From a virus, in IMG/VR virus record IMGVR_UViG_3300003691_000016, positions 1-44,784 of that record: DNA of 44,784 nt; one strand, written 5' to 3'. A program made the position numbers and the translations under genes. Position 1 is the stretch's first letter; each line of letters begins with the position of its first letter. The notes under the pieces are model-generated. The model saw only the letters and a list, made by a program, of their open reading frames with translations. It was not told where the DNA came from and did no database searches. Below, piece by piece: positions 1 to 44,784 of the stretch.

Positions 1-33
1 TTTGATTTTAGATAGACTATAATGAATTTAAAG
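1..33. repeat. Terminal direct repeat, left copy
   Basis: These 33 bases are identical to 44752-44784. The copy carries the -10 box TATAAT (18-23) of a promoter whose -35 box lies only at the other end of the window (44746-44751), so the break falls inside a functional element. This fits a circular or circularly permuted genome opened arbitrarily, with the 33 bases being an assembler overlap rather than a biological terminal repeat. Confidence 0.9.
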
Positions 34-69
34 TAAGTAACCAACAACTAATAGATAAAGGAAATTATT

Positions 70-579
70 ATGAATGTTAAAAAATGTTACGAAGAGATCG
101 CTGTACTATTGGAAGCCAGTCAGAATAAGAAAGTAAAGACTATTATGCCTCAACTGCTTGAGTTAATGCAGAAGAAAAATAATGCGAGTGGTTTGGCTAA
201 TACTTTCATCAAAGATGCTGAAGGGAATCCGATCGCTATTTTCTGCTATTATCATAAGAAGTTTGAATTGGTTTCTGAAGTATCTTATGGTAGTAAGAAA
301 GGTACTGCTACAGGACTTAATACAATGTGTAAAGAAGGTGTGTCTAATTGGACTAAGCAACAGCGGATCAAGAAACAAGCTGAAGCTGGACTATTAACTA
401 AGATAGTAAGTGGTGAGCTGACTCCTGAAGAGATTCCTGCTGCTCAAGCTGAGATAGCTGAGGCTGCTAAAGAAATCAAGCCAAGAGAAGATGGTCACGG
501 TTATGATGATGCGGATGAAGCTGTTGAAGTACACAATCTTAAGTTTGAATCAACACATACTGAAGAAGCAGACTGCTAA
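70..579 (+). CDS. Unknown early protein, paralogue of the 2594-3076 product
   Basis: Predicted 169 aa protein of unknown function and the first gene after the promoter spanning the circle junction. The ATG follows a strong AAAGGAAATTATT leader that recurs before other early genes. It is clearly paralogous to the 160 aa product of 2594-3076: both start MN[VI]KK, share CYYHK around residue 60, a TG(L/M)N-MCK(E/D)GVS-WTKQQR block at about residues 80-100, and PREDG(H/Y)G near the end. The C-terminal half is rich in Glu and Ala and probably helical. A terminator follows, so it is probably transcribed alone. No known domain was recognised; regulator or anti-host protein is only a guess from its first-gene position. 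Confidence 0.85.
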   Translation: MNVKKCYEEIAVLLEASQNKKVKTIMPQLLELMQKKNNASGLANTFIKDAEGNPIAIFCYYHKKFELVSEVSYGSKKGTATGLNTMCKEGVSNWTKQQRIKKQAEAGLLTKIVSGELTPEEIPAAQAEIAEAAKEIKPREDGHGYDDADEAVEVHNLKFESTHTEEADC

Positions 580-593
580 CTATAGATAAGGTT

Positions 594-637
594 GAGGTGC
601 AACTAAGTTAGTAGATAAGTTGCACCTCTTATTCTTT
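594..637 (+). terminator. Intrinsic terminator after first early gene
   Basis: An 11-bp perfect stem GAGGTGCAACT (594-604) pairs with AGTTGCACCTC (618-628), with a 13-nt loop and the T-rich tail TTATTCTTT. It lies 15 bp after the stop codon of the gene at 70-579. Confidence 0.85.
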
Positions 638-742
638 GTAGATTAGTTTATATATTTAATGATTATATATTATTAAACATTTAAAAATAGTATATATGTG
701 TATAAGGTGTGCATAATCATTAAATATATAAACTAATCTACA
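637..742. repeat. 30-bp perfect inverted repeat with 46-bp spacer
   Basis: The arm at 637-666 is the exact reverse complement of 713-742. A third copy, in the orientation of the right arm, is at 993-1023 with one mismatch. The arms and spacer are almost pure A+T. The arms are longer than a normal terminator and no T-tract follows. Possible roles are a replication or recombination site, a MITE-like insertion, or a transcript-stabilising hairpin. No transposase is nearby. Confidence 0.85.
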
Positions 743-753
743 GTACTAATATG

Positions 754-840
754 TAGTCTAAATTTAGACTAAATTTAGACTATTTAAGCAGTTAACAAGA
801 CTATTTAAGCAGTTAACAAGACTATTTAAGTAGTTATAAG
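754..840. repeat. Palindrome and 21-bp tandem repeats
   Basis: The perfect 18-bp palindrome TAGTCTAAATTTAGACTA (754-771) is followed by a further AATTTAGACTA. Three tandem 21-bp units starting GACTATTTAAG follow at 778-798, 799-819 and 820-840; the first two are identical and the third has diverged. With the inverted repeat at 637-742 this makes an iteron-like stretch upstream of a small gene. It could be an operator array or part of a replication origin. Confidence 0.8.
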
Positions 841-850
841 GAGTCAACCA

Positions 851-964
851 ATGCTCAGACCATATAAAATGTATCAAAGCAAGACATCACTATATTTTCG
901 CCATTCCAAGAAAGTAAGTCTGCTACAGAAATTCAAGGCAAGGTTAAGAGGTACTATTGGTTAG
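851..964 (+). CDS. Small basic peptide, 37 aa
   Basis: A 37-codon frame opening MLRPYKMYQS, strongly basic (many Lys and Arg), with a good AAGGAG ribosome binding site at 838-843 seven bases before the ATG. It sits between the 21-bp repeats and the third copy of the 30-bp repeat. No similarity recognised. The good ribosome binding site and the absence of any competing frame argue that it is translated. It could act as a small host-takeover peptide, but that is speculation. Confidence 0.5.
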   Translation: MLRPYKMYQSKTSLYFRHSKKVSLLQKFKARLRGTIG

Positions 965-992
965 CATAGTCATATATTCTGTCTAACAATAT

Positions 993-1023
993 ATAATCAT
1001 TAAATACATAAACTAATCTACAG
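993..1023. repeat. Third copy of the 30-bp repeat
   Basis: Matches 713-743 with one difference (C for T in the middle) and is inverted relative to 637-666. It ends 10 bp before the start codon at 1034, so the repeat overlaps the untranslated leader of the next gene. Confidence 0.85.
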
Positions 1024-1033
1024 GAAACAAGTA

Positions 1034-1243
1034 ATGCATAAAGATCCAATTTACTTCTACTTCATTATACCAACTCTTTTGCTCTTACTTCAGATAATGG
1101 TTGTTATTGTTTTTGGTAGGTTAATAAAGGTACTTAAATGTTTGTTCAGAGTAAAGGATAGTGACATAAAGAAGTATATAATACCCGCTTGTAAAGACAA
1201 ACAAACAGAACTATTAAAGCAAGGAGATAATGATGGGTTATAG
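1034..1243 (+). CDS. Small single-span membrane protein
   Basis: 69 aa. Residues about 6-28 form one hydrophobic helix (YFYFIIPTLLLLLQIMVVIV), followed by a basic, cytoplasm-favouring stretch and a polar tail. GGAAACAAGTA precedes the ATG; the 3' end overlaps the next gene by 11 bases, indicating one transcript. No family recognised. Membrane location is predicted from sequence; function is unknown. It could be an accessory membrane or superinfection-exclusion protein, though nothing in the sequence proves it. Confidence 0.65.
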   Translation: MHKDPIYFYFIIPTLLLLLQIMVVIVFGRLIKVLKCLFRVKDSDIKKYIIPACKDKQTELLKQGDNDGL

Positions 1244-1520
1244 ATTTGGTCAAACAGACGAAGACGGTGATGATGGTTCTATGATAAATGAGGGACCTTC
1301 TAAGTATACCTTAAGAGAAGCTAAAGTGGTAAAGATAGCAGACACAGTAGAACTAACAGCTGACTTTATTAGAGAGACAGACAAGGCAATATTGGTAAGT
1401 GATGGTGATCAAGAAGTATGGTTACCTAAATCGCAAATTGACTATGGTATAAACGAGTTTACTAAGACTATTGCTATTGAATTACCCGAATGGCTTGCAA
1501 CAGCTAAAGGTTTGGTGTAA
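1233..1520 (+). CDS. Small phage protein with VWLPKSQI motif
   Basis: 95 aa. Two ATGs stand in tandem (1230 and 1233); AAGGAG at 1221-1226 has better spacing to the second, which is chosen here. The acidic N-terminus (TDEDGDDG) is followed by a compact domain with AILVSDGDQEVWLPKSQI and a C-terminal PEWLATAKGLV. This layout is familiar from many small hypothetical phage and plasmid proteins, but no function is established that I know of. It overlaps the membrane-protein gene upstream and nearly abuts the next gene. Confidence 0.7.
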   Translation: MGYRFGQTDEDGDDGSMINEGPSKYTLREAKVVKIADTVELTADFIRETDKAILVSDGDQEVWLPKSQIDYGINEFTKTIAIELPEWLATAKGLV

Positions 1521-1521
1521 G

Positions 1522-1821
1522 ATGCTAACTGTATATTGTAGTACTTGTGATAACATTGAGAGGTATCTGCCGATTAAAGTTGTTGATGGTATACTAGATT
1601 GTACTAACTGTAATGCAGAAATAATTATTGAGGCTAATACAATTATTTATCATAAAGCAAAAACAAGTAGATTCACCGCTTATGAAGAGCAACATTCCAA
1701 AGGCTTTATAAATATTGATAATGTTATTACTAAGTCAGATCTTGGAATAGTTATAACAGATGGCAAAGTTTGTATATTCATCGATAGTATACCATTTCTA
1801 CAATTTAAACCGAGTAAATAG
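1522..1821 (+). CDS. Small zinc-ribbon-like protein
   Basis: 99 aa starting at ATG 1522, one base after the stop of the previous gene, so translational coupling is likely. The N-terminus has two Cys pairs (CSTC at about residues 6-9 and CTNC at about 26-29) spaced as in a zinc ribbon. The rest is a beta-rich region with no recognised family. The frame is open further upstream but without a ribosome binding site. Function unknown; nucleic-acid or protein binding through the zinc ribbon is possible. Confidence 0.65.
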   Translation: MLTVYCSTCDNIERYLPIKVVDGILDCTNCNAEIIIEANTIIYHKAKTSRFTAYEEQHSKGFINIDNVITKSDLGIVITDGKVCIFIDSIPFLQFKPSK

Positions 1822-1831
1822 GAGATAACTA

Positions 1832-2026
1832 ATGAAAGATTACGAAATAACAAAACATCCTAAATATAAAGATATTGATATATATCAAACAAGTAATACA
1901 AAAATATGTAATCCTCTAAAAGTTACAGGTAAAACTATAGTTGATGCAATCGAAGATCACTCACAAGCACACGGCGAAGGGAGATTAAAAGATGAAAGAA
2001 CATCCGAACCAAAAATACGATATTGA
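1832..2026 (+). CDS. Small unknown protein with DHSQAHGEGRL motif
   Basis: 64 aa, preceded by a good TAGGAGATAACTA ribosome binding site. The C-terminal part contains DAIEDHSQAHGEGRLKDE. The bases coding for this motif also supply the ribosome binding site of the gene at 1992, which overlaps by 35 bases in another frame. A second, diverged copy of the motif-coding DNA occurs at 2232-2273. No function recognised. Confidence 0.6.
   Translation: MKDYEITKHPKYKDIDIYQTSNTKICNPLKVTGKTIVDAIEDHSQAHGEGRLKDERTSEPKIRY
1953..1994. repeat. 42-bp duplicated segment, copy 1
   Basis: Matches 2232-2273 at 37 of 42 positions. Both copies encode DHSQAHGEGRL in one frame and end with a GGGAG ribosome binding site and the ATG of a downstream gene. 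Confidence 0.8.
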
Positions 2027-2228
2027 TATATCTATTTGGTCTAAAAGTAAACTTGAAGACAACATTATTAGGTTCACAAAGTTACATAAACGAAACAAAA
2101 GACGATTAGTTGAGGAAACTCCTATTACTAATAAGCAAAGATTATGGTGGGAGAAACTTACTAAACATTCAGCTCTTGTCTTAAGGCAATTAAAAGAAGT
2201 TGCATATAAGACAACTTTAGTGATGTAA
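1992..2228 (+). CDS. Small basic unknown protein
   Basis: 78 aa, Lys/Arg-rich, beginning MKEHPNQKYDIDISIW. GGGAG (1979-1983) is well placed before the ATG. It overlaps the previous gene by 35 bases in a different frame. A basic middle (LHKRNKRRLVEE) could bind nucleic acid. No family recognised. The reverse strand is also open here, but without a ribosome binding site and against all neighbours. Confidence 0.6.
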   Translation: MKEHPNQKYDIDISIWSKSKLEDNIIRFTKLHKRNKRRLVEETPITNKQRLWWEKLTKHSALVLRQLKEVAYKTTLVM

Positions 2229-2231
2229 TTA

Positions 2232-2273
2232 AAGATCACTCTCAAGCACATGGTGAAGGGAGGTTACAAGATG
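2232..2273. repeat. 42-bp duplicated segment, copy 2
   Basis: Diverged copy of 1953-1994. In one frame it still encodes KDHSQAHGEGRLQDG followed by a stop at about 2279, but it has no start codon of its own, so it looks like the remnant tail of a duplicated gene kept because it provides the ribosome binding site for the gene at 2271. Confidence 0.75.
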
Positions 2274-2480
2274 GCAAATGCTAAGAAGTGTGACATATGC
2301 GGTAAATTATATGAAGACTTTGATTCAACATTGAAACTTGATGGTCCAAAAGTTTACGCTGTTAATATTAAAATTAAGAAAGGAGGTAACAACTTAGATT
2401 CATGTTCATTTTGTTTAGTTAAGTATGCAAGATTGTACTCGGAACATACTGTGACATGTGAGCAAACAGTTGTAGAATAA
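2271..2480 (+). CDS. Small Cys-pair (zinc-finger-like) protein
   Basis: 69 aa starting MANAKKCDICG at ATG 2271, seven bases after GGGAGG. Two Cys pairs, CDIC near the N-terminus and CSFC about 35 residues later, suggest a zinc-binding fold. An upstream start at 2250 is in frame but lacks a better ribosome binding site. Last gene of this small-gene operon; a new promoter follows. Function unknown. Confidence 0.65.
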   Translation: MANAKKCDICGKLYEDFDSTLKLDGPKVYAVNIKIKKGGNNLDSCSFCLVKYARLYSEHTVTCEQTVVE

Positions 2481-2529
2481 GTAATTAAAAAAATAATGTG
2501 TCAAATCTACGATTTTGCACAAATAATCG

Positions 2530-2558
2530 TTTACAAGAACCTAATAATTCGTTATATT
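2530..2558 (+). promoter_or_regulatory. Sigma70-like promoter
   Basis: TTTACA (2530-2535), 17-bp spacer, TATATT (2553-2558), within an A+T-rich stretch. Same architecture as the promoters at 6658, 9537, 11497, 38279, 44512 and 44746. Drives the gene at 2594. Confidence 0.8.
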
Positions 2559-2593
2559 GAATTATAAACAATTTAAATAAAGGAACAATCAAA

Positions 2594-3076
2594 ATGAATA
2601 TTAAAAAAGCATTTATTCCAATTGTCGATCTTCTTGAAGCAAATCCTGATGCAATCGTAGCAGATGTATTACCTCAGATCATTGAGCTTACAAAAGCAAA
2701 GACTGGTAGTGGTGGTGGTAAGGCAACAGTATTTGAACGCAATGAAGAAGGTGAAGTTGTTGCCATCAGATGTTATTACCACAAGCTTTGGATGGACCCA
2801 AGAGTTGTTGACTTTGGTAAGAAAGCTACCAGCCCAACAGGTATGAACAATATGTGTAAAGATGGTGTCAGCAAGTGGACTAAGCAACAGCGTGAGATCA
2901 AAAATGCTGAAGCAGAAATCCTTACTAAGCTTGCAGCTGGTGAACTTGCCGTTGAAGATATCGAAAGTGAGCAGGAAAGAATCGCTGAAGATGCAAGTCG
3001 CATTGAACCAAGAGAAGATGGCTATGGCTTTGAGACTCTTGAAGAATGTATCGCGGACTCAGAAACACGAGACTAG
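2594..3076 (+). CDS. Unknown protein, paralogue of the 70-579 product
   Basis: 160 aa, alone between its own promoter (2530) and a strong terminator (3090), so it is an independent transcription unit. It shares with the first gene MNIKK, CYYHK, a TGMNNMCKDGVSKWTKQQR block and IEPREDGYG near the end. Predicted alpha/beta N-terminus and helical acidic C-terminus. No known family recognised. Codon choice is somewhat more G+C-rich than in its neighbours, which may mean high expression or separate acquisition. Confidence 0.85.
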   Translation: MNIKKAFIPIVDLLEANPDAIVADVLPQIIELTKAKTGSGGGKATVFERNEEGEVVAIRCYYHKLWMDPRVVDFGKKATSPTGMNNMCKDGVSKWTKQQREIKNAEAEILTKLAAGELAVEDIESEQERIAEDASRIEPREDGYGFETLEECIADSETRD

Positions 3077-3089
3077 GCAGGGATAGATT

Positions 3090-3113
3090 GGACACCTTCG
3101 GGTGTCCTTTCTT
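3090..3113 (+). terminator. Strong intrinsic terminator with TTCG loop
   Basis: GGACACC (3090-3096), tetraloop TTCG, GGTGTCC (3101-3107), then TTTCTT. The stable tetraloop and T-tract make a textbook Rho-independent terminator directly after the gene at 2594-3076. Confidence 0.95.
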
Positions 3114-3148
3114 ACACCACAAATGTAGAATATTACAACGGAGTATTT

Positions 3149-3862
3149 ATGAAAGCATATTACTTTGCAACAAAAGAAAGAAAACTTCAATACGGCGATG
3201 ATAGACAAATAATACTTGGTGAGACTCATAGTGTTAAAGGTAAGATCAAAGCTTGTAGTAATGGTCTTCATGCAAGTGAAAATATACTAGACGCACTTAG
3301 TTATGCTCCTGGAGCTATCCTCTACTTAGTTAAGCTAAGTGGTGAGATGAATAAAGATTATGATAAAGTAGCAGCTCAACATCGAACATACTTGCAAGAG
3401 CTAGATGTAACTGAGGTTCTAAAGAAATTCGCAAGAATGCAAGCATTAATAAATATTAAGAAAGTTAAACCTTATTGTTCAGTTGAAGATTATAAGTTGA
3501 TTATTGAATGGCTTAAAAATGGCGATGAAACTTTACAATCAGCAGCAGAGTCAGCAGCAGAGTCAGCAGCATGGTCCACAGCAGCATGGTCCGCAGCAGA
3601 GTCCACAGCAGAGTCAGCAGCATGGTCCGCAGCATGGTCCGCAGCATGGTCCACAGCAAAGTCCGCAGCAGAGTCAGCAGCATGGTCCGCAGCAGAGTCA
3701 GCAGCAGAGTCAGCAGCAGAGTCAGCAGCATGGTCCGCAGCAGAGTCCACAGCAGAGTCAGCAGCATGGTCCGCAGCAGAGTCAGCAGCATGGTCCGCAG
3801 CAAATAATATGTTACTAAATTTATTAGAGACTGAGACAGGACTTAATTGGAGAATTTCATGA
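3149..3862 (+). CDS. DUF7666-type protein with Ser-Ala-Ala repeat tail
   Basis: 237 aa. Residues 1-95 match the DUF7666 pattern known from phages (family name from memory): KAYYFA at the start, CSNGLHAS, then DALSYAPGA and a DKVAAQ stretch. Residues about 130-218 are about 22 tandem copies of a four-residue unit SAA[E/W] with variants STAE, STAK and STAAW, probably a long amphipathic helix or coiled coil. The end (LLNLLETETGLNW) is ordinary sequence. CGGAG precedes the ATG; the stop overlaps the next start as ATGA. Function unknown. The repeat probably varies between relatives. Confidence 0.85.
   Translation: MKAYYFATKERKLQYGDDRQIILGETHSVKGKIKACSNGLHASENILDALSYAPGAILYLVKLSGEMNKDYDKVAAQHRTYLQELDVTEVLKKFARMQALINIKKVKPYCSVEDYKLIIEWLKNGDETLQSAAESAAESAAWSTAAWSAAESTAESAAWSAAWSAAWSTAKSAAESAAWSAAESAAESAAESAAWSAAESTAESAAWSAAESAAWSAANNMLLNLLETETGLNWRIS
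3538..3804. repeat. 12-bp coding microsatellite (SAAE/SAAW units)
   Basis: Tandem 12-bp units of the types GCAGCAGAGTCA and GCAGCATGGTCC, about 22 copies, within the preceding gene. The array has no stops in several other frames on either strand, giving long spurious reading frames. Confidence 0.9.
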
Positions 3863-4404
3863 TTCAAAAAGCTTATGATTTAATAAATCATGCTAATATT
3901 AATGTAGATGTTGTACTTAATCATTTAGGTATAAAGCAAGAAGATTATAGGAAAGTATATCCTGATACACCAATCTCAAAGTCCTTAGCTTTAGATATAG
4001 CTGAAATTAAGGAGGAAGAGAAGTTAACTAATAAGCAAGTAAAGAAACGATGGTCGCTGTCTAATTCTCAGTTACATTATGTACTATATAATGATGATGC
4101 TATAAAGACAAAGAATAATGATTATGAGTTACCAAAAGTAAGAGTACTTAATGATCTTAAAAAACAGAATAAGTCACAAACTGATATAGCTAAAGATAAC
4201 AATGTATCACAGTCTTTTGTGCATAAGATAGCTAAAGAGAATGATTTACTACCATGTAATAGGAAAGCTCGCAAAGTATTATCTAAGGATCAATTAGATA
4301 ATATTAAGGAAGCTGTCGACAATGGTGAAGCAGTAGAGTATTTAGCTAAACAATATGATGTCTCAAGGGATACTATATACAAGCAACTAAGGAGCTCATA
4401 TTGA
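3859..4404 (+). CDS. Multi-helix-turn-helix DNA-binding protein
   Basis: 181 aa from ATG 3859 (GGAG six bases upstream; ATGA overlap with the previous stop). Three segments look like helix-turn-helix units: about residues 45-70 (LTNKQVKKRWSLSNSQL), 95-122 (SQTDIAKDNNVSQSFVHKI) and 140-176 (EYLAKQYDVSRDTIYKQL). The last resembles resolvase/homeodomain-like HTHs. It lies immediately before the primase-helicase with a TTGA overlap, so it may bind the origin or regulate the replication operon (inference). Confidence 0.75.
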   Translation: MIQKAYDLINHANINVDVVLNHLGIKQEDYRKVYPDTPISKSLALDIAEIKEEEKLTNKQVKKRWSLSNSQLHYVLYNDDAIKTKNNDYELPKVRVLNDLKKQNKSQTDIAKDNNVSQSFVHKIAKENDLLPCNRKARKVLSKDQLDNIKEAVDNGEAVEYLAKQYDVSRDTIYKQLRSSY

Positions 4405-6623
4405 CTATACAAAAATATATAGACTTAGGTTGGCATACTGTTCCATTGAATGGTAAACTGGAACGATTAGCTGATGGTACAAAGACAATACCTACGTTTG
4501 AAACTAATTGGCGAGAGTATTACCAAGAAAATCGAAATATAAAGGATAGTAAGCTTGGAGGTGTTATAACAGGTAAAGTTTCTAATATATTAGCTATAGA
4601 TTGCGACAATGAAGCAACATGGCGGTTATTTAGTACATTAGATCCTGATAATAACTTTGTGTTTATAAGTAAAGGTAAGGGGAAGGATGCGGGTACATTA
4701 ATTTATAAATATAATGAAGTATTACCTCAGAACTTTGTTATACATGAGGATGGTATTGACCTTGACTTCTATACTAATCATGGCTTTGTATACTTACCAA
4801 CTAAGGCAAACAAATCAAAAGTTCCACTTAAAGAGTTACCTGATATTCAAGAGTTACCTAAAACTGTTCTATCTCTATTACTTAGATTATACAAAAGTAC
4901 AAAGCAAGTTATAGTAGATGACAGTACTCAAAATACTAATTTGTTTACAGCAAACTTTTTGGCACCCTTGATTGACCAATTTGTTAAGAGTAAAGGTGAA
5001 TACATGCCTGGATTATTCAGGATTATAACACCTAAGAAGTTTAGACAGCAAGCTCAATATGTTAAGAGCTCTCATCTTCATCCTAACAATGTACCTGAAG
5101 GAGACGGAAGTACATATCTGTCATCTGTGAGTGCGATTTTAGCCTCCGATTTAAGTGTTAATCAAGAACTATATGCGGAAGCTATGGTCTATATTAATGA
5201 TTTATTTGACACACCTATGGATCAATCTAGACTTGACAAGACAATAATAAATCCAATGATAAATAAGAAAGCTAATATTGGTGGTGTGGTTATATGGCAA
5301 TATGATGACAAGTGGAATGACTATAGAAGTGTGTTCACAACCAAAGATCAAAGTACAGTTGAGATAGTATATGATGATCTTGCTAAAGTATATTACACAG
5401 TTGATAGTAGTCGTAGTATATATGCTGCATTTTCTCGTGATACAGACTTATACAATCATTTGCAAGCAATAACAGCTACATCTAAAACTAAGAAGGAATT
5501 GATACACAGTGTTCCTTTAGTTAAGACCGTTACTCATCCACATAAGCCATTCGGCTTTAATCCAGGAAGTGACTCAACCAAGAGAAACTTTAATATCTTC
5601 AAGGAGACTCCTGCTTTAGCTGTATTCTATAAACCTGAAGAATATGCAGAGAAGTATAAGAGTCCTGACATAACTTTGCAGTTCTTTGAATCATTAGTAC
5701 CTGACAGTAGAATGAGAGCTTATTTATTTAGTTTCTTAAAGACTAAGCTAACATCATTTAAATACTCACCTGTAGTGTTATACTTTCTAGGAGTTCCTGG
5801 CTCAGGAAAAGGTACGTTCGTTAGAATAATAGAAGAGATATTTGGGTTGCTACCAGCTCCATCAGCACAAGAGTTTCTAGAGAAGTTTAATCGATGGGTT
5901 GTTGGCGCGTACTTTGCTGAGTTAGATGAGTATGGTGATTCGTTGAGTACTCTAAGAGAGAAAGAAGAAGCAATAGGTAAACTTAAATCGCTAACAGGTA
6001 AGAGGAAAGTTGACATAAGAGAGATGAGAATGAACTCTTATAGTTATGAGCACAACATCACATTTATTATGACAGCTAATAAGAATCCTCTAATGTTAGA
6101 TGACAATGATAGACGTATAGCATTACTAAGTACACCTAATGTATTAGCTGATCAAGCTTGGGTTGAAGATGTTGGTGGTATAGATTACGTGTTCAATAAT
6201 ATAATAGACTCAACTAATGATTTTTGTTATTACTTGGCAACTGAGATTAAACCCTTGTCTGCTGCTGATTATATGAGACCACCAATGTTTGAAGGTAAGT
6301 TTGAGCTTATAGCTGACAACATGCCCGCTGCGGCTCGTATAGCTTATTGTTTTAAACAACGACAGATTGACTACTTAGTTGAGCTCTGTTTAGATTATGC
6401 TTGTGATGAAGTTGCTGAAGCTATCAAAACAGGTGAGGTATTCTTAACAGTATTAGATGATCTATACCAAGAGCTAACTAATGATAAAGGTACAAGAAGA
6501 GCATTAATAAAAGCACTCAGAGACAATGCAAATGTATATATGGCTCGTGGAGGTTCAGACGGCTCAGACTTCCGTATAAGTGGCTACATTAAAAAGAAAG
6601 AAAATCCATTCAAAGCTGATTAG
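4401..6623 (+). CDS. PrimPol-SF3 helicase (primase/replicative helicase)
   Basis: 740 aa two-domain replication protein. The N-terminal bifunctional primase/polymerase region has the acidic pair in LAIDCDN (about residue 73) and GIDLDFYTNHGFVYLPT (about residue 120). The C-terminal superfamily 3 helicase has Walker A GVPGSGKGT (about residue 465), Walker B AELDEYGD, and sensor/arginine-finger NKNPLMLDDNDRR. Together these would synthesise primers and unwind the fork. Start codon TTG 4401 is chosen because AAGGAG (4389-4394) is ideally placed and TTGA overlaps the previous stop. A promoter follows the gene. Confidence 0.92.
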   Translation: MTIQKYIDLGWHTVPLNGKLERLADGTKTIPTFETNWREYYQENRNIKDSKLGGVITGKVSNILAIDCDNEATWRLFSTLDPDNNFVFISKGKGKDAGTLIYKYNEVLPQNFVIHEDGIDLDFYTNHGFVYLPTKANKSKVPLKELPDIQELPKTVLSLLLRLYKSTKQVIVDDSTQNTNLFTANFLAPLIDQFVKSKGEYMPGLFRIITPKKFRQQAQYVKSSHLHPNNVPEGDGSTYLSSVSAILASDLSVNQELYAEAMVYINDLFDTPMDQSRLDKTIINPMINKKANIGGVVIWQYDDKWNDYRSVFTTKDQSTVEIVYDDLAKVYYTVDSSRSIYAAFSRDTDLYNHLQAITATSKTKKELIHSVPLVKTVTHPHKPFGFNPGSDSTKRNFNIFKETPALAVFYKPEEYAEKYKSPDITLQFFESLVPDSRMRAYLFSFLKTKLTSFKYSPVVLYFLGVPGSGKGTFVRIIEEIFGLLPAPSAQEFLEKFNRWVVGAYFAELDEYGDSLSTLREKEEAIGKLKSLTGKRKVDIREMRMNSYSYEHNITFIMTANKNPLMLDDNDRRIALLSTPNVLADQAWVEDVGGIDYVFNNIIDSTNDFCYYLATEIKPLSAADYMRPPMFEGKFELIADNMPAAARIAYCFKQRQIDYLVELCLDYACDEVAEAIKTGEVFLTVLDDLYQELTNDKGTRRALIKALRDNANVYMARGGSDGSDFRISGYIKKKENPFKAD

Positions 6624-6657
6624 TATTAGCAATTTAATAAATTAATTAAAATAATTG

Positions 6658-6686
6658 TTTACAAAATCTAATAAATAGATTATATT
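6658..6686 (+). promoter_or_regulatory. Sigma70-like promoter
   Basis: TTTACA (6658-6663), 17-bp spacer, TATATT (6681-6686). Upstream AATTTAATAAATTAATTAAAATAA is UP-element-like. The leader ends AATAAAGGAAATTATTATG. The whole block is repeated at 9511-9604 and partly at 11464-11525. Confidence 0.85.
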
Positions 6687-6719
6687 AAAGTATAACAACA
6701 AATAATAAAGGAAATTATT

Positions 6720-7442
6720 ATGAATCGTTTTGTTACTTATATTATCAAAGCTAAACCTAAAAACAAAAAGTTAAGAGTAGATTACAATGACCGACAAGCA
6801 ATACCATTTAATCGTAAGTTAATGGTTTGTAATAAAATTGAAGATAAAGCAATAGACACAAAGATATATGATAAATCTATAAATAATCCTAAAAAAGAAC
6901 GTAATCGAAAGAATAAATGGGGTGAGAACTCAAAGGATTGGAGACCTACAGAGATTGATTATAAGGATTCACGTATGGGTTGTTTTTATTCATACAAATC
7001 AATAGAACCGAACTTAGCTACACGTAAGAACTTTAGACGTATCGAAGCAGCTGAGTCAAAATTAAAAGACTGGTATACTTACGGTGATGACCATCTGTAT
7101 GAGCATTCTATAGATTACGATATGTGTAATGATATATATGATGATATATATGATGATATGTGTAATGATATATATGAGGATGAAGAGTTATGGAATGATC
7201 TGTATAATGATGATATATTCAATGATATGTTCAATGATGAACCAACTATTGAAGAGTTATGGAATGATCATGAATCAGCTAAGGTCTTTGAAGAGTTATG
7301 GAATGATCAAGAAGACTTTGAAGAGTTATGGAATGATCAAGAAGACTTTGAAGAGTTATGGAATGATCAGGAAAACTTTGAAGAATTAGTTATGGATGAA
7401 AGTAATAAGAATCGTAAATCAATTAGGAAAGTAATCAAATAA
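6720..7442 (+). CDS. Basic/acidic repeat protein, unknown
   Basis: 240 aa of striking composition. Residues 1-115 are basic, with many Lys, Arg and Asn. Residues 120-225 are very acidic and repetitive: CNDIYDDIYDD units, then EELWND units ending in tandem copies of FEELWNDQED. The last 14 residues are basic again. It follows a strong promoter and the conserved leader. A charge-segregated acidic array could mimic DNA or bind a basic host protein (inference). No family recognised. Confidence 0.75.
   Translation: MNRFVTYIIKAKPKNKKLRVDYNDRQAIPFNRKLMVCNKIEDKAIDTKIYDKSINNPKKERNRKNKWGENSKDWRPTEIDYKDSRMGCFYSYKSIEPNLATRKNFRRIEAAESKLKDWYTYGDDHLYEHSIDYDMCNDIYDDIYDDMCNDIYEDEELWNDLYNDDIFNDMFNDEPTIEELWNDHESAKVFEELWNDQEDFEELWNDQEDFEELWNDQENFEELVMDESNKNRKSIRKVIK
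7287..7391. repeat. 30-bp tandem repeat coding FEELWNDQED
   Basis: Three full 30-bp units (7287-7316, 7317-7346, 7347-7376) and a partial fourth, nearly identical in DNA, so the expansion is recent. Looser copies of EELWND lie upstream at about 7180 and 7250. Confidence 0.85.
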
Positions 7443-7456
7443 TAAAGGAAATTATT

Positions 7457-7837
7457 ATGAACAAAGCACTAACACCATTATGTCCGTATTGTGAGCAGTT
7501 TTCTAAAAGAGTAACAGGCAAGGAAATTTATCCTCATAGAGATGATCTTAAGTCTAAGACTTTCTACGAGTGTAAAAGATGTAAGGCTTATGTTGGTTGT
7601 CATAAAGGTACTAACAAACCTCTTGGTAGATTAGCTAATCCTGAGCTAAGATACTATAAGAAGCTTGCGCATAGCTCTTTTGATCAGTTATGGCGAAATA
7701 CAGAACTAAATAGAAGCGATGCATATGAGTGGTTAGCTAAGGAAATGGCTATGCATCCTTCTAAGTGTCATATCGGCATGTTTGATATTCATGAATGTAT
7801 TGAAGTTATTAGACTATTCAAAAGGAGCAAAGAATGA
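7457..7837 (+). CDS. Zinc-finger-containing phage protein (DUF3268-like)
   Basis: 126 aa. CPYC (residue 9) and CKRCKAYVGCHKGT (about residues 39-52) form a zinc ribbon. PLGRLANPELR, AHSSFDQLW and AYEWLAKEM follow in the order I associate with the DUF3268 zinc-finger family common in phages. The conserved leader AATAAAGGAAATTATT precedes the ATG. The family usually lies among replication genes. Role unknown; a single-strand or structure-specific nucleic-acid function is plausible. Confidence 0.8.
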   Translation: MNKALTPLCPYCEQFSKRVTGKEIYPHRDDLKSKTFYECKRCKAYVGCHKGTNKPLGRLANPELRYYKKLAHSSFDQLWRNTELNRSDAYEWLAKEMAMHPSKCHIGMFDIHECIEVIRLFKRSKE

Positions 7838-8007
7838 GTAAACAAAGTAATGTAGAAAGTGCTTTAAAAACAGAATTAACGAAAGCTATTGCTAAAGATG
7901 AGAAAGTAGGTAATTCCGATATAGCTAAAGGTATCTTTGGTGTTCATACATTAAAGTATATAGAGGAATTTGCTACTGTGTTATGTAAAATGACTCTTAA
8001 ACTATAG
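7834..8007 (+). CDS. Small unknown protein, 57 aa
   Basis: MSKQSNVESALKTEL... The start overlaps the previous stop as ATGA, with AAAGGAG at 7821-7827. Probably helical, with a short hydrophobic C-terminal stretch. No family recognised; called from the ribosome binding site and operon packing. Confidence 0.55.
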   Translation: MSKQSNVESALKTELTKAIAKDEKVGNSDIAKGIFGVHTLKYIEEFATVLCKMTLKL

Positions 8008-8018
8008 GAAAAGTTACA

Positions 8019-8195
8019 ATGACTGAAGAAATGCTTATATACTTAAAGAAGCAACAATTAATTGATGTTGTAAAGACAAGAATTAAAGGTATGGAAGTAG
8101 ATAGCGCTAAAGATAATCATTATATGACTTATACAGAAGCAGACTTTGAGGCTAAAGCAGATGAAATAGAAAGTATAATTAATCAAAGTGTATAA
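8019..8195 (+). CDS. Small acidic unknown protein, 58 aa
   Basis: MTEEMLIYLKKQQL..., with a helical, coiled-coil-like pattern and acidic C-terminal half. It fills the gap between the 57 aa frame and the helicase, 11 bases after one and 9 before the other. The ribosome binding site is modest (GGAAAAG). Function unknown. Confidence 0.5.
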   Translation: MTEEMLIYLKKQQLIDVVKTRIKGMEVDSAKDNHYMTYTEADFEAKADEIESIINQSV

Positions 8196-8204
8196 AGAGG
8201 GAAT

Positions 8205-9512
8205 ATGCTAGAAGTATTTATTGAATTTTTGGATGATGAGAAAGCATGGGATATGTATATCACCGGTGTGGCAGGAACAGGTAAAACTACAAGCCTGAAG
8301 CACGGAGTACAACATTGTATAACTAATAATATACCTTATGTTGTATGCGCGTTTACTCATAAAGCTTGTAAAATACTTAGAAGTAAATTACCTGCAAATG
8401 CTGACGTTAGAACTCTACATTCATTCCTTGGTAAGCGACCTTGTATAAATACACATGCTACTAAGAAAGAGCATGTGAATCAAAATCTGAAGTCCTCAGA
8501 GACCGATTTGGACCCTAAAATATTATTCCTTGACGAATGGTCTATGGTAGGAGAAAAGGACTATATGGACATTAGAGAGGCTCAGGATTCCAATTATGAC
8601 TCAATCCCTGAACTAAAAGTAGTTTGGGTTGGAGATAGTCATCAATTACCTCCAGTTGGTGATATACAAGCTATTAAACCTGAAGGTGAATATCAAGTAG
8701 TATTAACTAAGATATGGAGAAATGACAATCCATTACAACAGCCTTTGAATGCTCTTATTTCTTATATTGAAGGTGCTCCACCTAAGTCGTTAGAACCCGT
8801 CGAAGGTTACTTTGAACGTGGCAAGAATTTAAGCAAAGAATATCAAGCTTGCAAAAAAGATAAAGTTCTTTTAGCTTATACTAATAAAAGAGTTGAGTCA
8901 TTGAATATTGAGATAGCAGGTAAATATCATCCTGACCTAAAAGACAAAGTCTTCAGTCCTACAACACAAAAGTATTATTACTTCTTAGGTTGGGTTGAAG
9001 ATCCTGACTATATAGATCTTCACTACAGCGATCCGTTACATAAAGGTTCTAAATTCAAAACACTTGAGAACTTAATAAGAACAAACCTATGTAAATTTGC
9101 TATGCTTGAGGATGAAGAAGGCGATGTGTGGATTCATGCTGTGATCTTTGGTCATTATGACTACAAAGTAAATAAAGAAACACTTGAAGCAGCAGCTGTT
9201 GACTCTAACAAAGCAATAGAACAGACACACAAAGGTTACAAAGCCGCTTCATGGGCTAAGTTCAATCCTAAGACTTCATTAACTCGTACGAGATCAAAAG
9301 CTTGGAGAGATTGTCTTAGTTTTAAGGATTGCGTTATTTGTATAGATTTTCCTTATGTTATGACTGTTCATAAAAGCCAAGGTAGCACATTTAATACTGT
9401 GTTCGTTGATACTAATGATATAGCTATTTGCGCTGATCGTAACTTTGCTATGTATCTTAAACTAACATATGTTGCTTTAAGTAGAGCAAGCCACAAAGTA
9501 ATAACTAATTAG
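8205..9512 (+). CDS. SF1 DNA helicase (Dda/RecD-like)
   Basis: 435 aa. Walker A GVAGTGKTT lies at about residues 21-29; FTHKA gives motif Ia and LFLDEWSMV the Walker B. VGDSHQLPPVGD is motif III, MTVHKSQGSTF motif V and YVALSRA motif VI. This is the order in T4 Dda and RecD2 SF1B helicases, which move 5'-3' and help replication initiation and recombination. Length matches Dda (about 440 aa). GAGGG precedes the ATG. The next gene has its own promoter. Confidence 0.9.
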   Translation: MLEVFIEFLDDEKAWDMYITGVAGTGKTTSLKHGVQHCITNNIPYVVCAFTHKACKILRSKLPANADVRTLHSFLGKRPCINTHATKKEHVNQNLKSSETDLDPKILFLDEWSMVGEKDYMDIREAQDSNYDSIPELKVVWVGDSHQLPPVGDIQAIKPEGEYQVVLTKIWRNDNPLQQPLNALISYIEGAPPKSLEPVEGYFERGKNLSKEYQACKKDKVLLAYTNKRVESLNIEIAGKYHPDLKDKVFSPTTQKYYYFLGWVEDPDYIDLHYSDPLHKGSKFKTLENLIRTNLCKFAMLEDEEGDVWIHAVIFGHYDYKVNKETLEAAAVDSNKAIEQTHKGYKAASWAKFNPKTSLTRTRSKAWRDCLSFKDCVICIDFPYVMTVHKSQGSTFNTVFVDTNDIAICADRNFAMYLKLTYVALSRASHKVITN

Positions 9513-9536
9513 TATTAGCAATTTAATAAATAATTG

Positions 9537-9565
9537 TTTACAAAACAGAATAAATGATGTATATT
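9537..9565 (+). promoter_or_regulatory. Sigma70-like promoter
   Basis: TTTACA (9537-9542), 17-bp spacer, TATATT (9560-9565). It starts with the same TAGTATTAGCAATTTAATAA block as at 6621 and ends in the same AAAGGAAATTATTATG leader. Confidence 0.85.
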
Positions 9566-9601
9566 TAGATTAAATAATAACAAATAATAAAGGAAATTAT
9601 T

Positions 9602-10645
9602 ATGGAAATTGACTACAACATGAGTAAAGAGTATTGTTCTGATTGGTCACCGATAGATGCTATCAGAGAGATGGTTCAGAATGCTATTGACAGTGGACAA
9701 AAATACAGATGTGAGATAGTATCAGGAAGAATCAACATAATAACTTATAATAAAGAACTACCACTTCGTACTCTTATGCTTGGTGAGTCTATTAAAAGTG
9801 GGGATTCAATTGGTAAGTATGGCGAAGGTTATAAAATAGGTATGTTGGTACTAACAAGAGAGAATCATGAGCCTACTATAACTAATGAAAATAATTACAT
9901 AACAGGGTTGTTCTCAAAAAATGCTTTAGACGTAATGACATTCAAACTTGATATTGATAGGAATTTATTCTCTGAAGATCCTAATATTCAGTTTAATTGT
10001 AAAGTTGGTAATATTAATATAGATGAACTAAAGCGAAAGATTCCTGCGTTTACAGGTGTTAACCCTAAGAAACCTAATGGTATTGATATTTGGCAAGACA
10101 GACAGGGTGAGATATTCGTTAACGGCTTATTTGTAACTGAAAATGACAAACTTGTCTTTGGTTATAATTTTTCGCCTAATAAAATACGACTAAACAGAGA
10201 CCGTAATATGGTTAATGGTTTGCATTGGCAATTAGCTGAGTATTATAATAGTTTGGGTGAAAGTAAAGCTGACTTAATATTTGACTTAATTGAAAGAGAT
10301 GCTAGTGATGTTCAAGACTTGTCGTATACATTAGATGACAAAAAATTAAAAGCTGAGTTAGCTAGACTGTTCTTTAATAAATATGGCGAAGGAGCTACTA
10401 TATCTAAGCCGGGAACTGTTTATGTAGGTGATAATTCAGGTGTTAGTTGTTCTTCTTCAGCTTCAAGAGTATATAGTGAATGTAGTGTACCTGAAACAAA
10501 GAAAACAGTTGATCCTGAATCACCTGACCAAGTAATAATTGATTGGTTAAAAAGTAATAAAAAATTAATCCGTAAAGAAGCAAAAGTAAGTTTAAAGCAG
10601 TTAATTATAAGAGCAAAAGGTTGGTCAAAAGCAAGTATATTTTAA
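9602..10645 (+). CDS. GHKL-type ATPase, unknown role
   Basis: 347 aa. An N-box AIREMVQNAIDSG (about residues 18-30) and a glycine-rich lid GKYGEGYKIGML (about residues 76-87) are typical of the GHKL fold (gyrase B, Hsp90, histidine kinase, MutL). The protein is too short for a type II topoisomerase and has no kinase His motif. The middle (FVNGLFV...) may be the transducer half. The C-terminal third carries a Ser/Cys-rich linker and a basic end. Own promoter and conserved leader. MutL/Hsp90-like or anti-defence roles cannot be distinguished by eye. Confidence 0.75.
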   Translation: MEIDYNMSKEYCSDWSPIDAIREMVQNAIDSGQKYRCEIVSGRINIITYNKELPLRTLMLGESIKSGDSIGKYGEGYKIGMLVLTRENHEPTITNENNYITGLFSKNALDVMTFKLDIDRNLFSEDPNIQFNCKVGNINIDELKRKIPAFTGVNPKKPNGIDIWQDRQGEIFVNGLFVTENDKLVFGYNFSPNKIRLNRDRNMVNGLHWQLAEYYNSLGESKADLIFDLIERDASDVQDLSYTLDDKKLKAELARLFFNKYGEGATISKPGTVYVGDNSGVSCSSSASRVYSECSVPETKKTVDPESPDQVIIDWLKSNKKLIRKEAKVSLKQLIIRAKGWSKASIF

Positions 10646-10653
10646 GGAGGAAT

Positions 10654-11193
10654 ATGAAAGCATTATCGATTGACATTGAGACGTTAGGTACATTAGTAGA
10701 TAGTCAAATACTATCAATAGGTTTAGCTATTTTTAATCTTAAAACAGGAAAAGTTTTTAATTCACTGTATATTACAATTAAGCTTGACATTAATAAACAT
10801 GTCAATGCTACACCAAGCACAATAGCTTTTTGGACTAAACAAGCTATTGATAATCCTGCAGCGTTAAAAGGACTTTTTAGTAGTAAAGATATAAAAGCTG
10901 TTGGTATGGTAGAAGCCCTTCAGATGATACAGACATTCTGTAATATCAATAAACCAAAGACTGTTTGGGCTAATAGTCCTAAATTTGATCTTAGCATGCT
11001 TGAATATCAGTTTCAACAAAACGACATAAAAGTACCATGGGGTTTTAATGCTGATCGTTGTATGCGTACTCTACGTCAATTTGCTGGTAAGATAGATGTA
11101 GAGATGGAAGGTATACAACATAATGCATTATCAGATGCAATTTGGCAAGCTAAATATATTAGCTTTGCCTGCAATAAACTTAAACTTGTATAA
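10654..11193 (+). CDS. DnaQ-fold 3'-5' exonuclease (DexA/Rv2179c-like)
   Basis: 179 aa from ATG 10654, five bases before which stands AAGGAGG (10644-10650). SIDIETLG (residues 5-12) supplies the DxE of exo I. WANSPKFDLSML supplies the exo II Asp and HNALSDAIWQA the exo III HxxxxxD of DEDDh exonucleases. It resembles phage T4 DexA and the Rv2179c group. Likely role: degradation of host DNA/RNA or trimming of ends during replication. The DNA polymerase has its own exonuclease domain, so this one is additional. Confidence 0.85.
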   Translation: MKALSIDIETLGTLVDSQILSIGLAIFNLKTGKVFNSLYITIKLDINKHVNATPSTIAFWTKQAIDNPAALKGLFSSKDIKAVGMVEALQMIQTFCNINKPKTVWANSPKFDLSMLEYQFQQNDIKVPWGFNADRCMRTLRQFAGKIDVEMEGIQHNALSDAIWQAKYISFACNKLKLV

Positions 11194-11207
11194 GGAGAAA
11201 AAAAAGA

Positions 11208-11468
11208 ATGGCTAAAGAAAGAGTAAAATGGTATCGTAATGCTTCAGAAAAGGATCAGGATAACGTGAAAGGTAGAGGTACATTAATGGCAATTATGCCA
11301 ATGCAAAATAACGCTGGTGGTACAGCTGTTATTGCTGATGACGATGGTAACTTCGTTGAAAAAGAGTTAAGTCTTATTAAGATGGATAATACACCTTTAA
11401 CTGAGACTAAAACAGTTAAACAAAAAGTTACAACGGCATCTAAAAGTATTAAACTCGATAAGAAGTAG
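11208..11468 (+). CDS. Small unknown protein, 86 aa
   Basis: MAKERVKWYRNASEKDQ..., with AAGGAG before the ATG, 15 bases after the exonuclease gene. The C-terminal 30 residues are Lys/Thr-rich and probably disordered. Last gene before a new promoter. No family recognised. Confidence 0.65.
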   Translation: MAKERVKWYRNASEKDQDNVKGRGTLMAIMPMQNNAGGTAVIADDDGNFVEKELSLIKMDNTPLTETKTVKQKVTTASKSIKLDKK

Positions 11469-11496
11469 CAATTTAGTAAATTAATTAAAATAATTG

Positions 11497-11525
11497 TTTA
11501 CAAAATTGATTGAATATGATATATT
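11497..11525 (+). promoter_or_regulatory. Sigma70-like promoter before SSB
   Basis: TTTACA (11497-11502), 17-bp spacer, TATATT (11520-11525), preceded by the AATTAATTAAAATAATTG block shared with 6640-6657. A dedicated promoter suits an abundantly needed single-strand binding protein. Confidence 0.85.
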
Positions 11526-11557
11526 TATTATGAACTTAATGCAAACAGGAGCAAACT

Positions 11558-12205
11558 ATGAGTAAAGTAGCAAAGATTTCAACAACTAAAGGTGAACTTG
11601 AGTGGGTAACAATCGATGGTGAAGGCAAAGAGAATTTGTCAGGTAAGTTACAGTATGTAGCAAACTTGGTAATTGAAGCTGACAATCCGATTGTTGCAAC
11701 CATTGAAAAGTTTTGGAAAGACAACAAACCAGCAAGTTTTAAGAAGCCAGCTAAATCAAATGGTCTTTATACTCACAAAGTTGATTCAGGAAAAAAAGAC
11801 GAAGATGGTAAAGCTATCTATGAAGAAGATGGTAAACTATATCTTGCTTTTAAGACAGGAACAACTTTCCCTGACGGTTCTGCAAAGAAGATTCAGATTT
11901 ACAATGCCAAAGCTAAGAAAGTTACTCTTCCGCCTGAAGTTAAGATTGGTAATGGTTCAATTGGTGCAATTTCAGGTGCTATGGGTATTTACGAAAGTAA
12001 AACACCTAAGGGTGCCCTTGTTGATGCAGGTGTCACTCTTTATCTTGATGCTATTCAGATTCACAAACTTGAAGAATACACTATGGATGCAGGTTTTGAT
12101 GCAGACGAAGAAGAAACTGAAGGTTGGACTGGCGAAGAAGAATGGACAGGTGCTGAAGAAGCTGAACCTAAAATAGGTGAACTACCTAAGAAACCAAGAC
12201 TATAG
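11558..12205 (+). CDS. Single-stranded DNA-binding protein (T7 gp2.5-like)
   Basis: 215 aa, close to the 232 aa of T7 gp2.5. A beta-rich core contains LQYVANLVI, TFPDGSAKKIQI, IGNGSIGAIS and GVTLYLDAIQI, in the order expected for the OB fold of this family (DUF2815-like). Residues about 180-205 are strongly acidic (DADEEETEGWTGEEE), the tail by which such SSBs contact polymerase and helicase. A basic KPRL end is unusual after the acidic tail. AGGAG upstream and its own promoter. Confidence 0.85.
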   Translation: MSKVAKISTTKGELEWVTIDGEGKENLSGKLQYVANLVIEADNPIVATIEKFWKDNKPASFKKPAKSNGLYTHKVDSGKKDEDGKAIYEEDGKLYLAFKTGTTFPDGSAKKIQIYNAKAKKVTLPPEVKIGNGSIGAISGAMGIYESKTPKGALVDAGVTLYLDAIQIHKLEEYTMDAGFDADEEETEGWTGEEEWTGAEEAEPKIGELPKKPRL

Positions 12206-12215
12206 TACACACCGC

Positions 12216-12240
12216 TGGCATATCGGGATATAATATGCCA
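12216..12240 (+). terminator. Possible weak terminator/attenuator hairpin
   Basis: TGGCATAT (12216-12223) pairs with ATATGCCA (12233-12240), with a 9-nt loop, just after the SSB gene; only a short T-containing tail (CTTTAATT). It may partly terminate so that SSB is made in excess over the polymerase operon. Confidence 0.5.
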
Positions 12241-12271
12241 CTTTAATTACAACTGACGACGGAGTCAAATA

Positions 12272-12454
12272 ATGAACTTACCTAACAACGATATTTCCTA
12301 TACTTGGAATCATGAGTTTGAGTGCCCTGAATGTGATTCCATTCTTATTGTAAATCAAAATAATAAACACTGTGTAGATATGAAATGTCCTAAATGTGAC
12401 TATACTGTATATAGTGATAACTTCGATATATTAAGCGAGGAATCTAATGTATAA
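12272..12454 (+). CDS. Small zinc-ribbon protein
   Basis: 60 aa. CPEC (residue 18) and CPKC (about residue 39) form a zinc ribbon in an otherwise polar protein. CGGAGTCAAATA precedes the ATG. Its 3' end overlaps the DNA polymerase start by eight bases. Function unknown; co-translation with polymerase suggests a replication or transcription accessory. Confidence 0.7.
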   Translation: MNLPNNDISYTWNHEFECPECDSILIVNQNNKHCVDMKCPKCDYTVYSDNFDILSEESNV

Positions 12455-14162
12455 AATTATTAAACTTGAAGAAATTGAAGTCGATAAAAGTCTACCTTTG
12501 TTTTGTGATACTGAGACAATAGGCCTTTATGGACAAATAAGACTATTACAATGCTATCAGAAAGGTTGGCAATCAGTATTATTAGTTGAATGGCCTAATA
12601 AGATTCAATTAGCTGGATTTATGTTACAGAATTATACTATATGGCATAATGCTCACTATGATATTACAACAGCACAACAACAGAATGGTGGGCGATTTAT
12701 ACCATCAGAGTTTGATGATACATTCTTAGCTGCTCGTTTAGCACAACCTTCAGCTGATGTATTTAGTTTAGATGCTGTTATTGCTAGAGTTATAGGTTAT
12801 GATCCTTATGATAAAGCAGGTTTAGACAAGAAAGTTCTTCAGAAGTCTGATTGGTCTAAAGCTATATTAACTAAAGATCAACTAATGTATGCTGCAATTG
12901 ATGTTAAATATATGCCTGAAGTTTGGGATGCAGTTAAACACGTCACAACTGATCAATGTTATCTATTAGATAAATCAGCTCTACGTATAGCATTAGATTT
13001 CCAATGGAATGGCATGCCTGTTGATTCTGATAGATTAAATGACAAATATTTAAAGATAACTAAAGAATTAAAAGAAATACCTATGCCAATAAATGCAAAC
13101 AGTTGGCAACAAGTACGTAAGTGGCTTAATGTAGACAAATCAGATAAAAAGTTTCTATCTGATTTAGCTTTAAGAGGTAACGATAGAGCTCGTGCTGTTC
13201 TCGATGTTAGAACACGACGTAAACTAATTAGTTTTCTTGAGAAATATGACAAAGAAAGAGTCTTCGGTAAGTTTAAGCCATCAGCTCGTTCAGGTCGTTT
13301 TACTTCTGATGATGACAATATGCAGCAAATACCACGTGCACTTAAAGACATATTTGGTTATCCTGAAGGATCAGATCGTGTACTTATTTATTCTGATTAT
13401 GCTCAGCTTGAGTTACGTACCATTGCTGCTATACTTGATGTTAAACTCATGGTTCAAATGTTTAGAGATGATGTTGACCTTCACGGTTATGTGGCTTCTG
13501 TACTATTTGGTGAAAATTGGACAAAGAAAGACAGACAAGTAACTAAGACATACAACTTCAACTTATTGTATGGTGGATCGGTTGGTATGGTACTTAGTAT
13601 TCTTATTACTTATGGCTTGCTTATTGAAGAGCGAGTAGCTAATCGTCATAAACGCAAATGGCTTAATATGTTTAGTGAAATAGATAGATGGCAGAAAGAA
13701 CAGATATCTGCTTGGAGTAAAGGTAAACTTAGTTCTACACCATTAGGTCGTCAGTACAAAGGTAAACTAATGACAGACCAAATGAATATTAAGAATCAAG
13801 GTGCTGGAGCTGAAGTAGCTAAGCTTGCACTACATTACTTTCATCCATGGTTAGCTGAGTACAATAAAGAAAATGGTACTGATGTTATGATTGCTGACTT
13901 TATTCATGACTCTTATATCTTAGATGCACCTAATGATCCTGTTGTCTATAAAGAAGTAGCAACTAAGTTAGCTGAGTGCATGCAGGATGCATGGTTCGAA
14001 ATGAGCAAATTGTACAAAGTAACAGACTTACCTATGCCTGTGGATGTCTCAGTTGGATACAATTGGGGTGACATAGAAGATGATGATTGCGAGAACATTT
14101 GGGACTTTAAATTAACACCTTATACAATGCTTAAAGGAGACAGTGAATATGCAACAATTTGA
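12447..14162 (+). CDS. DNA polymerase I family (family A) with 3'-5' exonuclease
   Basis: 571 aa replicative polymerase. Exonuclease: DTET (residues 21-24), NAHYD for exo II and YAAIDVKYM for exo III. Polymerase: motif A SDYAQLELR (about residue 318), motif B RQVTKTYNFNLLYGG (about residues 360-374) with Phe at the nucleotide-selecting position, and motif C FIHDSYIL (about residue 487). Motif C reads HDS where most family A enzymes have HDE. It is shorter than T7 polymerase (704 aa) and no thioredoxin-binding loop is obvious. It overlaps the genes on both sides. Confidence 0.95.
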   Translation: MYKIIKLEEIEVDKSLPLFCDTETIGLYGQIRLLQCYQKGWQSVLLVEWPNKIQLAGFMLQNYTIWHNAHYDITTAQQQNGGRFIPSEFDDTFLAARLAQPSADVFSLDAVIARVIGYDPYDKAGLDKKVLQKSDWSKAILTKDQLMYAAIDVKYMPEVWDAVKHVTTDQCYLLDKSALRIALDFQWNGMPVDSDRLNDKYLKITKELKEIPMPINANSWQQVRKWLNVDKSDKKFLSDLALRGNDRARAVLDVRTRRKLISFLEKYDKERVFGKFKPSARSGRFTSDDDNMQQIPRALKDIFGYPEGSDRVLIYSDYAQLELRTIAAILDVKLMVQMFRDDVDLHGYVASVLFGENWTKKDRQVTKTYNFNLLYGGSVGMVLSILITYGLLIEERVANRHKRKWLNMFSEIDRWQKEQISAWSKGKLSSTPLGRQYKGKLMTDQMNIKNQGAGAEVAKLALHYFHPWLAEYNKENGTDVMIADFIHDSYILDAPNDPVVYKEVATKLAECMQDAWFEMSKLYKVTDLPMPVDVSVGYNWGDIEDDDCENIWDFKLTPYTMLKGDSEYATI

Positions 14163-14952
14163 AAAAGATTATACTAAACTAATAGAGAAGATACTTAGAG
14201 AAGGTGATGTTAGAAAGACAAGGAATGGTGAGACTACATCAATCTTTGGTAATATGCTAACTGTACCAATGAATGGCGATATGACATTCCCAATACTGCA
14301 AGGTCGTAAGATGTATCCTAAGGGAGTCTTTGGCGAACTTGCAGCAATACTAAGAAAACCTACTTGTGTTGCAGATTTTAAACGCTTTGGTTGCAACTAT
14401 TGGGGTTTATGGGCTAAAGAAGATGGCTCAATTAATGTGGACTATGGTAATGCATGGCATGCTGGTGATCAAATTGAAAAACTAAAGACAGCACTAAAGT
14501 ACAACAATACTGATCGTCGTATGATTATCAGCGGTTGGAGACCTGACAGACTTGATGACTTAGATTTGCCATGTTGTCATTTACTTTATCAGTTTTATGT
14601 TCGTGATGGTAAATACCTTGACATGATGTGGTATCAGCGTTCAGTTGATACAATGATAGGTTTGCCATCAGATATAATCTTTGCAGCAACATGGCTTATT
14701 GCGATAGCTAATGAATTTGACTATCAGCCTGGCGAAATAAAAATGTCACTTGGTGATTGTCATGTTTATGCTGAGCACTATGAAGCAGCAAATATCTATA
14801 CAGACATAGTAAGGTGCTCGTTACTACAAGAACCTCCTACGTACAAATGGAATGCACCAATTGGAACAGACTTTTGTAAGTTTGAACCAAGGGACATAAT
14901 AATAGACAATTACTTTTCACACTCTAAAATTGGTATGGAGCTTAAAGCATGA
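14149..14952 (+). CDS. Thymidylate-synthase-family dCMP (hydroxy)methylase candidate
   Basis: 267 aa from ATG 14149 (AAGGAG 14134-14139; a GTG at 14143 lies too close). TS-family residues: FGELAAIL, NYWGLWAKEDG, the Arg pair DRRMIISGW (123-124), catalytic Cys143 in LPCCHLLYQF, QRSVD (163-167) and GDCHVYAEHYE. At the position of E. coli TS Asn177, which reads the uracil base, this protein has Asp175 (GLPSDI). Asp there is the hallmark of T4 dCMP hydroxymethylase and switches specificity to dCMP. The likely product is 5-hydroxymethyl- or 5-methyl-dCMP. ATGA overlap with the MazG-like gene. True TS activity remains possible. Confidence 0.85.
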   Translation: MQQFEKDYTKLIEKILREGDVRKTRNGETTSIFGNMLTVPMNGDMTFPILQGRKMYPKGVFGELAAILRKPTCVADFKRFGCNYWGLWAKEDGSINVDYGNAWHAGDQIEKLKTALKYNNTDRRMIISGWRPDRLDDLDLPCCHLLYQFYVRDGKYLDMMWYQRSVDTMIGLPSDIIFAATWLIAIANEFDYQPGEIKMSLGDCHVYAEHYEAANIYTDIVRCSLLQEPPTYKWNAPIGTDFCKFEPRDIIIDNYFSHSKIGMELKA

Positions 14953-15554
14953 AGAATGTAAATCTTGGAACAATATTTGAACGAGTAGCTAAATGGAATG
15001 AAGCAAGATATCCTCGTATTTATAATCATGAGCTTTCAGTTAACCTTCTTCAAGAAGAACTAACTGAATACTTTGAAGCTAAGACATCTGTAGATCAGTT
15101 AGATGCTTTATGTGACTTAGTTTATGTGTCCATGGGTATTCTATGGAAAACAAGCATAAGTATAAAGATGCTTGATTCAGATTCTGCAAGGTCTAATTCG
15201 CAAGCTTTAGCCTTACTAACTGGTCACGATTTTGAACCTATACATTTAGTTGCTACTGTACTTACTAGACACAAATATACTGACAGTAAATATTCTGTGT
15301 CTCTTGCAATTCAAACAGTAATTACTTTCTGTATGGTTCAGATGGCCTTAATGGGTTTAGATACCGCAGAATCATTAGACGCATTATTAGTTGTATGTGA
15401 GTGTAATGATTCTAAATCTGTTGAAAAAGTGGAGTCTCATATTAAAGCAAACGGCAAAGACAAAGGTAAAAACTTTGTCTCTCCTGAGTACGCTCTTTCA
15501 ATTATTCTAACTAGTATGGAGAAAAGACGCAATGGCGACAAAAGAAATAATTAA
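14949..15554 (+). CDS. MazG-like NTP pyrophosphohydrolase (possible dCTPase)
   Basis: 201 aa. WNEARYPRIYN leads into the all-alpha NTP pyrophosphatase metal site: LLQEELTEYFEA (Glu36, Glu37, Glu40) and DQLDALCDLVYV (Asp52, Asp56). The second half is helical and may complete the four-helix bundle. Beside a dCMP-specific TS homologue, the natural inference is a dCTP pyrophosphatase, like T4 gp56, that yields dCMP and removes unmodified dCTP. dUTP or another dNTP are alternatives. It overlaps the upstream gene by ATGA and the downstream gene by 23 bases. Confidence 0.8.
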   Translation: MKNVNLGTIFERVAKWNEARYPRIYNHELSVNLLQEELTEYFEAKTSVDQLDALCDLVYVSMGILWKTSISIKMLDSDSARSNSQALALLTGHDFEPIHLVATVLTRHKYTDSKYSVSLAIQTVITFCMVQMALMGLDTAESLDALLVVCECNDSKSVEKVESHIKANGKDKGKNFVSPEYALSIILTSMEKRRNGDKRNN

Positions 15555-16119
15555 ATACGTGCTTGCTGAAGCAGCAAAGTCAAATGTTGAAAAACGTAAA
15601 GTTGGTTGTGTTATAACAAACAACAAAGGTGCTATAGTAGCAGCAGGTCGTAATGCATCATTCAAAGATGAAAGACCTGACATTCATGCTGAGGAAATGG
15701 CTTGCGAAGAGTTTGAAGATAAAGGTGAAGGACCATACACAGTATATGTCACACATTGTCCTTGTCCTAACTGTGCAACTATCATACTTGACAACGGTAT
15801 AGTTAATATAGAGGTTGTTGAAGAGTTTCTAAAATTTGATAGTAGTAAACTAAGGATGGACTTAGTTCCACCATCTTCAACAAAAGCTTTAGCTGAAGTA
15901 TTAACATTCGGTGCAAGTAAATACAAACCTAATAACTGGCGTAATTGCAAAGATTTAGATAGATATGAAGGAGCTTTATTGCGTCATATACAAGCATATA
16001 GAGAAGGTGAAACACATGATAAATACTCTGGTATGCCTCACTTATGGCATGCTATGACTAATATTGCTTTTCTTATTGAATTAGATGGCAAATCGAATAA
16101 AAAACGGAAGTCAAAATAA
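15532..16119 (+). CDS. dCMP deaminase-DUF5664 fusion protein
   Basis: 195 aa with two domains. Residues 1-100 are a cytidine/deoxycytidylate deaminase fold: HAEE (His52, Glu54) and PCPNC (Cys78, Cys81) bind the catalytic zinc, converting dCMP (or a related nucleotide) to dUMP. Residues about 106-187 match the DUF5664/dGTP-diphosphohydrolase-like pattern: KLRMDLVPPSS, EVLTFGASKY-NW, ALLRHIQAYREGE and GMPHLWHAMTNIAFL. The deaminase half is short and the fusion unusual in my experience. GGAGA precedes the ATG. Last gene of the nucleotide operon; a complex hairpin follows. Confidence 0.8.
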   Translation: MATKEIIKYVLAEAAKSNVEKRKVGCVITNNKGAIVAAGRNASFKDERPDIHAEEMACEEFEDKGEGPYTVYVTHCPCPNCATIILDNGIVNIEVVEEFLKFDSSKLRMDLVPPSSTKALAEVLTFGASKYKPNNWRNCKDLDRYEGALLRHIQAYREGETHDKYSGMPHLWHAMTNIAFLIELDGKSNKKRKSK

Positions 16120-16148
16120 GATTTCTATATGTCAAATCCGTCCGTGAC

Positions 16149-16228
16149 CGAGACCAAATAATTTTCTAGTATGATTAATAAGGAAATTATTTTGGTCTCG
16201 AATATGGAGACATTTGGAGACCAAATTT
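16149..16228 (+). promoter_or_regulatory. Mutually exclusive hairpin element (attenuator-like)
   Basis: Arm 1 CGAGACCAAATAATTT (16149-16164) pairs with arm 2 at 16184-16200 with one bulged T. Arm 2 can instead pair with arm 3 GAGACCAAAT at 16217-16226. One central strand with two alternative partners is the design of attenuators and riboswitch expression platforms. It lies between the deaminase fusion and the flap exonuclease. Arm 2 also contains AAGGAAATTATTTT, like the phage's ribosome-binding leader. Confidence 0.6.
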
Positions 16229-16270
16229 AATCGTGTAAAGCCATTGGCTTGGCACTAAAGGAGTATTATA

Positions 16271-17152
16271 ATGTTACTTGCAGACTTATCAGGAATTGCT
16301 TATCACAAAATTATTAACTATTACGCTAATGAAGAACGACCTGACATTAATGATGTTAAAAGAGTATTATTAACAGAACTAACTGAGTATGAAGAGTTGT
16401 ATAGTAAAACCTTTGGACGTATGATTATTTGTGCAGATTCTAAACCATATTGGCGATCTGAAGTACAACCTTCGTACAAACTTAACAGGCTTAAAGCACG
16501 TGCATCTTCCACAATAAACAGTGAAGCGTTCTATGAAGACTTAGCAATTATTAAAGAAGATATAATCAACTACTCTAACTGGGTTATGCTTGACATTAAA
16601 AGAGCTGAAGCAGATGATATAATTGCAGTACTAACTGCATATGCAAGATTTATTGATGAAAAAGTACTTATTATCTCAAGTGACAAGGATATGCTACAGT
16701 TACAGACAAGACACAAAGAAGTTTATCAGTTTAGCCCTAACAGAAATAAGTTGTTGACACTTGAGAATACGGAGTACGATATACTTACTCACTTTCTTAA
16801 AGGTGATACAAGCGACGGTATACCGAATGTGTTTAGTGTTGAAGGTCATTTTATGATCGAAGGTGAAAAACCTAGACAGAAGTCTATAACTAAAAGTATT
16901 ATTGCTGATGTTCGTGAGAACCTTGAAGACTTAACTAAATGCAAGTCCTTAGACAAAACAAGTATTGCACGATACAATCAGAACATTGAGTTGATTGATA
17001 CCTCTTTTACTCCTGATGACTTGCAAGCGGCCATAAGGAATACATACAAACTAAGTAATGTGTTAAACAAAGAACACAAACTTAATGAACTACTTTCACC
17101 TTTTGAGGCAGATGAAGAAGAAACAATATCTAATGGAACAGTAAGGTTATAA
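16271..17152 (+). CDS. 5'-3' flap exonuclease / RNase H (T4 Rnh / T7 gp6 class)
   Basis: 293 aa. LADLSGIAYH at the N-terminus, ICADSKPYWR and LNRLKARA, then AEADDIIAVL (about residue 117), ISSDKDMLQLQ (about residue 137) and the helix-hairpin-helix region KGDTSDGIPNVF (about residue 178) are FEN-family motifs carrying metal-binding acids. It removes RNA primers and flaps, processing lagging-strand fragments for the ligase downstream. Length fits T4 RNase H (305 aa). AAAGGAG precedes the ATG; the next gene begins at the base after the stop. Confidence 0.88.
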   Translation: MLLADLSGIAYHKIINYYANEERPDINDVKRVLLTELTEYEELYSKTFGRMIICADSKPYWRSEVQPSYKLNRLKARASSTINSEAFYEDLAIIKEDIINYSNWVMLDIKRAEADDIIAVLTAYARFIDEKVLIISSDKDMLQLQTRHKEVYQFSPNRNKLLTLENTEYDILTHFLKGDTSDGIPNVFSVEGHFMIEGEKPRQKSITKSIIADVRENLEDLTKCKSLDKTSIARYNQNIELIDTSFTPDDLQAAIRNTYKLSNVLNKEHKLNELLSPFEADEEETISNGTVRL

Positions 17153-17344
17153 ATGAATAAGACAACTAAAGAAGCAATAGAGTATCTTATTAGTACTTTA
17201 GAATTAACAAGATACAGACTAGCTGTTGAATTAGGTGCTTCACCTTCTTCTGTACAACAATGGCTAAAAGAAACTCGTATGTCAAAAGCCTATGCTGATT
17301 TGATATTTAAACTTTATGGTATAACAATAACGGATGCTGTATGA
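17153..17344 (+). CDS. Small Cro/XRE-like helix-turn-helix protein
   Basis: 63 aa. ELTRYRLAVELGASPSSVQQWLKE is a clear helix-turn-helix with the second helix beginning SPSSVQQW. It starts at the base after the exonuclease stop, and its own stop overlaps the next ATG (ATGA), so translation is coupled. Size and layout fit a Cro-like DNA-binding regulator; the target is unknown. Confidence 0.8.
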   Translation: MNKTTKEAIEYLISTLELTRYRLAVELGASPSSVQQWLKETRMSKAYADLIFKLYGITITDAV

Positions 17345-18528
17345 TACCTTATAATTTTCAAATACGTTTAGCTGATGAAGCCTACGAAATACTTCGTGAA
17401 CACTTGATTGTATACTTAGCGTTTGAGGAGCGCGTAGGTAAGACTTTAACAAGTATCTTAGTTGCTGAAAGAGCGGATATAAAGCATATATTAGTTCTAA
17501 CTAAGAAAAAAGCAATAGGAGGATGGTTAGAAACATTAAAAGCTTTTAAACATAAGAAAATGTACACAGTAACAAACTATCATCAAGCACACAAATTTAA
17601 AGCAAAGTACGACTTAATTATACTTGATGAAAGTCATAACTACATATCAGCATATCCTAAGCCGGGTAAGATATGGAAGGAAGTTAAGAAGTTAACGAAG
17701 AAATTACCTTTGATATATATTAGTGCTACACCTTATGCTCAGGGACCTCAACAACTATATCACCAACTAGATTTGTCTACATGGTCGCCATTTAATGATT
17801 TTAGAAAGTTCTATATTTGGTTTGATACATACGGTAAACCTTATAATATACCTATTAATGGTATCAACATTCCACAGTACGACAGAGTTGATGTTGAAGC
17901 AGTTCTTGACTGTGTTAAACATCTGTTTATAACAGCTACTAGAAAAGAACTTGACTTTAAACATGAACCTAATGATTGTGTACATATTATTGAACTTGAA
18001 CCTAATACTAAATATGTGTACAATGAGTTAATTCAACACAGTATAGTTGAGTTAACTATAGGTATGTTAGTTTGTGACACAAGTCCTAAGCTAAGGACAA
18101 GTCTACATCAAATCGAAGGTGGTACTATTAAGATAAACGATGATCGCTATTTATTAACTAATAGTGAGAAGATAGACTTTATTCTTAATAAGTTCGGTGA
18201 TAATGGTTCTTTAGTTATAATGTACAACTATATAGCTGAGAAGAAGAAGCTTGAAGAGGTATTTAAAGAAGCACTTATACTACAAGCTACTTCATTTGCT
18301 GAAGGTGTTGATCTTCACAAGTATGACGACTTAGTTATATATTCACAGGACTTCTCTACTGCTCGTCATACACAACGCAGAGCACGACAATGCAATAAGA
18401 ACAGAGATAAACCAATTAACGTACACTATTTACTTGTCAAAGGAGCAATTAGCTCTCAAGTATACAAAACAGTTTCAGTAAATAAAAAGAACTTCGTAGA
18501 CAGCGTGTTCGATAGGAGTACAATATGA
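17341..18528 (+). CDS. SF2 DNA/RNA helicase (Snf2/DEAD-like)
   Basis: 395 aa. FEERVGKTLTSILVA (about residues 28-42) is the Walker A region, in the degenerate RVGKT form common in phage SF2 helicases. LIILDESHNY is motif II, YISATPYAQG motif III and RHTQRRARQCNK (about residue 345) the arginine-rich motif VI. It resembles T4 UvsW-type or Snf2-like phage helicases acting in fork remodelling and recombination. Overlaps ATGA with the genes on both sides. Confidence 0.85.
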   Translation: MIPYNFQIRLADEAYEILREHLIVYLAFEERVGKTLTSILVAERADIKHILVLTKKKAIGGWLETLKAFKHKKMYTVTNYHQAHKFKAKYDLIILDESHNYISAYPKPGKIWKEVKKLTKKLPLIYISATPYAQGPQQLYHQLDLSTWSPFNDFRKFYIWFDTYGKPYNIPINGINIPQYDRVDVEAVLDCVKHLFITATRKELDFKHEPNDCVHIIELEPNTKYVYNELIQHSIVELTIGMLVCDTSPKLRTSLHQIEGGTIKINDDRYLLTNSEKIDFILNKFGDNGSLVIMYNYIAEKKKLEEVFKEALILQATSFAEGVDLHKYDDLVIYSQDFSTARHTQRRARQCNKNRDKPINVHYLLVKGAISSQVYKTVSVNKKNFVDSVFDRSTI

Positions 18529-19415
18529 ATAAATTTAAACCTATGAAACCTGCAAGCAAACTAATTAGTCCTTATGATATGAAAATATGGCCTAAACTTG
18601 CGTCAACTAAATTTGATGGTATAAGAGCTGTTACAAGTCCAAATGGAGTTCTATCTAATAGCTTAAAACAGATACCTAATCGTTATGTCCAAGAACAACT
18701 AGCTAAGATACCAATTGATATAGACGGTGAGTTAGTACTACGTGGTGAAGCTGGAAAGTGTTATGATAACAATCAGTCAGCTTTTATGTCTAGAGATGGT
18801 AAACCTGACTTTGTACTAAAAGCTTTTGATTGTGCTACATATCCTACTAAACCATTCTATGAAAGGCTTCAGTCAGTACATGATTATTGTAATGTATTTA
18901 GTTTTGTTGAACCTGTTGGGCATAACTTAGTATATACTCCTGAAGAAGTATTAGTACTATATGAAGCAGCAAGAGTTTTTGATTATGAGGGTCTTATATT
19001 GCGTGATCCTAATGCGCCTTATAAATATGGTCGTAGTACGGTTAATCAGGAATGGGGATTAAAGATGAAGCCGTTTGATCCTGATGAAGCTATTGTTGTT
19101 GGTTTTACTGAGTTATATCATAATGAGAATGAGTCAAAAGAAAACGAAATGGGTAACAATGTGCGATCAAGCCACAAAGACAACAAAGTGGCAGGTAATA
19201 CATTAGGTGCTTTAATTTGTGACTACAAAGGTAAAGAGTTTAAGATAGGTACAGGCTTCTCAGCTGCTCAACGTAAAAGTATATGGATGAACAAAGAAAG
19301 TTATAAAGACAAGTATGTACGGTTTAAGCATCAAGGTATAACTAAAGTAGGAGTACCAAGAGGACCAGCTGTGTTCTTAGGCTGGCGAGATGCTATTGAT
19401 ATTGGTGACTGTTAA
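18525..19415 (+). CDS. ATP-dependent DNA ligase
   Basis: 296 aa. TKFDGIRAV places the nucleotide-accepting Lys at about residue 29. Further nucleotidyltransferase motifs are IDIDGELVLR, FVLKAFDC, EGLILRDPNAPYKYGR and WGLKMKPFDPDE. Near the C-terminus, an OB-domain region has FKIGTGFSAAQRK and VRFKHQGIT. The order matches T7 ligase (359 aa) in a compact form. It seals nicks left after primer removal by the nearby exonuclease. ATGA overlap upstream. Confidence 0.92.
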   Translation: MNKFKPMKPASKLISPYDMKIWPKLASTKFDGIRAVTSPNGVLSNSLKQIPNRYVQEQLAKIPIDIDGELVLRGEAGKCYDNNQSAFMSRDGKPDFVLKAFDCATYPTKPFYERLQSVHDYCNVFSFVEPVGHNLVYTPEEVLVLYEAARVFDYEGLILRDPNAPYKYGRSTVNQEWGLKMKPFDPDEAIVVGFTELYHNENESKENEMGNNVRSSHKDNKVAGNTLGALICDYKGKEFKIGTGFSAAQRKSIWMNKESYKDKYVRFKHQGITKVGVPRGPAVFLGWRDAIDIGDC

Positions 19416-19702
19416 TGAGTGAACAGAAACTACAAGCTAAGATATTGAAGTGGCTAGACAAGCAAGGCTTCTACACAATTAAAGTGATTGTGTGTAATAA
19501 GAAAGGTGTCACTGATATCATAGCTTGCTCACCACAAGGACGATTTGTTGGCATTGAAGTTAAGTGGGGAAATAATAAACCATCTAAGTTACAAGAGTAT
19601 CATGTGTCAGAAATTAAAAAGCGGAAAGGTTTCGCTATGGTGTGTTGGTCATTAGAGTCATTAATACTTAAAATGAAGGAGGAAGGTGTATGTTCTACTT
19701 AG
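19415..19702 (+). CDS. VRR-NUC / resolvase-like endonuclease
   Basis: 95 aa. GVTDIIAC, then FVGIEVKWGNNKPSKLQEYHV, form the D-(E-x-K)-Q pattern of PD-(D/E)xK nucleases of the VRR-NUC group. AEQKL-type QKLQAKILKWLDKQGFYTIK at the start fits. Phage members are proposed Holliday-junction or branch nucleases, useful before packaging. The start overlaps the ligase stop (TAATG); its end overlaps the endolysin by 13 bases. Confidence 0.8.
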   Translation: MSEQKLQAKILKWLDKQGFYTIKVIVCNKKGVTDIIACSPQGRFVGIEVKWGNNKPSKLQEYHVSEIKKRKGFAMVCWSLESLILKMKEEGVCST

Positions 19703-20082
19703 GTAAAACAAGTTTGAGAAGACTAAAAGATGTTCACCCTGATTTAATTAGAGTTGTTGCTAGAGCAATAGAGATAACACCTATTGACTTTGGTATAATT
19801 GAAGGTCTTCGTACGATAGAGACTCAAGAACGTTATATGACTAATGGCAAAACTACAACTATGAACTCTAAACATCTAAATCAAGGCGATGGTTACAGTC
19901 ATGCTGTTGATCTTTATTGTCGTGATAACAATGGTAAGATTACATGGGAACACAGATGGTTTAGATTAGTTATCCAAGCTATGTTCACTGCAGCTATAGA
20001 ACAACAAGTCTATATTAAAGCAGGAGGGTTATGGAGAACGTTTCTAGACTCTCCACACTTTGAACTAAGTAAAAGACCTTAA
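19690..20082 (+). CDS. Endolysin, M15 L-alanyl-D-glutamate peptidase
   Basis: 130 aa, the size of T5-type M15 endolysins (137 aa). FGIIEGLRTIETQERY, SKHLNQGDGYSHAVDLYC (His and Asp zinc ligands) and the C-terminal DSPHFEL (third ligand His) give the M15/VanY zinc site. It cleaves the peptide stem of peptidoglycan at lysis. No signal peptide or membrane segment is visible, so it needs the holin encoded head-to-head just beyond the terminator. GGAGG precedes the ATG. Confidence 0.92.
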   Translation: MFYLGKTSLRRLKDVHPDLIRVVARAIEITPIDFGIIEGLRTIETQERYMTNGKTTTMNSKHLNQGDGYSHAVDLYCRDNNGKITWEHRWFRLVIQAMFTAAIEQQVYIKAGGLWRTFLDSPHFELSKRP

Positions 20083-20088
20083 CTAAAG

Positions 20089-20116
20089 AGCAGAGGACAA
20101 CTAAATGTCCTCTGCT
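20089..20116. terminator. Bidirectional terminator between convergent arms
   Basis: AGCAGAGGACA (20089-20099) pairs perfectly with TGTCCTCTGCT (20106-20116), with a 6-nt loop. TATTATTACTT follows on the + strand, and on the other strand a CTTTAG...TCTTTT stretch. It separates the rightward endolysin gene from the leftward holin gene. Confidence 0.9.
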
Positions 20117-20121
20117 TATTA

Positions 20122-20532
20122 TTACTTCTCTCTAGCAACTCCTTTAATCTTCTCAACTGTCCTCATACCACCAATACCTAACATACCTAAAAGAACAGGA
20201 TATAAGGCTGAAACATCAACCTTAGGTACTGCAAACCATATGTCTAAGAATGGTGATAATATGACATTATAAGCTAGACCTATACCGCAAACCCAACCTA
20301 TGAATGGTCTCCATCCTGCAACAAATAAAGACTTACTTGCAGCCTCTACTTTGTTTATCTCTAGCTGACCAACTAATAACTTAACGTGAGCATCTAACTT
20401 AGCTAACTCACCTCCTTGCTTTAGTTCTTCTAGTTTACGCATCTCTTCTGCACGCTTGTTTGCGTCAGGCCAAATACGCTCAACAACGCTCTTACCTAAT
20501 TCAAATACACTTGTTAACGGATCAAGTCCCAT
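20122..20532 (-). CDS. Holin (GTA-type, three transmembrane segments)
   Basis: 136 aa. The N-terminal half is amphipathic and charged (RAEEMRKLEELKQGGELAKLD). It is followed by hydrophobic segments around GWRPFIGWVCGIGLAYNVIL, residues about 98-118, and a C-terminal LYPVLLGMLGIGGMRTVEKI. The GWRPF...G motif and layout match the 3TM gene-transfer-release holin family. It would form the inner-membrane lesion that releases the M15 endolysin. Last gene of the leftward late operon, next to the lysis gene of the other arm. Confidence 0.85.
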   Translation of the reverse strand: MGLDPLTSVFELGKSVVERIWPDANKRAEEMRKLEELKQGGELAKLDAHVKLLVGQLEINKVEAASKSLFVAGWRPFIGWVCGIGLAYNVILSPFLDIWFAVPKVDVSALYPVLLGMLGIGGMRTVEKIKGVAREK

Positions 20533-20580
20533 AATATAAATTAACCTATTATTAGTGTTACATGTTATTAACCTATGAGT

Positions 20581-22296
20581 TTATTGAGTACTAAAAACTA
20601 TACCATCTAAACTTGTTATCGCTTGTGAGGCTGTTGTCATAATTACTTGTCCGTTTGTCTTAACATACACAAGGCCAAATGCTCCGTTGGAATTTACTAT
20701 AAATGCTTGTTGTTTTGCTAGTCTATAACCTAATGGTAAAGTGAAAGCTTGGATACCTAATGTTCCTGTTTTTATACTCCCTTGTAAATGCACTAATCCA
20801 TCAGAATCAAAGTAATATGACGCGTCCTCCCAAGGTGTACCAACATTTGCCCAGGAGTTTTCAAATGCAACTCCAGAGTCTACACCAACGAATGTCTTAT
20901 GCGTTGATTCATATCTATAATTATACTGACCAGTTGTTATTATTGTTTCGTACCATGCATCACTTAGGTTATCTGACGAAGAAAAACCAGTATAGTCATT
21001 TTCTATAAAGGATATATGATGAGCGTTTGCTGTAATCGCTACAAGTGTTGCACTGACAGGTGTCTCTAATGATATATTACAATTCGTAAATTTAACCCAC
21101 TTAGTGACATTAAAATTAAATAACTCTCGCTCTGTAAGACATGATAAACGGCATTGTTTGAAGTCAATCTTTAATGGCGCATATTCAGGGGAACTTGTGC
21201 CTGAATTAATTTCTAATACGTACGTACCTACTGTCGCTGCATTATCCTCTAACCATACATTATTAAACTCAAAATTTTCCATTGAATTAGTATGTGTATT
21301 GGGTTTATTAATTTTTAACCCATAACCATCATTACTCTCAATAACTACGTTGGTGAAGTTTACCCCAACACCAGACTCAAGAAGAACCCCACCAATAGTA
21401 TTAAGGGATATATTCGTGTCTGTCACTGAATAGGTAGTAGATGAAACACCAGAAACCAATAAACCTACACCAGGATTTTGGTTAAGCCCGCAATTTGTTA
21501 TTTTCATGGTATTAGTAAAATTAGCCATGTGGACACCAGCTATTGTATTGCCACGTATTCTGCAACGATCAATGGTATTTTGAGCCGCTATGTATACACC
21601 TTTTTCTGCTATTGAGTTCCCGTCAATATCTAGGTCTTGCAACAAACACTCTCTTGCACCCTCTGTACCTATAGTTGTGATATAATCAAAAATAATAGTT
21701 ACACCAGCTATAGCTCTTATAACTGTTGACGGTGTTGATAATGAGTTGTATGCTGTACCACTACTAGCTCCTTTTATGGTTGTATTATTACCAAGTATCA
21801 TTATATTACTTGATACTTGATACACGCCGTGTGTGATACGTATCGAACGTATTGAGTTAGTGTTTGCAAATACTAGGGCTGCCTGAATAGGTATGTTGTT
21901 ATCGAGCCTTGTTGTATTAGCGCCAAACCACTCTATATATAGTGATCCAGAATATTGACGAACAAAAGCACCCGAAGCACCTGTGAGGTCTGAATTGCGA
22001 GCTACATAAATACCACTTTGTGTGTCTGCAGCAACTTCAGTAGAAAGGTCAGATGAGTTCCATTGAAAATCCCAGTCCCGATTTTCAGTAGCTAAAAGAT
22101 AACCTGAAACTTTGAAAACTGCATTGTCATCAAGTGTATAGTCAATAGCACGAAGGTCTGCAATATTATTAACTGAACCAATAATACTTATCTTATCAAG
22201 CTCTAAGTCTTTACCATTACGACGTTGTATAACTTTACCATTACCTAAAGCTAAGTCTTGCATTGTTGCTAATTGTTTATATACTGTAAGTGTCAT
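20581..22296 (-). CDS. Tailspike / pectate-lyase-fold adhesin
   Basis: 571 aa. A short N-terminal virion-attachment region leads into IEWFGANTTRLDNNIPIQAALVFA at about residue 126, typical of the start of pectate-lyase-superfamily spikes. A right-handed beta-helix follows (repeated short strands with Asn/Gly turns: ITNCGLN, VTDTNISLN, FTNVVIESNDGYGLKI, EFNNVWLEDN). A C-terminal beta domain from about residue 480 ends the protein. Such trimers bind or digest host surface polysaccharide; catalytic residues are not identifiable by eye. AGGAGGG and a TAATG overlap link it to the upstream gene. Confidence 0.88.
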   Translation of the reverse strand: MTLTVYKQLATMQDLALGNGKVIQRRNGKDLELDKISIIGSVNNIADLRAIDYTLDDNAVFKVSGYLLATENRDWDFQWNSSDLSTEVAADTQSGIYVARNSDLTGASGAFVRQYSGSLYIEWFGANTTRLDNNIPIQAALVFANTNSIRSIRITHGVYQVSSNIMILGNNTTIKGASSGTAYNSLSTPSTVIRAIAGVTIIFDYITTIGTEGARECLLQDLDIDGNSIAEKGVYIAAQNTIDRCRIRGNTIAGVHMANFTNTMKITNCGLNQNPGVGLLVSGVSSTTYSVTDTNISLNTIGGVLLESGVGVNFTNVVIESNDGYGLKINKPNTHTNSMENFEFNNVWLEDNAATVGTYVLEINSGTSSPEYAPLKIDFKQCRLSCLTERELFNFNVTKWVKFTNCNISLETPVSATLVAITANAHHISFIENDYTGFSSSDNLSDAWYETIITTGQYNYRYESTHKTFVGVDSGVAFENSWANVGTPWEDASYYFDSDGLVHLQGSIKTGTLGIQAFTLPLGYRLAKQQAFIVNSNGAFGLVYVKTNGQVIMTTASQAITSLDGIVFSTQ

Positions 22297-25200
22297 TATT
22301 TCCCTCCTAAAATTCGGACTCTGTCTGAGCCTTGTAGAACTGCTTCGTAACCATACTTTCTAAGTATAGAATCCAATACTTTATTGTCTAAAGTTATAGC
22401 CTCAGTTTCAGCTATCTCTTTAGCTTGTTTAAGTGTTGCTATTCTGTGCATAGGTATTTCTTTACTTGTGCCTGCACCTATAAGTTTCCCTCCTTTATAT
22501 ATTTTAATTTTAGGAGTACCAACTTCAATTTCTTTCATACGATTAGTAGAAGCTAACTGTTGTAATTCTAATACTTGCTTTGATAAGTTTGCATCATCAA
22601 AGAGTTCTTCTTGTAAGAGTTTAAAATTCTTAGCATCTAAAGGTTTCTCTAGCAACTTAGATGTAGCCCTAACTAAAGCTAACTGTCTATTTGCATCACC
22701 TGGAGCCTTGCTTTTAACATAGTTAAAGACACCTGATGCAACCTCAAATTTTGCTCGTACAACAGGATCAGCAGTTAGATAACTCTGAAACTTAGGAATA
22801 GTAATCATATTAGCAGTCTGAGCTAAGTAAACGTCGTTTTTGAATGTCTCACCTAGCTCTATTAAAGCATTCTTAACTGCACGAGCATCAGGTGTAGTAA
22901 AGTTAATTTTTCTTAGTTCAGTAGCTAACATAGGAAAGTGTATAGCTTTAGCTCCTGCCTTGACTCCAGCTGTATATTGATTAGCTAATAGATCAATAAC
23001 TGCACCTTCATACATCTTACGACCTTCAATAGGTAACTTAGACATGATATCTTCAAAAGAGCCATCTATTGACGTTATATATCTACCTAACTTTCTAACA
23101 ACAGCTTTAGGTTGTAAAGCTCTCATTGAGCCATCTTTATTAAACATTGAACGATACATTGTAGTTTTTTCAACTTGCTTCATCTTGCTATAATCCATAC
23201 GAACTTTTGACCAATCGTTTAACCATTTAGTAGGATCATCAAATACGTATTGCGCACCATCCTCAATAGCTTCATCTATATTAGCTATTACACCCCGCAA
23301 TGTTTGCATATCATCAGCTTTAGTAATTTTCTTGTTATATAGAAAATCATTAGTTATCTGTCTTAGTTCAATAAGATCACCGTATGTACGACTTTCAGAC
23401 ATAGCGTTAACTCTTTGCATCTGAAGTATAAACTTCTCTTTAGTAACAGGATCAGTGATCTTACTTGCAAGATTACTAGTAACAGGTTCGATAGCTAGTT
23501 CTTCAAAATCCCAACTAAAATTAAGACCTTGAGGTGATTGGGTAGCTTCAGCTTTAACAATTCTGTATTGGTCTTTAACATCTGAAACGTAGTTCTGTAA
23601 ATCTTTAACAAGTAGTCTAGGTACCTGCTCGTCTGTAAGATTAGCTGTTTGAGCTAGTACTTCGTCAGCTCTCTTAGATACAGTGTAAGCAGTAGCAGAG
23701 CTAACTTTAGGTTTAGTTGCACCAGCTGCACGAACTAAGTCTTGCATACCAGGCTCAGCTAATGCTACAGCTTGAATACCTTTCTGATACTTATTACCTG
23801 TAAGTGTAGAATGCTTCTCTAATTGAGCAACAATTGCCTCTATCTGACTATCATTTAAGAATGTGGAATCCTTAAGAGCTTTATATGCTGCTCTAGTTTC
23901 TCCACCGCTTATTGCATCCTTAGCTTTGATTATTCCTCTCCAACCTAAACCAAGACCTTTAGCTATTGGATAACCGATAACTTCACCAATTGCAGCTGCT
24001 TCAAAAGCATTTAAAGCTCTATAAGCCATTGCTTCTGCTTCCATATCTTCCTGCAACCTCATTGCTTCCCACATATAATCAGCTTGTGAACCAACTGCTG
24101 CGCCTAACAATCCGCCTCCTGCTGCTCCTATTATACCCATAATAGGTTTAGCTAAAGGACCAACAAACGGTAATACAGGAGGCGTAGCTATTGCTGCAAG
24201 TTTACCACCTGATATTGCTCCACCAATACCACCAGCAATTTCACCTGAGTTCTTCTTAATGTCTTGCCAAAAACCTTGGCTTATCTCAACTAGACCTTCA
24301 GGTGTCTGTGCAAAGAAACTCTCTGACCCAACGCCATTTGCTTGCCAAACAATATCAAGACCGTAGTTTTCTTTTACCATACTAATAATACGTGTACGAC
24401 TAGACTCTCTAGCTTTGTCATATCGTTGTTGAGCTTCTTTATTACCAAAGAATGCTGGAATAGTTGTTATAGTATCAGACACCATTGTTGGATGTATAAT
24501 TCTCATAGAACTAAGTAAATCTTCAGCAGTCATACCATTATCAAGATCATTGATATCATATATTTTAGCAGCTTTACCATCTGCTGGAGGTATCTCACCT
24601 AATTTATAAGGATCACCTAATTCATATATCTTACGAGGTTCATCATACTCTGTATCCGCAGATATCTCTCTACCTTCCATCTTCTGCTTTATTTCTTCTA
24701 TTGACATACCAGCTTCTTTAGCTTGAGTGATGATATCTACTCTTGTATTTATCTCAGCTAAATCTTCTTCATCATAGTCATAATCATCTGCTAACTTCTT
24801 GTTAATTTCTTCTGCTGACATACCAGCTTTATAAGCTTGATAAGCAACAAATGCTCCAGCAACAGGAGAAGAATAAAGACTAAAACCTTTAGCTTTAGGA
24901 TTCAACTTAATAACAGCATAGTCAATAGGATTACCATTTAAACCATCGCCAAATAAACTTGCAGCTGTATCTAAGTCACCTTCACGTATATACATAGCTA
25001 CATTGGAGGCAGTTTCTGTATCTATACCTTCGTCAGTAATCATTTCTTGTATATCTTTTAAAGATAATCCATTATCAACTAATTCCTCAAAATTATTAAT
25101 AAAAGCTGTTATACCTTCTTTGTCTGGTTTATAACCACCACTAAGCACAACTATAGGTTTGTTGCTTACTGTCTTCATTTCGAATGTGCCACCTGACTGT

Positions 25201-26225
25201 TTAGCTATTTTCTTGGTAGTGTTTACTACTTGTGTTTCATACCACTTTTGTACTCCTACGGCACGACTCAGTTCATTGACATTACCAGAAATAGGAATAG
25301 CTAATTGAGTCTTACCATCATTTATAGCATCAACAACCTCACGCTCAATACCCTTCTTCAACCAAGTCTTCTCAAATGGCGAAGTAGGTACAACTTTAAC
25401 TAGTTTTTCTGTTGCTTCTACACCTTCATCCCATAAAGTGTCTATTTCATACCCAGATAAACTATATTTAATCATTAGTTCACCTCTAGTAGTTAAGTGA
25501 TCTACTTTTGAACCTTCTTCAAGTTCTGCTAAGACTTTATTAAGATCAACCGTTTTATCATATCCTGATTGACGACCTGCTTGGTGCAAGTCAGATTGTA
25601 TTTCGCCAACCACTCTAGTTGATACACCATCAAGATCAGCATCGTACACACGAGTATGCATCAAATAGTTTGGATCACTTTCAAAGTGAGTAGACGTATA
25701 ACGTGAAGTTTCACTATTTTTATTATTGTTTAATATTGATATCGCTCTATCAATAGAATCGTCAGCTTCCGGATTAAAACCATAACGTTCTAATATGTCA
25801 AAACCAGCGTCTAAAGTAGCTTCAGCAGGGTCATCATCACTAATAAAACTATTTAAGACTTTAATATCAGATTCTGAAAGAATAGGTTGTGTAGGTGCGT
25901 CGATTGCTATACCATCTTCACGTTTGAACTTGAGTATCTTTTCTCTATACGTTGGATTATGATATTTATTAGCATCTACAGAGGTATCTTTATACTTACT
26001 AGTATTAGCTGTAGTATAGAACTTGTCTACACGTTTAGATTCTGCATCAACTAATGCTTGCTTTGTTACTTTTCCTGTTTTAGGTATAGCTAACTCAGAG
26101 AATTTAAGTTCTTCAGCTTTTACACCTTTCTTTAATAGCATAGGTGCAACAGACTCTGCCTTAGAAGCAAAGCCCTCTGGTAGTTCTTTTATAACTTGTT
26201 TAAGTACTGAACTAATTGCTGACAT
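22296..26225 (-). CDS. Giant internal virion protein with polyvalent-protein domain
   Basis: 1309 aa. Residues about 190-350 carry VVGEIQSDLHQAGRQSGY, then PFEKTWLKKG, a domain typical of phage large polyvalent and internal virion proteins. Two copies of an AGMSxEEI(K/N)(K/Q)K-type repeat are near residues 468 and 505. Residues about 685-750 are Gly/Ala-rich and hydrophobic (GGIGGAISGGKLAAIA, GIIGAAGGGLLGAAVG), suggesting membrane insertion. The last 500 residues are long helices. By position and length it probably corresponds to the T7 gp16/P22 gp16 type ejected with DNA. GGAG precedes the ATG. Confidence 0.75.
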   Translation of the reverse strand: MSAISSVLKQVIKELPEGFASKAESVAPMLLKKGVKAEELKFSELAIPKTGKVTKQALVDAESKRVDKFYTTANTSKYKDTSVDANKYHNPTYREKILKFKREDGIAIDAPTQPILSESDIKVLNSFISDDDPAEATLDAGFDILERYGFNPEADDSIDRAISILNNNKNSETSRYTSTHFESDPNYLMHTRVYDADLDGVSTRVVGEIQSDLHQAGRQSGYDKTVDLNKVLAELEEGSKVDHLTTRGELMIKYSLSGYEIDTLWDEGVEATEKLVKVVPTSPFEKTWLKKGIEREVVDAINDGKTQLAIPISGNVNELSRAVGVQKWYETQVVNTTKKIAKQSGGTFEMKTVSNKPIVVLSGGYKPDKEGITAFINNFEELVDNGLSLKDIQEMITDEGIDTETASNVAMYIREGDLDTAASLFGDGLNGNPIDYAVIKLNPKAKGFSLYSSPVAGAFVAYQAYKAGMSAEEINKKLADDYDYDEEDLAEINTRVDIITQAKEAGMSIEEIKQKMEGREISADTEYDEPRKIYELGDPYKLGEIPPADGKAAKIYDINDLDNGMTAEDLLSSMRIIHPTMVSDTITTIPAFFGNKEAQQRYDKARESSRTRIISMVKENYGLDIVWQANGVGSESFFAQTPEGLVEISQGFWQDIKKNSGEIAGGIGGAISGGKLAAIATPPVLPFVGPLAKPIMGIIGAAGGGLLGAAVGSQADYMWEAMRLQEDMEAEAMAYRALNAFEAAAIGEVIGYPIAKGLGLGWRGIIKAKDAISGGETRAAYKALKDSTFLNDSQIEAIVAQLEKHSTLTGNKYQKGIQAVALAEPGMQDLVRAAGATKPKVSSATAYTVSKRADEVLAQTANLTDEQVPRLLVKDLQNYVSDVKDQYRIVKAEATQSPQGLNFSWDFEELAIEPVTSNLASKITDPVTKEKFILQMQRVNAMSESRTYGDLIELRQITNDFLYNKKITKADDMQTLRGVIANIDEAIEDGAQYVFDDPTKWLNDWSKVRMDYSKMKQVEKTTMYRSMFNKDGSMRALQPKAVVRKLGRYITSIDGSFEDIMSKLPIEGRKMYEGAVIDLLANQYTAGVKAGAKAIHFPMLATELRKINFTTPDARAVKNALIELGETFKNDVYLAQTANMITIPKFQSYLTADPVVRAKFEVASGVFNYVKSKAPGDANRQLALVRATSKLLEKPLDAKNFKLLQEELFDDANLSKQVLELQQLASTNRMKEIEVGTPKIKIYKGGKLIGAGTSKEIPMHRIATLKQAKEIAETEAITLDNKVLDSILRKYGYEAVLQGSDRVRILGGK

Positions 26226-26228
26226 ATT

Positions 26229-28109
26229 CTAAACTCCTTCGTTTGTATTTTGAGGTAGTTTCAATGCAGAACTCATAGGTTGCTGTTGTCCACCACTACC
26301 ACCTTGAGCCATTTCTGATGCTGATTGTTGAGCTTCAGGATTACCTCCAAGTTGCGCTGCAGTCTGTTCTAATACTTCAGATATCTGAGGGCTATACTTA
26401 GTACCCATAGTCTTCATAGCTAAAGATGCAACTTTAAAGAAACCTGATGGATTAACTTGAGCTAACATATTACCAATTTGTCCTGACATTACTGACTCAA
26501 GCATTAACTGACCTTTCTCATCTTCATCATTAAAACTTGATGACTCAATCTTAACATCAAAGACACTAAACTCAAAGTCTGTACCTTCTTCTGATACAGG
26601 AGCAAGTAATATATTACCTTCGTCATCCTCCATCATTTCGTTACTACCAGGATCAATGACTTCCATTAATATCGGTTTATATATAGGTTGTCCTTGTTCA
26701 TCGTATTCACCTGAAAACATTTCCATTGGTTTGTTTATTTCTACCCAACGTTGACCAGTCATAGCATCTGTTATACGAAGAAACTGAGTTGCTCTATAAT
26801 ACTGTTTAGCTAAGTTACCAATATCCATAGCTAATGATTGGTAAAATGATTCAATACGTGCAGTTATATATCGCAATGACATTATAGTAGCATTCTGCTG
26901 AAGTTTAACCTTACGACCTGAGTCACTTGCAAAAGCCATACCTAAGAAACTATCGTTGATACCTAATACACGTTGAATACGATCAAGAGCTTTGTCAATT
27001 AGAACATACTGATCTAATAGTTCTCTTGTCATTTGTTCAACTTTAATACCGCTTAAGTCATTGACAGGTATAACACCATTAACTCTGTTAATAAGAGTCT
27101 TAAAATTTTCTATGTTGTCTACAGCTCCCTCTTGTACAAATACTTTAGTTGTATTTGCCATTAACTGTATTTGTATCAATGCTTGGTTAATAGATTTCTG
27201 TGATTCAATAACCTCACGGAATATACCATAGTATTCTGCTTTATTTGAACTATGTAGTTTTTGTACACGATAAGGCCATCTTGTTTCTTTATAAGTTATT
27301 TCTGTCTTACTTAGTATATGCGTATCGTGCCAATAGATAGACCAACGTTTACCATCTTCATCTTCAAGTACAGTATGAACAATAAGATAGTTGTCATGTA
27401 CACGATAATAACCTGAAAAACCGTAACCACTGTAACCATAGTTGTAACTACCATAATCATTAGTTGAACTAAACTTATGTTCAAAATCCGCTTCAGTAGC
27501 ATTAAGGTAATTTTGATAAGGTGAAATCTTTTTTAGTGCATCTGCACCAAATGTGTTTCTAACATCATCTTCAGCCATCCACTTAAAGCGATGTAGATAC
27601 TTACCATCAGAATAGTCATCAAGAACGCTCATTGGGTCTAAAACTAACTCATAGTCAGGAACATGGTTAACTGTACATTGATTAACAGGTCTACCAAACT
27701 GGTCTCTATCTCCTGTATCTCTGACTTCAATATAAGAACAAAGAATACCTGATACTAACCCACCTAATTTAATCTGATCACCTTCAATATCAAAGCGATT
27801 CTGTTCTAAAATGAAATTGATAGTGTCATTAAGAACAGTTGATGTAGTTATATCACGTGGATGCCTAGGTCGTACAACAACTGTATTAACTACAGTACTG
27901 TAATAACCAACAAGCATTCGTGCAAACATTTTAATAACATTAAAAGTCTCTTTTGGCTGGCCTCTACTTTCTAACACAGCTAATTGATCATAAGTATAAT
28001 GACGATTATGGTAAAGATTCCATACTTCATTAGCTTCTTTACGTGATGCGTCAAACGTCTCATAACCAATCTTAAATGTGTCTCTACATTCTTCTACAGT
28101 GGCTTTCAT
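26229..28109 (-). CDS. Portal protein (P22-like)
   Basis: 626 aa (P22 portal 725 aa). RKEANEVWNLYHNRHYT, ETFNVIKMFARMLVGYY, VNHVPDYELVLDPMS and RRWS/KRWSIYWHDT-type strands, followed by a long helical region with FLGMAFASDSGRKVKLQQ, fit the dodecameric portal family. The C-terminus is Gln/Ser/Gly-rich (GGSGGQQQPMSS). The portal forms the DNA entry and exit ring and binds terminase and adaptor. TAATG overlap with the upstream internal virion gene. Confidence 0.85.
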   Translation of the reverse strand: MKATVEECRDTFKIGYETFDASRKEANEVWNLYHNRHYTYDQLAVLESRGQPKETFNVIKMFARMLVGYYSTVVNTVVVRPRHPRDITTSTVLNDTINFILEQNRFDIEGDQIKLGGLVSGILCSYIEVRDTGDRDQFGRPVNQCTVNHVPDYELVLDPMSVLDDYSDGKYLHRFKWMAEDDVRNTFGADALKKISPYQNYLNATEADFEHKFSSTNDYGSYNYGYSGYGFSGYYRVHDNYLIVHTVLEDEDGKRWSIYWHDTHILSKTEITYKETRWPYRVQKLHSSNKAEYYGIFREVIESQKSINQALIQIQLMANTTKVFVQEGAVDNIENFKTLINRVNGVIPVNDLSGIKVEQMTRELLDQYVLIDKALDRIQRVLGINDSFLGMAFASDSGRKVKLQQNATIMSLRYITARIESFYQSLAMDIGNLAKQYYRATQFLRITDAMTGQRWVEINKPMEMFSGEYDEQGQPIYKPILMEVIDPGSNEMMEDDEGNILLAPVSEEGTDFEFSVFDVKIESSSFNDEDEKGQLMLESVMSGQIGNMLAQVNPSGFFKVASLAMKTMGTKYSPQISEVLEQTAAQLGGNPEAQQSASEMAQGGSGGQQQPMSSALKLPQNTNEGV

Positions 28110-29785
28110 TATAGTCCAGCCTCCTTCATTGCAGAATCAAAATCAAATGGTTTATTAACGTCAACCTTAGGTACAGTCGGGTCTACACGTTGAACCTTAA
28201 CACCTTTACTTTTAACCGCTTTGTCTAATCGTAAGTTTGGATTATTTAAACGATCTTCAATGGCTACAATTGCATCGTCTATTTCTTCAATTGATTGACC
28301 TGTATAATAATGAGCAATATCAGGATCATTTAGATCGCGTATGGACTCCAAATTAGTCTTAATTGTCTCCATTTGGACTTTAAGCTGAGCCATAACCGGT
28401 TGAAACTTCTGACCTAATCTACCTGCTGCTTTATTGAAAGCTGTTATTTCAGATTTAGTTAATGAAGCTCCATACATAGCATTTCTAAATACGTTACGGA
28501 ATGTCTCATATGATGCAGTTGCTTTATTACCTCCAACCTCATCAACCATATATTTCTTAAAATCTTTAAACGTACTATCAAGTAAACCTGTTTCATCCTT
28601 TGTTAACTCTGTACCTGCAACATTACCTAAGGCTGTAAGGTCACGTAAATTCCTTATAGTACGCTTATCCTCAGTAGACAACTTAAAGTTTCTTAAATCT
28701 TCAATTGGACTAATGTAGTCACGATAAACACGAGCTCTATCGATCTTAGACATATCTTTAACGCTAGTATCTAGCCAATTTATTTCGTCAAGACCTTTAC
28801 GTAGTTCTCTAACGTCAGTAACCTCTTTTTGAGTTGAAGTCTTAGCTAAGTTTTTATACTCACTTACAGCTTCTTCCATCGTTGCGCCAGGATTACTTTC
28901 CATGTACTTCTCAGCAAAACGAGACTCATTAGTCATACCTGCGCCTTGACGTCTAGCGCTATAATATAAATCTAAAGCTTCTAGATAGTCAACATTCTTG
29001 TCTTCTTGAATCTTAGCAACAGCTCTTTCTTCAGTTGAACTAAGAACGCCAGTACCTTTACCTTTACTTTCCATGTCTCTTAGCATCTGATAAGCTTCAG
29101 CTACATTTTTAGCTTTACCAGTTTTAATAAGATCGTCTACAACGCGTTCTTGTAAATTAACTTTGGACCCTGATACACCTGAACGAAGCATTTGATTAAC
29201 TCGAGCTTTACGTTCCTGTATAACTAGCTCTTCATTAGTCATAAAGTTGTTAAAACCTGTGCCAGCATACATATCATTCATATTAACTATGCCACGTTTG
29301 TCTGTACCTGTAAAGATAACTAAGTCTTTACTAAGTTCTTTGTCGGCATATACAGCGTCTAAGTCTGCATAACCCATCTTACGAAGCATAGCATCATTTT
29401 CTACTGTCTTTGTTAAAGGGTCGACACGAGTGACATCACCATACAACTTAGTTCCAACAGGATTATTCTTAGCTTGACCTAACCAAGTATTAAGATGACG
29501 TGTATCTTTGTCTGACTCAAATCTACGAAATGAATCATAAGTCATAGATTTCATCATTTGAGCATTTGTCTTATACGTTTTAGCCTCAAGCTCTTGCATT
29601 GCCAACTCATTAGCACGATCACGTTGAGGAGCATTTTCATTAAACTCCTCTAACTGTCCTTGTGCTAATTGCTGTTTTGATTTTGCTTCGGCTAACCTAG
29701 CATCTCTTAAGTCAGCTCCTGCCATATCTTTAGAGACCTGACTTAAACCTTTGGTTACACCAGCCCATAATTGTGCATTTACCAT
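28109..29785 (-). CDS. Internal virion/ejection protein, helical
   Basis: 558 aa, almost wholly alpha-helical and charged. The N-terminal 60 residues form a coiled coil (RLAEAKSKQQLAQGQLEEF). No transmembrane segment or enzymatic motif seen. Its place between the portal and the 211 aa Ala-rich protein is where podoviruses encode ejected internal proteins (T7 gp15, P22 gp20). Assignment rests on position and composition only. Confidence 0.6.
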   Translation of the reverse strand: MVNAQLWAGVTKGLSQVSKDMAGADLRDARLAEAKSKQQLAQGQLEEFNENAPQRDRANELAMQELEAKTYKTNAQMMKSMTYDSFRRFESDKDTRHLNTWLGQAKNNPVGTKLYGDVTRVDPLTKTVENDAMLRKMGYADLDAVYADKELSKDLVIFTGTDKRGIVNMNDMYAGTGFNNFMTNEELVIQERKARVNQMLRSGVSGSKVNLQERVVDDLIKTGKAKNVAEAYQMLRDMESKGKGTGVLSSTEERAVAKIQEDKNVDYLEALDLYYSARRQGAGMTNESRFAEKYMESNPGATMEEAVSEYKNLAKTSTQKEVTDVRELRKGLDEINWLDTSVKDMSKIDRARVYRDYISPIEDLRNFKLSTEDKRTIRNLRDLTALGNVAGTELTKDETGLLDSTFKDFKKYMVDEVGGNKATASYETFRNVFRNAMYGASLTKSEITAFNKAAGRLGQKFQPVMAQLKVQMETIKTNLESIRDLNDPDIAHYYTGQSIEEIDDAIVAIEDRLNNPNLRLDKAVKSKGVKVQRVDPTVPKVDVNKPFDFDSAMKEAGL

Positions 29786-29799
29786 TATAATACCTCTAC

Positions 29800-30435
29800 T
29801 TATGTTTGAGTTATAGGCCCATAGTTCGTTGGTGGCGGTTTAACAACAGTTCTGTTGTTATACGCACTTATAGCTGTACCAATAGCTGGAATAGCTGCAG
29901 CCATAGCAGTACCTGTTGCAGCATTAGCTGCAGTTGCTGCATCTGCCTTTTGTTGTGTTTGTTGAGCCATCGTAGCACTCAATGAACTACCAGGATTTTG
30001 ACCTAAACCAATCTGTAAGAATCTACTTTTATCTTCTGCAGCTTTTATAGGAGCATCTCTTCGTATACTTGCTCGTGTTTCAGCTGCACTTAACTCAGCT
30101 TGAGCTTCAATACTAGCGCCTATACCAGAAGAAGGATCAATACCACGCTGAATAAGATTTTCATCTATTCTATCTAAACTTGTTTGGTATTGGGTCTCAA
30201 AATCCTCTAAACCTACACTTGCATAATAATCAGGCGTCACATTAGAATAATAATCAGTTAAATTATCTTGTAACGGTCCATAGACTTCGTTCCAGTCATC
30301 GTACTTTTCTCGTTCAAAGGCTATCTGAGCTGCTGATGCGTCTGATGATGCTTTAGAAGCATCCTTTGAGCCAAGATAAGACATTCCACCGGACACTATT
30401 ACTGCGCCTGCTACTGCGACATTGCCCCAAGACAT
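29800..30435 (-). CDS. Ala-rich internal virion / DNA-transfer protein
   Basis: 211 aa. The N-terminal hydrophobic glycine-rich helix (VAVAGAVIVSGGMSYLGS) is followed by WNEVYGPLQDNLTDYYSN-type helices. Then come LIQRGIDPSSGIGASIEAQAELSAAETRASIRRDAP and an Ala/Gln-rich C-terminal helix (AATAANAATGTAMAAAIPAIG). This pattern is common in podovirus proteins beside the portal, proposed to be ejected (P22 gp7 or T7 gp14 role). GGAGGTG precedes the ATG; the start overlaps the cupin gene. Confidence 0.7.
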   Translation of the reverse strand: MSWGNVAVAGAVIVSGGMSYLGSKDASKASSDASAAQIAFEREKYDDWNEVYGPLQDNLTDYYSNVTPDYYASVGLEDFETQYQTSLDRIDENLIQRGIDPSSGIGASIEAQAELSAAETRASIRRDAPIKAAEDKSRFLQIGLGQNPGSSLSATMAQQTQQKADAATAANAATGTAMAAAIPAIGTAISAYNNRTVVKPPPTNYGPITQT

Positions 30436-30866
30436 TGTACACCTCCAAAGCTACTAACTAGCTCATTAATTATTGATTCATCATATTCACTAGCTATACA
30501 TTCTTCCTCAATCTTAGCTAGGTCCGTTTCATTTGTTAAATGTATAGTTGTCCATACGACATCTTCATGCATAAAAACAACTTTCTGTTCACCTTCTAAG
30601 GACTCAAAAGTGAAAGGAGCTTCTATTAACAGTTTCCTAACAGTTGTCTTTACTGTACATCTACCTTGTGATATAATATTTAGATGTCTAGTCTTATGTA
30701 TCTTACCAACTATAAGCATTCCCTTTGGCATAAAGATTTCACGGGCGTAAACACCTTTAGAAAAGTGATGCTTAACTGGCGCATCCAACTGAGGTAACTT
30801 TTCCATTACATTAATTAAGTCTTTAATACTATTTATATTATTTTTAACCTTATCTATTTGTATCAT
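30411..30866 (-). CDS. Cupin-like virion-cluster protein
   Basis: 151 aa from ATG 30866, which overlaps the previous stop as ATGA; a TTG at 30881 is in frame but has no ribosome binding site. VYAREIFMPKGMLIVGKIHKTRHLNIISQGRC, then VYVFMHEDVVWTTIHLT-type strands, give the G-x-H-x-H and beta-roll pattern of the small cupin-like proteins found between phage tail genes. It is probably structural or an assembly factor; enzymatic activity is not indicated. Confidence 0.7.
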   Translation of the reverse strand: MIQIDKVKNNINSIKDLINVMEKLPQLDAPVKHHFSKGVYAREIFMPKGMLIVGKIHKTRHLNIISQGRCTVKTTVRKLLIEAPFTFESLEGEQKVVFMHEDVVWTTIHLTNETDLAKIEEECIASEYDESIINELVSSFGGVQCLGAMSQ

Positions 30867-31351
30867 ACTATAACCACCCAAGCACCATCTTTACGACCAT
30901 AAATATTACCGTCACTTGGTGCATCTGTTATATAACCAGCAGTTTCTAATGAAGTTAAACGACCATTTTGAGTAGTATTTAATGTGTCCATACCATCTAG
31001 TCTACTATTCTGAGTAGTATTTAGTGTGTCTATATCATCTAATCTACCATCTTGCTCAACGTTCTTTTGTTCTACTGCTGTTATACGCTTATTTAGTTCT
31101 TCTACAATAAGTTCATCAGTATCGTCTAATCTTAATAAAGTTTGTTCTAACGCTAATTGAGCATCTTGTAATAAACTAAATAGTGTATTAGCTTGTGCTA
31201 ATAGTTCTTCTTGGCTAACGTATTGATTAGTTGGTCCGGCTCTATTACCAAGTACAATATCCAATTGCTCTACTAAACGTGATAAGAAACGTTGTAGAAC
31301 AAGTGGATCATCGACATTTGGTGGTACTGATACTAAAGATTGATTAACCAT
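30863..31351 (-). CDS. Coiled-coil minor virion/tail protein
   Basis: 162 aa. After a globular N-terminus (LVLQRFLSRLVEQLDIVLG), residues 55-135 are a coiled coil with an internal repeat, (R)LD(D/G)(I/M)DTLNTTQN, twice in tandem. The C-terminus TDAPSDGNIYGRKDGAWVVI is a motif frequent at the ends of trimeric tail-fibre and needle-like proteins. Probably a trimeric tail or head-tail protein. Overlaps upstream and downstream genes by a few bases. Confidence 0.65.
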   Translation of the reverse strand: MVNQSLVSVPPNVDDPLVLQRFLSRLVEQLDIVLGNRAGPTNQYVSQEELLAQANTLFSLLQDAQLALEQTLLRLDDTDELIVEELNKRITAVEQKNVEQDGRLDDIDTLNTTQNSRLDGMDTLNTTQNGRLTSLETAGYITDAPSDGNIYGRKDGAWVVIV

Positions 31352-33254
31352 TTTGTCTCATAGTTGCTACATATTCAATTTCGTGTACTGTTCCAGTTCC
31401 TTCAATTTCAAACTGGATGCTATAGCCACGTTGTAATTGTTGTGGTACCTGAAGTTGATGGGTCTCTTTACCAGTTAAAGTAAAATTAGCAACAACTTCA
31501 TCATCAATTATTATATTTATTATTATATCACCTTCTGACCGAATGTACACCTTTTTATACGTTTTATTCTCAGAAAATGAACCTTCTACAAACCTTGGAG
31601 ACTTATATTTAAAAGTTAAATTAGTAGTATCTTTATATAAGAGATATAAAAATCCATTGTTGTAACCATAGATTAAACCTTTAGCTACAGAAAGAGATAT
31701 TGTTCCTAAACTAAGATACTTAGGTATTATATTAAATCTATAATCCCAAGCTAATATACTACCATCGTCATTATGAAGATAATAAGTTTCATCATTAACA
31801 ACAGAGCTAACTGGAGTTAATTCTAGTTTGCCTAAAACGTTTTTAGTTAAACTGACTACATTATTACCTGACGAAGTACATAAACCATCTTCTGATGCCC
31901 ATATTAATGTTCCTTCAGCTGCTTCACTAATAGACTCAAAAGCTATACAACCTTGATCACCTCTTAAAGATTGTTGAGCTAAAGAGTTAGGACCTGTTCC
32001 AGTTACAATAAATGTCTTAGTTCTAGTGAATACAAGTATACCATTCGCTACTGCACCTAGTCCAGTTATGTCTGCTTCAAACTGTAGTTCAAATTCAGGA
32101 GGCCATGCATTTGGTTTACCTATAGGCGTAAATCTAAGTGACGAACCTATTGCACCAAATAGCATAGCATAAGACTCAGATAAGAATTGAAGACCTGTTG
32201 GTGCTTCATAGAAATTATCAGACTCTAGTAATCTGCCATCCAATTCTGTATCACCTAAGTTATCTATGTATGAAGTAATAGCTGAACCTAATTGCTCAAC
32301 TAAAGTAAACTGTGTTATATTACCACCAACGCGATATAATCGTTTATTAGTAACTTGTGAATCGGTAGACGTTTCAGGTAGTGTTATTTGTATACTACCA
32401 CTATTAATTTCTAGTTCATCAGAGACTGGATTTGGAGCCGATTCAGTGCCATCAGTAGAGTTATAGTAGGTATAAACGTATTGATACGTACCATTAAATG
32501 GCGATATATTATCTTCGTCTAACTCTTCATTAGCACTAATATCAAATACTGAATCTGTAAATACATCTGTTTTAGCTGTAAACTCATAAGCTAATCGCCA
32601 AGCACCGTCATAATAACGATATAACCTAGCTGAATCAGCTAAATCTCCCTGCAGTTTTGAAAACTCTATAGCTCTATTAGTTGGATCGTTTTCTGTAGTT
32701 ATTGTATTACGACCAGCTCTTGTTAAAGCTGCGGTTGCAAGTCCACCAAGTGCTCTTGTATCTATTGTTATACTTGCATATACCGTAAGCTTAAATGGTG
32801 TAGAGTATACACTATTATTGACATTGAATAGCAGATAATCAAAATCGGAAGCAGGAAGATCACCTGAACTATCTTTATTAAGTACTGTGATATCTTCTAA
32901 TGGTATAGCGACATCAATATTAGATATAACACTCTTAGTCGCAGGTCTTTCAATACCTAAATTATTATATGCACCGCTTGAGTATTTCTGTGGTCTAGTT
33001 ATTCTGTCTGTCAAATACATCTTACGTTGGAATTCTAGAAAATCAGTTAATATGTCAGCACTAAGCCACTCATCTTCTGCATCAAAGTGTTTATTATACT
33101 GAGTTGCTACTATATCAGTAAGAAGCTTATCTTTGAGTGGTACTAATACACCTTTAGCATTGTCTATATTTTCATAGACAATGCCTTGATTAAGTTTTAA
33201 TAATTGTGGCGCTAGTCTAGTAGCTATACCACCATCAAATACTTGTAGTTTCAT
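31344..33254 (-). CDS. Tail nozzle / stabilisation-like protein
   Basis: 636 aa, beta-rich. The N-terminus GGIATRLAPQLLKLNQ..YENIDN and later MLFGAIGSSLRFTPIGKPNAWP, NGILVFTRTKTFIVTGTGP and ESISEAAEGTLIWASEDGLC have the propeller-like order of podovirus tail nozzle/stabilisation proteins (P22 gp10, T7 gp12 role). A fibronectin-like insert (YQYVYTYYNSTDGTESAPNPVS) is near residue 250. It would close the tail tube below the adaptor. Role inferred from motif style and neighbours. Confidence 0.65.
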   Translation of the reverse strand: MKLQVFDGGIATRLAPQLLKLNQGIVYENIDNAKGVLVPLKDKLLTDIVATQYNKHFDAEDEWLSADILTDFLEFQRKMYLTDRITRPQKYSSGAYNNLGIERPATKSVISNIDVAIPLEDITVLNKDSSGDLPASDFDYLLFNVNNSVYSTPFKLTVYASITIDTRALGGLATAALTRAGRNTITTENDPTNRAIEFSKLQGDLADSARLYRYYDGAWRLAYEFTAKTDVFTDSVFDISANEELDEDNISPFNGTYQYVYTYYNSTDGTESAPNPVSDELEINSGSIQITLPETSTDSQVTNKRLYRVGGNITQFTLVEQLGSAITSYIDNLGDTELDGRLLESDNFYEAPTGLQFLSESYAMLFGAIGSSLRFTPIGKPNAWPPEFELQFEADITGLGAVANGILVFTRTKTFIVTGTGPNSLAQQSLRGDQGCIAFESISEAAEGTLIWASEDGLCTSSGNNVVSLTKNVLGKLELTPVSSVVNDETYYLHNDDGSILAWDYRFNIIPKYLSLGTISLSVAKGLIYGYNNGFLYLLYKDTTNLTFKYKSPRFVEGSFSENKTYKKVYIRSEGDIIINIIIDDEVVANFTLTGKETHQLQVPQQLQRGYSIQFEIEGTGTVHEIEYVATMRQNG

Positions 33255-33256
33255 AA

Positions 33257-33571
33257 CTACTGATCCTTTTTCCTCTTTGGTAATCTAGCTAAAGTAAGTT
33301 TAATAGCTAATACGTCACTTTGTATCTGATTTTGTGTAGTCGTAATAGGTTGTACAAATGATTCAAAGTAATCTTTTAATATACTACGTAGTTCTTTTTC
33401 TGTAATAGCTTTAGTTTCAACTACAGCAAGTCGTTCGGATAATACTAAAAACTGCTTAGCATTCTCTGTTTGTACTTTTTTACTTTCTTGTTTTTCCATA
33501 CGGTAATTAATACCTAATATAGATAATAAAAAAGCAAATAAACCAGCAGCCCAACCTGTCCAATCACCCAT
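33257..33571 (-). CDS. Single-span membrane/coiled-coil protein
   Basis: 104 aa. Residues about 5-22 form a hydrophobic helix (WAAGLFAFLLSILGINY), followed by a charged coiled-coil region and a basic end (LPKRKKDQ). The topology resembles an inner-membrane spanin or a holin-associated protein, but the gene lies inside the tail block, not at the lysis genes. Function unresolved. Confidence 0.65.
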   Translation of the reverse strand: MGDWTGWAAGLFAFLLSILGINYRMEKQESKKVQTENAKQFLVLSERLAVVETKAITEKELRSILKDYFESFVQPITTTQNQIQSDVLAIKLTLARLPKRKKDQ

Positions 33572-33574
33572 TTA

Positions 33575-34099
33575 TTATACCTCAGCCCAGACTGTTCCTG
33601 TGAAAGAAATTTTAATACCTGTATTAGCAGGTATTAAATAGTTAATACCACCTTTTAGAACTATAGTTGCTGAGTTCTCTATAGTTGTATTAGCTGTTGT
33701 TGATATAATAGTCAACTCTTGACCTTTAGTTCCATTAGTTATAGCACTAATACTTTGTGCAGTAGTAACAGAGAATATTACTGTACTCTTAGCTATAGCA
33801 GAGAACGTACTTACGTTGGCAGTTATATCTTCTGTTTTAGTTGCAGGTACAATCTGTTCATAAGCTGTACCATTGTACTGATAAAACCTAAGTAAACCAT
33901 TAAGTACAAGCACAGCTTTAGGGAACTTAGTAACATCTAATGCATCAAGTTCATCTTGACTGTTGACAGGTCTAAAACCTCTTATCTTAGATACTGTATA
34001 GTCTACGCCAGCTCTATTTTGATTGGCTGTACCTTCACCATATAACAGATCTTCTTCTGCCGCTAAAGCTTTCGTTATTGTTCTTACTGAGGTTGTCAT
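33575..34099 (-). CDS. Minor tail/structural protein
   Basis: 174 aa, Thr/Ser-rich and beta-rich. RGFRPVNSQDELDALDVTKFPKAVLVLNG near residue 40 resembles the attachment domain of tailspikes, followed by repeated short beta strands. It overlaps the adaptor gene (TAATG). Possibly a short fibre or adaptor between tail and spike. No precise family recognised. Confidence 0.6.
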   Translation of the reverse strand: MTTSVRTITKALAAEEDLLYGEGTANQNRAGVDYTVSKIRGFRPVNSQDELDALDVTKFPKAVLVLNGLLRFYQYNGTAYEQIVPATKTEDITANVSTFSAIAKSTVIFSVTTAQSISAITNGTKGQELTIISTTANTTIENSATIVLKGGINYLIPANTGIKISFTGTVWAEV

Positions 34100-35139
34100 T
34101 AAATACCTCTCCTATATACTGTTTGGAATTGTCCAGCTCTTGTAAAGTCTTTCATACTATCTTTCTTAGCTGTCTTAACATGTCGTTCGTAGATCAGCAT
34201 TTGAGCTCCACCTTTTTGTTGGCTTGCAGTATCTACATCATTCATAAGAGCTTGACCACAAAGATAAAATTTAAGTGCTATGTCATACATCGAAGGAATA
34301 GTTAAATCACTAGTTTCATCAACTAGGTCGACAGGATTTTTTAAATAATAACATTTAATAAATGAACTAGCTTCTACCATTGTGTCTACAAAGCCATATA
34401 CATCTTCAAATGTATCTACAATATCATCGTCTGTTACGTCAACGACAGTACCATAAGGAGTTGTAAGGACATAGTCAGTCACATCAATTATAATACCAAA
34501 ACCGTCATTTGGAGTGTCTGCTGCATCTGTTATAGTTAATGCAGAAGTTACACCGAAATCGGGAACTAAGTCTGTGTCTGTAGTTAAGGAAGCTAATGAT
34601 GAAATTACTCCAAGGTCATCTAATAAATCTGCATTAGCAAATAGCGTAGTGACTCCAAATAGTTCAGTCTCAAAAAATGTATCTGATGATGCTGCATCAA
34701 AAGTGTATTCTGTTTCTTCAAGGGGTTTGTTTGGTATTGGGTAAATCTTACCTTCAAGCATATTAGCTCTGTCATATATAATTGCTTGTGGTTCACCTTT
34801 GGTTGACTCCCAATCCATACCAGTTGTTTGAATACCGAAATCTACATACCAACGTGCTCTTGATGTAGTATCTAATTCTTGATGCGTAACTAAAGGTAGT
34901 GGTATGTTGTTATATAGTGCTCTTGTTAACAACCAGCAGTCGTTAGGTAGATTAAAGTAGGGATTGTCTATAATGATTGGTACGTCAGTTCGTGCATGCA
35001 GCATTTGTGTCTGTTGACAGAAGTCAATCTGTGCTTCATTTAGTATAGCTATAAGTGTAGGATTATCCCAACGTTCTTGCTTTGGGTCAGCTAAGGTAAT
35101 TCTAGCATTAGCTAGTATCTTTTCTACTCTAGTTGCCAT
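34099..35139 (-). CDS. Head-to-tail adaptor protein
   Basis: 346 aa. The N-terminus (VEKILANARITLAD-KQERW-NPTLIAILNEAQIDFCQQTQ) and C-terminus (IPSMYDIALKFYLCGQALMNDVDTAS, YERHVKTAKKDSM) match the connector/adaptor family placed after the capsid genes of podoviruses (P22 gp4-like, DUF6682-like; names from memory). Residues about 150-245 form an Asp/Thr-rich insert (TDTDLVPDFGVTSALTITDAAD), possibly an extra exposed domain. First gene after the terminator at 35155. Confidence 0.7.
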   Translation of the reverse strand: MATRVEKILANARITLADPKQERWDNPTLIAILNEAQIDFCQQTQMLHARTDVPIIIDNPYFNLPNDCWLLTRALYNNIPLPLVTHQELDTTSRARWYVDFGIQTTGMDWESTKGEPQAIIYDRANMLEGKIYPIPNKPLEETEYTFDAASSDTFFETELFGVTTLFANADLLDDLGVISSLASLTTDTDLVPDFGVTSALTITDAADTPNDGFGIIIDVTDYVLTTPYGTVVDVTDDDIVDTFEDVYGFVDTMVEASSFIKCYYLKNPVDLVDETSDLTIPSMYDIALKFYLCGQALMNDVDTASQQKGGAQMLIYERHVKTAKKDSMKDFTRAGQFQTVYRRGI

Positions 35140-35154
35140 CTCATACCTTTAAAT

Positions 35155-35180
35155 AAAGCCCACGATGTTCTGTGGGCTTT
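35155..35180 (-). terminator. Terminator after capsid genes
   Basis: AAAGCCCAC (35155-35163) pairs with GTGGGCTTT (35172-35180), 8-nt loop. Read leftward it is followed by ATTTAAAGG. It separates the heavily expressed capsid and decoration genes from the tail genes and may allow partial read-through. Confidence 0.85.
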
Positions 35181-35186
35181 GATTAA

Positions 35187-35627
35187 TTACTTAGTGATTG
35201 TTGTGTATTCACCAGTGTTTTTAGTATATTCAATATACTCAACAACTACGATGTATTTACCAACATTGGTAGCTGCACCAACAGTAGTAATACCAAGGTA
35301 TAGACCTTTACCAGTAGTAGTCAAAGACTGACCAGTAAAAGTGCCCTCTTTACCTGTCGACGTCAAGTCAGCTGCACTTAGAATCTCAGAACCAGCCTCA
35401 GCTGTACCAAGTGTTGCAACAGCTGAAGTTGCTGCATCAGAAGCAGTAACAACATGAATATACGCGTCTGTGATAAGAGCGTCAAGCGGGATATTTGCAA
35501 GCAAGAAGTTACCTGAGCCAGCAGCAATCTGAGCATCATCTGTGCCCTCAAGTAATTCACTTGCAAATAGGCAGACACCTTTTTTTTGGTGAAAATTATT
35601 TTCACGTGTCATATCAGTATTAGCCAT
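35187..35627 (-). CDS. Capsid decoration/stabilisation protein candidate
   Basis: 146 aa, Ala/Thr/Gly-rich beta protein between the major capsid gene and the terminator. LANIPLDALITDAYIHVVTASDA and a GKGLYLGITTVG..VGKYIVVVEYIEY end are typical of small head proteins. High-expression position and size suggest a head decoration or stabilisation protein; no specific family confirmed. GGAG precedes the ATG. Confidence 0.65.
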   Translation of the reverse strand: MANTDMTRENNFHQKKGVCLFASELLEGTDDAQIAAGSGNFLLANIPLDALITDAYIHVVTASDAATSAVATLGTAEAGSEILSAADLTSTGKEGTFTGQSLTTTGKGLYLGITTVGAATNVGKYIVVVEYIEYTKNTGEYTTITK

Positions 35628-35641
35628 AACTAATTAACTCC

Positions 35642-36817
35642 TTATGAGCCTACCTGAACGTCTACAGTTACTACACCATAATCGATGTCTGAAACTTTAG
35701 CCGCTTTATAGTTAGCGTTTTCTGCTTTAAGTTTGGTCTTTCTTACTTCAGTCCAAACTTCCAATGCCGACTCAGACTTAATTGCAAAGTCCTGAGATGG
35801 CTGCCATCTGTAATCAGGTTGTTTACCGAACGCAATCTGCAAAGCGCCAGTACCAAGGATTATACCACGTGAATGCAGTAGGGTTGCATCGTAGTCAAAA
35901 CCGTCCTGACCAGTCCAAGGAGCTGTAGTAGGATCTGCGCCATCATATTGACGAAGACCAGCCATTTCAACTTCTGAGTTATTAAGACCCCAACCAAGAG
36001 CTGTACCATCAGTGAAACCAAAGAACTGACCAGCTTCAACAATAAGCATAGCACCAACACGACCAATAATACCTGAGATATTACGGTTGTTGTTACCACG
36101 AACGTCACCGTTCTGCATAATTGTCTGATAACCGGAAGTGTCTTTACGAAGAATGTTTGCCATAGCTGAATCAATCATAAAGATCCATAATGGTCGGTCA
36201 TACTGTGCACCTTCACCGCCCATAGTAGTCTTGAACGGATCAAGAGGACGACGAATACCGCCAGTAGTAAAACCATTTGATGTTTTCAGAGTACGCTCAA
36301 TATCGAGAAGTTGGTTAAACGTAAAAGTCGTACCAAGATCGATTGTATGAGTAGGAGCCTGAGCACCATCATCGTTGGTTGTAATAAGACCTTGAGCGGC
36401 ATCAAATAACGCCTGATCTTTCCATCTGATCCATAGATCGCCAAGCTTCGAACGTGAATCCGAATGCTCATTAATCTGCAAATCGCCGATGTTAACACCA
36501 TCAAATTTATCGCCATTATCAACAACAAGTCGATAACGATCAACAGTAATTTTGTCAGAGAATTTCTTCTTCTGCTCACCTTTACCAAACGCTGTGTCTT
36601 TGCCTTTTATTGCTTTACCTGAGATGTTACCATCAAAGTCAAATACAACAGTGTGACCTTCAGCGGAGTTTTCATTGTTGGCCTGGAATACAACGGAATC
36701 TTTAGATGTTCCAGTGTAAGGGTTCCAGAAAGACTGAGACGCTTTCTGAATAAGCCCTTCACGCATCCATTTTCGACGTTCTAGATCCGAACCAACCTTA
36801 ACAATACCAGTAGACAT
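35642..36817 (-). CDS. Major capsid protein (N4 gp56 / DUF4043 type)
   Basis: 391 aa, close to N4 gp56 (about 400 aa). RKWMREGLIQKASQSFWNPYTG, then GHTVVFDFDGNISGKAIKGKDTAFGKGEQ, ITVDRYRLVVDNG and GDLWIRWKDQALFDA follow the DUF4043/N4-gp56 pattern of an HK97-like shell protein. C-terminal LHSRGIILGTGALQIAFG is also familial. The coding DNA is more G+C-rich than its surroundings, as expected for a highly expressed gene. AGAAGGATGACATT precedes the ATG. Confidence 0.9.
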   Translation of the reverse strand: MSTGIVKVGSDLERRKWMREGLIQKASQSFWNPYTGTSKDSVVFQANNENSAEGHTVVFDFDGNISGKAIKGKDTAFGKGEQKKKFSDKITVDRYRLVVDNGDKFDGVNIGDLQINEHSDSRSKLGDLWIRWKDQALFDAAQGLITTNDDGAQAPTHTIDLGTTFTFNQLLDIERTLKTSNGFTTGGIRRPLDPFKTTMGGEGAQYDRPLWIFMIDSAMANILRKDTSGYQTIMQNGDVRGNNNRNISGIIGRVGAMLIVEAGQFFGFTDGTALGWGLNNSEVEMAGLRQYDGADPTTAPWTGQDGFDYDATLLHSRGIILGTGALQIAFGKQPDYRWQPSQDFAIKSESALEVWTEVRKTKLKAENANYKAAKVSDIDYGVVTVDVQVGS

Positions 36818-37001
36818 AATGTCATCCTTCTTTTAAGGTTAAAGAGTAATTGTGATGCATAAATGGTTAGGTGATTCCAAGCCGGAGACCTTCAAGAATG
36901 CATTTCATACGGTGTAGTAACTACAGAACGTAGAAACACACTTCTTCATTTATATTTCATCGTAACATATAATAGATAAAAAATACACTTAATAATAAAA
37001 T
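36818..37001 (-). promoter_or_regulatory. Leader region of the capsid gene
   Basis: 184 bp without a credible gene between the terminator at 37002 and the capsid start. Read leftward it begins with an A+T-rich TATTTTTTATCTATTATATG stretch that could hold a late promoter. A GC-richer 60-bp part follows, holding CTCCGGCTTGGAATCACC, which can form local hairpins. No TTTACA-N17-TATAAT promoter was found, so a late-specific promoter is possible. Confidence 0.4.
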
Positions 37002-37035
37002 AACTACTCTAGCTAAGTATAGAAACTAGAGTAGT
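37002..37035 (-). terminator. Terminator after the frameshifted gene
   Basis: AACTACTCTAG (37002-37012) pairs perfectly with CTAGAGTAGTT (37025-37035). Leftward it is followed by TTATTTTATTATT. It lies just after the stop codon reached in the shifted frame (about 37042), which supports that frame being the natural end of the gene. Confidence 0.8.
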
Positions 37036-37041
37036 TTAGTA

Positions 37042-37484
37042 TTAACTTAACGCTGCTCGTACAAAGCAATCTTTAGCTTCAAGTAGTTTACGCAAACCTG
37101 CAGACTTCTCTGGTCCATTAGGTAACCCTGACATTTCAGCAGCTAGTTCACCGATAGGTTTACTAACTTTTGTAACTTAAGAGGTAAATGAGTATAACTA
37201 AAATAGTCTAGTATACCGTTACTTACTGGATTAATCACCTTCTCATCTGTAATATTACGTTCAGCAAAGACTTTAGCATTACAATGATATACATCGTCTT
37301 GATTTAAGAACACAATATAATCACCTACTTTGACAGGCTCATAATGTTTAAACTCAATTACTTTACCATGTTCTATTGAAGTAAGAACAGAGGTTGACTC
37401 TTTGTTTAATATTTTAATAACATCTGATTCTACGACTAAATGAGCAAGACGCTTAATTGGTTTACTTTCAAATTCTTTGAACAT
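37042..37484 (-). CDS. Two-domain gene split by a -1 frameshift; Acb2/Tad1-like hairpin C-terminus
   Basis: The straightforward frame (37484-37143) gives 113 aa with a domain containing HYEPVKVGDYIVFLNQDDVYHCNAKVF, and ends LQKLVNLSVN. A -1 shift at AAAAG (37171-37167) instead continues LQK-VSKPIGELAAEMS and then GLRKLLEAKDCFVRAAL, stopping at about 37042, for 147 aa. The shifted tail matches the helical-hairpin phage family that includes cyclic-nucleotide sponges Acb2/Tad1 (from memory), where DYFSYTHLP..LQ.VSKP is continuous. Thus this is programmed frameshifting, a natural one-base deletion, or an A-run sequencing error. It lies between scaffold and capsid genes; the start overlaps the scaffold stop (TAATG) with GGAG upstream. 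Confidence 0.7.
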
Positions 37485-38191
37485 TAAAATATCTCCTTTG
37501 TGTAGTCTGTTGAGTTTTGTTTTTCGACTGCTTCTTTGGATGGGTTACCTGAGCCACGTGCATTTTTAAAGTCTGGCTCATCTAGAGCTTTCTCACCTTT
37601 AGCAATTACCTTATTCTTACCAAGATAGTTTTTAACCTCAGTGAGGTACTCATCAAACTGTATTTCGCCAGCTTCAAGTTTCTTAGTTATACGAGGTGGA
37701 ATGTCATTCTGAATTACATCGTCTGTGATAGCTAATGTTGGATTGTCAGTATTGAACTGCTCAAGCTGAGCTGTACGTCTCTCAAGCTCTGTCATATTAG
37801 AAGCTTCTTTGCTAATATCTGCACGCTTCTCTTTAAACTTGACGCGTTTAGCTTCTTCAATATTGCTGATCTCTGCACGCCAAGCTTCAGGGTCCTGAAC
37901 CTTTAGTTCTTCAAGTTTAGCTTGTTCAGTACTACTTAAGTTTGATACAGCATCACTTTCCCATGAAGAGGTAAGTTTGTCATTTTCTGCTTCTAGCGCT
38001 TTAACACGCTGCTGACCTTTAGTAAATGATGCTTGTGTGTCGCGACGTCTTATTTCTGATCTAACCGAGAATGCAGTTGCTTCATCTGTTCCTTCAGGTA
38101 GAACTAGTTTACCAGCATCGTCCTTGGTTGTGTTCGCGATAACCTCATTGACTTTGCTTTCGAAAGTCGGAGTACTATTTTCTTCTGCCAT
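37484..38191 (-). CDS. Capsid scaffolding protein candidate
   Basis: 235 aa from ATG 38191 (MAEENSTPTF; AAGGAACTCACT upstream); an in-frame ATG at 38215 lacks a ribosome binding site. Highly charged, acidic and helical, with a coiled coil about residues 70-160 (VKALEAENDKLTSSWESD, LEELKVQDPEAWRAEISN). It is the first gene of the leftward late operon, two genes before the major capsid protein, the usual place of the scaffold. Assignment rests on composition and position. Confidence 0.75.
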   Translation of the reverse strand: MAEENSTPTFESKVNEVIANTTKDDAGKLVLPEGTDEATAFSVRSEIRRRDTQASFTKGQQRVKALEAENDKLTSSWESDAVSNLSSTEQAKLEELKVQDPEAWRAEISNIEEAKRVKFKEKRADISKEASNMTELERRTAQLEQFNTDNPTLAITDDVIQNDIPPRITKKLEAGEIQFDEYLTEVKNYLGKNKVIAKGEKALDEPDFKNARGSGNPSKEAVEKQNSTDYTKEIF

Positions 38192-38278
38192 AGTGAGTTC
38201 CTTTGTTATGTGCAAAGCCTTTTAGCTTGACACGTTGTAGATCCTAATGAATCATATCTATATTATATAACAAAACTG

Positions 38279-38307
38279 TTTACAAGTACACCTTTTTATT
38301 GTATAAT
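38279..38307 (+). promoter_or_regulatory. Sigma70-like promoter for the terminase arm
   Basis: TTTACA (38279-38284), 17-bp spacer, TATAAT (38302-38307). It lies in the 168-bp divergent region between scaffold (leftward) and the RHH gene (rightward). The opposite strand has TATAAT around 38262-38268 but no matching -35 box. Confidence 0.85.
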
Positions 38308-38359
38308 TTAATAAATTTATAAAATAGATTTTGTGTAAACGACTTAATGGGAGCTAAGT

Positions 38360-38512
38360 ATGGCAATATTTACATTCAGTACCAAAGATAAGCGGCCTGC
38401 TGACGAACAACTTGTAAAGGATATAAAAGAATATTGCTTTAGAAGGAACGTTAACTTCTCAGGTTTAGTTGTTGATCTTCTACGTAAATATAAGACTGAT
38501 AAGGCTAGCTAA
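38360..38512 (+). CDS. Small ribbon-helix-helix-like protein
   Basis: 50 aa. A short strand (MAIFTFSTKDKR) followed by two helices (DEQLVKDIKEYCFRRN and NFSGLVVDLLRKY) matches the Arc/MetJ ribbon-helix-helix layout. GGGAG (38349-38353) is six bases before the ATG. It lies directly after the terminase promoter and three bases before the small terminase gene, a place suited to an autoregulator of the divergent late promoters (inference). Confidence 0.75.
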   Translation: MAIFTFSTKDKRPADEQLVKDIKEYCFRRNVNFSGLVVDLLRKYKTDKAS

Positions 38513-38514
38513 AT

Positions 38515-39003
38515 ATGAATGACACGCAAAAGTACAAAGTTATGTCTTTGCTTCAACAACATACTCCACCTAAGGATATTGCTGAAGATATGGACGTTAG
38601 TTACGGTGCAGTACTTAAGCTAAGGCGTCAGTTTGATGAAGCAAAGACTAATGGTACTATAGACAAGTTGCTAAGCGCTAAAGATTTAGTCTTAGATATT
38701 GCTGAAGAAGTATTAAGTGTTATACCTGTTGAGGAGGCTGCTGCTGAATTAACTAAAGGTTTAAATGGTATAGAACATCTAAGTGAGCAATTTCAAAAGA
38801 CTGCGATTATACTAGATACTCAGATACGTAATATGCTAATTAGCGTAACTGACCTTAGTGAACTTGAAATTGCTACTGACATACTATGTAAGTTACAAAC
38901 TGCTTTTGTTAACAAGCAAATGACGCAAGTCAATGTCCAAAATAACTACGGTGATAGTACTCCAAAATATAATCAATTTTTGGGAGACAAGCCAAGTGAT
39001 TAA
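38515..39003 (+). CDS. Small terminase subunit candidate
   Basis: 162 aa. The N-terminus has a helix-turn-helix, TPPKDIAEDMDVSYGAVLKLRRQFD (about residues 17-42), then long helices suitable for oligomerisation, and a C-terminal tail (NVQNNYGDSTPKYNQFLGDKP). It overlaps the large terminase gene start by eight bases. DNA-binding N-terminus, helical core and genomic position agree with TerS, which recognises the packaging site. Confidence 0.75.
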   Translation: MNDTQKYKVMSLLQQHTPPKDIAEDMDVSYGAVLKLRRQFDEAKTNGTIDKLLSAKDLVLDIAEEVLSVIPVEEAAAELTKGLNGIEHLSEQFQKTAIILDTQIRNMLISVTDLSELEIATDILCKLQTAFVNKQMTQVNVQNNYGDSTPKYNQFLGDKPSD

Positions 39004-40627
39004 CTTACGTATAAAGGAAGAAGACTTCAATGAACTCTATCCTGACTTAGTTGGTTACTACGATTTCTTTGATCGTCCTCCTGTTGTTAAAGACAGCGAT
39101 GAGTTCGAACGAAGATATCTAAGTAGTAAATTATGGAGACTAAATAATCTATATCATGTAATTGATAAATATGGCAAGCCTGTGGTCTTCAGAATGAATT
39201 ATGCACAGCATAAAGTTTATGCTAAGACTAGACAACATCCACGTATCATTATTCTTAAATCAAGGCAACAGGGAATCTCTACATTCTGGTTAGTTTGCTA
39301 TTTCGATGATGCAGTATTTGCACCATTTATGAATATTGGTCTTATGGCGCAAGGTACAGATGAGGCTTCTACACTACTAGAAAGAACAAAGTTCTTATGG
39401 AATATGCTAAATGATGATGTTAAGCGCTTTATTGGTGTTATTTTAACAAAAGATAATACTAAAGAGTTCTCATTTAGTAATGGTTCAACTATATTTATAC
39501 GTGTGTCATTTAGGTCTACTACTCTTCAAAGACTTCATATATCTGAAATGGGTAAAATAGCTAATAATTCACCTAAGAGAGCTAAAGAAGTCAAGACAGG
39601 GACTCTTCAAGCATTAGCTAAAGGTAATACTGGTGCAATTGAGAGCACAGCTGAAGGTAAGAACATGTTTAAGACTATGTGGGATGACTCTGTTCTTGCA
39701 TTAGCTTCTGGACAAATGACGCCTAAGGATTTTTATCCTGTGTTTCTTGCTTGGGTTGATGATCCTGACTGTGTGTTAGATGTTGACCAAGTTATAGATG
39801 ACGAAGCTAATAAGTACTTTAAAGAACTTGAAGAAAAGATAGATAGACAATTACGTAAAGAACAGAAGAACTTTTGGATAGCGCAGAGACGAGAACTTGC
39901 AGGTGATATATACCAGGAATACCCTGGTACACCTGAAGAGGCTTTTACTGCTAGTCGTGACGGTACTTACTACGCTAGACAGTTCAACGAAGAAGTTGTC
40001 CGTATGGGCGGAGTACAAAAAGGTTTATATGATCCTAACCTACCAACAGACGTCTATATGGACCTTGGAGTAGATGATTACGCTGTACTTCTATTTGTTC
40101 AATGGTATCGCAATAAATGGCGTATTATAGGCGAATACTGGAACAATGGGTATGCTTTAGTTCACTATATGGATAAAATAAAAGATTCAGAGTATGATAT
40201 AAGAGCTGTTAGATTCCCTCATGACATAAAAGTTAGAGAACAAGGGTCAGCTCATAATAATGGTAGAGCTAAAAGTAGATATGTAATAGCACAGGAATAT
40301 AAGAAGCTTCACAAATTACAATGGAGACTAGATGTGCTACCTAGATCTTCACTAGATAACGGTATTGAAGCAGTACGACGTATAATACCTAATATTCTCA
40401 TTGATCCGTCATGCCGCTATATTATAGATTGCTTCCTAAACTACTCTAAAGAATGGGATGACAAACTTGAGTGCTGGAAGACTACTCCTTTGCACAATGA
40501 GTACTCCCATGGAGCAGACACAGTACGACAACTAGCTGGAAATACAATTGAGCACGCTGACCAACATCAAAGTAAATTGGACTCATACTATGGACACAAA
40601 ACTAAAAGTGCAGGGTTCGCGTTGTAG
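38996..40627 (+). CDS. Terminase large subunit
   Basis: 543 aa starting at GTG 38996, with GGGAG (38982-38986) at ideal distance; a more upstream start would run through most of the small subunit's tail without a ribosome binding site. LKSRQQGISTFW is the Walker A, LQRLHISEMGKIAN the Walker B/catalytic Glu region, and AIESTAEGKNMF the coupling motif III of P22/T4-type terminases. The C-terminal RNase-H-like nuclease begins with VYMDLGVDDYAVLLFVQW and includes HGADTVRQL. It packages and cuts DNA. Confidence 0.92.
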   Translation: MINLRIKEEDFNELYPDLVGYYDFFDRPPVVKDSDEFERRYLSSKLWRLNNLYHVIDKYGKPVVFRMNYAQHKVYAKTRQHPRIIILKSRQQGISTFWLVCYFDDAVFAPFMNIGLMAQGTDEASTLLERTKFLWNMLNDDVKRFIGVILTKDNTKEFSFSNGSTIFIRVSFRSTTLQRLHISEMGKIANNSPKRAKEVKTGTLQALAKGNTGAIESTAEGKNMFKTMWDDSVLALASGQMTPKDFYPVFLAWVDDPDCVLDVDQVIDDEANKYFKELEEKIDRQLRKEQKNFWIAQRRELAGDIYQEYPGTPEEAFTASRDGTYYARQFNEEVVRMGGVQKGLYDPNLPTDVYMDLGVDDYAVLLFVQWYRNKWRIIGEYWNNGYALVHYMDKIKDSEYDIRAVRFPHDIKVREQGSAHNNGRAKSRYVIAQEYKKLHKLQWRLDVLPRSSLDNGIEAVRRIIPNILIDPSCRYIIDCFLNYSKEWDDKLECWKTTPLHNEYSHGADTVRQLAGNTIEHADQHQSKLDSYYGHKTKSAGFAL

Positions 40628-41027
40628 TGCACGACGTGAATTAATAGTAGCAGTGGACACCAACGGCGCAATCGGAGCAAGCGGAGACCTAGGTTTCAAT
40701 TGTCCTGAGGATATGGCATTCTTCAAGGAGTATACCATGGGTAAAGTCCTATGGTGCGGACGAGCGACGTATCCAACAGTTGCTAATCTAATAGGCCGTG
40801 ACGTGCGACAACTAAAGAGAGGTGAGTTTCCCAAAGGTTGTTATATAGGAGGTGGAGCTGTTTATGCTTCTGTTGTTAGTCGCGTTGATCGAGCAGTTGT
40901 AACATATCTAAATACAGAAATAGAGAATGCTGATACGTTCTTTCCTCGAGTCTTTCTTGCTAGTTTCTCGGAAGCGGCGGTAGTACGTAAAGGTAAGTGG
41001 GGAATGATAATAGTTTATGATAGATAA
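40590..41027 (+). CDS. Shortened dihydrofolate reductase
   Basis: 145 aa from ATG 40590, overlapping the terminase end by 38 bases. ELIVAVDTNGAIGASGDLGFNCPEDMAFFKEYT contains the Asp (residue 41) equivalent to E. coli DHFR Asp27. WCGRATYPTV matches the GRxTxxS NADPH-binding region, GCYIGGGAVY the second glycine motif, and VTYLNTEIENADTFFP the C-terminal part. About 20-25 residues between these blocks are missing compared with usual DHFR (about 160 aa): the strand with the LSS motif and the substrate Arg region. It may be active, changed in role or degenerate. DHFR recycles dihydrofolate made by TS-type methylation. Confidence 0.8.
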   Translation: MDTKLKVQGSRCSARRELIVAVDTNGAIGASGDLGFNCPEDMAFFKEYTMGKVLWCGRATYPTVANLIGRDVRQLKRGEFPKGCYIGGGAVYASVVSRVDRAVVTYLNTEIENADTFFPRVFLASFSEAAVVRKGKWGMIIVYDR

Positions 41028-41053
41028 TATTAACGTTTAAAAGGAGAAGTAAC

Positions 41054-41332
41054 ATGGAAAATGTAATAATAGTAGATGGCGATTATCTTATAGACCTTGA
41101 CGGTAGAGCACAGGTTACAAACAGCGAAAGTTCCACAATGATGATTATTGAAAACTCAGCAAGTGCAGTTTTAATCTTTGGATTTGCGGATGAAGATGGT
41201 GATTTTGTTCCTTATCCTAATGGGGTATTTAATGATGGTAAAAAGATCAATCATGGTATAGGTTGCAGACTCATGGTTCGCGTATCTAATATCACAGCTG
41301 ATAGTGTTACCATACGGAGGTTCCCAGGATGA
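41054..41332 (+). CDS. Small tail/fibre-cassette protein
   Basis: 92 aa, beta-rich: NVIIVDGDYLIDLDGRAQVTNS, SAVLIFGFADEDGDFVPY and CRLMVRVSNITADSVTIRRF. AAAAGGAG stands before the ATG. It overlaps the next gene by four bases (ATGA), so it belongs to the fibre cassette. It resembles small beta-sandwich proteins that accompany phage fibres, but no family was recognised. Confidence 0.65.
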   Translation: MENVIIVDGDYLIDLDGRAQVTNSESSTMMIIENSASAVLIFGFADEDGDFVPYPNGVFNDGKKINHGIGCRLMVRVSNITADSVTIRRFPG

Positions 41333-42579
41333 TAATATCTGATATAATTGAACCTATTATTCAAGATATAATTGAACCTATAAATGGGTCAGAAGATGTC
41401 TTTGCTTTAATATTAGATGGTGCTCCTGCTTATGACACAACTGTAACTAAGGTTGGTGATTCTTTCGGATCTGGTCCAACCGGAGATATTATTACTTTTG
41501 GAACAAATGAGGCGGCGCATACTTATATTAATGGACAGAAAGTATTTTTACAGTACGCGGGTGTTCAAAAGTGTGAGATTGATGGAATACCGACCGATAG
41601 TACTAACGGAATTGTAAAAGATGGAACAAAGGTATTAGACCCAGTAATAATAGAATCAGGTGCAGAAAAATTATATTGCCTTGAACTAAACGAACTTGTT
41701 ACTGATCGGATTGCGAGCATTGATGGGTTAACCGGAAATGTTAATGCACACTCCTGGAAATTGGAGTGCTACGCCGAAGGTATAGTATTAGGCCAATTAA
41801 GTGTATATGTTAACTCTGCGGACGTTAATGTATATAAAGTCCCAATAAATACTATTGGAGACTTGATGCAAACAAATGTTATACCATCTTCAACAACAAG
41901 AAAAATATCGTTTTTCTCTAATCAGGCACCTATTGGGTCTAAGTTATATTTTAGACTAACACAATTAACAGAAACATCTCACCAACTACCCACAATAGTA
42001 AGTTCTAAAGACGGTCCCGTAACAGTTAACGCAAGCATACAAAGTCTTTTAGTTGAAGATGTTGGAGCAGAAAAAGCAGTACTTCCATGGTATTCTGATG
42101 TAGGCACTCCATTTGGATTAAAAGGTTTATTTGGTGGCGTTGATGGTAATCTGGCTTTTGGTCAAGGTGGAATAATAACACATACCGTCTATGACCTTTC
42201 AATTGACATAGTATTAGGTATGTTCGAATTGAACAGCTTTATTGTATGGTGGATTGAAGCTATAACAGGGTTTATTAAGATGACTGATGGTGTTAATACA
42301 TGTGTTTCTGATACGGCTGTTGTTGCTGGTACTCCATTCACAGCTTATCCAAGGTGGGATGGTGTCAACGCTAAAATGTGGATAACTAAAGATGACTCAA
42401 AGGGACTTGAAGAGCAGTTTGATGGTTTCCCTGCAATGGGTGATAGGTTCTTTGGGATTATAGACATCTATCAGACAAACAGGCAATTTTCATTTAACCA
42501 ACAGATTGACTTTGCATACGTCTATGACGGTGATGACTTAGTTATTGATGCTGGATTACCAGTTATTGATTACTTATAA
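41329..42579 (+). CDS. Tail fibre / receptor-binding candidate 1
   Basis: 416 aa. The N-terminus has a duplicated IIEPI(I/N) motif, then mostly beta structure. The C-terminal 150 residues (KGLFGGVDGNLAFGQGGIITH, NSFIVWWIEAITGFIKMTDG, NQQIDFAYVYDGDDLVID) suggest a lectin-like beta-sandwich. Position after terminase and next to another fibre gene supports an adhesin role. The coding DNA appears slightly more G+C-rich than the early arm. Confidence 0.6.
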   Translation: MIISDIIEPIIQDIIEPINGSEDVFALILDGAPAYDTTVTKVGDSFGSGPTGDIITFGTNEAAHTYINGQKVFLQYAGVQKCEIDGIPTDSTNGIVKDGTKVLDPVIIESGAEKLYCLELNELVTDRIASIDGLTGNVNAHSWKLECYAEGIVLGQLSVYVNSADVNVYKVPINTIGDLMQTNVIPSSTTRKISFFSNQAPIGSKLYFRLTQLTETSHQLPTIVSSKDGPVTVNASIQSLLVEDVGAEKAVLPWYSDVGTPFGLKGLFGGVDGNLAFGQGGIITHTVYDLSIDIVLGMFELNSFIVWWIEAITGFIKMTDGVNTCVSDTAVVAGTPFTAYPRWDGVNAKMWITKDDSKGLEEQFDGFPAMGDRFFGIIDIYQTNRQFSFNQQIDFAYVYDGDDLVIDAGLPVIDYL

Positions 42580-42590
42580 AGGATAATAAT

Positions 42591-44060
42591 ATGACAACGA
42601 TACAGACAAAACAGATAGATTTATCATTAAGTGAACGAGGTGTTAACCCAGATGATGGGGTTATTTATATGAGTGGTGATCCCTTAAATCCTAAAGACAA
42701 TGATTGGCGTCTTAGGCGTGAGGGAGTATTCACATGCCACGAAAGGTACGATTCAAGTCTTCTCCCAGGAGACCCATGGACTGATCAGCTTCAAGAAGGT
42801 GGATCAATAGTACTACCAGACGGTGTGACAATTGTAAAAGGAAGTTACGCCGGTGAGCTTTTAGTATCAGATAGCACAGGTCTTTTAATTGCAATGAGTG
42901 CGGGCATCTTTGAACGGACTTTTCTGTATGGTGACTTTAATGGAAATCCATCTATTATAGGTAATACAGATGTATTTAAAGCAATAAAAACAAGAGGTAA
43001 TTTACAGTCAGACATTCAGCCAGGAAATTCAAATAATGTGGCTGCTACAGAGTTTTCTACCTATGTATTTCCTACATTCATTGACGCAAGTCTGGGTTCA
43101 ACATTCTTCCAGACAAATTTTTTGAAATTTCAACCAGTGGGAATCCCTGCAGATAACAAAGTAAGAATACTTGTTTTTGAAAGTCCTAATTTTGATGAAG
43201 GTGATCAGATTTGGCAAAATATATCTAAGGAGGAACTCGGGTCCGGTGAAGGTAGTACAATTGATCCAACCACAGGAGAAGTTCCAATCACACCCGGATT
43301 TAGAGGTCCAGGTGGAAAAGAACTTAAAATTGTCATTCAGTCAGCTGAACCGATAACTTTAAAATGTAATGATGCCCTTGGAGATGATGTGACTATAAGT
43401 AGCATTGATGAAGAGGGAAAACAGGATTCAATAGTTGCACACCCACCTTGGCGTGATGATATAATATATGCAATTGGGGATCTTATTTTTCAGGGTGATG
43501 TTTTGCATATAGGTAATACCCCTGGTATGCAGGCAACAGACTTTGCAACTAATATTGCATTGTGGGATAAGCCTCTATCAAAAGAGGAAATGTACAGAGC
43601 GAGAATATCAGCGTACTTGACAACAAATCTAACTCTTGATGGTACTGAACAAATATTGGCTTTTGATGCTGAAAAATGGTCAAGAGACATTACGTGTACT
43701 GCTGGTGTGTTTACTGTAGCAACAAAAGGGTATTATCAGGGTTTTGTCAGTCTTTATCTTCTAACAACCGGTGTAGCAACGATCATCGTTTGGGTTGAAT
43801 GTAAACACTCGGGTGGATCATGGATGTTAATAGATGGTTCAATGATTAGATTCACAGGTAATGATGATGTGTCTGGATATGTCCCTATGAATGGCGGTTT
43901 TGATTTATTAGCAGGTGATGAGGTGCGCGTAAAAATAAAGAAAATATCTGGTACAGCATCTTTACAATCAGCAAGTGAATCTGTTGCATTAGGTACAATC
44001 AGTCAACCAGCAGCATCTATATCATTTGTCCGGTCGGATAATGTTATACCTGTTCCATAA
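42591..44060 (+). CDS. Tail fibre / receptor-binding candidate 2 (C1q-like end)
   Basis: 489 aa. The N-terminal about 50 residues (DPLNPKDNDWRLRREGVFTC) may attach to the virion. A middle part includes the collagen-like piece PGFRGPGGKEL. A small domain APPWRDDIIYAIGDLIFQGDVLH follows, resembling carbohydrate-binding WxxxxxYxxGDxVxxxG modules. The C-terminal 140 residues (RISAYLTTNLTLDG..., GYYQGFVSLYLLTTGVATIIVWV, GDEVRVKIKKISG) look like a C1q/TNF jelly-roll trimer head. A strong palindrome follows. Confidence 0.7.
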   Translation: MTTIQTKQIDLSLSERGVNPDDGVIYMSGDPLNPKDNDWRLRREGVFTCHERYDSSLLPGDPWTDQLQEGGSIVLPDGVTIVKGSYAGELLVSDSTGLLIAMSAGIFERTFLYGDFNGNPSIIGNTDVFKAIKTRGNLQSDIQPGNSNNVAATEFSTYVFPTFIDASLGSTFFQTNFLKFQPVGIPADNKVRILVFESPNFDEGDQIWQNISKEELGSGEGSTIDPTTGEVPITPGFRGPGGKELKIVIQSAEPITLKCNDALGDDVTISSIDEEGKQDSIVAHPPWRDDIIYAIGDLIFQGDVLHIGNTPGMQATDFATNIALWDKPLSKEEMYRARISAYLTTNLTLDGTEQILAFDAEKWSRDITCTAGVFTVATKGYYQGFVSLYLLTTGVATIIVWVECKHSGGSWMLIDGSMIRFTGNDDVSGYVPMNGGFDLLAGDEVRVKIKKISGTASLQSASESVALGTISQPAASISFVRSDNVIPVP

Positions 44061-44068
44061 TTACAACC

Positions 44069-44094
44069 TACCCGGTATTAGCTAATACCGGGTA
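44069..44094. terminator. Perfect 26-bp palindrome, bidirectional terminator
   Basis: TACCCGGTATTAG (44069-44081) pairs with CTAATACCGGGTA (44082-44094) with no spacer, nine bases after the last fibre gene. A+T-rich tails follow on both sides. It ends the rightward late operon before the control region. Confidence 0.8.
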
Positions 44095-44431
44095 AATACT
44101 TAATCAAATGTAAAGTACTTTATATAAATTTATTAATATACTTTATAAGATACAATCAAAACTGGATTGACGTATCAATAATTGAAGGCCGGACTGGCCC
44201 TAGCCCCTTTACGAAGTTCACTACTATAACCCTTGACCACTATAACAACCATCGTTCTCTTACACTTATAGCGTTTACAACCATAATCACAGCTAATAAT
44301 AGCAATCATTGACCATTACTATAAGCACAGTTCTCTTACAATCACAGCGTTCACTATTAAGATCTTTGATCCTTATCGTGGTCATCGTTCACTACTCTAA
44401 CCATCGTGTCTAAAAATAATTAAAATAATCG
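44095..44431. other. Gene-free control region
   Basis: About 340 bp with no credible gene on either strand. It holds a short GGCCGGACTGGCC inverted element (44188-44200), the 76-bp imperfect tandem repeat (44233-44384) and three copies of GTTCACTA (44216, 44349, 44387). It lies between the last late terminator and the promoters of the early arm, a natural position for a replication origin, packaging site or non-coding RNA. Confidence 0.6.
44233..44384. repeat. 76-bp imperfect tandem repeat (two units)
   Basis: Units 44233-44308 and 44309-44384 both begin TTGACCA, then have TATAA, GTTCTCTTACA (44254 and 44330) and GCGTTYACWA 19 bases later (GTTTACAA at 44273, GTTCACTA at 44349). They are diverged outside these shared words, so the words look selected, as in iterons or protein-binding arrays. 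Confidence 0.65.
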
Positions 44432-44458
44432 TTTACTTTTAGTTTAAAACATGATAAT
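44432..44458 (+). promoter_or_regulatory. Weak promoter-like sequence
   Basis: TTTACT (44432-44437) follows the familiar AATAATTAAAATAAT block, with GATAAT at 44453-44458 (15-bp spacing, shorter than the 17 of the others). It may be a weaker or damaged copy of the promoter cassette. Confidence 0.45.
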
Positions 44459-44511
44459 CACGTGTTCCTTATTATAAAGGATAATTAATTTCAAAATAAT
44501 TAAAATAAAGG

Positions 44512-44540
44512 TTTACAAACTAAATTTAATAAACTATAAT
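44512..44540 (+). promoter_or_regulatory. Sigma70-like promoter
   Basis: TTTACA (44512-44517), 17-bp spacer, TATAAT (44535-44540), then GAATTTAAAG and a leader with CCAACAACTA and AAAGGAAATTATTATG. The block is a near-duplicate of the promoter and leader of the gene at 70-579 across the circle junction. Confidence 0.85.
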
Positions 44541-44588
44541 GAATTTAAAGAGTCAAACAACCAACAACTATAATAAAGGAAATTATTA

Positions 44589-44663
44589 TGAAAACTATTA
44601 CAATAAGTTATAAGACTAAGACTAATGTAGTTAAATGTAAGAATATACTTGCCATCAACTTGA
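44589..44663 (+). CDS. Short leader-linked peptide, possibly interrupted
   Basis: ATG 44589 follows the strong promoter at 44512 and the conserved AAAGGAAATT leader. As read, the frame begins MKTITISYKTKTNVV and stops after 24 codons. One extra base near 44640 would open a frame of 44 codons ending at about 44722. It may be a small early gene carrying a one-base deletion, or a true short peptide. Function unknown. Confidence 0.35.
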
Positions 44664-44745
44664 TAAGTCATAGTAAAGTTTTAACTGATAAAGGTTGTTA
44701 TTCAATAACTATACTAAATTAATTGTATTCTATCTAAAATAATTG

Positions 44746-44774
44746 TTTACTTTTGATTTTAGATAGACTATAAT
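44746..44774 (+). promoter_or_regulatory. Sigma70-like promoter spanning the circle junction
   Basis: TTTACT (44746-44751), 17-bp spacer, TATAAT (44769-44774). The -10 box lies in the repeated 33 bases and is therefore also at 18-23. On the circle it drives the gene at 70-579. Confidence 0.85.
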
Positions 44775-44784
44775 GAATTTAAAG
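44752..44784. repeat. Terminal direct repeat, right copy
   Basis: Identical to 1-33. Collapsing the two copies restores an intact promoter and its natural distance to the first early gene. Confidence 0.9.

Follow-up and report, generated by a model that had tools for sequence, protein, structure and literature searches.

The gene between the scaffold-like and major capsid genes of the 44,784-nt window analysed here (viral record IMGVR_UViG_3300003691_000016, positions 1 to 44,784) is a swap-in accessory ("cargo") gene in a variable slot, and its two reading frames are the halves of one protein. Taking the account as a whole, we consider it rather probable that this cargo gene combines a GDY domain with a divergent hairpin of the Acb2/Tad1 superfamily, that its product likely acts in anti-defence, and that the lesion separating its frames is probably not programmed. 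The source phage is akin to Pseudoalteromonas phage PH1 (capsid 68% identical) and Vibrio phage VPMS1 (capsid 62%). The features of the locus are given in Table 1.

Table 1. Features of the cargo gene and its borders in the window.
Feature	Position	Strand	Remarks
Scaffold-like gene, upstream slot border	37484..38215	-	Kept beside the slot in relatives
Open frame as present	37143..37484	-	113 aa; start codon overlaps scaffold stop
GDY domain, residues 1-79	37248..37484	-	PHROG_36318, 1.4e-21; beta-rich model; homologues
Hairpin domain, N-terminal part YFSYTHLPLKLQK	37167..37205	-	Read in frame 0
CAA-AAG, point of frame loss, A_AAG tetramer in frame 0	37167..37172	-	Relatives continuous there
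Hairpin domain remainder, VSKPIGE...RAALS, then stop	37042..37167	-	-1 frame; PHROG_1761, 1.6e-17 alone
Perfect 11-bp inverted repeat, 13-nt loop, putative terminator	37002..37036	-	Arms 37036-37026 / 37012-37002
Major capsid protein, downstream slot border	35642..36817	-	68% identical to PH1 major head protein

Two reading frames encode one protein

The homologous part of frame 0 ends in ...HLPLKLQK, with K106 at 37169-37167. The original prediction placed the end of the open frame after LPLKLQK; the homology does stop there, but the frame itself runs on as LVNLSVN to a TAG at 37145-37143. The run at the break reads C-AAAA-G on the minus strand, with the four A at 37171-37168 and the G at 37167. 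Stepping one base back at CAA-AAG yields VSKPIGELAAEMSGLPNGPEKSAGLRKLLEAKDCFVRAALS followed by TAA, the end of which lies at 37042 as had been proposed, and the joined GDY-hairpin product comprises 147 aa.

A profile search revealed that PHROG_1761 positions 66-97 matched frame 0 and positions 97-139 matched the -1 frame. The E-value was 4e-5 for the N-terminal frame, 1.6e-17 for the tail frame by itself and 6e-29 once the two were joined. The hairpin thus belongs to the PHROG_1761 family by a significant match across the whole domain, which bears out both the proposed union of the two frames in one protein and the earlier view that the helical tail is a conserved phage family. Additionally, the distance from the tail stop to the capsid start is 225 nt, and the cargo genes of relatives lie 177-234 nt from it, whereas the 326 nt that separate the frame-0 stop from the capsid start fall outside this range. 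Because the PHROG_1761 matches abut and the tail-stop spacing resembles that of relatives, frame 0 and the -1 frame are halves of one gene rather than a chance joining. We also found that YFSYTHLPLKLQK opens the hairpin in frame 0 and that the domain has no usual start codon there; the gene therefore looks like a former in-frame fusion with no separate full-length hairpin start.

The perfect terminator claimed seven bases past the tail was retained in part: the 11-bp repeat is perfect, but the spacing is 5 nt and the terminator scan did not score the inverted repeat at 37036-37002, which has a 13-nt loop and a weak T run. Elsewhere in the window, an ORF at 40548-41027 resembles dihydrofolate reductase by eye and overlaps the end of a terminase-like gene.

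Nature of the frame break

Relatives at 80 loci in IMG/VR, of which 24 are distinct, and at 54 loci in bacterial genomes read continuously through the break point; when relatives were checked for the same split, as had been suggested, none of the about 134 homologous hairpin loci, viral and bacterial-genome, had it. No second copy of the broken sequence was found in IMG/VR, and an exact DNA match to the slip site in a viral contig (L162) was judged to be chance. In the about 27.9 kb of the window that are comparable with the ORFs of relatives, no further frame break was present, which indicates that the record is not generally error-ridden; apparent other breaks were only spurious antisense ORFs. 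Since the one-base shift falls inside helix 1 of the hairpin, only the 113-aa GDY product is encoded. The break is most likely a natural one-base loss, which would be recent, or a local sequence error, rather than a programmed shift. Loss of one A, naturally or in sequencing, was thus the better of the two options originally put forward.

If sequencing or assembly had introduced the error, the real phage would have an intact gene and the break would exist in the record only. We regard this as somewhat unlikely: the lesion lies in a homopolymer of a single contig, the tail is otherwise undecayed and well conserved, and all relatives are continuous, but the A run is short (4 A) and the record is not indel-ridden over the stretch compared.

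The undecayed tail would also suit an adaptive, regainable off-state of an anti-defence gene, like the short acb2 (orf24) allele of PaMx41, a natural allele for which mutants expressing the long form of gp24 have been reported (PMC12043709). We consider such an off-state quite improbable for the window gene. A four-A tract is too short for high-rate contingency, which counts against it.

Programmed -1 ribosomal frameshifting that sets the ratio of the 113-aa to the 147-aa product is very unlikely, even though the join between the frames is clean, GDY exists naturally as a separate protein elsewhere, and the A_AAG in frame 0 permits cognate Lys re-pairing (PMC4066793): the motif is a tetramer only, without the X_XXZ_ZZN heptamer, Z_ZZN tetramers require a strong stimulator (PMC4066793), no SD-like motif lies within 30 nt upstream of A_AAG, the downstream fold is ordinary (z of -0.73) and supplies no structural stimulator, A_AAG is commonplace (74 occurrences among 11,954 codons in the long ORFs of the window), no relative is split, and the shift would fall inside a helix of the hairpin domain.

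Structural and sequence comparison of the hairpin domain

With the gene read as one interrupted protein, the hairpin was compared with known families. The window keeps the whole domain of the about 60-aa phage hairpins PHROG_1761 and PHROG_5120, including F..HLP..LQ.VSKP...E..GLRKLLEAKDCFVRAAL; members of these families read continuously, whereas the window hairpin is fused to GDY and broken in frame.

Direct searches for the proposed Acb2/Tad1 likeness were negative. Pfam PF24729 gave no match at E<=1 in the window or its relatives and none at E<=10 in distant hairpin members, with T4 Vs.4 as a positive control matching at 7e-20. A PDB sequence search with the hairpin returned no Acb2 or Tad1 match, Foldseek with the hairpin model found neither, and hhalign of the hairpin directly against T4-type Acb2 was also negative. 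Weak Pfam 'occludin' and NCBIfam matches were below the cut-off and were discarded as noise.

In contrast to these direct searches, a two-step route through PHROG_1454 linked the families. Hairpin members matched PHROG_1454 at 6e-5 to 9e-5, and T4 Vs.4 matched it at 7e-4, its KL.EA motif aligning in register with that of the hairpin members; genuine PHROG_1454 members from bacterial genomes match PF24729 at 1e-18 to 1e-24. Upon hhalign comparison of the hairpin family with PHROG_1454 members, we obtained 77% and a score of 29.3, whereas 200 column shuffles gave no more than 17.0 and the reversed control gave 10.0. Scores of around 20 are no proof alone, since a GDY alignment reached 21.3 by this test.

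The AlphaFold2 model of the hairpin (pLDDT 95.7) contained helices at residues 3-6, 13-32 and 37-58. This arrangement of a short helix and two long antiparallel helices matches the description of Acb2 (PMC12043709), and it is a feature of low specificity. The same short and two long helices occur across the Acb2/Tad1 superfamily (PF24729; T4 Vs.4, PaMx33 p26 and the PHROG_1454 members), and the likeness obtained via PHROG_1454 spans helix 1, the loop and the first part of helix 2. The window hairpin differs from the superfamily in having no direct Pfam or PDB match and in the helix-2 MW motif of PF24729 (MWANA), which is replaced by KDCFVRA, so that the ligand may differ. Overall, the remote homology supports placing the tail, as a distant homologue, in the Acb2/Tad1 superfamily on a divergent branch; the Acb2/Tad1-like character originally suggested was upheld by the two-step comparison and not by any direct Pfam, PDB or Foldseek match.

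Standalone hairpins were also observed. In Citrobacter phage phiNP, what appeared to be an upstream extension of a match is actually a standalone hairpin ORF, which is conserved and is unannotated in the record (L082:2899-3153). Others (L277-L330) occur in contigs of many bacterial phyla, including Actinomycetota, Chloroflexota and Planctomycetota; because they are so widespread in bacterial contigs, a role outside anti-defence is possible.

Model of the GDY domain

The AlphaFold2 model of the GDY domain revealed six strands and one helix, with pLDDT mostly 83-91 over residues 11-70, and it had no convincing match in the PDB. A relationship to the YRGW adaptor was considered and rejected; the two are alike by eye, but their profiles did not align. 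A short SKPI..LA motif is common to the GDY (37248-37484) and hairpin families, with the modest profile score of 21.3.

Variable contents of the scaffold-capsid gap

In 78 capsid-related loci, the scaffold-capsid gap is usually empty, measuring about 130-190 nt or 11-47 nt. Filled slots contained Tad2-like genes (PF11195, 6e-21 to 2e-24; L084, L088/L089, L090/L120 and L096), Gp49_66 genes (PF13876; L085, L096, L113 and L159) or an RyR-domain gene (PF02026, 3e-11; L087), and other genes fill a few gaps (L125/L127 and L134). The slot of L086 holds a GDY-Gp49_66 gene, the GDY domain of which is 60% identical to that of the window over 80 aa. Tad2 is a sponge that sequesters Thoeris signals (PMC12043709), and phage proteins with an RyR domain sequester these signals or break them down (PMC13232231).

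The cargo proteins resemble the window gene in position and differ from it in domain content. Tad2-like cargo with the YRGW adaptor shares its genomic slot, and this adaptor also occurs on a hairpin protein of Vibrio phage 1.185.O, but the Tad2-like fold and sequence are unrelated to those of the window hairpin. RyDEP, the phage RyR-domain proteins, occupy the same slot in L087, yet have an unrelated domain and degrade or sequester cADPR signals. Phage_gp49_66 also shares the slot and, in L086, is fused to the same GDY domain, which there carries a different C-terminal domain from that in the window.

A location between scaffold and capsid genes, with a start overlapping the scaffold stop, might be expected of an accessory morphogenesis factor, a scaffold or capsid helper with an accidental association with anti-defence. 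This is unlikely, as most relatives have nothing in the slot, unrelated families that include established anti-Thoeris ones fill it elsewhere, and the same modules lie beside terminase and portal genes in other phages.

Exchange of modules among cargo proteins

Module architectures of the cargo proteins were found with small HMMs built for this analysis. YRGW-Tad2 occurred in 81 ORFs (65 distinct), a raw count across related sequences that gives no frequency estimate, because most of the seeds that retrieved the YRGW set were Tad2-associated and phylogeny was left in the counts. The YRGW module was joined to Gp49 in L213 and to a hairpin in Vibrio phage 1.185.O (L171). GDY and Gp49 were found in both orders: GDY-Gp49 in L086, and Gp49-GDY in Vibrio phage 1F273_PE002 (L173, 1653-2517), where it overlaps the next, Tad2-like gene, which carries the note 'Thoeris_anti-defense'. 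L181 encodes Gp49-Tad2 and then GDY, and L180 carries a genuine Acb2 gene (PF24729, 3.4e-14) with a GDY gene immediately after it. Tad2-like genes are found close to hairpin genes in L003 and L012, as is Gp49 in L077. No second example of a GDY-hairpin fusion was found, so this combination has been seen once only.

Several further arrangements were observed in these loci. In L180 (1-1135), Acb2 and GDY lie in a row with a 155-aa gene that resembles Tad2-like proteins by eye. Acb2-like genes lie close to YRGW-Tad2 genes in the prophage contigs L218, L224 and L257. In two Erwinia phages (L169:1330-1764 and L175:800-1228), a possible P-loop NTPase-like N-terminus, with weak Pfam matches, is fused to the hairpin.

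Proposed function of the cargo gene

The location of the gene, its domain partners and homology make an anti-defence role of the full protein most likely. Such a role had been suggested for the tail, and the backing for it here is indirect, coming from the cargo slot, the domain swaps with Tad2-like and Gp49_66 proteins and the adjacency to Acb2; PADLOC returned no result. At its full 147 aa, the product would join a beta-rich GDY domain to a hairpin of two helices, and the intact protein would probably bind nucleotide immune signals as an anti-defence protein, with the hairpin contributing to an oligomeric binding site. Loss of the frame inside hairpin helix 1 would leave the GDY part of this protein by itself.

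As a more tentative extension, for which we would put the chances a little below even, the slot may be a dock for interchangeable nucleotide-signal sponges. The PHROG_1761 'LRKLLEAKDCFVRAAL' hairpins, Gp49_66 and GDY would then form an anti-CBASS/anti-Thoeris set, in which the hairpin would be a new Acb2/Tad1 branch with a different pocket.

The slot and the exchange of modules are the larger lead, and the frameshift itself carries little weight. An unnamed, widespread family of small hairpins and Gp49_66 are both tied to nucleotide-signal sponges through the slot and the domain swaps, and the hairpin has a third tie through remote homology. These ties make both of them candidate nucleotide-signal sponges, by which many 'hypothetical proteins' become directly testable as counter-defence factors.
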